Shown here: positions 1 to 64,000 of the stretch, piece by piece
Layout: each line of letters begins with the position of its first letter
How positions within the stretch are numbered: position 1 is the stretch's first letter
Assembly (NCBI RefSeq): GCF_028747645.1
Contig: NZ_CP118100.1
Coordinates: 3,133,366-3,197,365, forward strand
Reading direction: 5' to 3'
DNA from: Microbacterium esteraromaticum
GTDB taxonomy: Bacteria; Actinomycetota; Actinomycetes; Actinomycetales; Microbacteriaceae
DNA: 64,000 nt
Made by a program: the position numbers and the translations under genes
Notes under the pieces: model-generated
What the model was told of the DNA's origin: nothing
Databases searched by the model: none
The model's input: only the letters and a program-made list of their open reading frames with translations

Positions 1-70
1 TGGAGAACTTATAACCCACCCGCCCGGTCTTTACCCGAGCACTGCTTCACAATCTCCGACGCTTGCACTA

Positions 71-1381
71 CTACTTCGGCTCGTCTTCGCCCGGGACGTC
101 TGCGTCTTTGCGGAGCAGCTTCTCGCCCAGGCCGCTCAGCAGTTTTCCGGTGCCCACTCGGGCATTGTCGGCCGTCTCGCCCGCGAAGCGTCCTACTGCT
201 TGGGCGGCGCCGGCACCTGCCGTGACGACGCCGTCTCGGGCATCGCCGGCCGCGTCTCGCCATCGCTTCGCCTCGATGGCCTCACGTTCTTGACCGATGC
301 TGAGCCGCGAATGGAACTCTGAGACATCCGCGCCGATCGCGTTGCTCGAACGGATAACCCGCGGTGCTGCGGTGGGCGAGAGCAGCACCTTGGCGTTGGC
401 TCGTGTGGCCGCGGCATCCATTCGCGCCAAGAGCGACAATGTCGATCGGGCAATGAGGGCTTTGCGGTTGTCGCGTGCTGCGCGCAGGCCGCGACGGTGA
501 CGCTCAACTTCGCTGGGATCGTCGGGAGATTCGTCGAGTACGCGGTCGATTTCGAGTACGGCCGTCGCGTCTTGCAGCTGGAAGCAGCGCGCGAGCACGG
601 CGAGCCATTCCTGCACGACGGTTTCGGCGTCTCTTGCGAGGTTGGCGAGGTCGCTCATTTTGGCGGTTCGTTCGAGTTTCTCGGCGAGCGCGTCGAGTTG
701 GCGCAGCGCGTATGCCTGGGTGCTGGCGACGGTTGCGGTGGTTGCCTGCACTTTCGACCAGGTGGTCTCTGAGACGAAGCCGACCTGCTCGCGGATGGTC
801 ATTGCTTCTTCGATAACGAACTCCACACCGATCATGTCGGCGAGGGCGGCGTCTTTCTGCGCACGCAGCACGTCGTCGACCTTGGCGTCGATCTTCGCGA
901 GGTAGTCGATGATCTCGTCCATGGTCTGCTGCATGGCCATCTGCGCCATGATCCCTGCAGCGCCGGTGAGGATCGCCGGGTTGGTGAGCATCTTGCCCGG
1001 TGTGCGCACGAATTCGAGGATGTGCTTGGTCTTGCCGTTCTTCATCACGATGGCGCGGGCGACGCCGGATGACGAGCCCTTCATCGGCGGCAGGTCGCCG
1101 AGTGCCTTCGCGGACTTCTCAGTGAGTTTGATCCACCGACCGGAGTTCTCGGCGATCTGCGATCCAGCCTGGGTGATGCCGGACGCGGCGTTCATCTTCG
1201 TGCCGAGTTTCTGCAATGCCAGCTCGCGAGACTCGAGACCCCGCGATGTGAGGAACTGTTCGACCGCCGCGGGCGGGCCGATCACCGCGACGCCGTCGCC
1301 GTCGGTGATCAGTTCGAGTTCGTGGTCGAGCAGAGTGAGCTCATCGCTGGCGAATGTGGATGCGTTGTTGTCAGTGCTCAT
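71..1381 (-). CDS. Uncharacterised helical protein, 436 aa
   Basis: I do not recognise the family and assign no function. The predicted protein is largely helical and rich in Ala, Glu and Lys. A hydrophobic Gly/Ala/Met stretch at about residues 134-150 could be one membrane-associated segment, and charged helices that could form coiled coils follow it. The C-terminus is acidic and Pro-rich with no anchor. The ATG overlaps the stop of the upstream DUF4230-like gene by 4 nt (ATGA), so the two are probably translated together and may act together. It is the last gene of this - strand operon visible in the window. The next downstream gene would lie before position 1. Confidence 0.75.
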   Translation of the reverse strand: MSTDNNASTFASDELTLLDHELELITDGDGVAVIGPPAAVEQFLTSRGLESRELALQKLGTKMNAASGITQAGSQIAENSGRWIKLTEKSAKALGDLPPMKGSSSGVARAIVMKNGKTKHILEFVRTPGKMLTNPAILTGAAGIMAQMAMQQTMDEIIDYLAKIDAKVDDVLRAQKDAALADMIGVEFVIEEAMTIREQVGFVSETTWSKVQATTATVASTQAYALRQLDALAEKLERTAKMSDLANLARDAETVVQEWLAVLARCFQLQDATAVLEIDRVLDESPDDPSEVERHRRGLRAARDNRKALIARSTLSLLARMDAAATRANAKVLLSPTAAPRVIRSSNAIGADVSEFHSRLSIGQEREAIEAKRWRDAAGDARDGVVTAGAGAAQAVGRFAGETADNARVGTGKLLSGLGEKLLRKDADVPGEDEPK

Positions 1382-2043
1382 TCTGCGAACTCGAATTCTA
1401 GGATGATGGACGGGTCAATTGCCTCGACGATGCGGGTATAGAACGTCTCAGCCTGGTCTTCGAGTACCGGCCGGAACCCGTCGATGTGCTGTTCGATAAA
1501 GCTCTCCGAGAGCAGCTTCTCGAAGACTTCCGTCTTGTCGATCTCGGGTGTGGTCCAGCTGAGGAGGCCGTTCTTCTCGTCCGCGACGCTCAGGTCTGGG
1601 TTCGCATATCCGAGGTAGATGAACTCGGGGATGGAGACCACGTAGGTGTCATCGCCGGTCTGGCGAATCTCGACGTCTTTGCCTTCGATGCCGAACTTGG
1701 CATCGTATTCGTACCGCACGAGCACGGAACGTTCGCTGCCCGGGAGAGTGAACAGGTTCCAGTCACCAATCGCTAGCCTGAGCCCCTCGCCGTTCTCCTC
1801 ATTGACCTCGGTCATGCCTGCGGTGACAAGAATCACTTGTTCCTCGCCCTTTATCGATCGAATGACCTGCGTATCCCGTGATTCCGCAGCCCCAAAGAAC
1901 TTGCCCACAGCAACACCTGCAATCGCTGCACCGCCGATGAGCAGCAGTACCATCACCACAAGTAGCACCTTCGCCCACGTGGGTGTGGTCTTGCCCGACT
2001 TGGGGACGATCGGCGACGTCGCCGGTGTCGTAGGAGCGGTCAT
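1378..2043 (-). CDS. Single-pass membrane protein, DUF4230-like
   Basis: The 221-residue protein has a Thr/Pro-rich cytoplasmic N-terminus, one transmembrane segment at about residues 24-47 and a mostly beta-strand outer domain. The RYEYDAKFGIEG stretch in that domain resembles DUF4230 proteins, whose function is unknown. It has no lipobox, so it is an N-terminally anchored protein with an extracytoplasmic C-terminal domain. It overlaps the following 436-aa gene by 4 nt. About 95 bp separate it from the exonuclease gene upstream, leaving room for its own promoter. The family call rests on recognising the domain pattern and is moderate. Confidence 0.7.
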   Translation of the reverse strand: MTAPTTPATSPIVPKSGKTTPTWAKVLLVVMVLLLIGGAAIAGVAVGKFFGAAESRDTQVIRSIKGEEQVILVTAGMTEVNEENGEGLRLAIGDWNLFTLPGSERSVLVRYEYDAKFGIEGKDVEIRQTGDDTYVVSIPEFIYLGYANPDLSVADEKNGLLSWTTPEIDKTEVFEKLLSESFIEQHIDGFRPVLEDQAETFYTRIVEAIDPSIILEFEFAE

Positions 2044-2139
2044 GCGGTGGCTCGTTTCTGGTGAAGGTAACGGTGTACTGCTGAATCTAGTGGTTGGTCT
2101 CGGAGTGGTTGTGATCGCACGGGCGCCCGCGTATCAGTG

Positions 2140-3357
2140 CTAGCGCAAGAACTCGTGCAACCAGTTCTCGCCGACGATCGGGATGCCGTAGTCGCGCGCC
2201 TTCTTCGCCTTGCCGGAGAGTGAGTCTGGATCGGCGGCGACGACGAGCGCGACTTTCTTGGTCACGGTCGGATGGCAAGTGAATCCGCGGTCTTGCAGTG
2301 CGGCTTCCCACTCCGAGCGCGGACGCGTCATCTCACCGGTGAGCACGATGAGTGCGCCTGGTTGCAAGGTGAACGCCTCATGGGTGGGTTCTTCATCACC
2401 TGCGGGTGCGACGTCATCCGTTGCTGCGGCGATGGTCTCATCATCCATCTCGAGCAGCATGCCCACGGTGGCGAGGTCGATCTTCTCGTCTTCGGTGAGG
2501 ATGCCGTCTGCCCAGGCACGACGTTCAAGCGTGACGAAGTAGTCGTGGTGCAGACCCTCGACGCTCGCCCGGTCAAGGCCGAGCTCGGTGGCGACATCGG
2601 CGAGTTGTGCCCTCTCGCTCGGCGACAGGAAGCCGTCGAGCAGACAGCGGTCGAGCAGCGCCAGGTACTGCGCAGCCGCACCGTCGACGGTCTCTCGCAC
2701 GGCCTCGGTCGAGATGCGTTCGAGAAAGCTGGGCGCTGTGAGTGATGCTTCAGAGCGCGGCTTCGGCACGACACCCGTGCGAGACCCGGAGGGGTATCGG
2801 TACGAACGGCCGGCGTGGGCGGTCTGCTGCCAGTAGTCTTCCCAGCCCGGCCAGACGGTGCTGGTGCGCTGGTAGTGCGCGAGAAGCTGAGCGGCAGCGT
2901 GGGAGTCGGCGCCTGCACTGTGAGCCCGGGTGAGGTCGATGGCGTGCGTGTCGCAGGCGTGAGCGAGTGATGCGGATGCCCCAAGCCCGAAGCTCGCGCC
3001 GAGCCCCATCGTGCACACGGTCGGGATGCCGCCGTCGAGCCAGTACCCGGCACGTTCGAACTCGGCTTCCAGGAACCGCAGGTCGAAGGGCGCGTTGTGG
3101 GCCGCGAACACGCGCCCGCGCAACAGGTCAGCGAACTCGGCGGCGATGTCGCTGAAGAGAGGTGCGTCGAGCACGTCGGCAGCGCGGATGCCGTGGATGC
3201 GCTGCGGCCCGAGATCGCGCTCCGGGTTGATCAGCGTCTCCCACCGGTGCGAGATCGTGCCGTCATCCTCGACGTGGGTGACGCCGATCTCGACGACGCG
3301 GTGGTGATATGAGGGCAGGATACCCGTGGTCTCAAAGTCGACGACAGCGAACGCCAT
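2140..3357 (-). CDS. DEDDh 3'-5' exonuclease with TerB-like and BRCT domains
   Basis: This is a DnaQ-like exonuclease of 405 aa. Residues 1-165 hold the DEDDh active site: D7 and E9 in VDFETTG, D92 in AHNAPFDLRF, and H146 with D151 in HSAGAD. Residues about 220-300 resemble a TerB-like helical domain with acidic repeats. The last 75 residues form a BRCT domain, with TGEM near its start and a Trp in ENWLHEF at its end. Such enzymes trim DNA ends, and BRCT domains bind DNA breaks or partner proteins. The start overlaps the stop of the nucleotidase gene by 1 nt (TAATG), so the two are co-translated. A housekeeping repair role or a role in the neighbouring defence-like island are both possible. 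Confidence 0.88.
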   Translation of the reverse strand: MAFAVVDFETTGILPSYHHRVVEIGVTHVEDDGTISHRWETLINPERDLGPQRIHGIRAADVLDAPLFSDIAAEFADLLRGRVFAAHNAPFDLRFLEAEFERAGYWLDGGIPTVCTMGLGASFGLGASASLAHACDTHAIDLTRAHSAGADSHAAAQLLAHYQRTSTVWPGWEDYWQQTAHAGRSYRYPSGSRTGVVPKPRSEASLTAPSFLERISTEAVRETVDGAAAQYLALLDRCLLDGFLSPSERAQLADVATELGLDRASVEGLHHDYFVTLERRAWADGILTEDEKIDLATVGMLLEMDDETIAAATDDVAPAGDEEPTHEAFTLQPGALIVLTGEMTRPRSEWEAALQDRGFTCHPTVTKKVALVVAADPDSLSGKAKKARDYGIPIVGENWLHEFLR

Positions 3358-4346
3358 TACGCACCCGCCTCGGGCATCTCCGGAGCCGTGCTGATGAGCC
3401 GGGAGACTGACTCACCTTGCGGCCGTTCATTCGCCACGCCGTAAGGGATGAGCACGCTCGCGGCATGCTTCGACGTCGACTCGAGATGACTCTGCTGGTC
3501 GTCGAAGTAGATGTCAGGACGCATCACCTCAAGCACGGTTCCTTTGTCGATCCCACCGAGGAAGAACGCGTCGTTCACTGTCACGCCCCACTCAGAAAGC
3601 GTGTTCACGGCGCGCTCGTGCGCGGGAGCATTTCTTGCAGTCACGATCGAGACGCGCAACCTCGGAGCATAAGTCTTGTCCGAGACTGTGCGCTCACGCT
3701 CGATTTCCTGGATCATGTTCAGATCTCGGAGGAACTCGCTGAGCGGTCCGTTCTCAAGCGGCACAGTTCGCTTGGCAACCTCGTTCTCTTGGAAAGCGGA
3801 GAGGCCGCCATCACTTTGGTAGATGCGCTCCGCTTCGTCGCTCGCGACAACGCCATCAAAGTCCAGAGCAACCCGCACCGTCTCGTCCTCGGAGCCCCTG
3901 CCCGACGAGTCCACCACGAGTCCGGCGGGAAAGCCGTCGGACATCGCAGCACGCACGCTCGACTCCTGACCGGACAGAAATAGCGACATTGAAAAAGCAC
4001 CGATGTACGTGTAGGGCGCTTCACCTTGCGTGAAGACGGCGCGGCTGATGGCGAGGCCATGCTGCTCAACCGACCGCATGACCCGCAGGCCCGTAGATGG
4101 GTCATTCCGCGAGAGGATGATGACCTCGACGAGCGGGTCGCCAGGCCTCAAGTTGTTCAACCCCAGAAGCTTGCGGATGAACCCAAAGGCAGCTCCCGGG
4201 TTGAGCGTGACGTCGATGTTGTCGGCCTGGTACTTGCGATACGCGACTTCTCCATGCTCGGTGAAGAACGCGTCAGATTCTGCGAGATCGAACAATGCGC
4301 TGGACGCAACGCCGATGACGAGTCGGTTATCGAGGGTGTATGCCAT
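3357..4346 (-). CDS. Cytosolic 5'-nucleotidase family protein
   Basis: The 329-aa protein resembles the 5'-nucleotidase family PF06189 (related to eukaryotic cN-I). It is HAD-like, with a VALDFDGVVASDEAERIY motif around residue 165 carrying the two catalytic aspartates, VSIVTARNAPAHERA as the Thr/Ser motif, and a FDDQ motif near the C-terminus. The family removes phosphate from nucleoside monophosphates. The ATG overlaps the stop of a 22-codon leader ORF with its own Shine-Dalgarno (TGATG), and the stop overlaps the exonuclease start. A nucleotidase paired with an exonuclease suggests nucleotide turnover after DNA degradation, which is inference. Confidence 0.85.
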   Translation of the reverse strand: MAYTLDNRLVIGVASSALFDLAESDAFFTEHGEVAYRKYQADNIDVTLNPGAAFGFIRKLLGLNNLRPGDPLVEVIILSRNDPSTGLRVMRSVEQHGLAISRAVFTQGEAPYTYIGAFSMSLFLSGQESSVRAAMSDGFPAGLVVDSSGRGSEDETVRVALDFDGVVASDEAERIYQSDGGLSAFQENEVAKRTVPLENGPLSEFLRDLNMIQEIERERTVSDKTYAPRLRVSIVTARNAPAHERAVNTLSEWGVTVNDAFFLGGIDKGTVLEVMRPDIYFDDQQSHLESTSKHAASVLIPYGVANERPQGESVSRLISTAPEMPEAGA

Positions 4347-4414
4347 CAGGCACCTGGCTCGGATGCGACGCGCTCGGCATCACAGACGGTGAGCACGGTG
4401 TTCTCGGTGGTCAT
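4346..4414 (-). CDS. Possible 22-aa leader peptide upstream of the nucleotidase
   Basis: A 22-codon ORF begins MTTENTVLTV and ends SEPGA. A GAGAGAGAG Shine-Dalgarno-like stretch sits 5 nt before its ATG. Its TGA overlaps the nucleotidase ATG as TGATG, so ribosomes finishing it could restart on the nucleotidase. The nucleotidase has no clear ribosome binding site outside this ORF. It could be a coupling leader or the tail of a decayed gene. No conservation data are available here. Confidence 0.35.
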   Translation of the reverse strand: MTTENTVLTVCDAERVASEPGA

Positions 4415-4435
4415 GCGGGCTCTCTCTCATGATGC

Positions 4436-4456
4436 CGAACGCCAACGTCGCGTTCG
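4436..4456. terminator. Short inverted repeat downstream of the membrane protein gene
   Basis: CGAACGC at 4436-4442 pairs with GCGTTCG at 4450-4456 across a 7-nt loop. It lies in the 81-bp gap between the 290-aa membrane protein stop and the leader ORF. It has no U-tract, so it could be a weak terminator or an operator. Confidence 0.3.
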
Positions 4457-4495
4457 TTCGATAGTGGCGTGATTGCCGGGGGGAGCATGCAACCT

Positions 4496-5368
4496 TCATA
4501 TAGACCGCCCGATACCGCCGGCGCCGAGCGGACGCTGATTCCGACTACGAAGCTGGTGGTCGAAAGACGCGGCGACGCGCTGACCGGTGACGGTCGGTGT
4601 TGCGGCTGTGAGGGCGGCGACGATGGCAGAAGACGTGACAAGCGGATCACACGTCGCGACCGTCTCGCCCTTCTTCGATGCCGCGGCGAGCGCACGCGCG
4701 GATTCGCGCCCCAGAGATTCGCTAGGCGAGTACTCTCGTTCGATTCGGTAGCTGAAGACCAGGGCTATTGCGAGCAGGATCGGTGCCGCCACGGGCATCA
4801 GGTAGAGGGCAAGCACGCGGAACCCGAACATGTACATTGAGCCCTTCGCGTAGAAGAAGCTCCACTCACGCTCGTCTCCCATGTCCGCGTCGTCGCGTGG
4901 CAAGACACTGAGCAGCACGGAGACCGCGAACGGCACTGCCGCGGCCAGTGCAATCCAGACGAGGGGCAACATCGTGCCGTGGATCTCCACCGCGATTGCG
5001 GCGCTCAACAAAGCGAGCACACGCAGCCCGGTGAGCCGGAAGCTTCGAAGTGACAGCGTCGATAGAACTGCTGAGGCGATGACACAGATCGGCAGGAGCG
5101 GCGCGCGGTTCGGATCGGTCAACCACTCGGGTATCGCAACCAACCACGCGGCGGGCTCGCCCCCGAAGGCCTTGATGACATCCGCAAACCAAGTAATCGG
5201 ACCCGACTCGGGCAGGATCATGGCGTTCGACACGACCCATGCCGTCCACAGCCAGGCAGCCAGCCACGCAATGACCATCCATTCAACGAAACGATCCCAG
5301 CTGAGGCCAAGCAGATGGTGAACTTCCTCACGCCAGGCTTTGCTGGCAACGGCGGCCTCGTTCATCAC
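4496..5368 (-). CDS. Multi-pass membrane protein coupled to hsdS
   Basis: The 290-aa protein is of no recognised family. Hydrophobic segments lie at about residues 27-48, 88-106, 114-157 (probably two) and 175-208 (one or two), giving five or six membrane passes. A roughly 80-residue hydrophilic C-terminal tail rich in Ser, Arg and Gly follows. The ATG overlaps the hsdS stop by 4 nt, so it is translationally coupled to the modification genes. A second ATG three bases on is equally possible. A membrane protein is not a standard type I restriction subunit; a defence effector or an unrelated cargo gene are both possible. Its base composition is less GC-rich than the core genes. Confidence 0.75.
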   Translation of the reverse strand: MMNEAAVASKAWREEVHHLLGLSWDRFVEWMVIAWLAAWLWTAWVVSNAMILPESGPITWFADVIKAFGGEPAAWLVAIPEWLTDPNRAPLLPICVIASAVLSTLSLRSFRLTGLRVLALLSAAIAVEIHGTMLPLVWIALAAAVPFAVSVLLSVLPRDDADMGDEREWSFFYAKGSMYMFGFRVLALYLMPVAAPILLAIALVFSYRIEREYSPSESLGRESARALAAASKKGETVATCDPLVTSSAIVAALTAATPTVTGQRVAASFDHQLRSRNQRPLGAGGIGRSI

Positions 5369-6492
5369 AGCCCCGCTTCCTGAGCAACCTTTTGCGCATC
5401 GCGGACGCGGAGCTTGCCGGACATGAGTTTCGGGAGCAGCGCGTCGCGGGTCGCGGCGAGGGTAGCGTTCTCGGCACGGACTGCATCCTGGCTTGCAGCC
5501 AGCGCGCGAAGGGTCTGCCCGACACGATTCGCCCGTTCACCGCTGGGAACTCTGATACGAGCGCGCCCAAGTTCGACTCGGCTGAGTTCAGTCTGCCCCG
5601 TGCTGCCCTCACCCAGCGCTTCGATGTCAGCTTCGATTGCGAGAACTGCCTGCCCGATGACCGTCGGGTCGCTCACGTTGGGGTCAGGTCTGACGATCGT
5701 AATGTGGGAGTCGACGGTTGCTTGACCGGGGAGCGTCCAGCGCGCAACGCGCCCGAGGGTTCCCTGGCCGGTTGAGTTGACCAAGATATCGCCTACTGCG
5801 AGGACCTTCTCTGCCCTCACCTTCGAGTCGTCTGTCCATCGAGACGGCCCCAGGGATACCACTTGATCCCGCACGCACTTTTGATTAAGTACCCGGGTGC
5901 CTTCTCCATCAGGCAAATAGCGCGGCGTGATCCCGCGTACGAGCACGACCGAAGCTTCGTCGACCGTCAGCTCGCGGGCGTCGTCGCGGACTGCGGCGCG
6001 CAACTCAAGCCGGGCGACGGCGGCGGCAGTGGCGGCGAGGGCGGTGTTGGCGGTGATCTTGTCGTCGAGGGCACCCAGCACCTCGGCGATTGCCTGTTGC
6101 TCGGGGAGGGGTGGAACGTGTGCGCGAAGTCCCGCGAACGACTCCCGAGTCGTTGACGGTATAGCTGATCCGGAGTCCAACCCGTTGATATCCGCCAACT
6201 GCAGTGAGTAGTACGCCCAGCGCATGTCTAGGGGTCGCTTCGGAGCGATGTAAAAAGCAGTGTCGATGACCCAGAAGTCCTGCGCTGCGTAGTGGACGCC
6301 GCGATAGGCTCCCTTGCGGCCAACGACCACACCGGGCCCCTTCGTCTGATGAACGTCCGTGAAGCCAACCGGACCATTTGTGCCATAGACGGCCACGGAT
6401 CCGCGCCCATCCCGGTAATCGCGTAGCGCCTTGCCGTACCGGAGTTCGACTACCTCTCCCCAGGTCGTGAGATCCCAGCCCACGGGTGTCAC
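5365..6492 (-). CDS. hsdS: Type I restriction-modification specificity subunit
   Basis: HsdS reads the target DNA sequence for the HsdM methylase. The 375-aa protein has the usual layout: a first target-recognition domain up to about residue 125 ending in IPSTTRESF, a central conserved helix with PPLPEQQAIAEVLGALDD, a second recognition domain at about residues 165-325, and a C-terminal helix ending in RDALLPKLMSGKLRV. It overlaps hsdM upstream by 4 nt and the membrane protein gene downstream by 4 nt. The two recognition domains differ, which implies an asymmetric bipartite target. No hsdR is found in the window. Confidence 0.95.
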   Translation of the reverse strand: MTPVGWDLTTWGEVVELRYGKALRDYRDGRGSVAVYGTNGPVGFTDVHQTKGPGVVVGRKGAYRGVHYAAQDFWVIDTAFYIAPKRPLDMRWAYYSLQLADINGLDSGSAIPSTTRESFAGLRAHVPPLPEQQAIAEVLGALDDKITANTALAATAAAVARLELRAAVRDDARELTVDEASVVLVRGITPRYLPDGEGTRVLNQKCVRDQVVSLGPSRWTDDSKVRAEKVLAVGDILVNSTGQGTLGRVARWTLPGQATVDSHITIVRPDPNVSDPTVIGQAVLAIEADIEALGEGSTGQTELSRVELGRARIRVPSGERANRVGQTLRALAASQDAVRAENATLAATRDALLPKLMSGKLRVRDAQKVAQEAGL

Positions 6493-8267
6493 GAGATACG
6501 CCGCAACTGCTCGCGCACCGAATCCGCCAGGCGCGCGGATTCGGCGAACTGGGACTCCAGCTCCGCCCGCAGACGAGCGAGCTTTTCGTCGATTGGCTCA
6601 CCGTCGTCCTCGACCTCGGCGGCGCCGACGTAGCGGCCGGGAGTCAGGGCGTAGTCCGCGGCCTTGATCTCGGCGAGGGTGGCGGAGTAACAGAAGCCGG
6701 GGATGTCGGCGTAACCGGTGCGTTTCGTCTCGCTTCGCTCGCTCAACGACCGGGAGTTGGGATCCTCGGCGTAACCGGCGCGTTTCGTCTCGCTTCGCTC
6801 GCTCAACGACCGGGGGTTGAGCGTTTCATCTCGCTGCGCTCGCTCAACGACCGGGGAGGCGGGGTCAGTAGGCGTTTCGTCTCGCTGCGCTCGCGCAACG
6901 ACCGGGGTGTCACGCCAGGCGTGGAACGTGTCGGCGATCTTGGCGATGTCTTCATCCGACAGCGCGCGCTCGGCGCGGTCGACCATGTGGCCGAGGTTGC
7001 GGGCGTCGATGAACAGCACCTCACCGGCACGCTTGCCCTTGTCCTTCGCGAAGAACCACACGCACACCGGAATCCCGGTCGAACGGAACAGCTGCGTCGG
7101 CAATGCCACCATGCACGAGACCAGATCCGACTCGACGATCTCGGCACGGATCTTGCCCTCGCCGCCCGAGTTCGACGACATCGACCCGTTCGCCATCACC
7201 ACACCGGCCTGCCCGCCCGGGGCGAGCTTCGACAGGATGTGCTGAATCCACGCATAGTTCGCGTTGCCCGCCGGTGGCACGCCGAAACGCCACCGCGGGT
7301 CGTCTTCGTTGCGCACCCAGTCCTTGATGTTGAACGGCGGGTTCGACATCACGAAATCCGCCTGCAGGTCGGGGTGCAAATCGCGAGCAAACGTATCGCC
7401 CCACCGCGGCGCCAGATTGCCGTTCAGACCATGGATCGCCAGGTTCATCTTCGCCAGACGCCAGGTGCGCTCGTTGAGCTCCTGCCCGTACACCGAGATG
7501 TCGCTGCCTTCACCGTGGTGCGCATCGATGAACTTCTCGGCCTGCACGAACATGCCACCCGAACCACACGCCGGGTCGTACACCCGGCCATGGGTCGGCT
7601 GCAGCAGCTCGACCAGCACCCGCACCACGCTCGGCGGCGTGAAGAACTCGCCACCCCGCTTGCCTTCAGCCCGCGCGAACTTCTCGAGGAAGTACTCGTA
7701 CACCTCCCCCAGCAGGTCACGCGCACGCCTACCCTCCGAGCCACCCTGCCCCTGCGCCGCGAACCGCGCCGAGTTGAACAGGTCGACGAGCTCACCCAAC
7801 CGTCGCTGATCGACGTTGTCGCGGTTGAAGATCCGCGGCAGCGTGCCCGACAGCTGTGGATTCGCCTGCATGACAGCATCCATCGCCTCGTCGATCAACG
7901 CACCCACCGGCTTCTCGGGCGCATCCATCGACGCACCCAGCCCCTTCGCGTTCTCTGCCAAGAACGACCAGCGAGCGTTCGCCGGCACCCAGAACACGCC
8001 GCGCCCGGTGTACTCATCGATGTCGTCGATGAGCTCGGCGATCTGCTCGTCGTCGTACCCATCGGCAGTCAGTTCCGTGCGGATGCCGACACAGCGCTCA
8101 TCGAAGGCATCCGACACATACTTCAGGAACACGAGACCAAGAATGACGTCCTTGTACTGCGAGGCGTCCATCGACCCGCGCAGCTTGTCGGCCGCCTTCC
8201 AGAGCGTGTCCTTCAGCTCTTTCATGCTCGACGGAGCGGTCGGTGCGGCCTTCGGTGTGCGGGGCAT
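6489..8267 (-). CDS. hsdM: Type I N6-adenine DNA methyltransferase subunit with repeat-derived insertion
   Basis: HsdM methylates adenine at the site chosen by HsdS. An N-terminal helical domain covers about residues 15-150. The methylase core carries motif I DPACGSGG (231-238) and catalytic motif IV NPPF (309-312). A C-terminal helix ends in REQLRRIS. Residues about 454-519, between HAWRD and ADIPGFCYS, are an insertion encoded by four copies of the genomic repeat that also fills 58-60 kb. Two copies read as RAQRDET and two as SLSERSETKR. The frame is kept, so the protein may still be active with a longer surface loop. A Shine-Dalgarno AAGGA precedes the ATG and overlaps the upstream stop region. 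Confidence 0.95.
   Translation of the reverse strand: MPRTPKAAPTAPSSMKELKDTLWKAADKLRGSMDASQYKDVILGLVFLKYVSDAFDERCVGIRTELTADGYDDEQIAELIDDIDEYTGRGVFWVPANARWSFLAENAKGLGASMDAPEKPVGALIDEAMDAVMQANPQLSGTLPRIFNRDNVDQRRLGELVDLFNSARFAAQGQGGSEGRRARDLLGEVYEYFLEKFARAEGKRGGEFFTPPSVVRVLVELLQPTHGRVYDPACGSGGMFVQAEKFIDAHHGEGSDISVYGQELNERTWRLAKMNLAIHGLNGNLAPRWGDTFARDLHPDLQADFVMSNPPFNIKDWVRNEDDPRWRFGVPPAGNANYAWIQHILSKLAPGGQAGVVMANGSMSSNSGGEGKIRAEIVESDLVSCMVALPTQLFRSTGIPVCVWFFAKDKGKRAGEVLFIDARNLGHMVDRAERALSDEDIAKIADTFHAWRDTPVVARAQRDETPTDPASPVVERAQRDETLNPRSLSERSETKRAGYAEDPNSRSLSERSETKRTGYADIPGFCYSATLAEIKAADYALTPGRYVGAAEVEDDGEPIDEKLARLRAELESQFAESARLADSVREQLRRIS
6708..6905. repeat. Four short-arm repeat copies inside hsdM
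   Basis: Four same-direction copies of the short repeat arm lie at about 6720-6753, 6780-6813, 6820-6854 and 6871-6905. On the + strand they read GCGTTTCGTCTCGCT then CGCTCGCTCAACGACCG with small changes. The first two are part of a nearly exact 60-bp tandem duplication (6708-6767 and 6768-6827). All keep hsdM open, but in two different reading frames of the repeat. Confidence 0.95.
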
Positions 8268-8275
8268 GTGCGTCC

Positions 8276-10258
8276 TTACTGCGTGGATGCCGCATCAGCG
8301 GCGTCGTTCTCTTCAATGATGGTGACAGCTCCCGACGTCGCACCCGCGACGATCAGGTCGGCATAGACGTTCAGGCGTGTTGCGCGGGCCTCAAGGTCGG
8401 CGCGGGCGGCGGCGATCTCGGCGAGCGCACGCCGCAACGGCGCGACGCTGTGTGGTGCGACGCGGCGCAGCATCCACCGCTTCCACGCACCGGGGCCCGC
8501 GGTCGCGCCCGCGATGTCGGCGGCGATCACCTCGGGCACGAGGCCGCCCGGGTCCGCTGCGGTGACCCGCAGCACCCGCGCCGGCGCGACGACGACCTTC
8601 GACCCCTCGGCGTCGACCCAGGCCGCCGAGGTCGGTCCCGTGCGGAAGACAACGTCACCCGGCCGCGTGAGAGACGCGCGCGGATACTGCGTCGCGAACG
8701 CGAGCTGATCGACACGCGTGCCACCGATCGCTCCGGGGGCATCGAGATCGGATGCCGTCACCACGACCAATCCGTCGACCCCAAGCATTTCCGGGCTCAG
8801 CCGCGTGCCCTTGACGACCCTGAGATGCCCGTCATGAACCAGATCTGCGACGGATGCCGGCGATGGCGCGCTGTGTGCGGTCGTGCTCCACGGGACCCCA
8901 GCGACATCCGCGCGAACCGCGTCGGCGGCAGTATCGAGAAGCGCAGGGATATCAGCAGGAGACGGTCCGGCGGCTCGCCGCGGGCCTGCCGCCGCGATGA
9001 GCGGCCCGGTGCGGGCCACCAGTGACGCGGTACGCGCAAAGCGCGCGAACCGGAACGCATGCGCGCGCACATCGCGGCCACTGCCCATGCTCGCCACGAC
9101 ATCCGAGACGAGATCCGCCCGTGTCGCCGGAGTCAGCGGCGTCGCGCTCAGGTCGGCGACAACGGCGATGCGGTCTGCAATGGGGACGTCACCCATCGGC
9201 GCGCCCAGCATCCACACCGCGAGAGCCTCTCTGGATGCCGTCTCAACCAACCCCGGCATCAGACGGGCGATGCCACGCACACGTCCGGAACGCAAGATAT
9301 CGGCACGCACGCGTTCCTCGGCCGGGCCGAGCGCATCGCTCAGGATTCGAGCGGGACCGATGACGACGGCCGCATCGGCATCGCGCAAGCCGAGTGAAAC
9401 CTCATCCACGGCGAGCAGCGCCGACATCGTGTCTTCGCCCGGATGCCGCGGCACCCGGGCGATCGTGACGGACCGCTGCGACGGCGGAGCCTCGTTGGCC
9501 TCTGAGACCCAGTGCCCTTCGACGAGCAGCCGGCGACGCACACGGCGAGCGGTGACGGAGTTCGGGACGGTAAGGGCAACCGCATCGCCCAGTGACTCGG
9601 CGAGCGCTGACGAAAGCTCGGCATCCGCACCATCGAATGTGACGGTGGCTGGGCCGCCGCCGACCAGCGACGTCGCTGACTCCACGACGAGAGCGATCGC
9701 CTCGTGCACAAGCGGCCCCGTCGAGGCGGCCATCCGACGCGCGGATGCGTGGCGACGATGCACCAACGCCAGTGCTGCCGACGGCGAGTATGCGGCGTCG
9801 ATCAGGTTCTCGGCGTATGCCAGCCACGGCGCACCACGATCCACGTGTGCGTTGATCTCGGCGCGGCACGACAGATCGCGCGGATCGGCCGTCGCCGCAG
9901 CGTTTCGATGCTCATCACCGGCCAGCGTTTCGAGTGTGCCGAGCTGGGCGTAGAGCACGATGAGCGATTCCAGTTCGGCGACGGCTGCGTCGTCGCCGAA
10001 GGCGAATCCCAGCGGCGTCGCCTGGGCTGCAGCATCCGCCCGCGCATCCGGGTTGTTGCCGTGTGCAGTGCGCACAAGCCAGTCGGCGACGTGCGATGCG
10101 TCGTAAAGCATCCGCCCGGCGTCTTCGGCGACCCCCTGCGGGAACGGGTCGTCACCCTCAGCGAAACGGGAACGCCACATCGACACCACCGGACGACGCA
10201 CATCGGCCAGCCGGGCGACGCCGGCCAGGTCGATGAGAAGCGGTGCGGTGGTGGGCAT
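8276..10258 (-). CDS. HTH protein with HsdS-like C-terminal region, linked to hsdM
   Basis: The 660-aa protein is the first gene of the hsdM-hsdS operon and ends 8 nt before hsdM. Residues about 10-65 look like a helix-turn-helix module (GVARLADVRRPVVSMWR, then YDASHVADWL). The middle part is reminiscent of a degraded methylase-like fold, but I see no NPPF or glycine-rich SAM motif. Residues about 475-585 resemble an S-type recognition domain (TRPGDVVFRTGPTSAAWV). A long helix follows, as in HsdS C-termini. I infer a DNA-binding accessory of the modification system. The function is not established. Confidence 0.7.
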   Translation of the reverse strand: MPTTAPLLIDLAGVARLADVRRPVVSMWRSRFAEGDDPFPQGVAEDAGRMLYDASHVADWLVRTAHGNNPDARADAAAQATPLGFAFGDDAAVAELESLIVLYAQLGTLETLAGDEHRNAAATADPRDLSCRAEINAHVDRGAPWLAYAENLIDAAYSPSAALALVHRRHASARRMAASTGPLVHEAIALVVESATSLVGGGPATVTFDGADAELSSALAESLGDAVALTVPNSVTARRVRRRLLVEGHWVSEANEAPPSQRSVTIARVPRHPGEDTMSALLAVDEVSLGLRDADAAVVIGPARILSDALGPAEERVRADILRSGRVRGIARLMPGLVETASREALAVWMLGAPMGDVPIADRIAVVADLSATPLTPATRADLVSDVVASMGSGRDVRAHAFRFARFARTASLVARTGPLIAAAGPRRAAGPSPADIPALLDTAADAVRADVAGVPWSTTAHSAPSPASVADLVHDGHLRVVKGTRLSPEMLGVDGLVVVTASDLDAPGAIGGTRVDQLAFATQYPRASLTRPGDVVFRTGPTSAAWVDAEGSKVVVAPARVLRVTAADPGGLVPEVIAADIAGATAGPGAWKRWMLRRVAPHSVAPLRRALAEIAAARADLEARATRLNVYADLIVAGATSGAVTIIEENDAADAASTQ

Positions 10259-10302
10259 GAGGTCAATCTAGCCCCGCCTGAGCTTCTCGCTCACTTTTGT
10301 GC

Positions 10303-10318
10303 GATAAGGGGTCTTATC
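10303..10318. promoter_or_regulatory. Palindrome in the divergent promoter region
   Basis: GATAAG-GGGT-CTTATC is a perfect 6-bp inverted repeat with a 4-bp centre. It sits 45 bp upstream of the HTH/S-like gene start. It could be an operator for that gene's own HTH domain. Confidence 0.4.
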
Positions 10319-10384
10319 AGGATTGTGCGCGCAGGTTTTGGCGTTGAACTCCAAGATCGTTCCAGCGGCATGTCGCCGCTGTCG

Positions 10385-10422
10385 CAGTCGGGGCGCTCCC
10401 TGGGGAGGAGCCGCCCCGACTG
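10385..10422. repeat. GC-rich inverted repeat before the DUF2130 remnant
   Basis: CAGTCGGGGCG at 10385-10395 pairs with CGCCCCGACTG at 10412-10422, with further pairing inside the 16-nt spacer. It lies about 30 bp before the start codon of the truncated gene. It may be a terminator, an operator or an island-edge element. Confidence 0.4.
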
Positions 10423-10453
10423 TCGGCCCCGCATCACGCACCTGGAGGTAGTC

Positions 10454-10789
10454 ATGAGCACCATCGCACTGTCCACCGCGATCAACGAGATCACCTGCCC
10501 GCACTGCGGAACCGCGTTCACCGTCGATGCGGCCCAGTACGCCGACATCGTGCAACAGGTGCGCACCGCCGAGTTCGAAACCGAACTTCACGCCCGGCTT
10601 GCCGAGGCTGAACGCACCAGGCAGACCGAGATCGCCCTCGCCGTCGCGAACGCGACTCAGCAGTCGACCGAGGTCGCAGCCACCAAGGACATCGAGATCC
10701 AGAAGCTGAAGGCCACGGTCTTCCGCGGAGACGGCTTCTGGACATCGTCGTGCTCGTTGGCCACCACCAAGCTGCCTTGTTGGAGCTAG
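10454..10789 (+). pseudogene. Truncated DUF2130 protein, N-terminal fragment
   Basis: A normal start (GGAGG, 5 nt, ATG) opens a 111-codon frame. Its first about 90 residues match the start of DUF2130 proteins: MSTIALSTAI, a CPHCG zinc-ribbon half, then a charged coiled-coil helix. After KDIEIQKLKA the sequence departs from the family and stops soon after at TAG. DUF2130 proteins are usually several hundred residues long, so this is a 5' remnant. The break lies near 10720. The frame overlaps the 3' end of the opposing DUF5677 gene by 4 nt, suggesting the DUF5677 segment replaced the missing part. Confidence 0.8.
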
Positions 10790-11916
10790 AAGAGCAGGCG
10801 GGCGGTTCGATGGACGCTCTTGAATTCGTCGACGCCGCGCATCGCAAGGTCAGTAAGGGCCGCGCCGGTAAGACAGATGAGCCGGCCGAACTCATTGAGC
10901 TCCGGTTCGAACCCCATGTGCGTTGCCCCTGCGATGACTGCGATGGAGCGTAGGGTCGGCACAGCTACCGCGGGGATCTCGTCCGTCCTCGGGCCAGCTA
11001 GGAGCTCGACTCCGTCACGCAGAACCGATGTGCGTACCGCACCCGCGTCGCCATGCACATGTCCGTGCGCACCATGTTGCACGAGAAGTCGCATATTGGA
11101 CTGCCGCGCGAGTTCCTCGAGTCGCGTGAAGGTCGGCTCCAGGTACTTCCCGTCCCTCCTGCGCTTCATCAATGGCGTCGCCCAGCCGTACGGCTTAGCA
11201 AAGCCCAGCGACTCATCAACCAGCGTGTGGGCTCGGATGAGATCGGCCACAAGCGCCATCCGCTCGGCGCGCTCCTCGTCTGATGGCGCGTCCGGATGAG
11301 GTTGCCGATAAAACTCCTCCAGTCGTGTGAACTGGGTGACAATACCGTGGTCTAGGTAGCGCCTCGCGATCTGCGCGCCACCTTCAGCCACAACAACAGC
11401 TGTCACCGCAGTCTCGTGGAGCGCCCGCCAACGAGCGGCCGCCCCCGCAAGGTAGCCAGCGCGCAGAAGTTCACGAATCTCCCTTAGGGTCAGCGTCGAC
11501 GAACATTGGAGGAGTAGCAGAGCTTCGCGCGTGTCTGAATGAGCGTCCTTGATCTCCGCACGGGGAAACATGAGCGCCGCGCTCTGCTCCATCGAGTTGA
11601 TAACCGCGTCGACGACGGTCCAGCCGCGAGCCCAGATATGGGAGATATCCTCCGCAAACGCCGTGTCCTTCTCTGCGCGGGCTTGACGGCTCTCCCGCGC
11701 GACACGTAGGAAGTCCTCAGCGAGCAGCGGTGCAGTCTCGATCAAGAAGGCACGCTGTCGCCTGAACTCCTCGGGCTCGTCCTCTGCCGTCCTCGCATCG
11801 TTCATATGGCCTGTGGTACCCGACGATGCGGACGCGCTCCCCATCTGAGAGTCTGCCCCTTCCCCGAGAACGTTCATCGAGCTCACTGCCACGCTCCGCC
11901 ACCTAGATTGTCCCAA
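10786..11916 (-). CDS. DUF5677 domain-containing protein
   Basis: The 376-aa protein resembles the DUF5677 family, helical proteins of unknown function common in accessory regions. Typical stretches are AALMFPRAEIKDAHSD, REIRELLRAGYLAGAAARWR, ALHETAVTAVV and a late GAHGHVHGDAGA. It has no signal peptide or membrane segment. The first about 37 residues are low-complexity, and an internal ATG at MNDARTAEDE is a credible alternative start. Codon use is less GC-extreme than in dnaB next to it, which fits horizontal acquisition. It lies between the DUF2130 remnant and dnaB. Confidence 0.8.
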   Translation of the reverse strand: MGQSRWRSVAVSSMNVLGEGADSQMGSASASSGTTGHMNDARTAEDEPEEFRRQRAFLIETAPLLAEDFLRVARESRQARAEKDTAFAEDISHIWARGWTVVDAVINSMEQSAALMFPRAEIKDAHSDTREALLLLQCSSTLTLREIRELLRAGYLAGAAARWRALHETAVTAVVVAEGGAQIARRYLDHGIVTQFTRLEEFYRQPHPDAPSDEERAERMALVADLIRAHTLVDESLGFAKPYGWATPLMKRRRDGKYLEPTFTRLEELARQSNMRLLVQHGAHGHVHGDAGAVRTSVLRDGVELLAGPRTDEIPAVAVPTLRSIAVIAGATHMGFEPELNEFGRLICLTGAALTDLAMRGVDEFKSVHRTARLLF

Positions 11917-11968
11917 TCGCCAAACAGGACAACTTACGTGGCGCTAAGACAACCTAGTCAGTCACCTG

Positions 11969-14215
11969 TCAAGCGAAGTCCCCGCCCGGAGCCATGTCCA
12001 TGAACCGCGAGTAATGACCCTGGAATGCGACGGTAAGGGTCGCGGTGGGGCCGTTGCGGTGCTTGGCGACGATCAGGTCGGCTTCGCCGGGGCGCACGTC
12101 CTTGTCGTAGGCGGCCTCACGGTGCAACAAGATGACCATGTCGGCGTCCTGCTCGATCGAGCCCGACTCACGCAGGTCGCTGATCGCGGGCTTCTTGTCT
12201 GAGCGCTGCTCGGCACCACGGTTCAGCTGCGACAGGGCGATCACGGGCACCTGAAGCTCTTTCGCGAGCAGCTTCAGCGCACGCGAGAACTCCGACACCT
12301 CCTGCTGACGAGACTCGACGCGCTTACCGCTCGTCATCAGCTGCAGATAGTCGATCACGACGAGACGCAGACCCGCGCGCTGCTTGAGCCGGCGACACTT
12401 GGCGCGAATCTCGACGAGCGTCATGTTGGGGCTGTCGTCGATGTACAGGGGCGCATCGTTGATGCGGCCACGCGTCGCGGCGACGGTCGTCCAGTCACGC
12501 GGGTCGAGCGTTCCCTTGCGCATGTTCTGCAGCGGGATGGCACCCTCTGCGCTGAGCAGACGCATAGCGATCTCGCTCTTGCCCATCTCGAGCGAGAAGA
12601 AGATCGACGGCTCGTTGTGGCCAATCGACGCCGCTCGCGCAAAATCCAGAGCCAGCGTCGAGTTGTGCGTCGGCACCATCGACTCGCCCGCCAGATACAG
12701 GTGGTCGGCGTTGTCGACCTCGACGCACCGCACCGGCACGCTCTCGATCGGGCGAATGGCCTTGACGTACCGGCGAGCGTCGTCAACGGCCACGAACGTG
12801 AGCAGATGTTCCATCTCATGCGAGGCACCGTCCGAACGACTGGTTCGCTCGCATCCGTAGCCGAGGCCGACGATCAGCTCGTACACGGAGTCGGCAAGAC
12901 GCGCGCTCGTCGTCGCGAACTGACGGGCATGCCCGTCGACGTCGGCCGAGTCAACCGCGCCCGCAACGCCGTCGAGTAGCTCACGGCGCTGCTCCTGCGA
13001 TGCTCGCAGGTAGATCGACGGCACATGCTTGTCGTTGAGTACGCCAAGAGCCTTGAGTGCCCCGTCAGTCTCGCTGGTCATCCGTGCGCCGGCGCTGTGG
13101 CCGTCACCCAGCCACGCCCCCAGGGCGTAGGGCGGAACCGGCAGGTCGACCTCGGCGGTGCGCAGGGGCGCAGCGTTGCGGATCGAGTGGTTCGCGCGGG
13201 CATCCGATCCCACTGTCAGCGTCGCGAGCATCTGCTCGGTCGTGACGGTCGCCGTCGCTCCCGCCCCGGCGCGGCGCGAAGCGCGCGTCTCAGTGGTCCA
13301 CTGGTGCTGCGCATCAGCGATGATCTTCGTTCCGTCCGAGAACTCGACCTCGAAGCACGGTCGGTCAACCATCACCTCGGTCGCCGCAACAACCCGCGTC
13401 GGGCGGCCGTCAGCGTCGAACAGCTCGTCGCCGACCTGCACCTCACCCATCGTGGTCCAGCCCGTCGGCGTCGCGAGAGGTGTGTCGAGCGCCAGAGCCT
13501 TACCCATAGCGGGCCTCGCCGCGACGACGATCATCTGGCCGCCGTGCAGGCCGTTGGTGAGCTCGTCGAGTTCGCGGAACCCGGTGGGGATGCCCGTCAT
13601 CGTGCCGTCGCGACCGTTGGCGGCCTCGATCTCTTCGACGGCCGCGTCGACGGCGACGGTCAGCGGCACGTAGTCTTCGGCAGCCTCGGCTCCGGTGACC
13701 GAGTAGATCTCGGCCTGCGCGTTGTTGACCAGGTCGGTCGCGTCGCCCTCACCCGCGTAGCCGAGCTGCACGATGCGCGTTCCGGCGTCGACCAGACGGC
13801 GCAGGATCGACCGCTCGGCGACGATACCGGCGTAGTAACCCGCGTTGGCTGCCGTCGGCACGATCGACGTCAGCGTATGCAGGTAGTCGGCGCCGCCTGC
13901 GCGACCCAGCTCACCCGTCTTGATCAGCTCGTCGGTGACGGCGACGACGTCGGTGGGCTCACCCTGCGAGTACAGCGACAGGATCGCCTCGAAGATCAGC
14001 TCATGCTTGGGGATGTAGAAGTCGGCACCCTTGAGCGTCTCGATCACATCGGCAACGGCGTCCTTCGACAGCAGCATGCCGCCCAGTGCGCTCTGCTCGG
14101 CCAGCAGGTCGTGCGGAGGGGTCCGCTCGGGTGCGCGCGAAGCGCCCAGTCGCTCATCTGAGATGTCTGCGATCGACACCGTTCCCCCTCCTGGCAGAGG
14201 CGGTGTGAACTGCAC
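11969..14215 (-). CDS. dnaB: Replicative DNA helicase DnaB with intein
   Basis: DnaB is the hexameric helicase that unwinds DNA at the replication fork. The 748-codon frame holds an N-terminal primase-interacting domain (residues about 35-140), a linker, and a RecA-type ATPase domain interrupted after K239 in the Walker A sequence ARPAMGK. The interruption is a 279-residue intein (A240-N518). The helicase resumes with STLALDFARAASIG. Downstream are VIDYLQLM and the DnaB motifs SQLNRGAEQRSDKKP and SDLRESGSIEQDADM. Removing the intein leaves a normal protein of about 469 aa. In many actinobacteria rplI lies just upstream; here a 4-kb surface-protein block separates them. Confidence 0.97.
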   Translation of the reverse strand: MQFTPPLPGGGTVSIADISDERLGASRAPERTPPHDLLAEQSALGGMLLSKDAVADVIETLKGADFYIPKHELIFEAILSLYSQGEPTDVVAVTDELIKTGELGRAGGADYLHTLTSIVPTAANAGYYAGIVAERSILRRLVDAGTRIVQLGYAGEGDATDLVNNAQAEIYSVTGAEAAEDYVPLTVAVDAAVEEIEAANGRDGTMTGIPTGFRELDELTNGLHGGQMIVVAARPAMGKALALDTPLATPTGWTTMGEVQVGDELFDADGRPTRVVAATEVMVDRPCFEVEFSDGTKIIADAQHQWTTETRASRRAGAGATATVTTEQMLATLTVGSDARANHSIRNAAPLRTAEVDLPVPPYALGAWLGDGHSAGARMTSETDGALKALGVLNDKHVPSIYLRASQEQRRELLDGVAGAVDSADVDGHARQFATTSARLADSVYELIVGLGYGCERTSRSDGASHEMEHLLTFVAVDDARRYVKAIRPIESVPVRCVEVDNADHLYLAGESMVPTHNSTLALDFARAASIGHNEPSIFFSLEMGKSEIAMRLLSAEGAIPLQNMRKGTLDPRDWTTVAATRGRINDAPLYIDDSPNMTLVEIRAKCRRLKQRAGLRLVVIDYLQLMTSGKRVESRQQEVSEFSRALKLLAKELQVPVIALSQLNRGAEQRSDKKPAISDLRESGSIEQDADMVILLHREAAYDKDVRPGEADLIVAKHRNGPTATLTVAFQGHYSRFMDMAPGGDFA
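12662..13498 (-). other. Class 3 intein in the DnaB P-loop
   Basis: The 279-residue intein runs from A240 to N518 and is followed by S519 (+1). It lacks a Cys or Ser at position 1. It carries the class 3 triad: W306 (HQW), C497 (PVRCVEV) and T516 (VPTHN), with terminal H517-N518. In known class 3 inteins the internal Cys starts splicing by forming a branched intermediate. Residues about 363-460 are a shortened LAGLIDADG-type endonuclease region. The first motif, LGAWLGDGH, is visible, but the second is degraded to GVAGAVDSADVDGH. Splicing is probably intact and homing activity probably lost. Confidence 0.92.
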
Positions 14216-14329
14216 CGCCGACCCGCTGAACCGAATGGCTGTCCGGCCGCTATCGACAGCGAAACATGAACCACGGACACCCTGGCTTCCCCCACGGTAA
14301 GAGCAGAGTTATCCCCATGCAAGCGCCCC

Positions 14330-14472
14330 TGTGGATAACTCTGTGGAGAGTGTGCGAACAACTCCGGAGTGTCTGTGCAGAACCCCTGTGGAAAACCCGG
14401 TGGACAGTTGTCAAGATTGACGTCGTTATCCCCCCTGAACAGGTTTTTACAGTTTCCCCACCCTGTGGATGA
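14330..14472. promoter_or_regulatory. DnaA-box-like cluster upstream of dnaB
   Basis: The 463-bp gap 14216-14678 has no convincing gene. It holds a perfect DnaA box on the - strand (TGTGGATAA, 14330-14338) and looser TGTGGA-type matches at about 14343, 14387 and 14464-14472, plus GTTATCCCC words near 14308 and 14425. DnaA boxes here could let DnaA control dnaB or act as a DnaA-titration site. The looser matches are not proof of binding. Confidence 0.5.
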
Positions 14473-14678
14473 CAATCGGGTTCAAGCAAACGTTGAAGGT
14501 TGCCCGGGTTATGCACCGATGTGCACAACCTGGGGAAAGTCAAGTCGACGCGTCATCCCGGGTGTTGCGTTCTGGTCAAGTCCGCGCGGCTGTATGGACA
14601 CGCATAGCAAGTCGGGGTATCTTCACACGATCGAGTTTTTCTCGCGCGCCCGCGAGAGGCTCACCCTGGGGAGGGGCC

Positions 14679-15761
14679 GTGCGACTTGCGTCAGCAGATC
14701 GCCGCAGCATCGTGAAGTGGCTGTGGGCTGCGTTCGGCGTGCTCGCGTGGGTGGTTCTCGCCTCGATCTTCGGCGCCTCACAGGCATCGGCGGAGGAACC
14801 TTCGGATGCTGCCGCCTCGGCGCCCGCAACGACGAGCGCCGACGATACCCGTGGCGCAGCGCCCGCCAACACGCCCGCCGTCAAGCCGAACAACGCCACG
14901 CCGAACAACGCCAAGCCGAACGCGCAGCCCGCGCCGAGCGCGAAGCCCGCAGCCGCGAAGCCCGCCGCCGCAACGTCGTCCAGCAAGCCGGACAACGCGA
15001 CCGCCAAGCCGAGCAAGACCACCAGCACTCCGAACAGCTCCGCCACGCCGAACACACCGCAGCACGCGGGAAAGCCCGGCGAGAACGCCTCCTCGGCAAG
15101 CCCGGCCAAGCCCGACACCGCGGCCAAGCCCAGCACCCCGGCCACGCCCGTTGCGCCGAAGCCGACGCCTCAGCCCGACACCCCGAAGACCACGCCGGAC
15201 TGGGCAGGCGTCCCCGGGGCGTCAGCACCGGCATCCGACGCATCAGCAGCCGAGAACCCAAAGCCCACCACTCCCCCTGGCCACGCGAACAAGCCCGACG
15301 CATCCACACCGCACACGTCGGGCAACACCGACCACCCCGGCAACGGCAACGGCAAAGGCAACGCGTACGGCCATGACCGCATCGACGACGAAAACAGCGC
15401 GTCCGCGAGCGCCGAGGCGCGCACGTCCGTAGCATCCGCCTCGCACGGCATCCGCTTCGCACCCACTGCGCACCCGCTTGCGCGTGCCACGCACACCAGC
15501 CCTGCCGAAGTCGTACCCGAATCAGCCGCAGCCGCCCACCTCGCACCGGCCCACGCCCCGCAACCGCTCGACGTGCCTGGCATCGACGCCGCTCCGGCGA
15601 CATCCGGCGCCGGAGCCTCTGGTGCCACTCCGCTTCAGGTCACCGGCGATGCCGCCGCTGGCCACTCCGCGCTCACGCGCATCCTGCTCGGCGTCCGCGC
15701 GCACGCGGATGACCGCGCCCCGTCCGGGCCCGCGGGCTCGACGGACTGCTCCCCCGACTGA
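14679..15761 (+). CDS. Secreted low-complexity Ala/Pro/Lys/Asn-rich protein
   Basis: The GTG start at 14679 is preferred because a GGGGAGGGG Shine-Dalgarno precedes it and the next residues form a signal peptide (RRSIVKWLWAAFGVLAWVVL, then ASQASA-EEP). The mature part of about 320 residues is disordered: repeats of AKP, NNA, TP and SKP, then a Gly/Asn stretch and an Ala-rich end. It finishes in TDCSPD. No anchor is visible, so it is secreted or wall-associated through charge. The C-terminus and gene context parallel the gene at 16290, which ends in TDVSPD and is also followed by an MR-x-FA gene. I do not recognise a named family. Confidence 0.75.
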   Translation: MRLASADRRSIVKWLWAAFGVLAWVVLASIFGASQASAEEPSDAAASAPATTSADDTRGAAPANTPAVKPNNATPNNAKPNAQPAPSAKPAAAKPAAATSSSKPDNATAKPSKTTSTPNSSATPNTPQHAGKPGENASSASPAKPDTAAKPSTPATPVAPKPTPQPDTPKTTPDWAGVPGASAPASDASAAENPKPTTPPGHANKPDASTPHTSGNTDHPGNGNGKGNAYGHDRIDDENSASASAEARTSVASASHGIRFAPTAHPLARATHTSPAEVVPESAAAAHLAPAHAPQPLDVPGIDAAPATSGAGASGATPLQVTGDAAAGHSALTRILLGVRAHADDRAPSGPAGSTDCSPD

Positions 15762-15839
15762 TCTCCGGTCCGGTCGACTCACGTCGACACGCGGGCGCGC
15801 TCACCGCGCCACCGACCCGACCTGATCAGGAGCATTCCC

Positions 15840-15893
15840 ATGCGCATCTTCGCGCCTCTCGCCCACCCGGGCATTCACGCACCCTCCGCGTAA
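15840..15893 (+). pseudogene. Vestigial start of a surface-protein gene
   Basis: A GATCAGGAG Shine-Dalgarno and ATG open a 17-codon frame starting MRIFAPLAHPG and ending in TAA. The position, the upstream sequence and the first codons match the intact gene at 17373 (GATCAGGAG, then MRTFAKHALW). I read it as the decayed remnant of a second copy. A real 17-aa peptide is less likely. Confidence 0.55.
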
Positions 15894-16075
15894 CGACTTC
15901 CGTCGACGCCCGTCCCATCCACCGCGGATGGTGACCGCCGTCGACGATCCAGAAGTCGATGCGGCGGGGTGATTCTCCCCGGTCTCACCTCGTCGTGTCG
16001 ACCTCGCAGACACCGTTCACGGACCCCCTCTCCGTACGGTTGCTGCGCGGCGGTCGGCCCCACACCACCGCCAGG

Positions 16076-16107
16076 CGGGTGCCTCGACTCCCTTCACGAG
16101 GCACCCG
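16076..16107 (+). terminator. Hairpin after the vestigial gene
   Basis: CGGGTGCCTCG (16076-16086) pairs with CGAGGCACCCG (16097-16107) across a 10-nt loop. It lies in the 528-bp stretch 15762-16289, which otherwise holds only the vestigial frame and the inverted repeat at 16178-16233. There is no U-tract; terminator function is plausible. Confidence 0.45.
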
Positions 16108-16177
16108 TCACCCCGACCCCGGTTCGGAGCCCCTACTTCCGGACCGTGGGCGCGGCCGGCGCGTCACCGCCGGTCGC

Positions 16178-16233
16178 GGAGTCCACCACCGTCCCACATG
16201 TTCAATGGCGAATCTTCGACGGTGGTGGACTCC
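16178..16233. promoter_or_regulatory. 16-bp perfect inverted repeat upstream of a surface protein gene
   Basis: GGAGTCCACCACCGTC (16178-16193) is repeated in inverse at 16218-16233 with 24 bp between. It ends 56 bp before the ATG at 16290. The position suits an operator or a leader hairpin controlling the surface-protein pair. Confidence 0.5.
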
Positions 16234-16289
16234 CCCTCAGCGATCCGGTAACGTCTCGCGCAATGAGCTGAGTCGAAGGGCGATGAGGC

Positions 16290-17288
16290 ATGAGCGTCGA
16301 GGCTTCCAGGCGCCGCGTTCCCGCGGTGATCCTCTGGGGTGGCCTCGTCGTGCTCGCCTGGGCCGCGCTGACCGTGCTGGTCGGCGGGGGCGATGCGCAC
16401 GCCGACGATGACGATTCCACCCCACTGTCGGGTCTGTCGTCACTGGTCACCGGTGCGGTCACCGAGGTCGTCGATCCGGTCGTTGAGAAGGCCGCCGAGG
16501 CGGTCGTCGCGGTCACCGAACCCGTGGTCGAGTCGGCGCAGCAGGTGGTCACGAAGACGGCGAAGACCGTTGCGTCGGTGCCGGTGGTCGGTTCCACCGC
16601 GTCGGATGCCCTCGGCACGGTCGGTCAGACCGTCTCATCGACCACGGATGCCGTCGCTGACGTCGTATCCGATGCGCCGGTGTCGTCGGTCGTGCGCCCC
16701 GTCACCGACACGGTGCGCGATGTGCCGGTGGTCGGCGAGGTGCTCGACGACCTGGGCGCCACGGATCTGCTCGACGACTCCGCCGGCGCCGTTGACAGTG
16801 TGGTCGACAACCTCGCCCCGGTCGTGGACGGCACCGTGCCGCCCGTGGTCGATGCGCTCGACCCGCAGCATCCCACCGGCCCCACGCCCGACGTCGGCGA
16901 GCCCGCGCTCCCCACCGGTCCGGATGCCGTCCTTCCGGACGACACGACGGCGGATGCCACCGCAGACGCCACTCCCGCCATCACCCTCCCGACGACCGGC
17001 ACGCACCGCACGCCGTGGTCCGGTGGCCCGAACCCGCGAGGGTCCTCCAGCGACGCCACGACCACCACTGCGGCCGGCATCGAGCATCCGAAGCAGACTT
17101 CCGCTCCACCACCGGGCCTGGTCCCGGCGAGCTCGGCGGCAGGACCAGGTGGTTCTGCCGGTGGCGGGCACGCCGCGGTGCACCATTCGGCGTCGCATCT
17201 GCATGACTCCGGGGTCTCGGCCGGCCCACCGGCCGACTCCGCACTTCCGCCGTCTCTGGTCGGAGACACCGACGTCTCTCCTGACTGA
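16290..17288 (+). CDS. Secreted Val/Asp/Ala-rich surface protein
   Basis: The 332-aa protein starts with a signal peptide (RRVPAVILWGGLVVLAWAAL, cleavage near GDAHA-DDDD). Residues about 45-190 are a regular, probably helical region built from short repeats such as VTDTV, VVDPVVE and VPVVGEVLDDLG, rich in Val, Asp, Thr and Ala. A disordered Pro/Gly/Ser/His-rich tail follows and ends in TDVSPD, like the TDCSPD end of the protein at 14679. No sortase motif is present. The gene lies 84 bp upstream of the sortase-anchored gene at 17373 and is probably co-transcribed with it. The function is unknown; a cell-envelope structural role is inferred. Confidence 0.78.
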   Translation: MSVEASRRRVPAVILWGGLVVLAWAALTVLVGGGDAHADDDDSTPLSGLSSLVTGAVTEVVDPVVEKAAEAVVAVTEPVVESAQQVVTKTAKTVASVPVVGSTASDALGTVGQTVSSTTDAVADVVSDAPVSSVVRPVTDTVRDVPVVGEVLDDLGATDLLDDSAGAVDSVVDNLAPVVDGTVPPVVDALDPQHPTGPTPDVGEPALPTGPDAVLPDDTTADATADATPAITLPTTGTHRTPWSGGPNPRGSSSDATTTTAAGIEHPKQTSAPPPGLVPASSAAGPGGSAGGGHAAVHHSASHLHDSGVSAGPPADSALPPSLVGDTDVSPD

Positions 17289-17372
17289 CGAGGGGCAGGC
17301 CGATGCCCGCATCGGCACGCTCGGGCGCACATCCGTGCCGCCCTCACCTCGTACAGATCAGGAGAAACACTC

Positions 17373-18608
17373 ATGCGCACTTTCGCTAAGCACGCCCTGT
17401 GGGGCGCGCTCATCGCCGGCGGCATCACGCTGCTCGGCGCATCCGCCGCCGGCGCGGCGGAGACCAACGGTGATGACAGCCTTCTCGGCGGCACTCAGAT
17501 CCTGGCGCCGGTGACGGCACCGCTGGAGGTCGTCGGCAACGCCGTCTCGGTGCTCGGCACCAGCGTCGTCGAGACTGTCGTCCCCGTGACGTCGGAATCG
17601 GATGCCACCGACCCGGCCCCCACACAGGAATCCGCGCCGGCTGCTGAGCCCGCGCCCGCTGATTCCGCCCCTGCTGATCCCACGCCGTCCGCTCAGACCA
17701 GCGGTGCGGAGGGAGTAGGTTCGGGCAGCCAAGCCGTGGTCGACGTCGACGTACCGGTGACGGTGGTCGACAACGCGGTGAGCGTGCTCGGCACGTCAGC
17801 CGTGACGACCGATCCGGCACCGCAGCCGGCACCGGCGGAGATGCCGTCGGAGCCGGCATCCGCCGTGCAGACCTCGGGGCTGGGCGGTGTGCTCTCGGGC
17901 ACGCAGGCCCTCGTGTCGGTGAACGCACCGATCACCGTGTCGGGCAATGCGATCTCGGTGCTCGGCCACAGCAGCGTCACGCAGTCGCACGACTCGGCTG
18001 ACATGGCGACGCCTTCCGACACCACCGGGGATCCGGTCGCACCGGGCCTCGGAGCGGTCACGGATGGCACCGACAGCATCCTCGGCGGCACGCAGGTCAT
18101 CGCTCCGATCACGACCCCGGTGACGGTGGTCGGCAATGCGATCTCGGTACTCGGCCACAGCAGCGTCACCGGTGTGAATGCGGGTCAGTCGAGCGGTACG
18201 GCACCGATCGGGGCGGTCACATCCGGACTCGGGTCGTTGCTCGGCGGTAGCCAGGTGCTGTTGCCCATCACAGCGCCGATCACGATCGGCGGCAACGCCA
18301 TCTCGGTGCTGGGCGAGAGCACGGTAACGGTACCGGGAACGTCGACCGATCCCGGAACAGATCCAGGCACCGACCCCGGCACGGACCCGGGCACCGACCC
18401 CGGCACGGACCCGGGCACCGACCCCGGCACCGAGCCGGGCGCCGTCGCATCCTCCGGCACGTCCCTGCCGATGGTGCTGGGAACCACGACCGGCGGCGAG
18501 ACGCTGGCGGCGACGGGCGGTTCGGCCGTCGCCCCGGCCCTGGTGCTGCTGGCCCTGTCGCTGCTGCTGATGGGTAGCACCCTGATGCGCCGCGCACAGC
18601 GCGCCTGA
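17373..18608 (+). CDS. Sortase-anchored surface protein with five chaplin-like repeats
   Basis: The 411-aa protein has a signal peptide (residues 1-29). Five repeats at about 39-66, 117-144, 175-202, 238-265 and 291-318 follow the pattern GG/SG-xQ-PI-xxP-(I/V)T-V-xGNAISVLG-S. They resemble the chaplin domain of Streptomyces hydrophobic coat proteins but lack the paired cysteines. A (TDPG)n spacer follows, then the wall-sorting signal LAATG (378-382), a hydrophobic segment and the tail RRAQRA. LAxTG fits class E sortases. It is probably displayed on the cell wall and could self-assemble at surfaces. The Shine-Dalgarno is ATCAGGAG. The sortase is not in this window. Confidence 0.85.
   Translation: MRTFAKHALWGALIAGGITLLGASAAGAAETNGDDSLLGGTQILAPVTAPLEVVGNAVSVLGTSVVETVVPVTSESDATDPAPTQESAPAAEPAPADSAPADPTPSAQTSGAEGVGSGSQAVVDVDVPVTVVDNAVSVLGTSAVTTDPAPQPAPAEMPSEPASAVQTSGLGGVLSGTQALVSVNAPITVSGNAISVLGHSSVTQSHDSADMATPSDTTGDPVAPGLGAVTDGTDSILGGTQVIAPITTPVTVVGNAISVLGHSSVTGVNAGQSSGTAPIGAVTSGLGSLLGGSQVLLPITAPITIGGNAISVLGESTVTVPGTSTDPGTDPGTDPGTDPGTDPGTDPGTDPGTEPGAVASSGTSLPMVLGTTTGGETLAATGGSAVAPALVLLALSLLLMGSTLMRRAQRA
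18345..18440 (+). repeat. 12-bp tandem repeat coding TDPG
   Basis: Eight in-frame 12-bp units encode seven TDPG and one TEPG. They form the spacer between the chaplin-like repeats and the LAATG anchor, a wall-spanning position. Unit sequences alternate between GGCACCGACCCC and GGCACGGACCCG forms, so copy number could change by slippage. Confidence 0.9.
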
Positions 18609-18682
18609 TCGCCCCTGTCGTGCGGGTTCGGGCGTTCCCCACCCGAACCCGCACGGTGTGGCGCCCCCAGAGATCAGACGCA

Positions 18683-18716
18683 GAAAGGGCGGGGTTCCGA
18701 AGAACCCCGCCCTTTC
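18683..18716. terminator. Bidirectional terminator between the surface gene and rplI
   Basis: GAAAGGGCGGGGTTC and GAACCCCGCCCTTTC form a perfect 15-bp stem with a CGAA loop, between two convergent genes. The A/T ends of the stem supply short T-runs in both directions. Confidence 0.92.
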
Positions 18717-18729
18717 GAACAGCTGTCGC

Positions 18730-19182
18730 TTACTTAGCGGCGATCACCTGAAGCGTGATCACGGCGGTGACGTCGTCGTGCAGACGGACGGTCGCCTCGT
18801 GCTCACCGATGACCTTGATCGGCGCCGGGATGTGAACCTTGCGCTTGTCGATCGAGCCAAGGCCCTCAGCGGCAACGGCGTCGGCCACGTCGGCCGGCTT
18901 GACCGAACCGAACAGACGGCCCTCGCCACCGGCCTTGACGGCCAGGCGCACCTTGCCGGCCTCGAGCTTCGCCTTGAGGTGGTTCGCCTCGTCGAGGTCG
19001 TGGATCGCACGGGCCTTGCGGGCCGCCTGGATCGACTCGACCTGCTTGGCGCCGCCACGGGTCCACGCCACGGCGTAGCCCTGCGGGATGAGGTAGTTAC
19101 GGGCGTACCCGTTCTTGACCTCGATGACGTCTCCGGCGCTTCCGAGCCCGGCGACCTCGTTCGTGAGAATCAGCTTTGCCAT
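18730..19182 (-). CDS. rplI: 50S ribosomal protein L9
   Basis: The 150-aa protein matches L9 along its full length. The N-terminal domain starts [20 protein letters not shown] and holds the conserved [12 protein letters not shown] segment. A long connecting helix and a C-terminal domain with [14 protein letters not shown] follow. L9 binds domain V of 23S rRNA near the L1 stalk and helps hold the reading frame. It is the last gene of rpsF-ssb-rpsR-rplI and ends at a strong hairpin. Confidence 0.98.
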
Positions 19183-19194
19183 TGTCGGTACCCC

Positions 19195-19449
19195 TTAGCG
19201 GCCAGCGCCGGCGTAAGGCAGGAGCGCCATCTCGCGTGCGTTCTTGATCGCCTTGGCGATCAGACGCTGCTCCTGCACCGAGACACCGGTGATACGACGG
19301 GCGCGGATCTTGCCACGCTCCGAGATGAACTTGCGAAGCGTTGCGACGTCCTTGTAGTCAATGACGCCCACGCGGATCGACTTCGCGGGAGCGGTGGGCT
19401 TGCCACCCTTCCGCGGCTTGCGGCGGTCGCCGCTCGACTTTCCAGCCAT
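19195..19449 (-). CDS. rpsR: 30S ribosomal protein S18
   Basis: The 84-aa protein has the S18 core: [20 protein letters not shown] followed by [21 protein letters not shown]18 pairs with S6 on the platform of the small subunit. The first 25 residues are basic and rich in Lys, Arg and Gly. It lies 12 bp before rplI and 57 bp after ssb in a co-transcribed block. The N-terminus has no CxxC zinc-binding cysteines, so this is a zinc-independent form, or the only copy is naturally Cys-free. Confidence 0.97.
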
Positions 19450-19506
19450 GAGTTTTCCTTAAGAGATGAGAATCGGATGCCGCCCTGTGGGCCGGCTATC
19501 CAGAAG

Positions 19507-20004
19507 TTAGAACGGGGTGTCGTCGCCGAAGCTGCCCGGAGTGCTCCACGCGTCAGCGCTCGACGAACCGGGCGTCGACCACGGCTCCTCCGAGACCTGC
19601 TGCTGCGGCTGCTGCGGACGCGACTGTCCACCGCCCGATGATGCGGCCCGCGTGACCTGTGCCGTCGCGTATCGCAGCGACGGACCGATCTCGTCAACCT
19701 CCAGCTCGATGGCCGTGCGGTTGTTGCCTTCGCGATCCTGGTAGGAACGCTGACGCAGACGGCCCTGCGCGACAACACGCATGCCCTTCGTCAGCGAGCC
19801 CGCCACGTGCTCGGCGAAGTCGCGCCAGACCGACGCGCGGAGGAACAGCGCTTCGCCGTCCTTCCACTCGTTGGCCTGACGATCGAACGTCCGCGGCGTC
19901 GAGGCGATGGTGAAGTTCGCCACCGGCAGGCCGTTCTGCGTGTAACGCAGTTCGGGGTCTGCGGTGAGGTTGCCCACCACGGTGATGACGGTTTCGCCGG
20001 CCAT
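19507..20004 (-). CDS. ssb: Single-stranded DNA-binding protein
   Basis: The 165-aa protein has an N-terminal OB fold (residues 1-110; [21 protein letters not shown], then [20 protein letters not shown]). A disordered Gln/Ser/Pro-rich linker follows, then the acidic tail GDDTPF through which SSB recruits repair and replication proteins. It coats single-stranded DNA during replication, repair and recombination. It sits between rpsF and rpsR, the usual bacterial order, 5 bp after the rpsF stop. Confidence 0.98.
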
Positions 20005-20009
20005 GAGAC

Positions 20010-20375
20010 TTAAGCCTTCGCGACCTTGGGCTTACGGGCAGCCTTCTCGGCGGCGCGCTTGGCCTCGGCGGCGACCATGGCCTGTGCCTCTTCGGCACGC
20101 AGGACCTTGGTGCGGAACACGAGCTCGCTCAGCTTCAGCTGGCGGTCGAGCTCCTGGGTGGCCTCGCTCGTGGCGGTGAAGTTGACGACGGCGTAGATGC
20201 CCTCGTTCTTCTTGTTGATCTCGTAGGCGAAACGGCGCTTGCCCCAGATGTCGACCTTGTCAATCGAGCCACCATCGTTGGTGATGACCTTCAGGAACTT
20301 GTCGAGGTTGGGGGCAACCTGGCGCTCGTCCAGCTCAGGGGTCAGAATGACCATGAGCTCGTACTGGTGCGTCAC
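20010..20375 (-). CDS. rpsF: 30S ribosomal protein S6
   Basis: The 121-aa protein starts [19 protein letters not shown] and carries the S6 signature [20 protein letters not shown]. The C-terminus has a Lys/Ala-rich extension ([13 protein letters not shown]) typical of actinobacteria. S6 binds S18 and 16S rRNA in the platform. It is the first gene of the rpsF-ssb-rpsR-rplI transcript, with its promoter in the 120-bp gap upstream. AGGAGGTGGGTAAG just before the ATG is a strong ribosome binding site. Confidence 0.98.
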
Positions 20376-20495
20376 TTACCCACCTCCTTCGGACTAGAAC
20401 GGCTCCCGGGACTTTCCCGGCAGCAGGAGGGTGTGTTGCACGTCGCCCGCCCGCGCATCCCGAATGGATGCCACAAGGCAGACAACCACAACAGT

Positions 20496-21821
20496 CTACC
20501 GGATACGCGGCGATGCTGCCGTCCGCCGCCGGATCGGCTCCACCAGCGGGCTCGGCGCCAGCGTGACGTCATCCATGACGGCATCCGCCCCTCCCGCGCG
20601 GCGACGCCGCACCCTCGCCAGCGCGGCAAGCAACGGAGTGACGGCGATCGACGCGACCCACCCCGAGAACGTCGTGTCCTCTGCGCCGAGCACCTGACGG
20701 CGGTGCCAGGCGGCGTGCAGAGCGCCGCCGCGCTCGGCGGGCACGACCCGGGCGGGTAAGTCTCCGCGACGGCGCTGCGCGACCAGCATCCGCACCTGCG
20801 CCCACCACCCCGAGTCGCGAGGATCGTGGAAGTAGTTCGTCGCCGCCCAGGCAGGATCCGGATGCCGGAAGCGGCGCGCCACGACGTCATCGGCGCCACC
20901 GAGCAGGCCGCTGCCGGTGAAGACGTGGTTGAGCATCGCCGGTTGCACGCCGAACTCATCGAGGGCGATCACCGGTACGCCGGCCGCCATCGCCTCGATC
21001 GCCGCGGTCGAGCTGACCGTGACCAGCCCCTCGGCGCTGTCGAGTGCCTCACGCATCGGCGCGAACGAGAAGATGAGGTTCTCGGGGGCGTTGTCGAGCA
21101 GGTCGGTGTAGCCGTCGCGCTCCTGGTGCGCCTCGACCTCACCGGGGCGCGAGCGCAGCTTGACCACGACCCGCCTGGTCGGGTCGGCGACCGCCGCCAG
21201 GCGCAGGATCTCAGCGATGCGACGACGATCCTCGCGCTCGGCGGGCACCAGCGCCTGTGCGGCGAAGACCAGATCGGTGCCGCCGCTGCCGGCATGCCTG
21301 CGCCCCGCGAACGGCAGCGTCGCCAGCGCGATCGGCACGTTCACGCCGAGCGCACGACCCAGTCGCTCGAACGCGTCAACCTCACGGTGCGAGTGCACGA
21401 CCATCAGATCGCAGTGCCGGCGGTACTCCAACGCACCGCGCAACGCCGGGATCGACATGCCCGGCAGGCCCGACACGACGACCGGCCGTCGACGCAGTCG
21501 GTCGATCTCGCGACCCATCAGCCGCACGAACGGCGCCCGCCCGGCGAGTACCACCACGTCGGGTGCGTCCTTCGCGAGCCACGAGGTCACCTCGGAGAAG
21601 CGGATGCGGGTCACCGACCGCGGATGCCGCGCGAACCGGGTGCCCGCCAGCGCGGCGTCGCGCTGCGCATCGCTGACGACCAAGGGTGTCTGCACCAGCA
21701 GAAGATGCTGGCTGATGTCATCGACCTGGTCGACGAGGTGGGCGGCCCACTTCACGAACGAGTCGGCGTCGCCGATCGCCACGACTCGCAGACGGGGCGG
21801 CGTGCTGCCGGGAAAGCTCAT
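20496..21821 (-). CDS. Putative glycosyltransferase (DUF6716-like)
   Basis: The 441-aa protein looks like a GT-B fold glycosyltransferase of the type annotated as DUF6716. The N-terminal half starts LRVVAIGDADSFVKWAAHLV. The C-terminal half has VVVKLRSRPGE and the nucleotide-sugar loop VTVSSTAAIEAMAAGVPVIA. It is the last gene of a five-gene - strand operon and its start overlaps the NeuB stop by 4 nt. With NeuB, CMP-sugar synthetase and a polysialyltransferase-like protein upstream, it probably transfers a sugar in assembly of a nonulosonic-acid-containing surface glycan. Donor and acceptor are unknown. Confidence 0.78.
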   Translation of the reverse strand: MSFPGSTPPRLRVVAIGDADSFVKWAAHLVDQVDDISQHLLLVQTPLVVSDAQRDAALAGTRFARHPRSVTRIRFSEVTSWLAKDAPDVVVLAGRAPFVRLMGREIDRLRRRPVVVSGLPGMSIPALRGALEYRRHCDLMVVHSHREVDAFERLGRALGVNVPIALATLPFAGRRHAGSGGTDLVFAAQALVPAEREDRRRIAEILRLAAVADPTRRVVVKLRSRPGEVEAHQERDGYTDLLDNAPENLIFSFAPMREALDSAEGLVTVSSTAAIEAMAAGVPVIALDEFGVQPAMLNHVFTGSGLLGGADDVVARRFRHPDPAWAATNYFHDPRDSGWWAQVRMLVAQRRRGDLPARVVPAERGGALHAAWHRRQVLGAEDTTFSGWVASIAVTPLLAALARVRRRRAGGADAVMDDVTLAPSPLVEPIRRRTAASPRIR

Positions 21822-22690
21822 GCGCTGACGCGTCGTAGCTTGGCCATCGGGGCGAGCTCGCCCTGATAGACCCGCTTGACTCCGTCACCGAGTGCCTGCT
21901 CGATCACCCGGATGTCACGCACGAGACGTGTCAGGCCGCCCGGTTCGAGCGACGCGGCGTGGTCGGATCCCCACATCGCACGGTCGAGGGTGATGTGCCG
22001 CTCGACGGCGACAGCACCGAGCGCCACCGCGGCCAGCGAGATCTGCAGCCCACGCTCGTGGCCCGAGTACCCGATCGGCACTCCGGCATAGCGGTCGCGC
22101 AGCGTCGGGATCATCTTGAGGTTCGCTTCGCCCGGCTCCATCGGGTACGTCGACGTGGCGTGCAGCAGGATGGTGCGGTCGGTCCCGAGGGTCTCCAGAG
22201 CGCGGTCGATCTGCTCGATGGTCGACATGCCGGTGGAGAGGATCACCGGCTTGCCGGTCGCACGCAGCGCCTGCAGCAGCTCGGTGTCGGTCAGGCTCGC
22301 GGACGCAACCTTGTGCGCGACGACATTGAGGTCTTCGAGAAAGCCAACGCTCGGCACATCCCAGGGCGACGCGAACCAGTGCAATCCCGACATCGTCGCG
22401 TAGTCGCCGATCTCGATGTACTGATCGCGGTCGAACTCCACGCGACGGCGGTAGTCGAGGTAGCTCATCGTGCCCCACGGCGTCTCACGCGGCACGTCGC
22501 GCATGTGCTCGGGCGTCGCGATCTCGGGGGTGCGCTTCTGGAACTTCACCGCGTCGGCACCGGCCTCGCGCGCGACATCGATCAGCCGCTTGGCGATCTC
22601 GACGTCGCCGTTGTGATTCAGTCCGATCTCGGCGATGACGTACGTGGGGTGTCCCCCACCGATCACGCGGCCCTCGATGCTCACGGTCAT
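21818..22690 (-). CDS. N-acetylneuraminate synthase family protein lacking the SAF domain
   Basis: NeuB-type enzymes condense phosphoenolpyruvate with an N-acetyl hexose to make a nonulosonic acid. The ATG at 22690 is chosen because GGAG lies 7 nt upstream and the protein then starts like the family, with VIAEIGLNHNGDVEIAKRLI. Other family motifs are ADAVKFQKRTPE, PWDVPSVGFLE, KVASASLTD, ILSTGMSTIEQID, LLHATSTYPMEP and GYSGHERGLQISLAAVALGA. At 290 aa it holds only the TIM barrel and ends at VYQGELAPMAKLRRVSA. The usual C-terminal antifreeze-like (SAF) domain, about 60 residues, is absent. The longer frame upstream is not coding. Confidence 0.9.
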   Translation of the reverse strand: MTVSIEGRVIGGGHPTYVIAEIGLNHNGDVEIAKRLIDVAREAGADAVKFQKRTPEIATPEHMRDVPRETPWGTMSYLDYRRRVEFDRDQYIEIGDYATMSGLHWFASPWDVPSVGFLEDLNVVAHKVASASLTDTELLQALRATGKPVILSTGMSTIEQIDRALETLGTDRTILLHATSTYPMEPGEANLKMIPTLRDRYAGVPIGYSGHERGLQISLAAVALGAVAVERHITLDRAMWGSDHAASLEPGGLTRLVRDIRVIEQALGDGVKRVYQGELAPMAKLRRVSA

Positions 22691-22812
22691 GACAACTCCA
22701 TTCCCCCCGAGGCTGGGTGCTCCAGCCGGTTCATCCCGGTCTACGCAGGCGAGGTGAACCCGAGGCGGCGGCAGGGTGACGTTCGGCAGAAGCGTGGCGG
22801 TCGGACAGGTCG

Positions 22813-24120
22813 TCAGCGCGGCAGCATCCGCTCGATCACCTCGCGCACGGCACCGCGTCCACCGCCGCGACTGAGCACGACGCGCGCCACCGCCTTCACG
22901 GCAGGGTGCGCGTCGGCGACCGCGATCGGCCAGCCGACGAGGCCCAGCGGGCCGAGGTCGTTGACGTCGTTGCCGACATAGGCGATATCGGTCAGGGCGA
23001 TGCCGTTCTCGTCCGCCCACGCGGCGAGCGCCGACGCCTTGTCGTCGACGCCGTGCAGCACCGGCACCTGCAACTTCTCGGCGCGGCGTGCGACCACCGG
23101 ATTCTGCTCGGTGGACAGGATGAGCATCGGGATGCCCGCGCGCCGTAGCCGCGACACCCCCATGCCGTCCTCCCGGCTGACGCGCACGGTCTCGCGGCCC
23201 TCGCTGTCGACGAAGGCGGTGTCGTCGGTATGCACGCCGTCGAAGTCGGTCACGAGAACGGATGCCGGAATGCGGGCAGGTGCGGCGATGCCGGCAGGTG
23301 CCGGGTTTGTGGCATCCGCCCGGCATCCGGCATCCGCCCGCTCGGAGTTCTGCGCAGTTTCGGAACCATCCGCCGGGATCGTTCCGAGATTGTGCAGATC
23401 TCCGATTTTGCGCGGCGCGAGTGCATCGCCCGCCGCCCGCGCGAGCGCGTCGGCGAGGGCGAGCTGCTGCTCGTCGTCGATCTCGATCGCCGTCGACGCG
23501 GGCACCTCGACGATGCAGATGCGTCCGAAGAAGCGGTGCCCGGCGGCGCGGAACCCCTGAGCATCGAACGCGTAGAACGCCCCCGTCTCGAGGTAGTGCG
23601 GCTCGCGATCCTGTCGCCGCGGCCGGTGCGCGGCGACATGGTTGATCGCGACCGCGTTCCCGTCGCCGTCGCGGTGCCAGAGGAACCCATAAGTCTCGTG
23701 AGCCGAGAACACGCTGTCGAAGCGCCCGGCGGCGATGTGCGCGGCGGCCTCGGCGATCCCAGCGCTGGGAAGGAACGGCGAAGTCGCCTGCACGAACACG
23801 ACCGTGGCGACGCGGATGCCGTCCGCCTCGAGCACGTCGAGGGCATGCAGCAGGGCGCTCTCCGATGACGCGGTGTCACCCGACAACTCGGCAGGGCGGG
23901 CGATCGTGCGCGCGCCGGCGGCGTGGGCGACCGCAGCGATCCGTTCATCGTCGGTGCTGACCACGACCAGATCGATACCGTCGGCGGTGGCGGCCGCACG
24001 CACGGCGCGCTCGACCAGGGGCACCCCGCCGACACGGCGCAGGTTCTTGCCCGGAACCCCCTTCGATCCGCCCCGCGCCGGGATGATCGCCACCGTGATG
24101 CCCGTCGTCGTTCCCGTCAT
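22813..24120 (-). CDS. CMP-nonulosonate synthetase fused to HAD phosphatase
   Basis: The 435-aa protein has two domains. Residues 1-235 are a NeuA-type cytidylyltransferase (AIIPARGGSKGVPGKNLR; PAELSGDTASSESALLHAL; FVQATSPF). It would activate the sugar acid as a CMP-sugar. Residues about 290-435 are a KdsC/YrbI-like HAD phosphatase (LVTDFDGVHTDD; ILSTEQNPVVARRAEKL; AYVGNDVNDLGPL), which would remove phosphate from the 9-phosphate product of NeuB. A low-complexity Ala/Pro linker joins them. The ATG at 24120 overlaps the preceding stop as ATGA and is preferred to one seven codons earlier. The fused layout also occurs in other CMP-sialate synthetases. Confidence 0.9.
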   Translation of the reverse strand: MTGTTTGITVAIIPARGGSKGVPGKNLRRVGGVPLVERAVRAAATADGIDLVVVSTDDERIAAVAHAAGARTIARPAELSGDTASSESALLHALDVLEADGIRVATVVFVQATSPFLPSAGIAEAAAHIAAGRFDSVFSAHETYGFLWHRDGDGNAVAINHVAAHRPRRQDREPHYLETGAFYAFDAQGFRAAGHRFFGRICIVEVPASTAIEIDDEQQLALADALARAAGDALAPRKIGDLHNLGTIPADGSETAQNSERADAGCRADATNPAPAGIAAPARIPASVLVTDFDGVHTDDTAFVDSEGRETVRVSREDGMGVSRLRRAGIPMLILSTEQNPVVARRAEKLQVPVLHGVDDKASALAAWADENGIALTDIAYVGNDVNDLGPLGLVGWPIAVADAHPAVKAVARVVLSRGGGRGAVREVIERMLPR

Positions 24121-25472
24121 CGTCCGCTCGCTGCCTTCCATACGCGCCCGGCGCGGCGCTTCGCGCCCACGACCGTCAGCCTCAGTTCTTCGATCCGGCC
24201 CACTCCCCCGCGCGGCAGCAGCAGACGTTGCAGCCGCGTGCGTTCTGGGGCCCCCGGCAGGTCAAGGGTGCGCAGTCGCGCGGGGGGCACGTAGCGTTCC
24301 CGCTCGCTCGGCGGCAGAGCGGCGAGCGTCCGCACAGCCCGCGGCCGCAGGTGTGCGACGATCTCGGGCTGCATGGCGTATCCGACCGCGTCGACGAGCT
24401 GTTGCAGGCGACCGTCCCACTCGGATCGGTTCATCGCGTCGACGATGGTCGCGGGCATCCGATTGCTGTTCTCGTAGGGGGTGAGGCCGGCAAGTACCTC
24501 GGCGGTCCCGACAGCGTGCACGGCCGTGCCGGCGATCGCCCGGATTGTGGGCAACGCCGTCGAGAACCCGGCGATGACGTCGGTGGCCCCCAGCCGCAGG
24601 GCGACGAACTCGGCCGGCTGGTCTCCGGTGTACGCATCGAACCGCAGGCCGCGGGCCGTGGCTCGGGCGGCGAGATCGCCCACCAGCGATGGTGGCGCGG
24701 AGGGGTGCGGTTTGACGACGACCCGCTCGGCTCCGGCATCCGCGGCGCGGTCGATCATCCGTGCCTGCATCTCGGCCTCCTCGGCCGGGGTGACGAGCCC
24801 GAGCGCGGCCAGGTACTGGCCGATGACCAGGGCCGTGCGTTCCGACCCCGCGGCGAGCGCGTCGAGCGCCGGATCGGACCGCGCCTCCCCCACCTCGCGT
24901 AACACGGTGCCGAAGGCGGCGGCGGGTACGGGCACGCGTTCGGCGCCGGTCTCGACGAACACCAGCGGTGAGACGCCCGCGACCACGTCGGGGTACACGA
25001 CGCGCGTCACGCGTTCGGTGATCTGCCTCGGCAGCAGGCTGCGGATCGGCGCATAGGTCATCAGTCCGTCACCGATGACGCCGAGGCGGGCATCGGCGAA
25101 CAATGCCATCAGCGTGCGGGCGGGCGCCACCTGCGGCGATTGCACGAACAGTTCGACCGGGGCGGCGCCGAGGTTCCATGCGCGGCGCAGCAGCCGCTCG
25201 ATCATCGGCAGGTCCTGCGGGTCGGGATCCCAGGTCGTCGGATGCCGCGGATCGACCATCGGGTTCAACGGTTCGACAGTGTCGAATCGCGCGCGCAGGC
25301 GCGCGAACCGGGGCGCGGTGGCGAGATCGATCGCCGTCTCGGGCACGTGCGCGGTGTTCATCGGCACCAGGATGCGCCGCTCGGCGTCGCCGAGCAGGCC
25401 CGCATCGAGCGCGGCGACGGCGGCCATCAGACCGTAGGGGCTGTGCAGGGCGAAGATCTGGATGCTGCTCAT
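24117..25472 (-). CDS. Alpha-2,8-polysialyltransferase-like protein
   Basis: The 451-aa protein resembles the POLYSIA family (PF07388, bacterial poly- and lipooligosaccharide sialyltransferases). It has a GT-B style C-terminal half with the RVVVKPHPSAPP basic motif, and DVIAGFSTALPTIRAIAG matching the Ser motif that binds CMP. The N-terminal half starts IQIFALHSPYGLMAAVAALD. It probably transfers the CMP-nonulosonic acid onto a surface glycan. It overlaps its neighbours by 4 nt on both sides. It has no signal peptide, as expected for a cytoplasmic-face enzyme. Confidence 0.85.
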   Translation of the reverse strand: MSSIQIFALHSPYGLMAAVAALDAGLLGDAERRILVPMNTAHVPETAIDLATAPRFARLRARFDTVEPLNPMVDPRHPTTWDPDPQDLPMIERLLRRAWNLGAAPVELFVQSPQVAPARTLMALFADARLGVIGDGLMTYAPIRSLLPRQITERVTRVVYPDVVAGVSPLVFVETGAERVPVPAAAFGTVLREVGEARSDPALDALAAGSERTALVIGQYLAALGLVTPAEEAEMQARMIDRAADAGAERVVVKPHPSAPPSLVGDLAARATARGLRFDAYTGDQPAEFVALRLGATDVIAGFSTALPTIRAIAGTAVHAVGTAEVLAGLTPYENSNRMPATIVDAMNRSEWDGRLQQLVDAVGYAMQPEIVAHLRPRAVRTLAALPPSERERYVPPARLRTLDLPGAPERTRLQRLLLPRGGVGRIEELRLTVVGAKRRAGRVWKAASGR

Positions 25473-26518
25473 CGGGCCCCTCGCAGTGTGCGGGCGAGCA
25501 CCCGTCGGCGCGGCCCGTCGAACCGGGCGATCGCGGCATCGGTCTGGTCTCGGGGCAGGCGGGCGAGCAGGTCGCCGATGCCGCGGCGCATCTCGCGGCG
25601 CACGGTGGCCGGCATCCGCCGTGACCGCACGAGGTGGTGCGCGCTGAGCGCGAGCACCGTGGTGACGGCTTTGGGCAGCATCCGCTCGGCCTCGCGATCC
25701 GACGTGACGATGTCGAGTACCTCGCCCATGGCGCGGGTGAAATGCAGCTGGCGTGCATCGGGGGCCTGAGACAGCGACCCGGGCAGGCCGCGCCGGTAGA
25801 GCAGGTGCGGGGCGTCGACGACGGCGAACCGTTGCGCGTGCAGGTGCAGCCGCCAGATCCAGGGGCGGTCCTCAGCCGTGAACAGGCCGTCGCTGAAATC
25901 GGCGAGGCCCTCGTCGATTACGCGCCGATGCAGCAGCCCCGCCCACGCGTAGGGGTAGTCGACCATGCTGCGGTCCTCGACCGGCAGCACCGCCGCGCGG
26001 GGGTCGGTGACGACGCCGCGATGGGTGAACGGCGCCCGCACCAGGCGGCGGTCGGCGCCGGTGACGGTGACGTGATCGGTGCGCACGAAGTCGCAGCCGA
26101 GGCCGTGCAGTGCGCGGGCGAGCACGGGCAGGCGGCCGGGCTGCATCCAGTCGTCGCCGTCGATGAAGCAGAACGCATCGCCCTCGACGTGCGCCAGCCC
26201 CTGGTTGCGGGCGGTGGCAAGGCCCCGAGGCACCTCGTTGCGAAGGACCTCGGCGTGCGCGAAGCGCTCGGCGTACTGCCGCATGATCTCGCCCGTACGG
26301 TCGCGGGAGCCGTCGTCGACCGCGACCAGTTTGAGTGCCCGGTCGTCGTCGAACTGTCGGGTGAGCGTCTCAAGTGTCGTGCCGATCATCGCGCCGGCGT
26401 CCTTGGCCGGCACGATCACGGTCATCGACGCGCCACGCACCGCCCCATCGTGCGACGCCGTCGTTACGCGTGTGCATCCGGCGGGTGAACGGGTGGTTGA
26501 GGGGTGAGCGGCGTGCAC
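25469..26518 (-). CDS. Family 2 glycosyltransferase
   Basis: The GT-A fold protein has the classic GT2 signature: MTVIVPAKDAGAMIGTTLET, VAVDDGSRDRTGEIM and the metal-binding FIDGDDWM. It transfers a sugar from a nucleotide donor during surface-glycan assembly. It is the first gene of the nonulosonic acid operon and overlaps the next by 4 nt. The frame allows a start at 26518. The family normally starts at MTVIVPAKDA (ATG at 26425), and the 31 extra residues show no domain, so the shorter form of 318 aa may be the real one. The start lies close to the DtxR-type box that faces the iron transporter. Confidence 0.88.
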   Translation of the reverse strand: MHAAHPSTTRSPAGCTRVTTASHDGAVRGASMTVIVPAKDAGAMIGTTLETLTRQFDDDRALKLVAVDDGSRDRTGEIMRQYAERFAHAEVLRNEVPRGLATARNQGLAHVEGDAFCFIDGDDWMQPGRLPVLARALHGLGCDFVRTDHVTVTGADRRLVRAPFTHRGVVTDPRAAVLPVEDRSMVDYPYAWAGLLHRRVIDEGLADFSDGLFTAEDRPWIWRLHLHAQRFAVVDAPHLLYRRGLPGSLSQAPDARQLHFTRAMGEVLDIVTSDREAERMLPKAVTTVLALSAHHLVRSRRMPATVRREMRRGIGDLLARLPRDQTDAAIARFDGPRRRVLARTLRGAR

Positions 26519-26535
26519 GCCACCCGCATCTCGAG

Positions 26536-26554
26536 TTAGGTTAGCCTTTGCTAA
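26536..26554. promoter_or_regulatory. DtxR/IdeR-type iron box
   Basis: TTAGGTTAGCCTTTGCTAA matches the 19-bp DtxR/IdeR operator consensus (TTAGGTTAGCCTAACCTAA) at 16 of 19 positions. It lies 72 bp before the GTG of the siderophore-binding lipoprotein, in the divergent gap with the glycosyltransferase gene. It should repress the importer when iron is plentiful. Confidence 0.88.
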
Positions 26555-26625
26555 TTTCTCAGGTGCTGCCGTTCGCCTCGCACTACCTCGACAGGCAGCA
26601 CCGATCCCGACTGAAAGGTCTCGTT

Positions 26626-27582
26626 GTGAAGCGATACGCCCTGCCCGCAGTCCTGTCCGTCAGCATCCTCGCACTGAGCGGGTGCGGTTCCAGCCCCGCC
26701 TCGTCGGATGCGTCCGACGAGACCGCCGACGAGATCGTGCTGACGCACCCGACCGAGGCGGGCCTGTCGATCACGTTCGACGCGCAGCCCGAGACGCTGG
26801 TCATGGACTGCTACGCCTACAGTTCGCTGCACGAGTACGGCGTCGAGCCGGTGGCGCTGTTCGGTTACGACTGCGACAACCCCTTCGTCATGGGTGACAT
26901 CGACATCAGCGACATCGAGCGCGTCGGGCAGGACGGCGAGATCGATGTCGAGAAGCTCGCCGCGCTGCGCCCCGATGCGATCCTGGGCCACGGCGGTGCC
27001 GACGGCTGGTCGTGGTTCGATGACGACGTCAACGCTCAGCTGACGCGGGTCGCGCCGTTCGTTCCGGTGCAGTACACCGACTCGGTGGATGCCGGGATCG
27101 CCGCCGTCCGCGACCTCGCCGCGTTCTTCGGCGCCGACGTCGAGGCCGACCACATCGTCGCCGCGGACGCCGACTATGAAGAGGCCAAGAAGACGTTCAG
27201 CGCCGCGGTCGCCGACAACGACCTCGGCATCATGTTCACCAGCCCCGGAAACGAGATGCTCTACACGGCCGTGGGCTTCGCCCCGTCGGATCTGCTCGCC
27301 GAGCTGGGCGCCACGGTGATCGGACCCGACAAGCCCGAGAGCGGCAACCCGTGGGGTCAGGTCGCCTGGGAAGAGGCATCGACCCACCCCGCCGACATCA
27401 TCCTCGTCGAGGGGTACTCGGACGACTTCGCGTTCACGGCCGAGCTGTGGCAGAGCCTGCCGGCGGTGTCGGCCGGCCAGCTGGGGCCCTGGGGTTCGAA
27501 GGGTGCCATGACCAGCAGTGCGTATGCCGCGTGGCTGAACGCCATGGCCGAGCTGGTCACGGCGTCCGAGGACGTCGCCTGA
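26626..27582 (+). CDS. Iron-siderophore-binding lipoprotein of an ABC importer
   Basis: The 318-aa protein captures ferric siderophore outside the membrane. The GTG at 26626 is chosen because GAAAGG precedes it and it opens a lipoprotein signal (KRYALPAVLSVSILALSGCG, lipobox LSGC). The body is a FepB/FhuD-type fold: DCYAYSSLHEYGVEPVALFG, VEKLAALRPDAILGHGG, VAWEEASTHPADIILVEGY. The gene lies downstream of a DtxR-type box and is followed at 7 bp by two permeases and an ATPase. An upstream ATG at 26548 lies inside the iron box and is unlikely to be used. Confidence 0.93.
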   Translation: MKRYALPAVLSVSILALSGCGSSPASSDASDETADEIVLTHPTEAGLSITFDAQPETLVMDCYAYSSLHEYGVEPVALFGYDCDNPFVMGDIDISDIERVGQDGEIDVEKLAALRPDAILGHGGADGWSWFDDDVNAQLTRVAPFVPVQYTDSVDAGIAAVRDLAAFFGADVEADHIVAADADYEEAKKTFSAAVADNDLGIMFTSPGNEMLYTAVGFAPSDLLAELGATVIGPDKPESGNPWGQVAWEEASTHPADIILVEGYSDDFAFTAELWQSLPAVSAGQLGPWGSKGAMTSSAYAAWLNAMAELVTASEDVA

Positions 27583-27589
27583 CACGTCG

Positions 27590-28627
27590 GTGAGAACCAC
27601 GGATGCCACGGCGCAGCCACCTGTGACCACCGCGCCCACGCTGCGCGGCGTGGGGCTCATCCCCCTCGCGGCCCTGTGCCTCGCTGCTCTCGCCTTGAGC
27701 ATGCTGGTCGGGTCGCGAGGGGTGTCCCCCGCCGAGATCACCCAGTTCCTGTTCGCTCCCGACCCAGCCGACCCGCTGTCGAACGTGGTCTGGCAGTCGC
27801 GCGTTCCGCGCACGCTGCTGGTGCTGCTGGCCGGCGCCGCACTGGGCGTCGCCGGTGCGCTGATGCAGGCGGTCACCCGCAACCCCCTCGCCGACCCCGG
27901 CATTCTCGGCGTCAACGCCGGAGCCTCGCTCGCCGTCGTGTTCGGGCTCGCGTTTCTCGGCCTCACCGACGTCGCCGACTACATGTGGTGGTCGTTTGCC
28001 GGGGCCCTGATCACCTCGGTGCTCGTCTTCGCCATCGGCAACAGCGGCCCGGTGCGATCTAGCCCGGTGCGCATGACTCTCGCCGGGGTCGCCCTCGGCG
28101 CCGTGCTGTCGGGGTTCGCCTCGGCCGTGCTGCTGTCGAACTCCGATGTACTCCGGCGCATGCGCGGGTGGTCGGCCGGCACCACGGCGTCGCAGTCCCT
28201 CGACGCCGTGCTGTCCATCGCCCCGTTCATCGTCATCGGGCTGGTCATCGCGCTGCTGAGCAGCCGCTCTCTTGACGTGCTCGCCCTCGGCGAGGCATCC
28301 GCGATCGCCATGGGCGCCAAGCCCCAGCGCATCCGCCTGATCTCACTCGTCTCGATCGCGCTCCTCGCCGGCGGTGCCACGGCCGTCGCGGGCCCCATCG
28401 GGTTCATCGGGCTGATGGCTCCGCATCTTGCTCGGATGCTCGTGGGTCCGCATCAGGGGTGGATCATGGCCTACTCGATCGTGCTGGCACCCACGGTGCT
28501 CGGCTTCGCCGACGTGCTCGGGCGGGTGCTTGTCGCCGGTGAGGTTCCCGTCGGTGTGGTCACCGCCTTCATCGGCGCCCCGGTGCTGATCGCGATGGTG
28601 CGCCGCGCACGAGTCCAGGAGGTCTGA
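27590..28627 (+). CDS. FecCD-family siderophore ABC permease, first subunit
   Basis: The 345-aa membrane protein is a FecCD-type permease with about nine to ten transmembrane helices. Family motifs are SRVPRTLLVLLAGAALGVAG, MQAVTRNPLADPGILGVNAGA and, near the C-terminus, PIGFIGLMAPHLARMLVGP. It forms half of the channel for the ferric siderophore. It starts at GTG 27590, 7 bp after the binding protein stop, and is followed by the second permease at 3 bp. It should share the iron-regulated transcript. Confidence 0.95.
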   Translation: MRTTDATAQPPVTTAPTLRGVGLIPLAALCLAALALSMLVGSRGVSPAEITQFLFAPDPADPLSNVVWQSRVPRTLLVLLAGAALGVAGALMQAVTRNPLADPGILGVNAGASLAVVFGLAFLGLTDVADYMWWSFAGALITSVLVFAIGNSGPVRSSPVRMTLAGVALGAVLSGFASAVLLSNSDVLRRMRGWSAGTTASQSLDAVLSIAPFIVIGLVIALLSSRSLDVLALGEASAIAMGAKPQRIRLISLVSIALLAGGATAVAGPIGFIGLMAPHLARMLVGPHQGWIMAYSIVLAPTVLGFADVLGRVLVAGEVPVGVVTAFIGAPVLIAMVRRARVQEV

Positions 28628-28630
28628 ACG

Positions 28631-29683
28631 ATGACACAGCTCGATTTCGGTCGCACGGTCTATCGGGTCGGAAAGCCCGAGCGCCCCGTGCTGATGCTCG
28701 ACGCCCGCTCGGTGGTCGTCTGCTCGGTGCTCTGGGTTGCCACGTTCGCCCTCGCCTGTTTCGCAATGGCCACCGGTTCGGCGCAGATCACCCTCGGCGA
28801 GGTACTGCAGGTGATCGCGGGGGCGGGCGATGACTACACGAACATGGTCGTCGCCGAGTGGCGCGCCCCGCGCATTCTGCTGGCGATCCTGTTGGGCGCC
28901 TGTCTCGCGATCAGTGGCGCGATCTTTCAGAACCTCACCGGCAACCCGCTCGGTTCGCCCGACGTGATCGGCTTTCAGACCGGCTCGTTCACGGGTGCGC
29001 TGATCGTGATGCTGGTGCTGCGCGGCGGCTCGGTCGAGACGATGATCGCCGCGCTGATCGGAGGCATGGCGACCGCGCTGGTGGTGTTCTCGCTCTCGAT
29101 CACGCGCGGCGCTGTGCGCGGCGTGCGCCTGATCATCGTCGGCATCGGCGTCAGCGCGATGCTGGCCTCGTTCAACGTCTGGCTCATGCTGACCGCCACC
29201 GTCGAGGACGCCCTGATGGCGGGCCTGTGGGGTGCGGGCAGCCTGGCGGGCGTCACGTGGTGGCACGTCGCGCTGGCCGGTGCGGCCGCCGCTGTGTTCC
29301 TCGTGGCGGCCGGTCTGCTCTCGCGCCCGATGCGGCTGATGCGCATCGGCGCGCCGTTCGCCACGGCGCTGGGCCAGCGGGTGCGCTCGGTTCAGGTCGC
29401 GGCGGTCATCGTGGGTGTCGCGCTCACGGCGATCGCGACGGCGACGATCGGGCCGGTGTCGTTCATCGCCCTCGCCGCGCCGCAGATCGCGCGGCGGCTC
29501 GTGCCGAGCGACGGGCTCGCCCTCGCACCCACCGCCGCCGTGGGGGCGTTCCTGCTGTTGCTGGCCGACGTCGTGGCGCAGCGCATCCACCCCCATTCCC
29601 CGCTTCCCGTCGGCATCGTCACGGTGTGCATCGGCGGGCTCTACTTCTTGTGGTTGCTGATGAGAGAAGGCAAGACCCGATGA
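28631..29683 (+). CDS. FecCD-family siderophore ABC permease, second subunit
   Basis: The 350-aa protein is the partner FecCD permease. It shows WRAPRILLAILLGACLAISG, IFQNLTGNPLGSPDVIGFQT and PVSFIALAAPQIARRLVPSD, with about nine to ten membrane helices. Together with the first permease it forms the transport channel. It starts 3 bp after the first permease stop, and its TGA overlaps the ATG of the ATPase gene, so all three are co-translated. Confidence 0.95.
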   Translation: MTQLDFGRTVYRVGKPERPVLMLDARSVVVCSVLWVATFALACFAMATGSAQITLGEVLQVIAGAGDDYTNMVVAEWRAPRILLAILLGACLAISGAIFQNLTGNPLGSPDVIGFQTGSFTGALIVMLVLRGGSVETMIAALIGGMATALVVFSLSITRGAVRGVRLIIVGIGVSAMLASFNVWLMLTATVEDALMAGLWGAGSLAGVTWWHVALAGAAAAVFLVAAGLLSRPMRLMRIGAPFATALGQRVRSVQVAAVIVGVALTAIATATIGPVSFIALAAPQIARRLVPSDGLALAPTAAVGAFLLLLADVVAQRIHPHSPLPVGIVTVCIGGLYFLWLLMREGKTR

Positions 29684-30462
29684 CCCGACTGCTCGTAGAA
29701 GAGGCAACCCTCAGCTACGCCGACCGCACGATCTGCACAGACGTCTCGGTCGACATCCCCGACGGCCGGTTCACCGTGATCATCGGCCCGAACGCCTGCG
29801 GCAAGTCCACGCTGCTGAAGAGCCTAACCCGCCTGCTCACGCCCACCAGCGGGCGGGTGATGCTCGACGGCCATGCCCTGCACGCCCAGCCCACCAAGCA
29901 GATCGCGCGCACGGTGGGTCTGTTGCCGCAGGGTCCCGTGGCGCCCGATGGCATCCGCGTGGTCGATCTCGTGCAGCGCGGTCGATATCCGCATCAGCGG
30001 CTGTTCTCGCCGTGGTCACCCGAGGACGAGCGGATTGTCGCCGACGCCATGGACGCCACCGGTGTGCGGCACCTGTCGGGCCGGATGGTCGACGAGCTCT
30101 CGGGTGGGCAGCGGCAGCGGGTGTGGATGGCCGTGGCCCTCGCCCAGAGCACGCCGATCCTGCTGCTCGACGAGCCGACCACCTATCTCGACCTCAGCCA
30201 CCAGTTGGAGCTGCTCGAGCTGTGCCGCGACCTGAATCGGAGTCACGGTCACACGCTCGTGGCGGTGCTGCACGACCTCAATCAGGCGGCCCGCTACGCC
30301 GATCACATCATCGCGATGCACGACGGCAGCGTCGTCGCCACCGGAGCCCCCGATGAGGTGATCACCGAGAGCCTGCTCGCCGAGGTCTTCGGTCTGGATG
30401 CCCGGGTGCTCACCGACCCAGAATCCGGCAGCCCGCTCGTGGTGCCCCGGTGGCACCACTGA
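29680..30462 (+). CDS. Siderophore ABC importer ATPase
   Basis: The 260-aa protein is a FecE/FepC-type ATPase powering siderophore import. It has the Walker A sequence GPNACGKST (36-44), a Q-loop (LLPQGPVAPDG), the signature LSGGQRQR, Walker B LLLDEPTTYLD and the switch His in VLHDLNQAARYAD. The start overlaps the permease stop (ATGA). A much longer upstream frame is the out-of-frame shadow of the permease. Transcription probably ends at the hairpin 19 bp after its stop. Confidence 0.96.
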   Translation: MTRLLVEEATLSYADRTICTDVSVDIPDGRFTVIIGPNACGKSTLLKSLTRLLTPTSGRVMLDGHALHAQPTKQIARTVGLLPQGPVAPDGIRVVDLVQRGRYPHQRLFSPWSPEDERIVADAMDATGVRHLSGRMVDELSGGQRQRVWMAVALAQSTPILLLDEPTTYLDLSHQLELLELCRDLNRSHGHTLVAVLHDLNQAARYADHIIAMHDGSVVATGAPDEVITESLLAEVFGLDARVLTDPESGSPLVVPRWHH

Positions 30463-30480
30463 GCGGGACCCGCGGGGTGG

Positions 30481-30513
30481 TGAGGGCGATCCGACACTGT
30501 CGGATCGCCCTCA
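30481..30513. terminator. Terminator after the siderophore importer operon
   Basis: TGAGGGCGATCCGAC pairs perfectly with GTCGGATCGCCCTCA around a 3-nt loop. It lies between convergent operons (iron importer and peptide importer) and probably ends both. Confidence 0.88.
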
Positions 30514-30545
30514 CCGTCCGACGTGGAATCGTCGCGGGATAGCGC

Positions 30546-31403
30546 TCAGCGCACGACCGCGGGCACGTCGGCCCACAGCGCCCGCTCGGCGGCTTCCGGT
30601 GCTGCCGGAATCCGCCCCGCGCCGTCGGGCTCGGGGATGGCTGCCAGCAGCGCCTGCGTGTACGGATGCTGCGGATCGCCCCACAGCTGATCGGTCGGGC
30701 CCGACTCAAGCACGCGCCCGGAGAACATCACGAACGTGCGGTCGGCGATGCGTCGCACCACGGCGAGGTCGTGCGAGATGAACAGCATTCCCGCGCCGGC
30801 TTCCGAGACGAGGTCGCGCATGAGCGCCGCGACGCTGGTCTGCGTCGACGCGTCCAGTGCCGAGATCGGCTCGTCGGCGACGAGCAGCTGCGGACGCGCG
30901 GCGAGTGCCCGCGCAATGGCGATGCGCTGCTTCTGCCCGCCCGAGAACTGGTGCGGGAACTTCGTGGCGGATGCCGTCGGCAGGCCGACACGCTCCAGCC
31001 ACTCCTCCACACGCGAGCCTTCGGCTCCGCGGGCCAATGCGGTGGCGACGCCGTCCTGGATCTGATCGCCCACGCGGCGGCGCGGGTTCAGCGACGTCGA
31101 CGGGTCCTGGAAGACCATCTGGATGCCCGTCAGGCGCTTCGGACGACGGCGCATGCGCAGCGGGGTGATCTCCTCACCACGAAAGCGCGCGCTACCGCCG
31201 GCGAGGCGCTCGATGCCGACGGCCGCGCGGGCCAGGCTCGACTTGCCACTGCCGGACTCGCCGACCAGGGCGACCGTCTCACCGGCGTGCACCTGGATCG
31301 AGACGTCGTTGACGGCGACGACGGGCGGGTGGCCCGGGTAGCTCACGACGATGTTCTGCGCGTCGAGAACGACGGTGTCGGAGGTGGCCTTCGCGTCAGG
31401 CAT
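30546..31403 (-). CDS. Oligopeptide-type ABC importer ATPase (DppF/OppF-like)
   Basis: The 285-aa ATPase has Walker A GESGSGKSS (about 48-56), VFQDPSTSLNPRR, the signature FSGGQKQRIAIARAL, Walker B VADEPISALD and the H-loop ISHDLAVVRRIAD. The C-terminus carries the oligopeptide-importer extension with the PQHPYTQALL motif. It is the last gene of a five-gene - strand operon and overlaps the DppD-like gene by 8 nt. It pairs with that ATPase to drive uptake of peptides or a related solute such as nickel or opines. Confidence 0.95.
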   Translation of the reverse strand: MPDAKATSDTVVLDAQNIVVSYPGHPPVVAVNDVSIQVHAGETVALVGESGSGKSSLARAAVGIERLAGGSARFRGEEITPLRMRRRPKRLTGIQMVFQDPSTSLNPRRRVGDQIQDGVATALARGAEGSRVEEWLERVGLPTASATKFPHQFSGGQKQRIAIARALAARPQLLVADEPISALDASTQTSVAALMRDLVSEAGAGMLFISHDLAVVRRIADRTFVMFSGRVLESGPTDQLWGDPQHPYTQALLAAIPEPDGAGRIPAAPEAAERALWADVPAVVR

Positions 31404-32187
31404 CCTGATCGTCTCCTTCGATGCTCGATCCGGGCAAGGCGGCCAGCAGCTGTCGGGTGTACTCGTGCTGCGGCGACCGGAAGAGGGTCTCGCGGTCGGC
31501 GCGCTCGACCAGACGACCGTCCTTCATCACGGCCACCTCGTCGGCAATCGCACTCATCACGCCGAGATCGTGGGTGACCAGCAGCACCGCGATCTGCCGT
31601 TCGTCGGCGAGTTCGCGCAGCAGGGTGAGGATGCCCGCCTGCACGGTCACGTCGAGCGCGGTGGTCGGCTCGTCGGCCAGCAGCACGTCGGGGTCGCACG
31701 CGAGTGCGCAGGCGATCGCGATGCGCTGACGCTGCCCGCCCGAGAACTGGTGCGGGTAGCGCTTGAGCGCCGCCTCGGGGGCAGGCACCTGCACGCGTTC
31801 GAGCAGTTCAATCGCCCGGGCGCGAGCGGCGTCCTTCTTGAGCCCGAGGTGCACCTTCATGTGGTCGGTGAGCTGACGGCCCACCTGGATCTGCGGGTGC
31901 AGCGACGCGGACGGGTCCTGGAACACCATGGCGATGCGACGGCCGCGCACCCTGTTCAGGGCGCGCCGACGCATGCCGATCAGCTCGGTGTCGCCGAGAC
32001 GGATCGAGCCGCCCGTGCGCGCGTGACGGGGCAGCAGACCGAGCACGGCCATCGCCGTGAGGGTCTTGCCCGAACCGGATTCGCCGGCCAGGCCGTGGAT
32101 GCGTCCGGCTTCCAGCGTCAGCGTCAGGCCCTTGACCAGCGGCCGGCCGATGTCGACGGTGAGATCACGGATGTCGAGGATGCTCAT
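31396..32187 (-). CDS. Oligopeptide-type ABC importer ATPase (DppD/OppD-like)
   Basis: The 263-aa ATPase shows Walker A GESGSGKTL, VFQDPSASLHPQ, the signature FSGGQRQRIAIACAL, Walker B LLADEPTTALD and VTHDLGVMSAIAD. The C-terminus has the SPQHEYTRQLLAALP element. The ATG at 32187 overlaps the permease stop by 4 nt. The longer frame upstream of it is a shadow of that permease. Family members also carry cysteines for a C-terminal iron-sulfur cluster; I do not see a clear set here. Confidence 0.94.
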   Translation of the reverse strand: MSILDIRDLTVDIGRPLVKGLTLTLEAGRIHGLAGESGSGKTLTAMAVLGLLPRHARTGGSIRLGDTELIGMRRRALNRVRGRRIAMVFQDPSASLHPQIQVGRQLTDHMKVHLGLKKDAARARAIELLERVQVPAPEAALKRYPHQFSGGQRQRIAIACALACDPDVLLADEPTTALDVTVQAGILTLLRELADERQIAVLLVTHDLGVMSAIADEVAVMKDGRLVERADRETLFRSPQHEYTRQLLAALPGSSIEGDDQDA

Positions 32188-33092
32188 GCGCTGCCTCCGC
32201 TCGATGCGGCCAGGTCGCTCTGCTTCTCGTGCGTGACCTCGGCGGTCGGGTCGAGCACGTCGCGCATCGCGTCGCCGATGAAGTTGAAGGCGAGCACCAC
32301 GGTGAGGATCGCCAGACCCGGGAAGACACCGAGCCACCAGGCGTCGAAGTTCTGCATGGCCGCCGAGATCATCGATCCCCATTCGGCCATCGGCGGCTGC
32401 GCGCCGAGGCCCAGGAACGACAGTCCCGACAGCAGCAGGATCGCCGTGCCGATGTCGAGGGTGGCCAGCACCAGCAGGGGGCCGGCGGTGTTGGGCAGAA
32501 TGTCGACGAGCAGGGTGCGCGCCGGCGAGTGGCCGAGCAGTCGCCCGGCGATGACGTAGTTCTGGCCGCGCAACGACAACACGATGCTGCGCATCACGCG
32601 GGAGTACTGCGGCCATGACACCACGACCGCGGCGATCACGGCGTTGAACAGCGACGGCCCGAGCGAGGCGGTCACGACCATCGCGAGGATCACGGTCGGG
32701 AACGCCATGAACAGGTCGGTGATGCGCATGAGGGTCTCATCGACCCAGCCGCCGAAGTATCCGGCCAAGGCGCCGATGGTGGCACCGATCACAAGGGCGG
32801 CGATCACCAGTGTCAGGGCGAGGGGGATGGTGACGGTCGCGCCGGTCATCAGACGCGAGAAGATGTCGCGGCCGTTGCCGTCGGTGCCCAGAAGCGTGTC
32901 GATGCCCGGCTCCTGCAGGCGCGGCAGCACCTGAGCGTTGGGCGGGTAGGGCACCCACCACTGGGCGGTGAAGGCGACGATCACCCAGGCAATGGCGATG
33001 ACCGAGCCGATGACGCCGAGCGGCGTACGCCAGGCCCGGGGCCAGCGCAGCTTCAGACGCCGCGGCATGCGGGGTTGTTCAAGGGTGCTCAC
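32184..33092 (-). CDS. Oligopeptide-type ABC permease (DppC-like)
   Basis: The 302-aa membrane protein has an N-terminal transmembrane anchor (GVIGSVIAIAWVIVAF), a periplasmic loop with LLGTDGNGRDIFSRLMTGA, and about five further helices. The EAA-like loop includes VIAGRLLGHSPARTLLVDIL. This matches DppC/OppC permeases. It forms the import channel with the DppB-like protein. It overlaps that gene upstream and the ATPase downstream by 4 nt each. Confidence 0.95.
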   Translation of the reverse strand: MSTLEQPRMPRRLKLRWPRAWRTPLGVIGSVIAIAWVIVAFTAQWWVPYPPNAQVLPRLQEPGIDTLLGTDGNGRDIFSRLMTGATVTIPLALTLVIAALVIGATIGALAGYFGGWVDETLMRITDLFMAFPTVILAMVVTASLGPSLFNAVIAAVVVSWPQYSRVMRSIVLSLRGQNYVIAGRLLGHSPARTLLVDILPNTAGPLLVLATLDIGTAILLLSGLSFLGLGAQPPMAEWGSMISAAMQNFDAWWLGVFPGLAILTVVLAFNFIGDAMRDVLDPTAEVTHEKQSDLAASSGGSA

Positions 33093-34150
33093 GCGATCCT
33101 CACTCTCGGATCCAGCACTCCGTAGAGCAGGTCGACGATGAAGTTGATCAACAGGTAGATGATGCCGACGACCAGACCGACGCCCATGATGCCGGGCAGA
33201 TCGAGGTTGGCCGCCGAGTTGTATGCGTAGGTGCCCAGGCCCGGCCAGGCGAAGACGGACTCGACGAGAACGGTGCCCGACAGCAGCGCCCCGAAGGCGA
33301 CACCGACGACGGTCAGCACCGGCAGTGCCGCGCCGCGCAGCACGTAGTCGACGATCACGCGCATCGCGGGCAGGCCCTTGGCGCGAGCGGCACGCACGTA
33401 GTCACTGGCCAGCACTTCGAGCACCGAGGTGCGGATGAAGCGGGTGAGCAGGCCGATGGTCACCAGCGAGAGCACCATCACCGGCAGCGCCAGGTGTGCC
33501 ATCGCGTCGGCCCAGCCCACGGCGTCGCCGTTGAGCAGATAGTCGATGGTGTACAGCCCGGTCACGCGGGGCGGCGGGATGATCGACGGTGAGATGCGTC
33601 CCGAGCCCGGAGCGATGCCGAGGTTCAGGAAGAAGAAGTAGAAGCTGACCAGGGCCAGCCAGAACGTGGGGACGCTCAGCCCGATCAGGGTGACCACCCG
33701 CACGACCTGGTCGGTGACCAGGCCGCGCCGGTAGGCCGCCAGGGTGCCGAGCACCAGGCTGACGGCGAGGCTGAGGATGATCGCGCAGATCGCGATCTCG
33801 ATGGTCGCCGGTACGGCCTTGGCCAGGTCGGCGGTGACCGGCTGCCCGGTGACCAGGGAGGTACCCAGGTCACCGCGCAGCAGGTTGCCCATGTAAATGA
33901 AGTACTGCACGAACAGGGGCTGGTCGAGACCGTGTGCCTTGATGAAGGCCTCACGTGTCTCGGGGTTCTGCGACGCCCCCTCACCCAGTGCCGCGGAGAC
34001 AGGGTCTCCGGGCACCAGGTTGGTGAGGAGGAACGTCACGATCGTGACGCCGAGCAGCAGCAGCAGAGACGTGCCGCCTCGGCGCAGCAGGTACCCCGCG
34101 AGGGGAGATTTCTTACGCTGCGCCTGAGTCTGCACAGCCACTGTCGTCAT
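33089..34150 (-). CDS. Oligopeptide-type ABC permease (DppB-like)
   Basis: The 353-aa protein is a DppB/OppB-type permease: GYLLRRGGTSLLLLLGVTIV, NLVPGDPVSAALG, LGLDQPL-like HGLDQPLFVQYF, and the EAA-type loop YVRAARAKGLPAMRVIVDYVL. It has about six membrane helices. The ATG at 34150 is preferred: it follows the upstream stop by 14 bp, and the added residues of the longer frame overlap the binding-protein gene. It works with the adjacent DppC-like protein. Confidence 0.94.
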   Translation of the reverse strand: MTTVAVQTQAQRKKSPLAGYLLRRGGTSLLLLLGVTIVTFLLTNLVPGDPVSAALGEGASQNPETREAFIKAHGLDQPLFVQYFIYMGNLLRGDLGTSLVTGQPVTADLAKAVPATIEIAICAIILSLAVSLVLGTLAAYRRGLVTDQVVRVVTLIGLSVPTFWLALVSFYFFFLNLGIAPGSGRISPSIIPPPRVTGLYTIDYLLNGDAVGWADAMAHLALPVMVLSLVTIGLLTRFIRTSVLEVLASDYVRAARAKGLPAMRVIVDYVLRGAALPVLTVVGVAFGALLSGTVLVESVFAWPGLGTYAYNSAANLDLPGIMGVGLVVGIIYLLINFIVDLLYGVLDPRVRIA

Positions 34151-34164
34151 CACAGGGGGTCCTG

Positions 34165-35760
34165 TCAGCCCGCGGGCGTGATCTCGGCGATGTCCATCTC
34201 CCACACGGAGTTGTAGACAGCACCCTCGACCTGGTCGGAGGAGGCGATGTTGCGACCGGGCACGATCATCGGAACGAACGGACCCTCGGCCTGCATGGCC
34301 TCGGCGAACTCGGTGAACGCGTTGGTGCGCAGCGCGGGGTCGGTCGCGGTGGCAGCGCCTGCGGCGAGACCGGCGATCTCGGGGTTGGCGTCAGCGGTCC
34401 AGCCCGAACGCAGGCCCACCTTCAGGCCCGGTGCGAACGGCAGGAAGTTGGCCGAGTCGGCGTAGTCGGGGCCCCAGAACCACAGTCCGAAGCCTTCCTT
34501 GCCGTTGACGTAGGCGTCGAGCTCGGTGGCGAACGGCGCGGGCGCCAGTTCGACGTTCACACCGGCATCCTTCAGCTGTGCCTGGATGCGCTCGGCGAGC
34601 GGGGTGAACTCCACGCCACCGACCGGGTAGTCGTTCGGGAACTGCAGGGTGAGGGTCTGGCCGGTGTAGCCGGCGGCCTCGAAGGCCGCGGCGGCCTTGT
34701 CGAGATCCTGCGTGATGCCCTCGTCCAGGGCGCCCTCGAATCCGGGCGGGATGACGCCGGTTGCCTGCACGGAGCCCGCACCGGCGAGTTCCAGCAGGGC
34801 CGGGTAGTCGAGTGCGTAGCGGATGCCCTCGGCGAGCTTCACGTTCGCCAGGTCGCCGTTGATGTCGGCCGACTGGTTCAGCAGCAGGAAGATCGTCTGA
34901 CCCGAGGGGACCGAGTCGACCGTGATGCCCTCGCCGAGGCCGGCGACCTGGTCACCGTTGAGGTCCATCGCGACGGTCGAGTCGCCACCCTTGAGGTTGG
35001 CGAGCTGCGTGGCGCTCTCGCTGACGTTGCGAATGACGACGCGGTCGTACGCGGGCTCTTCGTCGCCGTTGTACTCCTCGTTCGCCTTCAGCACGATCTG
35101 CGAGCTGAGGTCGAGGGTGTCGAGCACGAACGGGCCGGAACCGGCCGACGCGCCGTCAAGGAACGCCTGCGCGCTGTCGGTGCCATCGGTGGCACCACCG
35201 TTCTCGATCACGACATCGGCGTTGACGATGCCCAGTGCGGGGTTGGCGAGGATGGCCGGCAGCTGCAGCAGCGGCGTCTCGGTGGTGAAGCTGATCGTCT
35301 TGGCGTCGACCTCTTCGATGGTGACCCCGCCGAGCAGGAAGTTCGGCTTGGCGTCGGTCATGCCCTGGATGCGCTGCAGCGAGAACACGACGTCCTTCGC
35401 CTCGATCGGCGATCCGTCCGAGAAGACGCGACCGTCTTCGAGCGTGAAGGTGAACTCGGTGGCGCCGTCGTTGGCCTCCCACGATGCGAGTCCGGGGACC
35501 GGGGTCGAGACGTCGGAGCCCTCGAAGTCGACCAGGGTCTCGTAGATCGCCTTGGCGACCATGTTTCCGGTCGGGTCGTAGGTGTGCCCCGGGTCGGCGG
35601 TCTCGACCGAGAACGCGGTGTCGATGACAAGCGAGCCACCGGCGGAGTTCGAGCCGCCCGTGTTGCCGCTGTTGGCGGAGTTTCCTCCCGAGCAGCCGGT
35701 GATAGCGAGGAGCGACACCGCTCCGAGGGCAATCGCCGACTTGCGCAGCGTCGACAGCAT
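34165..35760 (-). CDS. Peptide/solute-binding lipoprotein of the ABC importer
   Basis: The 531-aa protein is a family 5 extracellular solute-binding protein (DppA/OppA type). The ATG at 35760 has GGAGG 6 nt upstream and opens a lipoprotein signal (LRKSAIALGAVSLLAITGCSG, lipobox ITGC). The mature part has ETADPGHTYDPTGNMVAKAI, LEDGRVFSDGSPIEAKDVVF, YALDYPALLELAG and a C-terminal lobe with GPDYADSANFLPF. The first of five co-transcribed genes, it is divergent from an Lrp-type regulator that may control it. The ligand cannot be read from sequence. Confidence 0.93.
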   Translation of the reverse strand: MLSTLRKSAIALGAVSLLAITGCSGGNSANSGNTGGSNSAGGSLVIDTAFSVETADPGHTYDPTGNMVAKAIYETLVDFEGSDVSTPVPGLASWEANDGATEFTFTLEDGRVFSDGSPIEAKDVVFSLQRIQGMTDAKPNFLLGGVTIEEVDAKTISFTTETPLLQLPAILANPALGIVNADVVIENGGATDGTDSAQAFLDGASAGSGPFVLDTLDLSSQIVLKANEEYNGDEEPAYDRVVIRNVSESATQLANLKGGDSTVAMDLNGDQVAGLGEGITVDSVPSGQTIFLLLNQSADINGDLANVKLAEGIRYALDYPALLELAGAGSVQATGVIPPGFEGALDEGITQDLDKAAAAFEAAGYTGQTLTLQFPNDYPVGGVEFTPLAERIQAQLKDAGVNVELAPAPFATELDAYVNGKEGFGLWFWGPDYADSANFLPFAPGLKVGLRSGWTADANPEIAGLAAGAATATDPALRTNAFTEFAEAMQAEGPFVPMIVPGRNIASSDQVEGAVYNSVWEMDIAEITPAG

Positions 35761-35850
35761 GGATACCTCCATTGGCAGGGATGTGGGGTGCGGTCGACTC
35801 GGGTGTGGACGACCGTGTTCACATTCGCATGGTGTGCGACGATCTGTCCA

Positions 35851-35864
35851 ATGACTAGCGTCAT
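35851..35864. promoter_or_regulatory. Candidate Lrp-type operator between divergent genes
   Basis: ATGAC-TAGC-GTCAT is a perfect 5-bp inverted repeat, with partial CTGT/ACAG flanks. It lies 42 bp before the Lrp-type regulator start and 91 bp before the importer start. Such divergent placement fits local control of the importer by the regulator. Confidence 0.45.
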
Positions 35865-35905
35865 ACAGACGAAACTTGTCGAACCAACGAAGGTGGGAAT
35901 GCAGA

Positions 35906-36493
35906 ATGTCCAGCACTGATGCGGAACGGGCGCGCGATTCTGGACGAAGTGCCACTCCCTTGGATGCTGTCTCATACCGAATCCTCGAACTTCTGCGCGA
36001 GAACGGACGGATTTCGATCGCCGCTCTCGCCGAGAAGGTGGGCATCTCGCGGGCGAACGCTTATGCCCGCGTCGAGGCACTTGTCAACGACGGGGTGATC
36101 AGCGGATTCAGCGCGCGCGTCGACCCGGCCCGCGCCGGGCTGTCGATCGGAGCCATGATCTTCGTCACGGTGCATCCGCAGGCCTGGGCGTCGTTCCGCG
36201 CACAGATCGCCGAGATGCCCGACATCGAGTACTGCGCGGTGACGACCGGTGAGCACGATGCGATGCTGCTCATTCGCGCCACCGATGTCAGCGGTGTGCA
36301 CGAGTTCTCGACCGGGGTGATCGCCCAGCTGCCCGAGGTGCGCACGGTGGTCAGCGTCGTGGTTCTGGACGAAGTGATCCGCCGGCCCTACCTGCTGCCG
36401 ACGGATCTGCCCGAGCGAAGCCTCGAGGTTCCGCTGGGGATGACGCGGTGGACGCCGGCGAGCGCCGGCCGCAGCACACTGCCACCCCGCTGA
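35906..36493 (+). CDS. Lrp/AsnC family transcriptional regulator
   Basis: The 195-aa protein has an N-terminal winged helix-turn-helix (about residues 20-65; DAVSYRILELLRENGRISIA, EKVGISRANAYARVEALVND) and a RAM ligand-binding domain (about 85-155; GAMIFVTVHPQAW, YCAVTTGEHDAMLLIRATD). Lrp-type regulators sense amino acids or peptides and form octamers. It is divergent from the peptide importer and probably regulates it. A roughly 35-residue C-terminal tail beyond the family core is basic and low-complexity. The ATG at 35906 follows AAGGTGGG. Confidence 0.93.
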   Translation: MSSTDAERARDSGRSATPLDAVSYRILELLRENGRISIAALAEKVGISRANAYARVEALVNDGVISGFSARVDPARAGLSIGAMIFVTVHPQAWASFRAQIAEMPDIEYCAVTTGEHDAMLLIRATDVSGVHEFSTGVIAQLPEVRTVVSVVVLDEVIRRPYLLPTDLPERSLEVPLGMTRWTPASAGRSTLPPR

Positions 36494-36502
36494 AGAGCTG
36501 AT

Positions 36503-36526
36503 TCCCCCGCGCCGAGGCGCGGGGGA
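36503..36526. terminator. Terminator after the Lrp-type gene
   Basis: TCCCCCGCGC and GCGCGGGGGA form a 10-bp perfect stem with a CGAG loop, between convergent genes. It may act in both directions. Confidence 0.85.
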
Positions 36527-36534
36527 CGGGGATG

Positions 36535-36891
36535 TCAGGCGGCGGTCTCGACGCAGACGCTCAGCTGGGGTGCGCCGTGCATCTCGTAGTGCTCGATCAG
36601 CTTCAGCATCCCGTCGTCGTCGACCTCGATGTCGCTCTCACCGTCTCCGGTGACGACCGAGCCGTCGGCGACGAGCACGTGCACGAACGAGACCCAGATG
36701 CGGTCACCGGTGCGGGTTCCGACGAACTTGCCGATCGTAACCGTGTCACCGGTGTAGTCGCCCCAGATGACCCCGTCCTGTTCGAAGTAGCGGAAGACGC
36801 TGGGCGCCTCGGGGTTCACGGCCGAGGTGGTCGACGAGACCATCTTGAAGATGCGGCCGTCGAGCGAAGGAAGGGTCTGAGTAACAGTCAC
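36535..36891 (-). CDS. Small beta-rich conserved protein, unknown function
   Basis: The 118-aa protein is probably a beta barrel. The core FRYFEQDGVIWGDYTGDTVT, then GKFVGTRTGDRIWVSFVHV and a late LIEHYEM, resembles a small family sometimes labelled N-acetylglutamate synthase in databases, a label I would not trust. The GTG at 36891 gives the family-like start TVTQTLPSLDGRIFKMVSST. A longer frame to 36963 has no supporting motif. It is divergent from the alcohol dehydrogenase gene. Confidence 0.68.
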   Translation of the reverse strand: MTVTQTLPSLDGRIFKMVSSTTSAVNPEAPSVFRYFEQDGVIWGDYTGDTVTIGKFVGTRTGDRIWVSFVHVLVADGSVVTGDGESDIEVDDDGMLKLIEHYEMHGAPQLSVCVETAA

Positions 36892-37046
36892 CTCTCGATT
36901 ATCACCGGCCCGCGAAGGTGCCGCGTACGCGGGGTCTGGGGTCGACTGGAGAAAAGCCCGCACCGGGAGGATGCTGGGATCAGTTGCGGCGTCGGTGTGC
37001 GGCGCCGCGGACAGAGGGACTCACAGCCCCTCGGAGAGGAACAGGC

Positions 37047-38081
37047 ATGAAGGCCATCCAGTACCGCGAGATCGGCAAGGGCCCCGAGCTCGTCGAGATC
37101 CCGACGCCCGAACCGGGTCCGGGTCAGATCCGATTGAAGGTGACCGCCGCCGGCCTGTGCCACTCGGACTGGTTCCTCATGGATCTGCCCGCTGACCAGT
37201 ACATCTATCCGCTGCCGCTCACGCTCGGGCATGAAGGCGCCGGCGTCGTCGACAAGCTCGGTGATGGCGTCGAGGGCATTGAACTCGGCGGCTCGTACGC
37301 GATCTACGGACCGTGGGGCTGTGGGCAGTGCCACGCGTGCACGCAGGGCAAGGAGAACTACTGCACCCGTGCGGCAGAACTCGGTATCGCGCCTCCTGGG
37401 CTTGGTGCCCCGGGTGCGATGGCCGAGTACGTGATCGTCGATGACGCCCGCCACCTCGTGCCGCTTGGTGACCTCGACCCCGTCGAGACGGTGTCGCTGA
37501 CCGATGCCGGTCTCACTCCGTACCACGCGATCATGTCGTCGGCGTCAAAGCTGCGCGCCGGCGCGACGGCCGTCGTCATCGGCGCGGGCGGCCTGGGTCA
37601 CGTGGGCATCCAGGTGCTGCGCGCGGTCTCTCCCGCCACGGTCATCGCGCTCGACATCAACGATGAGAAGCTGTCGTTGGCACGCGAGGTGGGTGCTCAC
37701 CACACGCTGATGTCGGACGAATCGGCGGTCGCGAAGATCCGCGAGCTCACCGGCGGAGTGGGCGCCGAGGCGGTGTTCGACTTCACGGGTATGCAGGCGA
37801 CGCTCGACATCGCGCGGCAGGTCGTGGCGGTCGACGGAGACATCCAGATCGTCGGCATCGGCGGTGGGCTGCTGCCGACCGGTTTCTTCTCGACGCCGTT
37901 CGGCGCGTCGGTTCGGGCTCCGTACTGGGGCAGCCGCAGCGAGCTGGTCGACGTGCTCGACCTCGCCCGCACGGGCTCGGTGGGCGTGCACGTCGAGCGC
38001 TACACCCTCGACTCTGCCGTCGAGGCGTACGGCAAGCTGCACAGCGGCAACGTGCGCGGCCGCGCGGTCGTCGTTCCCTGA
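37047..38081 (+). CDS. Zinc-dependent alcohol dehydrogenase
   Basis: The 344-aa medium-chain dehydrogenase oxidises an alcohol to an aldehyde or ketone with NAD(P). Catalytic zinc ligands are C38 (GLCHSDW) and H62-E63 (LGHEGAG). The structural zinc site is CGQC-x2-C-x7-C (GCGQCHACTQGKENYC). The Rossmann motif is VVIGAGGLGHVGIQVLRA, followed by ALDIND, whose Asp suggests NAD preference. The ATG at 37047 follows GGAGAGG. With the aldehyde dehydrogenase 2 kb away it could channel alcohols through aldehydes to acids. The actual substrate is unknown. Confidence 0.93.
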   Translation: MKAIQYREIGKGPELVEIPTPEPGPGQIRLKVTAAGLCHSDWFLMDLPADQYIYPLPLTLGHEGAGVVDKLGDGVEGIELGGSYAIYGPWGCGQCHACTQGKENYCTRAAELGIAPPGLGAPGAMAEYVIVDDARHLVPLGDLDPVETVSLTDAGLTPYHAIMSSASKLRAGATAVVIGAGGLGHVGIQVLRAVSPATVIALDINDEKLSLAREVGAHHTLMSDESAVAKIRELTGGVGAEAVFDFTGMQATLDIARQVVAVDGDIQIVGIGGGLLPTGFFSTPFGASVRAPYWGSRSELVDVLDLARTGSVGVHVERYTLDSAVEAYGKLHSGNVRGRAVVVP

Positions 38082-38239
38082 TACCGGTCGGATGCCCCGG
38101 GCTCGCGGCCGTCGTGCCGCGGGCCCGGGTGCGTCCTGGCGAGAACGCGGCCGCGCGCACCGCTCACACCACGGTGCCCCGCGGCACGATCCAGCGGTGC
38201 GCGAACTCGACGGTGTCCCACCCGGGTACCGTGGGTGCC

Positions 38240-39241
38240 ATGGAATGGATCGCCGATGTCTCGCAGGGCGACTGGCTGCGCCCGCTACTCGATGAGGGCT
38301 ACGGCACCATGCACGGGGTTGTGCCGCGCGGCTACGCCGCCTACGCGCGCGTCTTCCACCCCGCCGTCGTGCGGTCGCTGCCCGGTCGTGCGGTTCCCAC
38401 GCAAGCGGAGTACGAGCGGATGCCCGATGCCGAGGCTCAGGCACTGATCGACCAGTACGTCGACCGGCCGGCCACGTGGGCCGATGCCGCCGAGGCTTTC
38501 GGCACCGTCATGCACCCGCTCGCGCAGTGGCGCAGCGTGGTGCGCACGCCGCCCGAGGGAGATTGGAGCACGCGCGTCGCACCGGACGGACGTGAGTTCT
38601 CCGCACCGTACGAGGGCGAGATGGAGCCGGCGCAGCTCGCCCGGATCGCCGCGCACCTCGCCACGCACACCGAGACGCCGGATGCCGGTGTCGCCGCCGT
38701 CTGGGCGGGATACGGCGGGCTTCTCGGCTTCTACGGCGAAGCGCCGTCACGTGCCTTCCTGTCGTTCTCGTCCGAGGACGACACCTCCGGCACCCCCGAC
38801 GCGCAGGCGCTCGCGCACCAGAAGATGCTGGCGCGCAGCATCCGCGATCCCTTCAACAACGTGTTCCGCAAGCCGACCTGGCAGCCGGGCATTCTCTCGG
38901 ACGAGATCTCGAAGGGCCCGCAGCTCGAGCTGCCCGACCGGGAGTACGTGCTGTTCTCGGCGCCGCCGGCGGCGTTCGTCGACCCGGCGTGGATCCTCGA
39001 CGCGACCTGGCGCGACCGGCCCGGCGAAGAGCACGGGTTCGCGCCATCGGCGCAGCATCCGAACATCCTGTGGCCCACCGATCGCGCCTGGGTGATGGTC
39101 AGCGAGATCGACTTCGACTCGACGATCGTGGCCGGTTCGGCCGAGCTGATCGCGGCGCTGTGCGCCGATCCGCTGCTCGAGGCCGCCCCGATCCCGGTCA
39201 ACGCCGACCTGAGCTGGCAGGCCGATCTCATCAACCGGTGA
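38240..39241 (+). CDS. Conserved hypothetical protein, 333 aa
   Basis: I do not recognise a named family. The protein is soluble, acidic and Trp-rich (EWIADVSQGDWLRPLL; WRDRPGEEHGF; ILWPTDRAWVMVSEIDFDST), with no signal peptide or membrane segment. A central GMHGVVPRGY-like segment near the N-terminus (MHGVVPRGYAAYARVFHPAV) and the late DREYVLFSA stretch look structured. The ATG at 38240 starts the conserved-looking part; the upstream extension of the frame is low-complexity. It is convergent with the DUF779 gene, 9 bp apart. Confidence 0.7.
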   Translation: MEWIADVSQGDWLRPLLDEGYGTMHGVVPRGYAAYARVFHPAVVRSLPGRAVPTQAEYERMPDAEAQALIDQYVDRPATWADAAEAFGTVMHPLAQWRSVVRTPPEGDWSTRVAPDGREFSAPYEGEMEPAQLARIAAHLATHTETPDAGVAAVWAGYGGLLGFYGEAPSRAFLSFSSEDDTSGTPDAQALAHQKMLARSIRDPFNNVFRKPTWQPGILSDEISKGPQLELPDREYVLFSAPPAAFVDPAWILDATWRDRPGEEHGFAPSAQHPNILWPTDRAWVMVSEIDFDSTIVAGSAELIAALCADPLLEAAPIPVNADLSWQADLINR

Positions 39242-39250
39242 CGACGACGC

Positions 39251-39642
39251 CTACGCCGATGCCGCCAAGCCGAAGTGCTCCAGTTCGGGCTCTGTCAGCA
39301 TCCGCGATCGGATCAGGAAGCGCTTGCCGGTCGGTCCTTCCACACTGAACCCGGCACCGCGCCCCTCGACGGCGTCGATGGTGAGGTGCGTGTACTTCCA
39401 GTACTCGAACTGCGACTCCGACATGTAGACCTCGATGGGGTCGAGCCCGTCGATGTCGAGGGTGCCGAGCAGCACGTCGCTCGGACCGGTCACGAACATG
39501 CCGATCGGGTAGCACATGGGCGACGACCCGTCGCAGCATCCACCCGACTGATGGAACATCAGCGGGCCGTGCTGCGCCGTCAGCTGCCGCAGCAGGGCCG
39601 CCGCGTCGTCAGACACGGCGACCCTGCTCATCTGATCGGGCA

Positions 39643-39643
<1 letters not shown>
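39251..39643 (-). CDS. DUF779 protein linked to aldehyde dehydrogenase
   Basis: The 130-aa protein matches DUF779: MFHQSGGCCDGSSPMCYPIG with its CC and C cysteines, VLLGTLDIDG, and FEYWKYTHLTIDAVEGRGAG. The family is nearly always encoded beside acetaldehyde-type dehydrogenases. The Cys/His-rich centre suggests metal binding, but its role is unknown. The ATG at 39643 overlaps the dehydrogenase stop (ATGA), so the pair is translationally coupled. The longer upstream frame is a shadow of that gene. Confidence 0.92.
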
Positions 39644-41190
<1,547 letters not shown>

Positions 41191-41320
41191 GGTGTCTCCT
41201 TCGACAAGGCGGCGTCAGCGCCGCGGGTCCCTGTGCGAAGAAACCTACGCCCGGCCACGTTGCACGCCGATGCGCTACGTTGCATCGGGTTGCATACGTC
41301 GGATGCCCGCTTCGGGCGCG

Positions 41321-42670
41321 CTACGCCTGGTCGAGCTTCTCGATGCGGGCGACCAGCCCGGGACGGCGCGGCGACCTCGCCGGCAGCATCTCCAGGCACA
41401 GGCGCAGCACGGCGGCATCCGATGCGCCTTCGGGGATCTCGGCGTACGCGAGCAGCACCTCGACGCTGGCCTCGGTGAGCATCGTCTCGCGCAGCACGCC
41501 CCGCAGGCTCTCGCGCAGTTCGATCACTCCCGGCGCCTCGGAGTCGGGCAGCACCGGGCCGCGGTAGGCCGACAGCGCTACCCGGTGGGCGCCACGATCG
41601 AGCAGTGAGAGAACGTTCTGCGCATCGGTGTCGAGCGCGATCGGCAGGCGGTACGGGCGCGACTGCGGCACGAGCTGGGGCGAGATGCGTTCGAGCACCT
41701 TGCGCAGGCGCACCATCTCGGGGCGCAGGGTGTCGGCGGTCGACCCCTCGCCGTAGACGAGCTCGGCGAGCCTGTCGGCCGACAGTCCCTGCCGGTGAGT
41801 GGCGAGCATGAGCAGGATCTCGGCGTGGCGCGCGCTGAGGTCGATGACGATCTCGGTGTCGGCGCCGCTCACGTCGAGGCGCGCCCGGTCACGGCCCAGC
41901 ACGTGCAGTTGTACGCGCTGCGGCGTCTCGCGCACGGTGCGGCGAGGGCGCACGGATGCCGGCTTCTTGCCTCGGGAGTCGCCTCCCTGAGCCCGCGCCC
42001 GCAGGCGCGACACCATCAGCTCAGACTCCACTGCCCGAGCGGTGGCATCCACCAGCATCCGTGCCTGCGGGGTGACCGCCTCGTCTCCGCCGGTGACGTC
42101 GATGACCCCGAGCACGCGACGCGTCTCGGGGTCGAACACGGGCGCAGCGGTGCACGACCACGGCTGCACGAGCCGGTTGTAGTGCTCGGCCTGTCGGATC
42201 TGCACGGATTCTCCGAGCGTCAGCGCGGTGCCGGGGGCCGAGGTACCCACGGCCGCCTCTGACCAGTTCGCCCCTTCGACGAAACCCATCTCGCCCGACA
42301 GCATCCGCTGCTGAAGATCGCCCTCGACCCACAGCAGCCGTCCGGCGTGGTCGCCGACGGCGACCACCACGCCCGAATCGTCGGGGGCGCCGGGTAGCAG
42401 CAGGGTGCGGATCAGTTCGATCGCGCCGGCGAGCGGATGCCCGGTGCGGTACGTTTCGAGCGCCTCGGGCGTGAACTCCAGCGGCGGCAAACCTTCGGCA
42501 CCCACGCGGTCCTGCCAGGCGCGCTGCCATGAGGCCCGCACGAACGGGCGTACCTGTTCGAGACGGCGGTCGTCGAGATTGCCGGCGACGAGCTCTTCAT
42601 GGGCTCGCTCGATGATCAACCGGGAGGTCTCCGGCGGGTTCTCACGCGATGACGACCAAGGTGAGGGCAC
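41321..42670 (-). CDS. GAF-domain transcriptional regulator of the aldehyde dehydrogenase
   Basis: The 449-aa protein has an AcoR-like N-terminal half: LIIERAHEELVAG, SWQRAW and a GAF sensory domain (about residues 85-220; WSEAAVGTSAPGTALTLGES, QPWSCTAAPVFDPETRRVLGVIDVTG). No sigma-54 AAA+ domain follows. The C-terminal part instead resembles a winged helix (LSARHAEILLMLATHRQGLS, LVYGEGSTADTLRPEMVRLR). Such regulators activate aldehyde dehydrogenase-DUF779 operons in actinobacteria. It lies immediately upstream of that pair, on the same strand. The effector is probably the alcohol or aldehyde substrate. Confidence 0.85.
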   Translation of the reverse strand: MPSPWSSSRENPPETSRLIIERAHEELVAGNLDDRRLEQVRPFVRASWQRAWQDRVGAEGLPPLEFTPEALETYRTGHPLAGAIELIRTLLLPGAPDDSGVVVAVGDHAGRLLWVEGDLQQRMLSGEMGFVEGANWSEAAVGTSAPGTALTLGESVQIRQAEHYNRLVQPWSCTAAPVFDPETRRVLGVIDVTGGDEAVTPQARMLVDATARAVESELMVSRLRARAQGGDSRGKKPASVRPRRTVRETPQRVQLHVLGRDRARLDVSGADTEIVIDLSARHAEILLMLATHRQGLSADRLAELVYGEGSTADTLRPEMVRLRKVLERISPQLVPQSRPYRLPIALDTDAQNVLSLLDRGAHRVALSAYRGPVLPDSEAPGVIELRESLRGVLRETMLTEASVEVLLAYAEIPEGASDAAVLRLCLEMLPARSPRRPGLVARIEKLDQA

Positions 42671-42751
42671 TGAACTCCGATCAACGCTGACGGTGTGCTC
42701 AAGTGTAGGTCGGAAAGCGGTGTCGCGGCCGGTGAATGCGCCGTGAGCGGA

Positions 42752-44224
42752 TCAGTCGCGCGCGGCCCACCAGTCGCGCAGGCGCTGCTCGGCGACATCG
42801 GCGCCGAGAGGGCCCTCATCGAGGCGGATGTCCATCAGGAACCGGTACGCCTCGCCGACCTCGCGGCCCGGCTTGATGCCGAGGATCTGCTGGATCTGGT
42901 TTCCGTCGAGGTCGGGGCGGATGCTGTCGAGCTCCTCCTGCTCGCGGAGTTCGACGATGCGCCGCTCGATGTCGTCGTAGGCCGAAGCGAGCCGGGCCGC
43001 CTTGCGACGGTTGCGGGTCGTGACATCCGCGCGCACCAGGATGTGCAGGCGCTCGACGAGGTCACCCGCGTCGCGCACGTACCGGCGCACGGCGCTGTCG
43101 GTCCAGGCCCCTTCGGCGTAGCCGAAGAAGCGCAGGTGCAGCTCGACGAGCTTCGCGACAGCATCCGTCGTGTCGCCGTCGAAGCGCAGCGCCTGCAGAC
43201 GCTTGCGCGCCATGCGCGCGCCGACCACATCGTGGTGGTGGAAGGTGACTCCCCCACCGGGCTCGAGCTTGCGCGTGCGGGGCTTGCCGATGTCGTGCAG
43301 CAGCGCCGCCAGGCGCAGCGGCACGTCGGGAGCGGCGTCGGGGTTTCGGCTCTTCTCGAGCGCGATCGCCTGCCGCACCACGGTCAGCGAGTGCTCGTAG
43401 ACGTCTTTGTGATGGTGGTGCTCATCGACCTCGAGGCGCAGCGCGCTGACCTCGGGCAGGAACTGCTCGATCAGGCCGGTGTCGACGAGAACGCGGATGC
43501 CGCGCACGGGGTCGTCGGTCTGCATGAGCCGCACGATCTCGCCCTGGATCCGCTCCGGGCTGACGATGCTCAGCGTGCCGCGCAGACGCTCGATGGCGGC
43601 GAAAGTGGCCTCGTCGAGGGCGAAGTCGAGCTGCGCGCTGAAGCGCGCCGCGCGCAGCATCCGCAACGGATCGTCACCGAAGCTCACGTCGGGATCGATC
43701 GGAGTGCGCAGGATGCCGGCGATCAGGTCTTCGACACCGCCGGTCGGGTCGACCAGTCGCGGTCCCGGTGCGACCTCGGTGCCCTCAGCGGGCGGGGTGA
43801 CCTGCAGGGCCATCGCGTTGACGGTGAAGTCGCGACGCTGCAGGTCGCCGTCGATGCTGTCACCGAACTCGACGACCGGCTTGCGGGTGGTGCCGTCGTA
43901 GCTGTCGGCGCGGTACGTGGTGATCTCGACCTGCTCGGCGGGACGGCCGGGGTTCTGCACGCGCGCACCGATGGTGCCGAAGGCGCGGCCGATGTCCCAC
44001 TGGGTGGTCGAGATGGGCGTGACGATCCGCAGGATCTCATCGGGCTGCGCGTTGGTCGTGAAATCGAGGTCGTTGGTCGCCCGGCCCAGCAGGGCGTCGC
44101 GCACCGGACCACCGACGACGGAGAGCTCGTAGCCCGCTTCGGCGAACGCCGTCGACAGGGTGGCGACGACGGGATGCGCGGCAAGCGCGCCGAGTCGGGA
44201 CAGTCCCTCGGCCATATTGAGCAT
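42752..44224 (-). CDS. cca: CCA tRNA nucleotidyltransferase
   Basis: The 490-aa enzyme adds or repairs the 3' CCA end of tRNAs. The nucleotidyltransferase head has VVGGPVRDALLGRATNDLDF (metal-binding DxD), RRDFTVNAMAL and DDPLRMLRAARFSAQLDF. The C-terminal half has an HD domain (LAALLHDIGKPRTR, HHHDVVGARMA), found in many bacterial CCA enzymes. The ATG at 44224 or a second one three codons later is the likely start. The extra N-terminal residues of the longer frame are antisense to the TetR gene region. Confidence 0.95.
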   Translation of the reverse strand: MLNMAEGLSRLGALAAHPVVATLSTAFAEAGYELSVVGGPVRDALLGRATNDLDFTTNAQPDEILRIVTPISTTQWDIGRAFGTIGARVQNPGRPAEQVEITTYRADSYDGTTRKPVVEFGDSIDGDLQRRDFTVNAMALQVTPPAEGTEVAPGPRLVDPTGGVEDLIAGILRTPIDPDVSFGDDPLRMLRAARFSAQLDFALDEATFAAIERLRGTLSIVSPERIQGEIVRLMQTDDPVRGIRVLVDTGLIEQFLPEVSALRLEVDEHHHHKDVYEHSLTVVRQAIALEKSRNPDAAPDVPLRLAALLHDIGKPRTRKLEPGGGVTFHHHDVVGARMARKRLQALRFDGDTTDAVAKLVELHLRFFGYAEGAWTDSAVRRYVRDAGDLVERLHILVRADVTTRNRRKAARLASAYDDIERRIVELREQEELDSIRPDLDGNQIQQILGIKPGREVGEAYRFLMDIRLDEGPLGADVAEQRLRDWWAARD

Positions 44225-44250
44225 GGGTTCCAGATTACCGGCTGGTGTCG

Positions 44251-44871
44251 TCAGGCCCCGGCGGGCGGCTGAGGGCGCCCCAGCATTCCGCGCAACAACA
44301 GGCCCGGTGCGGCGGCGTGATCCAGAGCGGTTGGCGGTGCCTGCGGCTCTCCCGCGCCGAGCGCCCACTCGTCCAGGCCGCGCAGCATGCCGAAGGTCGC
44401 CGCGGCAAGGGCGTCGACGGGCACGTCTTCACGAACGGCTCCGGTGCGCACGCCCACCCGCAGCACCTCGGCGACCCAGGCATGCACGGCGTCGAGCAGA
44501 GCGGTGCGCGCATCGACGGCCCCGGCCGCAGGCAGGTAGAAGATGCGCCCGAGCAGTCCGAGCGCGGGATCGGCCGCGGCCAGCTCGCCGAGATCGGTGA
44601 GCACGGCGTCGAGGCGGGGCCAGAAGTCGGCACCGGAGAACAGTTCGGGCGCCGGTGGAATCCAGTGCGCGCGCACGTCGTCGATCAGGGTCTCGACGAC
44701 GGCGTCGAGCAGCTCTGCCTTCGAGCCGACCGCGTGGTAGAAGGAGCTCTTGCTGATGCCGGCCGCCTGGATGATCCGGTTCAGCGACGCCCCCTCGTAG
44801 CCGACCGAGGCGAACTCGGCGACTGTCGCCTCGATGAGGCGGTCGCGGTGGTGTCCGGTGAGCGTTGCCAT
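44251..44871 (-). CDS. TetR family repressor
   Basis: The 206-aa protein has the TetR DNA-binding domain (residues about 8-55; RLIEATVAEFASVGYEGASL, IIQAAGISKSSFYHAVGSKA) and a helical ligand-binding C-terminal domain. It is divergent from the FAD monooxygenase gene. Two palindromic sites between the genes suit repression of both. The ligand is probably a small hydrophobic compound that the monooxygenase modifies. Confidence 0.93.
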   Translation of the reverse strand: MATLTGHHRDRLIEATVAEFASVGYEGASLNRIIQAAGISKSSFYHAVGSKAELLDAVVETLIDDVRAHWIPPAPELFSGADFWPRLDAVLTDLGELAAADPALGLLGRIFYLPAAGAVDARTALLDAVHAWVAEVLRVGVRTGAVREDVPVDALAAATFGMLRGLDEWALGAGEPQAPPTALDHAAAPGLLLRGMLGRPQPPAGA

Positions 44872-44883
44872 GCGGTCAGCCTA

Positions 44884-44901
44884 CTGGACCAGTCAGTCCA
44901 G
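44884..44901. promoter_or_regulatory. TetR-type operator 1
   Basis: CTGGACCAGTCAGTCCAG is an 18-bp imperfect palindrome (6 of 8 arm pairs). It lies 13 bp from the TetR start codon and is related to operator 2, 35 bp away. Confidence 0.75.
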
Positions 44902-44918
44902 AGAGCGTACAGTGAACA

Positions 44919-44936
44919 CTGGACCAGGTGGTCCAG
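44919..44936. promoter_or_regulatory. TetR-type operator 2
   Basis: CTGGACCAGGTGGTCCAG has perfect 8-bp arms around GG. It ends 9 bp before the monooxygenase ATG and touches its Shine-Dalgarno. TetR binding here would block the monooxygenase gene. Confidence 0.85.
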
Positions 44937-44945
44937 AGGAGGAAC

Positions 44946-46175
44946 ATGCTCACCGATACCCCGCTCGACACCCAGATCACAGCCCAACGGAACGATCGCC
45001 TGAGAGTGCTCATCGTGGGCGCCGGCGTCGCCGGCATCACGCTCGCGCAGCTGCTGCGCCGGGATGGGCTGCACCCGGTGCTCGTCGATCGGATGCCCGA
45101 GATGAACCACCCCGGCTACATGCTCGCCCTCATGCCGACGGTCGATCAGGCCTTCGTCGACCTCGGCGTGCACGACCACTATCTCGCCGCGGGCACCCCC
45201 ATGGAGCGCTACGCGTTCCGTTCCCACCGCGGCACGATGTTGCGCTCCGATTCGATGAGCGACCTGCTGCGCGTCTACGGCTCCTACAACGGGATCTCAC
45301 GGGGAGCCCTGATCGACGTGCTCACCGAGAGCGGATGCCCGGTGACGTTCGGCACCACCGTGCAGCAGGTGATCGATCGCACGGCCCGTTTCGTCGACCG
45401 CGACGGGACTTCCACCGGTGAGGCGGAGTTCGATCTGATCGTGGGTGCCGATGGCATCCGCTCGCACATGCGGTCTGTGCTGGATTCACCCGCGCCGCAG
45501 GTGGTCAAGACGGGCTGGTCGGGCTGGGTCGGGTGGGCGGAGGATCTCAGCGACCCAACGCTCGGTGAAGAGATCTGGGGCAATGGGTTCTTCCTCGGCG
45601 CCTACCCCGTGAATGGTCGGCTGGGCGTGTTCCTCGGCGGCCCGGACGCCGATCTCTCCGACGGACCTGCCGCGTTCGCCGCCTCCATCCGGCGCCGGGT
45701 CGATGCCCTCGGGCCCCGCCTGGAGGCATCGTTGCGAGCGATCGAGGCGGCTCCGGATCCGTATCTGTGGCGGCTCGACGACGCCCGCGCCCCGCGATGG
45801 GTGTTGCCCGACGGGGTACTGCTAGGAGATGCGGCCGCGGGCTTCCTGCCCACAGCCGGGATCGGCGCCGGGATGGCGATCGAGGCGGCTTGGATGCTGG
45901 GCAGGATGCTCGCGCACGCCGACCGCGAGTCGCTGCCGACACTGCTCGAAGCATGGGAGCGGGTGGAGCGTCCGCGCGTCGAGGCGGCGCAGTCGAATTC
46001 TCGGATGCTCGCGCGGCTCATGTTCCGGCGCGGACGGGTACTCGCCTGGCTGCGTGAGACCACGCTTCGCCGACTGAGCGTGCGGGCCGTGCTGGGACCG
46101 ATCGTCAAGCTCGTCGCCGGACGGCCCGATCCCGAGGCCGTCGCCCGCCAGGCGTTGCGCGGAATACGGTCATAG
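44946..46175 (+). CDS. FAD-dependent monooxygenase (PHBH/TetX-like fold)
   Basis: The 409-aa flavoprotein starts with the FAD-binding VLIVGAGVAGITLAQLLRRD. It carries the second FAD motif VLLGDAAAGFLPTAGIGAGM and DLIVGADGIRSHMRS. This group hydroxylates aromatic or polyketide-like compounds; some members inactivate antibiotics. The ATG at 44946 follows GAGGAGG. It is controlled by the divergent TetR gene through two operators. No substrate can be named from sequence. Confidence 0.92.
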   Translation: MLTDTPLDTQITAQRNDRLRVLIVGAGVAGITLAQLLRRDGLHPVLVDRMPEMNHPGYMLALMPTVDQAFVDLGVHDHYLAAGTPMERYAFRSHRGTMLRSDSMSDLLRVYGSYNGISRGALIDVLTESGCPVTFGTTVQQVIDRTARFVDRDGTSTGEAEFDLIVGADGIRSHMRSVLDSPAPQVVKTGWSGWVGWAEDLSDPTLGEEIWGNGFFLGAYPVNGRLGVFLGGPDADLSDGPAAFAASIRRRVDALGPRLEASLRAIEAAPDPYLWRLDDARAPRWVLPDGVLLGDAAAGFLPTAGIGAGMAIEAAWMLGRMLAHADRESLPTLLEAWERVERPRVEAAQSNSRMLARLMFRRGRVLAWLRETTLRRLSVRAVLGPIVKLVAGRPDPEAVARQALRGIRS

Positions 46176-46224
46176 CGGCCGGCACACGTCCCTCCCCGCG
46201 ACGGCGCTTCCGGGGTGCGGCGCA

Positions 46225-46310
46225 TCGCCGACACCCCGTGTTGCCGTCGAGACCCCGTCATGCAGACGCATCTACGACGGGGTCTCGGCGCTTACTGGGG
46301 GTGTCGGCGA
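46225..46310. repeat. Nested inverted repeat (cruciform-like)
   Basis: Outer arms TCGCCGACACCCC (46225-46237) and GGGGTGTCGGCGA (46298-46310) enclose inner arms CGAGACCCCGTC (46248-46259) and GACGGGGTCTCG (46276-46287). It lies between convergent genes (FAD monooxygenase and LLM oxidoreductase). It could be a double terminator or a small palindromic mobile element. Confidence 0.85.
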
Positions 46311-46319
46311 GGATCGCCG

Positions 46320-47378
46320 TCACGCGATGACGTCTCCCTGCACGGGCCCCTCCGTGTTGGGCTTCCACCCCAGCGCCGGCGCGACGTGCGTTGCGAACGC
46401 CTCCAGCACGTGCAGGTTGTACTCCGGGCCGAGCTGGTTGGGGATCGTCAGCATCAGGGTGTCAGCCGCCATCACGGCCTCGTCGGCCTTGAGCTGCTCG
46501 ATGAGAACGTCGGGCTCGGCCGCGTAGGTCTTGCCGAAGGTCGATCGCAAGCCGTCGATCACGCCGACCTGGTCGCCGTTCTCGGCACTGCGCAGGCCGA
46601 AGTAGGCGCGGTCGCGGTCGTCGATCAGAGGGAACACGCTGCGGCTGACCGACACCCGGGGCGCACCGGTGTGGCCGGCCTCGCGGTAGGCGGCACGGAA
46701 CAGATCGATCTGCTCGCGCTGCAACTCGTGGAACGGCTGCCCGGTGGCCTCGGTGACCAGCGTCGAGCTCATCATGTTCAGCCCCATGCGGCCGGTCGTC
46801 TCGGCGGTGGCGCGTGACCCCGACCCCCACCAGATGTGGTCGCGCAGGGTCGGCGACTGCGGCTCGATCGCCAGGTAGTGCCCGGCCCCGACGGTGCGCG
46901 GGTCACCGGGTGCGATCCGCTCGCCCTCGATCGCCCGCAAGAACTGATCGAACTTCTCACGGGCCAGCACGCTGCCGCGCTCGGTGTCTTCAGCATCCAC
47001 GTAGCCGAACGACTCGTAGCCGCGCAGCGCCGTCTCGGGTGACCCGCGGCTGATGCCCAGCGCAATCCGCCCGTCCGCGATGAGGTCGAGCGCGGCGGCT
47101 TCCTCGGCGAGCTGCAGCGGGTTCTCGTAGCGCATGTCGATCACCCCTGTGCCCACCTCAATGCGCTGGGTGCGTGCGGCCATCGCCGTCAGCAGAGGCA
47201 TGGGCGACGCCGCCTGCCGTGCCCAATGGTGCACGCGCACATAGGCGCCGTTGACACCGATCTCGTCCGCGCCCTGCGCGATCTCGATGGTCTGCCGAAG
47301 CATGTCGCCTGCGGTGCGCGTGGCCGAGCCCGGCACTGCACCGTAGTGCCCGAACGAGAGAAATCCGAACGCCTTCAT
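46320..47378 (-). CDS. LLM class flavin-dependent oxidoreductase
   Basis: The 352-aa protein is a luciferase-like (TIM-barrel) FMN enzyme: FLSFGHYGAVPGS, YVRVHHWARQAASPMPLLTA, IEVGTGVIDMRYENPLQLAE, and ALGISRGSPETALRGYESFG. Members oxidise varied small molecules with FMNH2 or F420. The C-terminus LGPEYNLHVLEAFATHVAPA is typical of one bacterial subgroup. It lies 29 bp downstream of the methyltransferase gene, on the same strand. Confidence 0.93.
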   Translation of the reverse strand: MKAFGFLSFGHYGAVPGSATRTAGDMLRQTIEIAQGADEIGVNGAYVRVHHWARQAASPMPLLTAMAARTQRIEVGTGVIDMRYENPLQLAEEAAALDLIADGRIALGISRGSPETALRGYESFGYVDAEDTERGSVLAREKFDQFLRAIEGERIAPGDPRTVGAGHYLAIEPQSPTLRDHIWWGSGSRATAETTGRMGLNMMSSTLVTEATGQPFHELQREQIDLFRAAYREAGHTGAPRVSVSRSVFPLIDDRDRAYFGLRSAENGDQVGVIDGLRSTFGKTYAAEPDVLIEQLKADEAVMAADTLMLTIPNQLGPEYNLHVLEAFATHVAPALGWKPNTEGPVQGDVIA

Positions 47379-47407
47379 GATTCATGCGAACGCATGATCA
47401 TCGGATG

Positions 47408-48922
47408 CTATTCCGCCGGCAGCAGCAGACCGTCGAGCACCAGCTCGCGAAGGCGCGGCTCGAGATCGGCCCACAGGTCGGCCAAGGGCACCTCGAACAG
47501 GTCGGCGAGGGCCGCGACGATCTGCCCGACGGTGAGTTCGCCGTCACACGCGCCGACGAGCCCCGCGAGCGCCGGATCGACCCGCACCGTGCGACCGAAG
47601 CCGCCACCCTGCCTCAGTTCGATCACGCTCGGGTCATCCTCGCCGGGCATGAAGTGCCGTGCCTCGGTGACATCGGGGGCGACGAGCAGTCGCTCGGGAA
47701 CACCGTGCGCCAGGGCGTCATGCGCCTGAAGACCCCGGCCGAGCGCCCGACCGAGATCGGTGACCGGCTGCGCCGCTGTCTCGAACCGACGCAGCACCGC
47801 CGCCCCCGCCGACGGGCGGCGAAGCACGATGTATCCGAACCCGACGGCGGTCACGCCGCGGTGGTCGAAGTCGTCCAGCCACGCGGTGAGCAGGCGGGTG
47901 AACTCGTCGTCGCGCGGCAGCGTGCCGCCGTCACGGATCCACAGTTCGGCGTAGCCGAGGGGACTCAGCTCTTCGCGCTGGATCACCCAGGCATCCAGAT
48001 CATCGTCGACCCACGAACGCACCCGGTCCAGGCCTGTCACGTCAGCGGAGGACTCCCAGTTGCCCAGCAGCTGCGCCACGCCACCGGGAGAGAGATGCGT
48101 CGGCACCTCGCGCAGAAAGCGCTCGACCAGGGCGTCGCCGATGAGTCCGCCATCGCGGTACTCATAGGAGGGAACACCCGCGACGCGCGGCGTGATCACG
48201 AACGGCGGATTCGAGACGATCAGATCGAACGACTCGCCCGCGACGGGCTCGAACAGGCTCCCCAGCCGGAACTCGATGTTGCGCACACCATTGAGGTGCG
48301 CGTTGAGTTCGGCGTAGGCCAGTGCGCGCTCCGAGATGTCGGTGGCGACAACCGCGCCGGCATGGCGAGAGACCAGCAGAGCCTGGATGCCACACCCCGT
48401 GCCGAGATCGAGCGCGCGCTCCACAGGCGTCGGGATGACGAGTTCGGCCAGCGTCCGCGACGCCCCGCCCACGCCGAGCACGTGATCGGCGGGCAGTGCC
48501 CCTCCGAGCGCGCCCTCATCGAGATCGCTGGCGATCCACCATTCGCCCACACCGTCGGCATCCACGAACGACTGCGGGGTGATCAGCGCCAGTGGCGCGA
48601 CCCGATCGTCTTCCCGCGCGGCCAGCCCCATAGCCACCAGTCCGTCGATCCCCGTGCGCGGCAGCGCGCGCTCGACGACGGGAAGCGCCTGCGGCATCCC
48701 GAGCACCCAGAACCGGCCCAGCGTTGACAGCGGATCATCCCGGTCGGCCAGTGCCCGCAGGATCGGTGCGCGTAGCCCCCGGGCGAGCGCGTCGTCGGCC
48801 TCGCTCCCCCACAAGGTTCGCAAAGCATCCGAGCGGAAGTCGGCGGCATCCAGATCGGCGGCGAGGGCCTGCGCGAGAACGAGATCAGGGCGGGGGCGGG
48901 AGTGGTCCGGCACGGGCGTCAC
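47408..48922 (-). CDS. Class I SAM-dependent methyltransferase (DUF7059-type N-terminus)
   Basis: The 504-aa protein has an N-terminal helical domain (residues about 15-150), then a SAM-binding Rossmann domain with RALDLGTGCGIQALLVSRHA, VVATDISERAL and catalytic NPPFVI. The layout is like PrmC/RlmG-type N-methylases that act on Asn, Gln or guanine. The C-terminal about 90 residues look like a winged-helix tail. The GTG at 48922 (or 48913) starts the conserved part, and AAGG precedes it. The much longer frame upstream is antisense to the DUF6049 gene. Confidence 0.88.
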   Translation of the reverse strand: MTPVPDHSRPRPDLVLAQALAADLDAADFRSDALRTLWGSEADDALARGLRAPILRALADRDDPLSTLGRFWVLGMPQALPVVERALPRTGIDGLVAMGLAAREDDRVAPLALITPQSFVDADGVGEWWIASDLDEGALGGALPADHVLGVGGASRTLAELVIPTPVERALDLGTGCGIQALLVSRHAGAVVATDISERALAYAELNAHLNGVRNIEFRLGSLFEPVAGESFDLIVSNPPFVITPRVAGVPSYEYRDGGLIGDALVERFLREVPTHLSPGGVAQLLGNWESSADVTGLDRVRSWVDDDLDAWVIQREELSPLGYAELWIRDGGTLPRDDEFTRLLTAWLDDFDHRGVTAVGFGYIVLRRPSAGAAVLRRFETAAQPVTDLGRALGRGLQAHDALAHGVPERLLVAPDVTEARHFMPGEDDPSVIELRQGGGFGRTVRVDPALAGLVGACDGELTVGQIVAALADLFEVPLADLWADLEPRLRELVLDGLLLPAE

Positions 48923-49010
48923 TCTACGCGCCTTCAGGGTTTCGCACGGCTTCCCGCCTAGACTCGGGGGCGTCGTCCTCGCCGCTTCCTGGGCGTCGAC
49001 GGCCCCGATC

Positions 49011-51122
49011 ATGACCACGACGCACCCTCGCGAAGCCTCACGCCCGCGCGCGCGCCGGCTGTTGAGCCGCCTCGCCGCGGCGATCGTCGTCGGCACCCTC
49101 GCCTTCGGTGGCGCGTCCGCGGCATCCGCCGACGACGAGACGGATGCTCCCACACCGGCCGACCCCATCGTGCGACTGTCGGTCTCGACCGGATCGGGCA
49201 CGCCCACCGCGCCGGGCGGCCCGTTGGTGAGCACCATCACGATCACGAATGACACCTCGTCGCCGCTCAGCGCCGGAACGGTGTCGCTGCAGGTCGGTCG
49301 GGATGCCCTCGCCGACGGCGAGGCCCTCGACCAGTGGCTGGATGACGATGCGACCAGCGGCCCTTTCCACACGCTGGCGAGCGAGGCGACCCCGGTCATC
49401 GATCGCGAGGCGTCCGGCACCGTGAACGTCGTGGTGGATGCCGTCGAGCTCGGCGATCTCGACGCCGGTGTCTACCCCGTCAGAGCTCGGCTGTCGGGGG
49501 CCTCGACGCAAGTCTCGGGCGAGGATGCCCTGCAGTGGAACCTGACCGCGAGCACCGTGCTGGTCATCGCCGATTCCACCGCGCGCAACAGCGCCGTGCT
49601 CGTCCCGATCACGGCGACTCCCGAGAACGGTTCGCTACTCACCGCCGACGAGCTCTCGGCGCTCACCACTGAGGGTGGCGCCCTCGCCGGCCAGCTCAAT
49701 GCGGTCTCGGGCACGACTGCCGTGTTGGCGATCGACCCGGCGATCCCGGCCGCGATCCGGATTCTCGGAACCCGCGCCCCAGAGACTGCGACGCGCTGGC
49801 TGAGCGAGCTCGAAGCATTGCCGAACGACGTGTTCGCCCTGCAGTTCGGTGACGCGGATGCCACAGTTCAAGCTCGCGCCGGGTTGCCGGCTCCGCTCGC
49901 CACCCCCGATCTGACCTCGTTGCTGCTGGCGGATGACTTCCCGCCGGCGGCGGACGCGACGCCCACACCGAGCCCCACGCCGACGGCGGATCCCGTGGCA
50001 GCGCTGCCTGACAACGAGCAGCTCACGGCGCTCAACGGTGCCGAACAGGGCCTGCTTTGGCCGCGGTCAGACGTCACGGCGGCTGACCTGGCGGTATTCG
50101 GCGACTACTTCGGCGAGGACGTCACAACGATCCTGCCCTCGACGTCGTTCATCGGTGATCCGGCGGGCCGCGTGACCGTCGACGGTCACGACGCTCTGGT
50201 CGTCGATGCGACAGCATCCGCTCGTCTCTCTGCCGCCGTCGAGGCGACCGATCCCGCCGTTCTCGATCGGGAGCTCACCGCCGCGGCCGGGCACATGTTC
50301 TTCGCGACCGGCGGCGCGACGCCGACGATCCTCGCGCTCGACCGCTCGGAGACGCGGTCGCCCTCTGCCGTGCGTGCGGCGCTCAGCGCCTTCGCCTCGC
50401 CCGCTGTCACGCTCTCCGAGCTGCGGGCAGCGCCGCCGTCATCCGCGACGCCGACGCGGGCCGATTCCATCGACCGCGTCCCCGGGCTAAACGCGATGCT
50501 CGCCGATGAGGAGCGACTCACCGAGTTCGCCACCATTCTCACCGAGCCCGCGCAACTGCTCAGCCCCACCCGCATCCGCATCCTGCGGACGATCGGCGTC
50601 GGGTTCGATGACACCGCGTTCACCGCCGCCGTAGCCACCCAGCAGGAACGCGCGCGCACCACCCTCGATGCGGTGGGCATCCAGCAGCCCAAGCCCGTGC
50701 AGCTGTTCACGTCTGCGGCGCCCCTGCCGGTGTGGGTGCGCAACGATCTGCCGTGGGACGTGAACCTCTCGTTGTTCAGCACGCCCTCCGATCTGCGTCT
50801 CGACATCCAGCCCGTCACCGAGGTGGCCGCACAGCCGGCGGGCAGCACCCGTGTCGACATCCCCATCGAGGCCCGCGTCGCCAGCGGCGACGTGCAGGTG
50901 ACCTTCCGGCTGACCAGCCCCACCGGCGTCCCGATCGGCCAGACGGCAACCGCAGACGTCACGCTGCGCGCCGACTGGGAGGGCATCGGCCTGGGCATCC
51001 TCGGCGGCGTGATCGCGCTGCTGCTCGTGCTCGGAACGATCCGTACCGTGCGCCGTCGGCGCACACAATCGGATGCTGCCGACGAAGCCGAACCCGCAAC
51101 CGACGACGCAGGAGAACGATGA
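49011..51122 (+). CDS. DUF6049 membrane-anchored protein upstream of murJ
   Basis: The 703-aa protein has a signal sequence (RRLLSRLAAAIVVGTLAFGG, cleavage near ASAASA-DDE), a long extracytoplasmic region and one C-terminal transmembrane helix (GLGILGGVIALLLVLGTI) followed by RRRRTQSD. It belongs to DUF6049, which occurs beside murJ in actinobacteria. The Pro/Thr spacer around residues 320-330 suggests a flexible junction between lobes. Its stop overlaps the murJ start (ATGA). A role in peptidoglycan assembly with MurJ is inferred from this linkage only. Confidence 0.88.
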   Translation: MTTTHPREASRPRARRLLSRLAAAIVVGTLAFGGASAASADDETDAPTPADPIVRLSVSTGSGTPTAPGGPLVSTITITNDTSSPLSAGTVSLQVGRDALADGEALDQWLDDDATSGPFHTLASEATPVIDREASGTVNVVVDAVELGDLDAGVYPVRARLSGASTQVSGEDALQWNLTASTVLVIADSTARNSAVLVPITATPENGSLLTADELSALTTEGGALAGQLNAVSGTTAVLAIDPAIPAAIRILGTRAPETATRWLSELEALPNDVFALQFGDADATVQARAGLPAPLATPDLTSLLLADDFPPAADATPTPSPTPTADPVAALPDNEQLTALNGAEQGLLWPRSDVTAADLAVFGDYFGEDVTTILPSTSFIGDPAGRVTVDGHDALVVDATASARLSAAVEATDPAVLDRELTAAAGHMFFATGGATPTILALDRSETRSPSAVRAALSAFASPAVTLSELRAAPPSSATPTRADSIDRVPGLNAMLADEERLTEFATILTEPAQLLSPTRIRILRTIGVGFDDTAFTAAVATQQERARTTLDAVGIQQPKPVQLFTSAAPLPVWVRNDLPWDVNLSLFSTPSDLRLDIQPVTEVAAQPAGSTRVDIPIEARVASGDVQVTFRLTSPTGVPIGQTATADVTLRADWEGIGLGILGGVIALLLVLGTIRTVRRRRTQSDAADEAEPATDDAGER

Positions 51123-52738
51123 CCAGTCTCGGCCGCGCCAGCGCCATCCTCGGAGCCGGCACCCTGATCTCACGCGTCACCGGCCTGATCCGGACCATTG
51201 TCCTCGTCGCGGCGATCGGCAGTATCGGTCAGGCCAGCGACGCGTTCGCGGTCGCGAACCAGCTGCCGAACAACGTCTTCACGATCATCCAGACCGGCAT
51301 CCTCACCGCCGTGATCATCCCGCAGATCGTGCGCTCGGCCAGCCACAAGGACGGCGGCAGCGCCTACATCTCAAAGCTGTTCACGCTCGGCACCGTCGTG
51401 TTCCTCGCGGTGACCGCCCTGGCGATGGTCATCGCCCCGTGGCTGGTCGCGCTGTACGGCGAGAAGTTCAGCGCCGACCAGCTCGCCCTGGCCACTGCGT
51501 TCGCGTACTGGTGCCTGCCGCAGATCTTCTTCTACGGCTTGTACGCGCTGATCGGCGAGACCCTCAACGCCAAGCGGGTATTCGGCCCGTACACGTGGAC
51601 CCCCGTCGCGAACAACATCATCTCGATCGCCGGGTTCCTGATCTTCATCGCGCTGTTCGGCGGCAACCAGAACATCGTCGATGCGTGGGATCCGACCATG
51701 ATCGCCGTCCTTGGCGGCACGGCCACTCTCGGTATCGCCGTGCAGGCAGGGCTGCTGCTGTTCGCCTGGCGGCGCACCGGTCTCAGCCTGCGCCCCGACT
51801 TCCGCTGGCGCGGTGTGGGCCTGCGGCAGGTCGGCGGGCTCGCGGGCTGGACCTTCCTGATGGTCATCGCCGGTCAGATCGCGGGCCTGATCCAGACGCG
51901 GGTGGTCTCGGACGCGTCCGGCGAGCACCCGTCGACAGCGTTGATGATGGCCGCCTGGCTGGTGTTCATGCTGCCCTACTCGATCTTCGCGATCTCGATC
52001 GGCACCCCGTACTTCACCCAGATCGCTGAGCACGCCGCTGAGGGGCGCGACGACGATGTACGCAGCGACGTCGCCCAGTGCATCCGTGCCGTGTCGCTGT
52101 TCGTCGTCGGTTCGGGAGTGGCCCTGGCCGTCGCTGCCGTCCCCGCCACCCGGATCTTCACCGACAGCGCTGAGCAGGCCGTGCAGGCCGCGCCCGTGCT
52201 GGTCTGCTACCTGGTCGGGCTGCTGCCGTTGTCGGTGCTGTTCATCGTGCAGCGCGCGTTCTACGCCTACGGCGACACCCGCACACCGTTCCTGTTCACT
52301 CTCGTGCAGGTCGCACTGATCATCGGCTTCTCGTACATCGCCGCCGCGGTCGCCCCGCTCAGCCAGCTCGCCGCCGCCGTCGCCCTGGGGCAGTCGCTGG
52401 CCGGACTCGTGCAGACGATCATCGCCATCTGGATCCTGCGCAACCGCCTCGGCGGACTTCAGCTGCCGCAGACCCTGCTGTCGCTCGGCCGCTTCTTCAT
52501 CGCCGCGATCCCGGCCGGCTTCGCCGGGTGGGGCCTGTACGTGCTGATGGGTGCCGGCGCGGGCTGGACCGCCGGGCAGACCGGCAACACCCTTGTCGAC
52601 AAGCTCTTGGGTGCCGTCGGCACCGGCGTGGTCGGACTGGCCGCTGTCATCGTCTACGGCATCGTCCTGCTGTTGCTGCGCGCACCCGAGCTGTCGGCGG
52701 TGACGCGCCTCGCCCGCCGCTTCCTGCCCTCGCGCTGA
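51119..52738 (+). CDS. murJ: Lipid II flippase MurJ
   Basis: The 539-aa multi-pass protein flips lipid II to the outer membrane face for peptidoglycan synthesis. It starts SAILGAGTLISRVTGLIRTI and contains QLPNNVFTIIQTGILTAVII, AAWLVFMLPYSIFAISIGTP and QRAFYAYGDTRTPFLFTLVQ, as in MurJ/MviN proteins, with about 14 helices. The mycobacterial form has an added kinase-like domain; this one ends soon after the helices (RLARRFLPSR). It is coupled to DUF6049 and followed by trxB at 106 bp. Confidence 0.96.
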   Translation: MTSLGRASAILGAGTLISRVTGLIRTIVLVAAIGSIGQASDAFAVANQLPNNVFTIIQTGILTAVIIPQIVRSASHKDGGSAYISKLFTLGTVVFLAVTALAMVIAPWLVALYGEKFSADQLALATAFAYWCLPQIFFYGLYALIGETLNAKRVFGPYTWTPVANNIISIAGFLIFIALFGGNQNIVDAWDPTMIAVLGGTATLGIAVQAGLLLFAWRRTGLSLRPDFRWRGVGLRQVGGLAGWTFLMVIAGQIAGLIQTRVVSDASGEHPSTALMMAAWLVFMLPYSIFAISIGTPYFTQIAEHAAEGRDDDVRSDVAQCIRAVSLFVVGSGVALAVAAVPATRIFTDSAEQAVQAAPVLVCYLVGLLPLSVLFIVQRAFYAYGDTRTPFLFTLVQVALIIGFSYIAAAVAPLSQLAAAVALGQSLAGLVQTIIAIWILRNRLGGLQLPQTLLSLGRFFIAAIPAGFAGWGLYVLMGAGAGWTAGQTGNTLVDKLLGAVGTGVVGLAAVIVYGIVLLLLRAPELSAVTRLARRFLPSR

Positions 52739-52844
52739 TCCGAAGCTGCTCTCCCCGTACCCAGCGGGCGGGAATGTCGCGCGGTTACGATTGGTTCTAT
52801 CCAGTCGGTGCGGATATTCCAGCATCCGCGATCAAGGAGAGCAC

Positions 52845-53813
52845 ATGCGTCAGGTCATCATCATCGGCTCCGGTCCCGCTGGGTTCAGCGCGGCCATCTA
52901 CGCGGCGCGCGCAAATCTGCAGCCGCTTCTGATCGCGAGCAGCGTGCAGGTCGGCGGTGAGCTGATGAACACCACCGATGTCGAGAACTTCCCCGGCTTC
53001 CCCGAGGGCATCCTCGGCCCCGACCTGATGACCAAGATGCAGGAGCAGGCCGAGAAGTTCGGCACCGAGATCGTGTACGACGACGTCGTCGAGCTCGACG
53101 TCGACGGCCCCGTCAAGAAGGTCACGCTCGGCGGTGGCGCCGTGCACGAGGCATCCACCATCATCTACGCGACAGGCTCGGCCTACCGCAAGCTCGGCAT
53201 CGAGGGCGAAGAGCGCCTCTCGGGCTACGGCGTCTCATGGTGCGCGACCTGCGACGGCTTCTTCTTCCGCGAGAAGACCATCGCCGTGGTCGGCGGCGGC
53301 GACTCCGCCATGGAAGAGGCGACGTTCCTGACCCGTTTCGCGTCGAAGGTGTACGTCATCCACCGCAAGGACACCCTGCGCGCCTCGAAGATCATGCAGG
53401 AACGCGCGTTCGCGAACGACAAGATCGAGTTCATCTGGAACACCGAGGTCGCCGAAGTGCTCGGTGGCGACGCCGTCTCGGGTGTGCAGCTGCGCTCGAC
53501 CGTCGACGGATCGCTGCGCGACCTCGAGCTCGACGGACTGTTCATCGCGATCGGCAACGACCCGCGCACCCACCTGGTGCACGACAAGCTGAAGCTCACC
53601 GAAGACGGCACGATCTGGGTCGACGGTCGCTCGTCGCGCACCTCGGTGCCGGGCATCTTCGCCGCCGGCGATGTCATCGACCCCACTTACCGTCAGGCGG
53701 CAACCGCCGCCGGCTCGGGTGTCGTCGCCGCCCTCGACGCCGAGCACTTCATCGCCGACCTCGAAGACGCCGCGGCAGCCACGCCGTCCGCCGCTGAGGT
53801 CCTCGCCGGCTGA
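52845..53813 (+). CDS. trxB: Thioredoxin reductase
   Basis: The 322-aa flavoenzyme passes electrons from NADPH to thioredoxin. It has FAD motif VIIIGSGPAGFSAAIYAARA, the redox-active CATCDGFF, NADPH motif VVGGGDSAMEEATFL and the C-terminal FAD motif GIFAAGDVIDPTYRQAATAA. The ATG at 52845 follows AAGGAGAG. trxA follows 61 bp downstream, the standard pair near the origin in actinobacteria. Confidence 0.98.
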   Translation: MRQVIIIGSGPAGFSAAIYAARANLQPLLIASSVQVGGELMNTTDVENFPGFPEGILGPDLMTKMQEQAEKFGTEIVYDDVVELDVDGPVKKVTLGGGAVHEASTIIYATGSAYRKLGIEGEERLSGYGVSWCATCDGFFFREKTIAVVGGGDSAMEEATFLTRFASKVYVIHRKDTLRASKIMQERAFANDKIEFIWNTEVAEVLGGDAVSGVQLRSTVDGSLRDLELDGLFIAIGNDPRTHLVHDKLKLTEDGTIWVDGRSSRTSVPGIFAAGDVIDPTYRQAATAAGSGVVAALDAEHFIADLEDAAAATPSAAEVLAG

Positions 53814-53874
53814 GGCCGGGAACATTCCGTCCACACCCGACGTTCGAACGGGTGACACCGAACAAGGAGATGCA

Positions 53875-54198
53875 ATGACTGCCAAGGCAACCACGCAGGC
53901 CACCTGGGAACAGGACGTGCTGCAGGCCGACGGTCCGGTGCTGGTCGACTTCTGGGCGGCATGGTGCGGTCCGTGCCGCATGGTCGCACCGGTGCTCGAC
54001 GAGATCCAGGCCGAGAACCCCGAGAAGATCACCATTCTCAAGCTCAACGTCGACGAGAACCCCGACCTCGCGATGAAGTACCAGATCACCTCGATCCCCG
54101 CGATGAAGGTGTTCCAGGGCGGCGAGGTGAAGGCGACCATCATCGGCGCCAAGCCCAAGCCCGCACTCCTGCAGGATCTCGCGCCGTTCATCGGCTGA
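53875..54198 (+). CDS. trxA: Thioredoxin
   Basis: The 107-aa thioredoxin has the active site WAAWCGPCRMVAPVLDEI and the cis-Pro loop ITSIPAMKVFQGGE. It reduces protein disulfides in the cytoplasm using electrons from TrxB just upstream. The start follows AAGGAG. Transcription ends at the hairpin 16 bp after the stop. Confidence 0.98.
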   Translation: MTAKATTQATWEQDVLQADGPVLVDFWAAWCGPCRMVAPVLDEIQAENPEKITILKLNVDENPDLAMKYQITSIPAMKVFQGGEVKATIIGAKPKPALLQDLAPFIG

Positions 54199-54213
54199 TC
54201 TGCCCCTGATCGA

Positions 54214-54249
54214 CGAAAGCCCGTCACCTCTCGAGGTGGCGGGCTTTCG
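54214..54249. terminator. Terminator after trxA
   Basis: CGAAAGCCCGTCACCTC pairs with GAGGTGGCGGGCTTTCG with one G-T wobble and a 2-nt loop. The stem ends in a short T-run. Confidence 0.9.
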
Positions 54250-54319
54250 TGTTCTCGGATGCTGTCGTGCAGCGTCCAGTGGCGCAGGCCGTGTTCAGTG
54301 GCGCAGGCCGTACCGCGGC

Positions 54320-54610
54320 TCAGGCGGCGAGCATCCGCCACACGGTGGGACTGAGTTCGGGGTACTCCAACGCGATGCGGCGCAGGACGCCGTCGTTCCA
54401 TCCGCGGTCCGCGATCGTGACGCCCTGATCGGCTGCGACGTCGGCGCGCAGCAACAACACGACCAGTTCGTCGGTCGTGGGGAGCTCGCTCATGAAGTCC
54501 CACGGGTCCTCACCGAAGCGCAGACGCTCGTGCACGAGCACCGACCGCTCATCGGCGGCCTCGGCGCGCAGCACCTCTAGGCTGGCTCGGCGCGGAAAGT
54601 CATCACTCAC
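54320..54610 (-). CDS. Small conserved hypothetical protein, 96 aa
   Basis: I do not recognise the family. The 96-aa protein is acidic and probably helical (SLEVLRAEAADERSVLVHER, DELVVLLLRADVAADQGVTI, YPELSPTVWRMLAA) with no signal peptide. It lies between trxA and the sugar transporter on the opposite strand to trxA. Third-position GC is high along the frame and there is no better frame in the region, so I take it as real. Confidence 0.6.
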   Translation of the reverse strand: MSDDFPRRASLEVLRAEAADERSVLVHERLRFGEDPWDFMSELPTTDELVVLLLRADVAADQGVTIADRGWNDGVLRRIALEYPELSPTVWRMLAA

Positions 54611-54619
54611 CCATCAAGC

Positions 54620-56077
54620 CTACGCGCGATGACGAGCACCCCGGCGTTGCACGATCACTTCCTCGGTCATCGATTCGAGCTCGCGCCCCTTGGTCTCGGC
54701 GACCTTGAAGTACACGAAGAAGAACGACAGCAACGCGAAGAACGCGTAGAAGCCATACGCGAACGTCAGACCGATCTCAGCGAAGGCCGGGAACGTCGTC
54801 GAGATGAAGAAGTTCGCCACCCACTGAGCGGCCGCAGCGACCGCGAGAGCCCCCGCCCGGATGGAGTTCGGGAACATCTCCCCCAGAAGCACCCAGACCA
54901 GCGGCCCCCACGTCGCCCCGAAGAAGACCACAAAGGCGTTCGCCGAGACCAGCGCGATCGTCGACCACGGCTCTGCCAACGCGACCTCACCTGCAGCATC
55001 CACCGTCCCGAACGAGAACGCCACGGCCATCAGGCCCAGAGTCACCGCCATGCCGACCGAGCCGACCATCAGCATGAGGCGACGACCGACGCGATCGACG
55101 AGCAGGATCGCCACGATCGTCACGACGATGTTCGTCACCGACGTGATCACGGTGATCGTCAGGGCATCGGACTCATCGAAGCCAACCGATCGCCACAGCG
55201 TCGTCGAGTAGTAGAAGATCACGTTGATGCCGACGAACTGCTGGAACACACTCAGCAGGATGCCGACCCACACGATCGGCTTGAGTCCGAAACGGTGGCC
55301 CCGCAGGTCGCGCAGCGACTCCTGCCGTTCGGTGTTGATCGTGCCGGTGATCTCGTCGATCTTCGCGCGGACGTCGATCTCGCCGGTGACGTCCGTGAGC
55401 ACTTGGCCGGCGCGCTCGAGATGGCCACGCGCGACCAGATAGCGCGGCGACTCGGGCAACCGCAGGGCCATGAGTCCGTAGACGAGGGCTGGGATCGCCT
55501 CGGCCATGAACATCCATCGCCACGCCTGCAGGCCCCACAACGAACCGGCTGCTCCCCCGGCGAAGTTGGCGAGCATCGCATCCGACAGCAGTGCGACGAA
55601 GATGCCCGTCACGATCGCGAGCTGCTGCAGCGAGCCGAGGCGGCCGCGCACCCGTGCCGGTGACACCTCGGCGATGTACGCCGGCGCGATCACCGACGCC
55701 GCACCCACACCCAGGCCGCCGATCACGCGCCAGACGATCAGATCGATCACGCCGAACGCCAGGCCGGATCCGATGGCCGAGATGAAGAACAACACCGCCG
55801 CGGTGACCATCGTCGGCACGCGGCCGAGCCTGTTTGCGAGGGGTCCTGCAAACCAGGCACCCAGCGCGCAACCGATCAACGCCGACGATACGGCGAAGCC
55901 CTTCAGCGCGACACCGAGCTCGAAGGCGTCAGACAGGGCATCCACGGCGCCGTTGATCACGGCCGTGTCGAATCCGAACAGGAATCCACCGAGCGCGGCG
56001 GCGATACTGACGCCGATCACACGGCCGTGGATCGCGCCAGGTTGCCTTGCGTGCGGTTGCCTTGCGTCAGCCATCAT
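54620..56077 (-). CDS. MFS sugar:proton symporter family transporter
   Basis: The 485-aa protein has 12 predicted helices and sugar-porter signatures: GFLFGFDTAVINGAV, ANRLGRVPTMV (loop 2-3), RVRGRLGSLQQLAIVTGI, PESPRYLV in the central loop, DRVGRRLMLM (loop 8-9) and KGRELESM after the last helix. It most likely takes up a hexose or pentose with protons. ATG 56077 or the next ATG may be the start; GGGGGG lies just upstream. It is monocistronic or follows unknown regulation. Confidence 0.93.
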   Translation of the reverse strand: MMADARQPHARQPGAIHGRVIGVSIAAALGGFLFGFDTAVINGAVDALSDAFELGVALKGFAVSSALIGCALGAWFAGPLANRLGRVPTMVTAAVLFFISAIGSGLAFGVIDLIVWRVIGGLGVGAASVIAPAYIAEVSPARVRGRLGSLQQLAIVTGIFVALLSDAMLANFAGGAAGSLWGLQAWRWMFMAEAIPALVYGLMALRLPESPRYLVARGHLERAGQVLTDVTGEIDVRAKIDEITGTINTERQESLRDLRGHRFGLKPIVWVGILLSVFQQFVGINVIFYYSTTLWRSVGFDESDALTITVITSVTNIVVTIVAILLVDRVGRRLMLMVGSVGMAVTLGLMAVAFSFGTVDAAGEVALAEPWSTIALVSANAFVVFFGATWGPLVWVLLGEMFPNSIRAGALAVAAAAQWVANFFISTTFPAFAEIGLTFAYGFYAFFALLSFFFVYFKVAETKGRELESMTEEVIVQRRGARHRA

Positions 56078-56167
56078 TCCCCCCGGTGCGATCGACAGTA
56101 TGCAGGTGCCCGGATACTATCCGAGCCGACCCGCTCACGGAAGAGCGTTCTCGGGGGGGGCGATGCG

Positions 56168-57205
56168 TCAGCGGCTGCCGTACTCCTCTTCGCCGAGCTC
56201 GGCGAGAATCCGATTCAGGTCCTGGATCGAGGCGAACTCGATCTTGATCTGCCCCTTGCGCGCACCCAACGCGATCTGCACGCGGGTGTTCAGACGGTCA
56301 CCAAGCTTGGTCGACACCTCGTCGAGGTATGCACGGCGGGCGCCGGCCTTCGGCTTGACGGAGCGCGCGGAATCGGTCGGAAGACTCTTAGCAGCCGCCT
56401 CGGTGGCGCGCACCGAGAGATCCTCGTTCACAACCTTGTCGGCCAGACGCTGCATCTGCTCAGGGTCGTCGACCGAGAGAATCGCGCGTGCGTGGCCGGC
56501 TGAGAGCACACCGGCAGCGACACGCTGCTGCACCGGCACGGGAAGACGCAGCAGACGGATGGTATTGCTGATCTGCGGGCGCGACCGACCGATGCGAGTG
56601 GCCAGCTCTTCCTGCGTGATCCCGAAATCCTCGAGCAGCTGCTGGTAGGCAGAGGCCTCTTCTAGCGGGTTGAGTTCCGACCGGTGCAGGTTCTCGAGCA
56701 GCGCGTCGCGCAGCAGATCCTCATCGGCAGTCTCACGCACGATCGCGGGGATCGCCTCGAGGCCGGCCTCGCGTGCGGCGCGCGTGCGCCGCTCCCCCAT
56801 GATCAGCTCGTACTCGCCACCGCTGTTGCGGCGAACAACGACGGGCTGCAGAACGCCGAACTCCTTGACGCTGTGCACGAGCTCGGCGAGGTGGTCCTCG
56901 TCGAAGTGGGTGCGCGGCTGGCGGGGGTTGGGGACGATGAGCTTCGGGTCGACCTGGATCAGGCGGATGCCCGGGATCTCGGCGAGGGCGGCGTCGGCTT
57001 CTGTGGCGGTGTCGTCTGCAGCATCCGAGGTCTTGGCCGGACGCGCGGTCTTTGTCTTGGTCTTGGCGTCCGCGGTGTCGGGAGCGACCGTCTCGGTCGC
57101 GATCTTGACGTTGCCGGGGAAGAATACGTCGACCGGGCGTTCGGTCTGATCTGCTGTCGGAATGAGCGCGCCGATGCCCCGTCCGAGTCCAGTGCGTTTG
57201 GCCAT
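56168..57205 (-). CDS. parB: Chromosome partitioning protein ParB
   Basis: ParB binds parS sites, spreads along DNA as a CTP-gated clamp, and guides origin segregation with ParA. The 345-aa protein has a variable N-terminus, the CTP-binding motifs PRTHFDEDHLAEL and GERRTRAAREAGLEAIPAIV, the ENLHRSELNPLEEA segment and the DNA-binding HTH (GITQEELATRIGRSRPQISN). The second ATG (57205) is preferred: it overlaps the parA stop (TGATG) and has AAGGGAG at proper spacing. Its targets are the many parS sites just upstream of parA. Confidence 0.97.
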   Translation of the reverse strand: MAKRTGLGRGIGALIPTADQTERPVDVFFPGNVKIATETVAPDTADAKTKTKTARPAKTSDAADDTATEADAALAEIPGIRLIQVDPKLIVPNPRQPRTHFDEDHLAELVHSVKEFGVLQPVVVRRNSGGEYELIMGERRTRAAREAGLEAIPAIVRETADEDLLRDALLENLHRSELNPLEEASAYQQLLEDFGITQEELATRIGRSRPQISNTIRLLRLPVPVQQRVAAGVLSAGHARAILSVDDPEQMQRLADKVVNEDLSVRATEAAAKSLPTDSARSVKPKAGARRAYLDEVSTKLGDRLNTRVQIALGARKGQIKIEFASIQDLNRILAELGEEEYGSR

Positions 57206-58137
57206 CATGCTCCCTTGTTCTGAGCGGATTGCTGACCCCGCTGAGCGATTTCCACTGCTGCCTCCCGATACGCGACCGCGCCGGCAGATGTGCCGTCGTA
57301 CGCGATGACGGTCTGTCCGAAGCTGGGAGCTTCTGAGACGCGCACCGACCGTGGGATCACGGCGTCGAGAATCTGCTGCGGGAAGTGAGCGCGCACCTCG
57401 TCGGAGACCTGCTGCGCCAGACGCGTGCGGGCGTCATACATCGTCAGGAGGATCGTCGAGAGGGTGAGTTCGGGGTTGAGGTGCTTCTGGATCATCTGGA
57501 TGTTCCCGAGCAGCTGGCTCAGGCCCTCGAGCGCGTAGTACTCGCACTGGATCGGGATGAGCACCTCGGTCGCCGCGGTGAAGGCGTTGATCGTGAGGAG
57601 TCCGAGCGAAGGCGGGCAGTCGATGATCACGACGTCCTTCGGGTTCTCACGCAGGTAGATCTCGAGCGCACGACGCAGGCGGAACTCCCGCGCCACCTGC
57701 GAGACAAGTTCGATCTCAGCGCCGGCGAGATGAATGGTGCTCGGTGCGCAGAACAGGTTCGGCGACTCGGGGCTCGGCTGGACGATCTCGCCGAATGGCT
57801 GGTCGTTGATCAGCACGTCGTAGATGCTGGCGGTCTCGGCGGTGTGCGTCACGCTCAATGCCGTCGAGGCATTGCCCTGCGGGTCAAGGTCGATCACGAG
57901 GACCCTTGCGCCGAGCTCGGCAAGTGCGGATGCCAGGTTGACGGTCGTCGTCGTCTTTCCGACTCCGCCCTTCTGGTTCGACACCGTGAAGATTCGGGTG
58001 TCACCGTCGAAGGAGACCTTGACCTTGCTGAGGGCTTTGCGTCGGGAGGCCAGATCAGCCAGCTCCCGCGCGAGCGGGGTATCCATCCCGAGATCGGTGT
58101 TCGGCGATGCGTTGTCGGATGGTTTCACGTGAAACAT
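57205..58137 (-). CDS. parA: Chromosome partitioning ATPase ParA
   Basis: The 310-aa ATPase moves ParB-bound origins. It has the deviant Walker A motif KGGVGKTT (56-63), VIDLDPQGNAS, and IIDCPPSLGLLT. The N-terminal about 50 residues precede the core and start MFHVKP, because the start codon lies inside a parS site. The gene reads - strand into parB with a 1-nt overlap. Repression by ParB bound at that parS is possible. The longer N-terminus is typical of actinobacterial ParA. Confidence 0.97.
   Translation of the reverse strand: MFHVKPSDNASPNTDLGMDTPLARELADLASRRKALSKVKVSFDGDTRIFTVSNQKGGVGKTTTTVNLASALAELGARVLVIDLDPQGNASTALSVTHTAETASIYDVLINDQPFGEIVQPSPESPNLFCAPSTIHLAGAEIELVSQVAREFRLRRALEIYLRENPKDVVIIDCPPSLGLLTINAFTAATEVLIPIQCEYYALEGLSQLLGNIQMIQKHLNPELTLSTILLTMYDARTRLAQQVSDEVRAHFPQQILDAVIPRSVRVSEAPSFGQTVIAYDGTSAGAVAYREAAVEIAQRGQQSAQNKGA
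58121..58136. promoter_or_regulatory. parS: parS site covering the parA start codon
   Basis: The core GTTTCACGTGAAAC is perfect. The ATG of parA is in its right flank on the - strand, so codons 2-5 (FHVK) are parS. ParB binding here could block parA-parB translation or transcription. Confidence 0.92.
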
Positions 58138-58238
58138 CGACTCCTTTCGGGACCGTCATCCACTCTAACCGAGGCAACTGTCTGCGTCGGTCATTGAGCG
58201 CGGCTCCGCCCCCACTCCCCCGGTCATTGAGCGAGGAC

Positions 58239-58253
58239 CGTTCACGTGAAACA
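58239..58253. promoter_or_regulatory. parS: Degraded parS (1-nt deletion)
   Basis: GTTCACGTGAAAC lacks one T of the core. It ends 7 bp before a long repeat arm. Confidence 0.6.
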
Positions 58254-58565
58254 CCCACCCGGTCATTGAGCGAGGAGCGCAGCACCGAGACGAAATGAGC
58301 CTGCGCCCTCGGGGGATGTTCGCTTCGACTCGCTTCGCTCGCTCAACGTCCGAGTCCTCTTGCCCGGTCATTGAGCGAGGAGCGCAGCGACGAGACGAAA
58401 TGCCAGGCTCCCGTTGCGATGCGTTTCGACTCGCTCCGCTCGCTCAACGTCCGAGTCCTCTCGCCCGGTCATTGAGCGAGGAGCGCAGCGACGAGACGAA
58501 ATGCCAGGCTCCCGTTGCGATGCGTTTCGACTCGCTCCGCTCGCTCAACGACCGTGGACACCGCG

Positions 58566-58581
58566 CGTTTCACGTGAAACA
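58566..58581. promoter_or_regulatory. parS: parS site
   Basis: Perfect core GTTTCACGTGAAAC. It is followed after 7 bp by a long repeat arm that has no matching short arm. Confidence 0.9.
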
Positions 58582-58643
58582 CCCACCCGGTCATTGAGCG
58601 AGGAGCGAAGCGACGAGACGACTGGCGACGCCCCTGCAGCCAC

Positions 58644-58659
58644 CGTTTCACGTGAAACA
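58644..58659. promoter_or_regulatory. parS: parS site
   Basis: Perfect core GTTTCACGTGAAAC, 7 bp left of the element at 58666. Confidence 0.9.
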
Positions 58660-58768
58660 CTCCCTCGGTCATTGAGCGAGGCGCGCAGCGGCGAGACGAA
58701 ATGAGCTGCACCGCCGTAGAGCGGACGTTTCGACTCGCTCCGCTCGCTCAACGGCCGTCGACACCTGC

Positions 58769-58784
58769 TGTTTCGCGTAAGACG
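58769..58784. promoter_or_regulatory. Strongly degraded parS-like sequence
   Basis: TGTTTCGCGTAAGACG differs from the parS consensus at four positions and is probably no longer bound. A decayed repeat arm follows it. Confidence 0.35.
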
Positions 58785-58920
58785 CCAGCGGCCACTGAGA
58801 GAGGGGCGCGCGGCGAACGAAACCAACCCTCGAACCGGCTACGGCTGAATCAGTCCACTCACTCACCGCCGGAACCCCCTCCCCCGTCGAACCTCGCCGC
58901 AGGCGCCCGGCGATGGCTGC

Positions 58921-58936
58921 CGTTTCACGTGATACA
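58921..58936. promoter_or_regulatory. parS: Degraded parS (1 mismatch)
   Basis: GTTTCACGTGATAC has one change in the right half. It lies 6 bp left of the element at 58942. Confidence 0.65.
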
Positions 58937-59183
58937 CCACCCGGTCATTGACCGAGGAGCGAAGCGACGAGACGAAATGAACGCCACCGCAGGGTGTGCG
59001 TTCCGACTCGCTTCGCTCGCTCAACGGCCGGAGGACTCACATACGTGTCGACCATAGAAGAAGAAACACCGCTATGTGACGAGCTGGGCCGGACTCTCGA
59101 GGAGGAAACGTGTCGACTCGCCGCGCTCGCCCAACGACGGCGGCGTCACTTCCGGCCACATTGCGGAACTCAGTACCGGCACC

Positions 59184-59199
59184 CGTTTCACGTGAAGCA
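59184..59199. promoter_or_regulatory. parS: Degraded parS (1 mismatch)
   Basis: GTTTCACGTGAAGC has one change. It lies 8 bp left of the element at 59207. Confidence 0.65.
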
Positions 59200-59339
59200 C
59201 CACCACGGGTCATTGAGCGAGGAGCGAAGCACCGAGTCGAAATCTGCGCCCCAGTAGTCGCACACGTTTCGACTCGCTCCGCTCGCCCAACGACCAAGGA
59301 ACCACTGCGCGACCTGCTTGGCGGCACTCATCCGACGCA

Positions 59340-59355
59340 AGTTTCACGTGAAACA
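59340..59355. promoter_or_regulatory. parS: parS site
   Basis: Perfect core GTTTCACGTGAAAC, 5 bp left of the element at 59360. Confidence 0.9.
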
Positions 59356-59598
59356 CCGCCGATCATTGAGCGAGGAGCGCAGCGACGAGACGAAACGTGC
59401 TCCCTCAGTAGTCGCGCACGTTTCGACTCGCTCCGCTCGCTCAACGACCGTACGGCCGGTCATTGAGCGAGGAGCACAGCGACGAGACGAAACGTGCTCC
59501 CCGCACGCCCCAAGACTCGCGTGCGTTTCGACTCGCTTCGCTCGCTCAACGACCGAGACGTCACTGCCGGACCTGCATGCCGGTCCCATCCCGACGCA

Positions 59599-59614
59599 TG
59601 TTTCACGTGAAACA
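59599..59614. promoter_or_regulatory. parS: parS site, full 16-bp consensus
   Basis: TGTTTCACGTGAAACA matches the 16-bp parS consensus exactly. It lies 5 bp left of the element at 59619. Confidence 0.95.
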
Positions 59615-59752
59615 ACGCCGGTCATTGAGCGAGGAGCGTAGCGACGAGACGAGACGTGCTCCCCCAGTCGTCGCGCGCGTTTCGACTCGCTGCGTTCGCT
59701 CAACGACCGAGGAGCCACTGCTGGACCTGCATGGCGGCACTCATCCGACGCA

Positions 59753-59768
59753 AGTTTCACGTGAAACA
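59753..59768. promoter_or_regulatory. parS: parS site
   Basis: Perfect core GTTTCACGTGAAAC, 5 bp left of the element at 59773. Confidence 0.9.
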
Positions 59769-59875
59769 TCACCCGTCGTTGAATGAGGAGCGCAGCGACG
59801 AGACGAAACGTGTTCGCTCAGTAGTCGCGCGCGTTTCGGCTCGCTCCGCTCAATCAACGATCGTGAAGGCCGCAC

Positions 59876-59890
59876 GGTTCACGTGGAACA
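59876..59890. promoter_or_regulatory. parS: Degraded parS (2 symmetric mismatches)
   Basis: GGTTCACGTGGAACA has two changes, one in each half. It lies 5 bp left of the element at 59895. Confidence 0.55.
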
Positions 59891-59975
59891 ACGCCGGTCA
59901 TTGTGCGAGAAGCGCAGCGACGAGACGAAGTGTGCTCCCCCAGTACTCGCGTACGTTTCGACTCGCTGCGCTCGC

Positions 59976-60287
59976 TCAACGACCAGAGGTGCCACCGCGG
60001 CGGAGAGCGCGCTCGCGTGCGCTCCAGCCCTTGATCGCGTCGTAGCCGCCCTCCATGAACGCCAGGCGCTTCGCGTGACTCCACCCCTGCATTCGCTTCT
60101 CGAGAGCAAACGCCTCATCAATGCGATCGAACTCGGCCCACCAAACCAGCGTGACCGGTAGCCGGCACGACGTGTAGTCACTCCCCATTCCCTGCGCGTG
60201 AGTCTGCACTCGAGCATCAAGGTCTTTCGTGCTGCCTACGTAGAACGTGCCGTCCGAGCAGCGGAGAACATAGGTGTATCCGATCAT
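59976..60287 (-). CDS. Solo GIY-YIG endonuclease domain protein
   Basis: The 103-aa protein is a minimal GIY-YIG nuclease of the UPF0213/YhbQ type. It has YTYVLRCSDGTFYVGSTKDL (the GIY-YIG core as YTYVL...YVG), the catalytic Arg in DARVQTHAQG, and the metal-binding Glu in FALEKRMQGW. It lies inside the parS/repeat array. Its stop codon is the TGA in the short repeat arm at 59984 (protein end TSGR), so the repeat trimmed or sealed its 3' end. Solo GIY-YIG proteins may act in DNA repair or mobility. A link to spread of the repeats is a hypothesis. Confidence 0.93.
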   Translation of the reverse strand: MIGYTYVLRCSDGTFYVGSTKDLDARVQTHAQGMGSDYTSCRLPVTLVWWAEFDRIDEAFALEKRMQGWSHAKRLAFMEGGYDAIKGWSARERALRRGGTSGR

Positions 60288-60345
60288 GGTCGGACACTAT
60301 GCGCACCGGGGAGTACGGCGATGTCGAGATCACGGGAGCTGTGGA

Positions 60346-60361
60346 TGTTTCACGTGAAACG
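60346..60361. promoter_or_regulatory. parS: parS site (no attached repeat element)
   Basis: Perfect core GTTTCACGTGAAAC, about 59 bp upstream of the GIY-YIG start. No long arm follows, unlike the array copies, so it may be an original site. Confidence 0.9.
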
Positions 60362-60405
60362 TGGAGTTGGGGAGAGCGAAGACTCCGGGCGGTCTAGTGG
60401 TGTGA

Positions 60406-60550
60406 GCGTTTCGTCTCGCTCCGCTCGCTCAACGACCGAGGGAACTCAGCTCGAGCACTAGCGTTTCGTCTCGCTGCGCTCGCTCAACGACCGGGGAGAG
60501 CTCCGCTCGCGTACTCGCGCTTCGACGAGTTGCGCTCGCTCAACGACCGG
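60406..60550. repeat. Three short-arm repeats reaching into rsmG
   Basis: Three same-direction short arms lie at about 60406-60438, 60461-60494 and 60517-60550. The last contains the rsmG stop codon. They use the GTTTCGTCTCGCT variant also found in hsdM, not the GTTTCGACTCGCT variant of the array. Confidence 0.93.
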
Positions 60551-61184
60551 GGACAGCGGGGGTCGCGCGGACGCGAGCGCGGAACACACGCGTCGGCTCG
60601 GCGAGCACTCCCTCTCCGAGCACTTCCACTGTGGCGTCCGACACCTTGAACTTCTTGAACACCTTCTGAGCGGCATCGATCTCGGCCGGCACGTTGTGCC
60701 CCTTCAGCAAGATCAACTCACCGCCGTCCTTCACCAACGGAGCAGTAATCGGGATCAACGTGCGAAGTGCACTCACCGCACGTGCCGTTACGGAATCGAA
60801 CTCCAGCCCGACATCCTCGCCACGAGCGCGCATGACACGTACGTTGTCCAGCCCCAGAGCCTCGACCTGCTCCGTCAGCCATGCCACACGACGCTCCATC
60901 GGCTCGATCAGCGTGAAATGGACATCCGGACGAGCAATCGCGAGCACAAGGCCCGGCAACCCCGCACCGGAACCGACATCGGCAACCGAGCCCTGAAACA
61001 GCGGCGCAGCGATCGCAGAGTTCAGAACATGACGCGTCCAGATGCGCGGCAGCTCGAGCGGGCCAATCAAACCGCGCGTCTCCCCCTCCGCGACCAGCGC
61101 ATCGGTGAAACGACGCGCAAGATCAATGCGTGCGCCGAAGAGCTCCGCGGCGACGGAGGGTTCAGATTCGGGGGTGTGGGACAT
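60540..61184 (-). CDS. rsmG: 16S rRNA (guanine-N7) methyltransferase RsmG
   Basis: RsmG (GidB) methylates G527 of 16S rRNA. The 214-aa protein has the family layout: LARRFTDALVAEGETRGLIG, LPRIWTRHVLNSAIAAPLF, SAM motif VADVGSGAGLPGLVLAIARP and ARAVSALRTLIPITAPLV. The last residues VPGR and the TGA come from a short repeat arm, and the ATG directly abuts another arm upstream. Its own Shine-Dalgarno is weak (GAGACGAA), so the repeat may affect expression. It lies between parA and jag as in most actinobacteria. Confidence 0.97.
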   Translation of the reverse strand: MSHTPESEPSVAAELFGARIDLARRFTDALVAEGETRGLIGPLELPRIWTRHVLNSAIAAPLFQGSVADVGSGAGLPGLVLAIARPDVHFTLIEPMERRVAWLTEQVEALGLDNVRVMRARGEDVGLEFDSVTARAVSALRTLIPITAPLVKDGGELILLKGHNVPAEIDAAQKVFKKFKVSDATVEVLGEGVLAEPTRVFRARVRATPAVPGR

Positions 61185-61238
61185 TTCGTCTCGCTTCGCT
61201 CGCTCAATGACCGGAAAAGGGGCCCGCTCAATGACCGG
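61182..61238. repeat. Short-arm repeat at the rsmG start, with fragment
   Basis: A short arm (ATTTCGTCTCGCT, then CGCTCGCTCAATGACCGG) covers about 61182-61214, its first bases being the rsmG start codon. A second fragment GCCCGCTCAATGACCGG lies at 61222-61238. Together they form most of the rsmG leader. Confidence 0.9.
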
Positions 61239-61263
61239 AGACCGGGGCGGCTATGCGCATCAC

Positions 61264-61279
61264 CGTTTCACGTGAAACA
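61264..61279. promoter_or_regulatory. parS: parS site between rsmG and jag
   Basis: Perfect core GTTTCACGTGAAAC, directly touching the jag stop. No long arm is attached. It is the parS nearest to oriC in this window. Confidence 0.92.
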
Positions 61280-61774
61280 TCACCGACGGGTGATGACCGT
61301 GTGGCGGTCTGCTCCCTCGCCGTAGGACTCCGAAACCAGCCCACGCTCCGAGGCGATGTCGTGCACGACCTTGCGCTCGTAGCTCGACATCGACGGCAGC
61401 GATGCCTGGCTGGCACCACCGTCAAGCTTCACAACCGCAGCGTCAACCAGGGCCTCGAGCTGCCGGCGACGCGTGTCGCGCGAACCACCGATGTCGAGGA
61501 TCATCCTCGAGAACGAGCCCGTCTTGTTCTGCACGGCGAGGCGAGTGAGCTCCTGCAGAGCCTGCACGGTGTCGGGGGCCGACAGTACCGAAAGCCCCTC
61601 GCTCTCGGCCTCAACCGAGACATATGCCCGACCCTGCCGCACATCGAGGTTCAGATCACCGTCGATGTCGGCGATATCAAGCAGCTCCTCGAGAAAGTCT
61701 GCTGCGACATCCCCTTCACGCTCAAGATCCTCCACCGAGGGAACCGACGAGGTCTTCACGTCTTCAACAGTCAT
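61280..61774 (-). CDS. jag: Jag/KhpB-type RNA-binding protein (KH + R3H)
   Basis: The 164-aa protein has a KH-like domain (residues about 20-95; AADFLEELLDIADIDGDLNL) and a C-terminal R3H domain (QALVDAAVVKLDGG, then LPSMSSYERKVVHDIASERG). It binds RNA and is encoded with yidC in most bacteria (SpoIIIJ-associated protein). The N-terminal Jag domain of Bacillus is missing, as is usual in actinobacteria. Its start overlaps the yidC stop by 1 nt. Confidence 0.95.
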   Translation of the reverse strand: MTVEDVKTSSVPSVEDLEREGDVAADFLEELLDIADIDGDLNLDVRQGRAYVSVEAESEGLSVLSAPDTVQALQELTRLAVQNKTGSFSRMILDIGGSRDTRRRQLEALVDAAVVKLDGGASQASLPSMSSYERKVVHDIASERGLVSESYGEGADRHTVITRR

Positions 61775-62838
61775 CAGTTCGAGCCCTTCTTCTTGGCACG
61801 CTTCTTGCTCATCGGCTGCTCACGCTTGGGAGCCTCCGCCTTGGCGCGCTCCATCTCTTCGAGCTTGCGCTGCTCCTCTGCCCGCACGACCTCGATCGGA
61901 ACGATCTTGCCCTCGGCGTTGATGGCCTTGCCCTTGCGCGCAAGGCGCTCTTCACGCGCCTTCGCCGCCTCGGAACCCGGCGTGGGCATCTCGCGGATGA
62001 CCAAGAACTGCTGACCCATGGTCCACAGGTTCGAGACGAACCAGTACATGACGACACCGAGCGGGAAGAAGACACCCGAGAAGATGAAGCCCAGCGGCAG
62101 CACGTAGAGCATGATCTTCTGCATCTGGTACGCCTGGCCGGTCTTGGCCTCAGGTGAGAGGTTCTTGGAGATGATCTGCAGCTGGGTGAAGAACTGCGAA
62201 ACGATCATCAGGACGACGAGGATCGCCAGCAGCACGATCGCCGGGGTATTGCCGGCCGACCAGGCCTCGCCCAGTGTCTCGTGCAGCGACACCGAACCGA
62301 ACAGCGTCGCATCGAAGAACTGCTTCGTCAGCTCGGGGCTGAGTAGCCCGACACCACCGACCTCGGCCTCCGCGTGCATCTTGACGTCGCGCAAAACGCT
62401 GAACAGCGCGAAGAAGATCGGCATCTGCACCAGCAGCGGCAAGCAGCTCGACATCGGCGTCGTGCCGTGCTTCTTGTACAGGGCCATGGTCTCGCGGCTC
62501 ATCGCCTCGCGAGAGAGCTGATCCTTCTTGCCCTTGTACTTCTCCTGAACCTTTCGCAGGTCAGGAGCGATTTCCATCATCTTCCGCTGGCTCTTGATCT
62601 GCTTCACGAACAGCGGGAAGACCGCCGCGCGAACCACAATCACCAGACCGACGATCGACAGCACCCAGGTGATGCCGTCGGCCTCGGGCATGCCGGCGGC
62701 CGTCAGCAGCCAATGCCAGGCGACGAGGATGAGCTCGACGGCCCACTTCAGCGGCCAGAGAATGGCACCGAACAGGTCGAAGCCGCCGCCGGAGTCCTCG
62801 GCGGCAGGGGTGCTTGCGAGCAGGAGGTCAAGACCCAC
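61774..62838 (-). CDS. yidC: Membrane protein insertase YidC
   Basis: The 354-aa protein inserts membrane proteins, alone or with Sec. It has about five transmembrane helices with the conserved VVRAAVFPLFVKQIKSQRKM segment, carrying the hydrophilic-groove Arg, and CLPLLVQMPIFFALFSVLRD. A long positively charged C-terminal tail (KRAKKKGSN) is rich in Lys and typical of actinobacteria; it may contact ribosomes. It lies in the rnpA-yidD-yidC-jag operon, 3 bp after yidD. Confidence 0.97.
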   Translation of the reverse strand: MGLDLLLASTPAAEDSGGGFDLFGAILWPLKWAVELILVAWHWLLTAAGMPEADGITWVLSIVGLVIVVRAAVFPLFVKQIKSQRKMMEIAPDLRKVQEKYKGKKDQLSREAMSRETMALYKKHGTTPMSSCLPLLVQMPIFFALFSVLRDVKMHAEAEVGGVGLLSPELTKQFFDATLFGSVSLHETLGEAWSAGNTPAIVLLAILVVLMIVSQFFTQLQIISKNLSPEAKTGQAYQMQKIMLYVLPLGFIFSGVFFPLGVVMYWFVSNLWTMGQQFLVIREMPTPGSEAAKAREERLARKGKAINAEGKIVPIEVVRAEEQRKLEEMERAKAEAPKREQPMSKKRAKKKGSN

Positions 62839-62841
62839 TGT

Positions 62842-63192
62842 TCAGTCCTTTCGAGCAGGTACGACGAAACCACGGGCGGTCAAGTCGTATCGGAAGTGAG
62901 CGTGCGGGCGGACGTCATCAACGCCGCCTTTGCTCCAGGGATTGCAACGCAGGATGCGCCATGCCGAGAGCATCGCTCCCCACACGGCGCCGTGCTGCTG
63001 CACCGCTCCTACAGCGTACGCGGAACAGGACGGGTAATACCTGCACACGTCGCCATACAGCGGAGAGATGATCGCCCGATACACGACGAGGAACGCAAGC
63101 ACCGCGTTACGCGGCAGCACCAGCAGACCTCGAAACAGATCGGATGCCCGGAACCGCGCCGTTCCGAAGGCGTAGGAGGGCAGTGCGCTCAT
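62842..63192 (-). CDS. yidD: Membrane protein insertion efficiency factor YidD
   Basis: The 116-aa protein carries the YidD signature: FLVVYRAIISPLYGDVCRYY, then PSCSAYAVGAVQQHGAVWGA and LRCNPWSKGG with the conserved cysteines. It assists YidC in the membrane. It overlaps rnpA by 4 nt and ends 3 bp before yidC. The N-terminal extension before PRNAV is longer than the core domain. Confidence 0.95.
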   Translation of the reverse strand: MSALPSYAFGTARFRASDLFRGLLVLPRNAVLAFLVVYRAIISPLYGDVCRYYPSCSAYAVGAVQQHGAVWGAMLSAWRILRCNPWSKGGVDDVRPHAHFRYDLTARGFVVPARKD

Positions 63193-63539
63193 GAGCCCAC
63201 CGCATCGGCGAACCGTTTGTTCAGGCAGCGTGCCACGTCTGCCCGCAGCGACGAGAATTCGGCGGTCGCAGACGCAGGGAGGGCACGGATGACGACATCC
63301 GTGCCCTCAGGAACCATGTCGACGAACTCCGCGCACACGGCTTTGAGCCGTCGACGAACGGTGTTGCGAACCACAGCGGTTCCTACCTGCTTGCTGATGA
63401 TGAACCCGAACCGAGGGGGCCGCGCGTCGGTGCTCACGAGCACAGACGTGATGAGTCGCGGACCGCCGCATCGTGTTCCCCGGCGAACAGCCTGACGATA
63501 GTCAGCGCCGCGGGTCAGACGATTCGGTCGGGCGAGCAC
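63189..63539 (-). CDS. rnpA: Ribonuclease P protein component
   Basis: The 116-aa basic protein assists the RNase P RNA in trimming tRNA 5' leaders. It starts RPNRLTRGADYRQAVRRGTR and has the signature FIISKQVGTAVVRNTVRRRL (RNR motif). It lies 6 bp after rpmH and overlaps yidD by 4 nt, the conserved order next to oriC. Confidence 0.97.
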   Translation of the reverse strand: MLARPNRLTRGADYRQAVRRGTRCGGPRLITSVLVSTDARPPRFGFIISKQVGTAVVRNTVRRRLKAVCAEFVDMVPEGTDVVIRALPASATAEFSSLRADVARCLNKRFADAVGS

Positions 63540-63545
63540 TGGGCG

Positions 63546-63683
63546 TTACGCCGAGAGCTCGGTGCGGCCCTTCGCGCGTCGTGCCGACAGGATGGCGCGA
63601 CCGGCGCGGGTACGCATACGTGCGCGGAAGCCGTGCTTCTTGGCGCGACGACGGTTGTTGGGCTGGAAAGTGCGCTTGCTCAT
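63546..63683 (-). CDS. rpmH: 50S ribosomal protein L34
   Basis: The 45-aa protein reads [19 protein letters not shown] and goes on with [20 protein letters not shown] to TELSA. This is L34, the smallest large-subunit protein. It is the first gene of the rpmH-rnpA-yidD-yidC-jag transcript, with GGAGTGATTCC before the ATG. dnaA is expected divergently beyond the window. Confidence 0.98.
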
Positions 63684-64000
63684 GGAATCACTCCGAACTG
63701 GTGTCGCCGGGTTCAGACGTCCGGAGACAGGGGGTACTGCCGTTAGGCATAAGTCAACCGATTAAGGGTACGACTCGCCGACGCACAGAGCAAATCGTGT
63801 GCGGAGACCGCCATCGGCACTGAGAGTTACGCACAGCCATTATCCACAACTGTGGAAACGCGTTCCATCTTCAGAACATCCGCGTGTTTCCGCGGACGGC
63901 TTGCCGTTCGCCCCTTCGGTGACTACCGTTGCATCCATCGTTATCCACAGGGGGAGATCACGCTTCAAGGCGACCTTTCCACAACCTCGCCCGGAGCACC
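63684..64000. promoter_or_regulatory. rpmH-dnaA intergenic region with DnaA boxes
   Basis: The 317 bp hold no gene. Perfect DnaA boxes TTATCCACA lie at 63840-63848 and 63941-63949 on the + strand. Looser matches are TGTGGAAA near 63851 and TTTCCACA near 63975. The region must also carry the rpmH promoter and probably the dnaA promoter. The full oriC, normally on either side of dnaA, may extend beyond the window. Confidence 0.85.

Follow-up and report, generated by a model that had tools for sequence, protein, structure and literature searches.

The region around parA in Microbacterium esteraromaticum was analysed in a window of 64,000 nt (NZ_CP118100.1, positions 3,133,366–3,197,365, forward strand), and all coordinates below are 1-based positions in this window. 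On the minus strand it contains parB (56168..57208; Pfam ParB_N, HTH_ParB and ParB_C), parA (57205..58137; AAA_31), rsmG (60540..61184; GidB) and jag (61280..61774; R3H). Between parA and rsmG lie a plus-strand REPIN-like array (58189..59984), consisting of 15 long arms (≤4 mismatches), inverted short arms and 10 parS-like sites, and a minus-strand gene for a stand-alone GIY-YIG protein (59976..60287). Consensus parS sites are found close to parA, the arrangement of a ParABS system.

Sites were scored against GTTTCACGTGAAAC, which we take to be the parS consensus. A search of the whole 3,197,365-bp chromosome, allowing one mismatch, revealed eight perfect and two one-mismatch sites, all inside the window, and three more degraded sites (2, 2 and 3 mismatches) were located between parA and the GIY-YIG gene. 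This recount agrees with the initial annotation, which had reported eight perfect and five degraded sites, 13 together, in about 3.2 kb. The ten parS-like copies of the array are perfect and joined to a long arm in five cases (58567..58580, 58645..58658, 59341..59354, 59600..59613 and 59754..59767) and degraded in the other five (58922..58935 and 59185..59198, 1 mismatch each; 58239..58252 and 59876..59889, 2 mismatches each; and 58770..58783, 3 mismatches, preceding a decayed long arm). The remaining perfect sites lie within the first codons of parA (58122..58135, no arm), 59 bp upstream of the GIY-YIG gene (60347..60360) and at the 3′ end of jag (61265..61278, no arm). The initial annotation had regarded these three as arm-free and possibly original and had placed their starts at 58121, 60346 and 61264; the sites are real, but each start was one base low. 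Two of them, at 58122 and 61265, do look original: among five relatives without REPs between parA and jag, parS is present at the jag 3′ end in all five and at the parA start in four, with a mismatch in one relative in each case. The third is the site adjoining the GIY-YIG gene.

Every one of the ten parS-like sites (≤3 mismatches) in the interval 58138–59975 is situated 7–10 bp to the left of GTCATTG, or 6–9 bp from the GG of a long arm. By chance, 0.64 of ten would be expected at this spacing, and none of 20,000 random placements yielded ten. The initial annotation had counted nine sites at 5–8 bp. Its proposal that parS was joined to a palindromic element and that the pair was then copied in tandem is supported. 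Since units of the array resemble tandem duplicates, the ten parS-arm junctions do not represent ten independent events. Five of the 15 long arms (≤4 mismatches) have no parS. Genome-wide, the long arm (34-mer, ≤3 mismatches) occurs in 11 copies, every one in the window, and the short arm in 22, with 13 in the window and nine elsewhere; four short arms fall within an hsdM-like frame. Outside the array, two single short arms occupy the interval between the GIY-YIG gene and rsmG (60409..60492, minus strand), and another, with 2 mismatches, is at the rsmG start (61184..61212, minus strand). Two inverted REPs with a spacer, capable of forming a hairpin as in REPINs, were found in four of five units tested, where pairing of the long arm with the inverted short arm beat shuffled sequences (z −2.2 to −4.7; −3.7 for the plus-strand unit at 59361..59452); the fifth unit did not (z −0.3).

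The gene at the end of the array, which is absent from the initial annotation, encodes a predicted GIY-YIG nuclease of 103 aa (PF01541, E = 1.5e-15), and its stop codon lies within a REP. Residues Y6, Y16, G18, R26, H30 and E63, which we presume to be catalytic, are kept in at least 98 of the 99–103 alignment rows having a letter at these positions. Sequence search of the PDB with this protein gave two matches only, 1zg2 (E = 8e-12) and 1ywl (E = 4e-7), both of UPF0213 type; phage relatives amounted to six weak records.

REPs are common bacterial repeats, and RAYT is the enzyme tied to them. RAYTs are nearly absent here: the RAYT domain PF01797 was detected in one of 198 Microbacterium genomes, one without the REP-A core, and was not found in the present genome at E ≤ 1e-5. 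RAYT was accordingly rejected as the mobiliser of these REPs. Comparison with strain GN8-5 revealed different REP copy numbers and no clean boundaries at the 437/441-kb locus and a gapless alignment at the 738-kb locus; neither a target-site duplication nor a clean empty site was found at the one locus compared, and hsdM was not found in the GN8-5 stretches compared. Array units of the two strains interleave and give no indication of strain-wise concerted evolution, and duplications specific to each strain are also present.

The association of gene and repeat was examined in the 198 genomes, with E ≤ 1e-28 defining close GIY-YIG homologues and E ≤ 1e-6 any GIY-YIG match; genome-wide repeat counts covered REP-A and REP-B. 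Three GIY-YIG subfamilies are present across the genus, each bordered by its own palindromic repeat. Of the 45 genomes that have a close homologue, 43 contain the exact REP-A core (the exceptions being G104 and G200), as do 55 of the 153 others (Fisher p = 8e-14, kinship ignored). At least five REP-A cores occur in 36 of 42 genomes with an A gene versus 22 of 156 (p = 3e-18), and REP-B in 21 of 24 genomes with a B gene, leaving three without a match, versus 7 of 174 (p = 2e-19), kinship being ignored in both tests. No crosswise pairing was detected in the 198 genomes (B gene with REP-A, p = 0.35; A gene with REP-B, p = 0.80). REP-A enrichment is weak with C genes (10/21 vs 48/177, p = 0.07) and was not seen for subclade A2 (4/9 vs 54/189).

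Pairing is also subfamily-specific at the gene borders, as judged with motifs A, B and C that were defined after inspecting the loci. Within 250 bp, motif A accompanies 39 of 42 A genes (motifs B and C, none), motif B 23 of 24 B genes (motif A, two) and motif C all 21 C genes (motif A, two); two of the ten A genes residing in the parS gap (L084 and L177) have no motif A at this distance. The repeat stands forward 5′ and inverted 3′ of the gene at 39/44 type A, 17/28 type B and 19/22 type C loci. Outside the parS gap, the exact core lies within 300 bp at 19 of 31 A-type loci, with 0.25 expected. On a 104-row gene tree repeat type changes three times, or 11 times when motif-less rows form a state of their own, against a shuffled mean of 51.5. 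Similar GIY-YIG/repeat pairs are present in some Alphaproteobacteria, and no paper linking GIY-YIG to repetitive extragenic palindromic sequences was found in the open-access literature.

These data make the GIY-YIG nuclease the likely partner of the REPIN-like repeat. The nuclease could, however, be a passenger landing in REPs rather than their driver. Homing endonucleases of GIY-YIG type are known, and REPs might be mere landing sites for one, multiplying through another enzyme or through recombination; 19 genomes carry at least ten REP-A cores but lack a close A gene, 11 of them being without any GIY-YIG match at E ≤ 1e-6, and the repeat can therefore persist without the gene. Against this stand the possession of a separate repeat by each subfamily, with A and B not associated crosswise, and a repeat layout around the gene that mirrors the layout of REPINs, and we consider the homing explanation unlikely.

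The initial annotation had further claimed a repeat family carrying parS. The exact REP-A core is present in 2,100 copies in 98 of the 198 genomes (up to 150 per genome), but only nine genomes were found to contain a perfect parS with the GGTC end of the repeat no more than 30 bp after it, at 27 places in all. Clusters of parS without arms exist in relatives. A search of relatives for the parS-arm unit thus shows independent occurrence of the two at genus level, the outcome that the annotation itself had named as contradicting its claim, and the view that the REP includes parS as a fixed component is rejected at that level. The parS-REP pattern was seen at 21 loci of named genomes, eight Actinobacterial, eight from Burkholderiales (Limnohabitans and relatives) and five other. 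The Burkholderiales loci were dismissed as coding coincidence, being at a conserved place within a long reading frame, and four of the other five are also in a long open frame. Among the titles listed from the open-access literature, none concerns a repeat that carries parS. A fixed upstream parS as a regulatory device of the GIY-YIG gene was rejected as well: the site is 58–68 bp 5′ of the gene in seven of the ten genomes of its clade and scattered elsewhere.

Multiplication of ParB loading sites, the consequence drawn in the initial annotation, is not borne out, the number of parS sites being ordinary. The eight perfect sites compare with a genus median of 6 (range 1–14), and 59 of 190 parS-bearing genomes have at least eight. 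The mean is 6.9 in the nine genomes with parS beside a REP and 6.3 in other parS-bearing genomes (Mann-Whitney p = 0.41), and genomes without the exact REP core reach equal counts (8 in G002, 10 in G010). An adaptive expansion of the centromere, in which selection for ParB loading multiplied parS and the REP served as a duplication handle, would fit with the location of every perfect parS of the genome in this region, with the intact half of the array copies and with the nine perfect sites of GN8-5, but given these counts and the decay of the other half it appears quite improbable. That a recombinogenic non-coding gap collects any local repeat, gene and parS being irrelevant, is highly improbable, for although the five relatives examined have no REPs in the gap, tandem REPIN clusters with flanks are described in the portion of PMC3116915 drawn on here and few arrivals suffice (gap location as a label changes six times on the gene tree), 37 of 108 GIY-YIG loci have at least two perfect parS within 2.5 kb and gene-repeat pairing is highly specific.

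We conclude that the array probably consists of REPIN-like hairpins clustered locally in tandem and belonging to a GIY-YIG/REP selfish system, with parS as a passenger. Such a two-part system would pair the gene for a small stand-alone GIY-YIG nuclease with a palindromic repeat specific to it, the common order being repeat > nuclease gene < repeat, and the nuclease would recognise and cut this repeat, thereby spreading it. The ten A genes residing in the parS gap form one clade (SH-aLRT 96, 104-row tree), and one system probably entered the parS-rich parA-rsmG gap in the ancestor of these ten sampled Microbacterium genomes. Unequal exchange or slippage would then have duplicated repeat units together with flanking parS, making parS a passenger sequence, and ParB presumably treats the copied parS like any other loading site. 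More broadly, and with confidence somewhat above even, we propose that stand-alone GIY-YIG nucleases constitute a second, RAYT-independent class of REP-propagating enzymes, that in Actinobacteria and Alphaproteobacteria each subfamily co-evolves with a palindromic repeat of its own, and that a bacterial centromere houses one of these systems and is reshaped by it. If true, this would account for abundant repeat families without a known mobilising enzyme; subfamily-wise pairing allows a direct test of what moves such repeats, and selfish repeats could reshape a centromere region without raising the parS count.

In the portions of the REPIN/RAYT (REPtron) literature drawn on here, an inverted REP pair with a spacer forms a hairpin, the enzyme gene lies beside its own repeat type and tandem clusters can include flanking sequence (PMC3116915, PMC3733652). 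The Microbacterium system shares these three features, but its partner is a GIY-YIG nuclease rather than a tyrosine transposase, RAYT being confined to a single genome of the 198, and its copied flank is parS. CGTC REPs, a large class that according to the part of PMC3733652 used here "apparently lack a dedicated transposase", are likewise abundant without a known RAYT, but the Microbacterium repeat is a different one. MITEs are marked by terminal inverted repeats, a target-site duplication and a transposase acting in trans; the units here have inverted arms, and neither a duplication nor a clean empty site was found at the one locus compared. The nuclease resembles stand-alone UPF0213-type proteins (1zg2, 1ywl) in size, sequence family and catalytic residues; in contrast to Bacillus yazA, which has no such flanks, its gene is bordered by cognate palindromic repeats. 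Finally, the sites conform to chromosomal parS clusters beside parA in consensus, place and number, and differ from them in that some parS are duplicated inside repeat units.

The window is taken from a 3.2-Mb genome in a single contig and covers its final 64 kb. Whole-genome and local searches confirmed the eight perfect and five degraded parS sites counted between parA (57205..58137) and jag by the initial annotation, and a whole-chromosome search located all perfect and one-mismatch parS sites of the genome in this interval. The constant spacing it described also held: between parA and the GIY-YIG gene 10/10 parS-like sites lie 6–9 bp to the left of a long arm, compared with 0.64 expected under random placement. 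Five of the 15 long arms have no parS. In the array (58189..59984) pairing of the long arm with the inverted short arm gives a hairpin in 4/5 units tested, matching the layout of REPINs. The long arm (up to 3 mismatches) has 11 copies in the genome, all in the array; nine of the 22 short arms lie outside the array region, at four places. The per-base mismatch rate, compared as raw rates, is 0.064 for array parS versus 0.112 for the arm. Four short-arm REPs (6723-6903) were observed within an hsdM-like frame (6489-8267, minus strand; named by eye), which remains unbroken and gains REP-encoded residues, e.g. SLSERSETKR.

The array also contains a gene absent from the initial annotation. It encodes a stand-alone GIY-YIG nuclease of 103 aa (59976-60287, minus strand; PF01541, E 1.5e-15), and its stop codon falls within a REP. 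The one other GIY-YIG match in the genome is within a 676-aa frame, presumably UvrC. GIY-YIG homologues (E ≤ 1e-6) are present in 84/198 Microbacterium genomes and 2,100 exact copies of the REP core in 98/198.

We examined 108 GIY-YIG loci, including seven from other genera. They sort into subfamilies, each with a distinct flanking palindrome: GGTCRTTGAGCGAG...CGAGACGAAACG (motif A), TCGAGTAG...TATCGAGA (motif B) and CTGAGCYTGTCGAAG (motif C) flank genes of subfamilies A, B and C, respectively. With motifs defined post hoc from the examined loci and subfamilies hand-listed off the tree, motif A was found within 250 bp of A genes in 39/42 rows (motifs B and C in none), motif B of B genes in 23/24 (motif A in 2) and motif C of C genes in 21/21 (motif A in 2). 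A forward repeat upstream and an inverted one downstream are present at 39/44 (A), 17/28 (B) and 19/22 (C) loci by motif type; L092, L098, L101, L104 and L105 are clean cases. Such a locus has the REPIN layout, with the gene replacing the spacer. On the 104-row gene tree repeat type changes 3 times when motif-less rows are excluded and 11 times when they are treated as a state (shuffled mean 51.5). One of the 3 changes is due to L109, a locus carrying mainly a fourth motif.

Genome-wide REP counts agree with this specific pairing. Among the 198 Microbacterium genomes, kinship ignored, at least five REP-A cores are present in 36/42 genomes with an A gene versus 22/156 without, REP-B in 21/24 genomes with a B gene versus 7/174 without, and the exact REP-A core in 43/45 genomes that carry a close homologue (E ≤ 1e-28) versus 55/153 others. 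No crosswise A/B association was detected in the 198 genomes (p 0.35, 0.80). Outside the parS gap, an exact core lies no more than 300 bp from 19/31 A genes (0.25 expected). Several counts, however, go against the pairing: at least 10 REP-A cores were counted in 19 genomes that lack a close A gene, and 11 of these 19 have no GIY-YIG match of any kind; the exact core is missing in 2/45 close-homologue genomes and REP-B in 3/24 B-gene genomes; and seven genomes with REP-B are not represented by a B gene in the tree set. Three of these seven (G017, G062, G101) contain a GIY-YIG fragment in a parS gap. Subclade A2 showed no REP-A enrichment (4/9), and C genes a weak REP-A link (p 0.07). RAYTs, the tyrosine transposases usually tied to REPs, are nearly absent, the domain being found in 1/198 genomes, one without the REP-A core.

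Both the array and the repeats at 437/441 kb differ in copy number between this strain and GN8-5, a strain of the same species and its nearest relative among the genomes compared; thus, the repeats turn over. At 437-442 kb (L075), compared with L196 of GN8-5, a differing number of REPs was observed beside a shared flank that occurs twice.

The number of parS sites is ordinary, and the proposed multiplication of ParB loading sites was not borne out: genomes with parS beside REPs are not richer (mean 6.9 vs 6.3 perfect parS, p 0.41). Perfect parS number 1–14 per genome in 190/198 Microbacterium (median 6), clusters are the norm in this genus, and in five relatives whose parA–jag gap contains no REPs, parS sites are scattered across it. 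At least two perfect parS were found within 2.5 kb of 37/108 GIY-YIG loci (11/42 A rows, 23/24 B rows and 0/21 C rows, the remainder being fragments not long enough to enter the tree). One clade (SH-aLRT 96) accounts for ten of these 11 A rows; in the eleventh (G133) the nearest parS is 2 kb away. This single clade, together with only 6 changes of the parS-gap label on the gene tree, argues for few GIY-YIG arrivals in the gap. Some two dozen further Microbacterium genomes have, in the same parS gap between parA and rsmG, the B-type gene with its own repeat (e.g. L118-L123, L125, L128, L130, L134-L136, L142, L146). A separate observation concerns Limnohabitans and related Burkholderiales, in which a perfect parS occurs at a conserved place within a long reading frame (L003, L005, L007, L010, L014, L015, L018, L022).

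GIY-YIG homologues at E ≤ 1e-10 were found in 14/248 genomes of the order; the seven loci from other genera have motif B in three cases and a fourth palindrome in one. Thirteen plasmid records with a GIY-YIG relative were found and eight examined. Palindromic repeats flank the relative on both sides in two Methylobacterium, Sinorhizobium meliloti (pSymB; L206 1300-1460) and Shinella (L209 1400-1500), and on one side in Sphingomonas parapaucimobilis; no flanking palindromes were detected at the Sphingomonas paeninsulae, Cupriavidus and Bacillus subtilis yazA loci. The S. meliloti flank, which may be the RIME element, has at least 1,587 matches across 171 plasmid records, exclusively from Rhizobiaceae genera, and the Shinella flank has 116 matches across 66 plasmid records. 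L206, L209 and the wide spread of these repeats on Rhizobiaceae plasmids suggest that the gene-repeat pairing extends outside Actinobacteria.

The GIY-YIG protein may recognise its own repeat and cut or nick it, and repair or re-insertion of the cut repeat would lead to its spread. In the parS gap, repeat units would have been duplicated in tandem, with parS carried along. In Pseudomonas, REPINs are known to form tandem clusters in which flanking sequence is included (PMC3116915). The GIY-YIG/REP system would work like a REPtron (REPIN plus RAYT). A defining feature of RAYT REPtrons was looked for in it and not found, and the system is therefore not classed as one. No paper linking GIY-YIG genes to REPs was found among the matches listed for the open-access literature.
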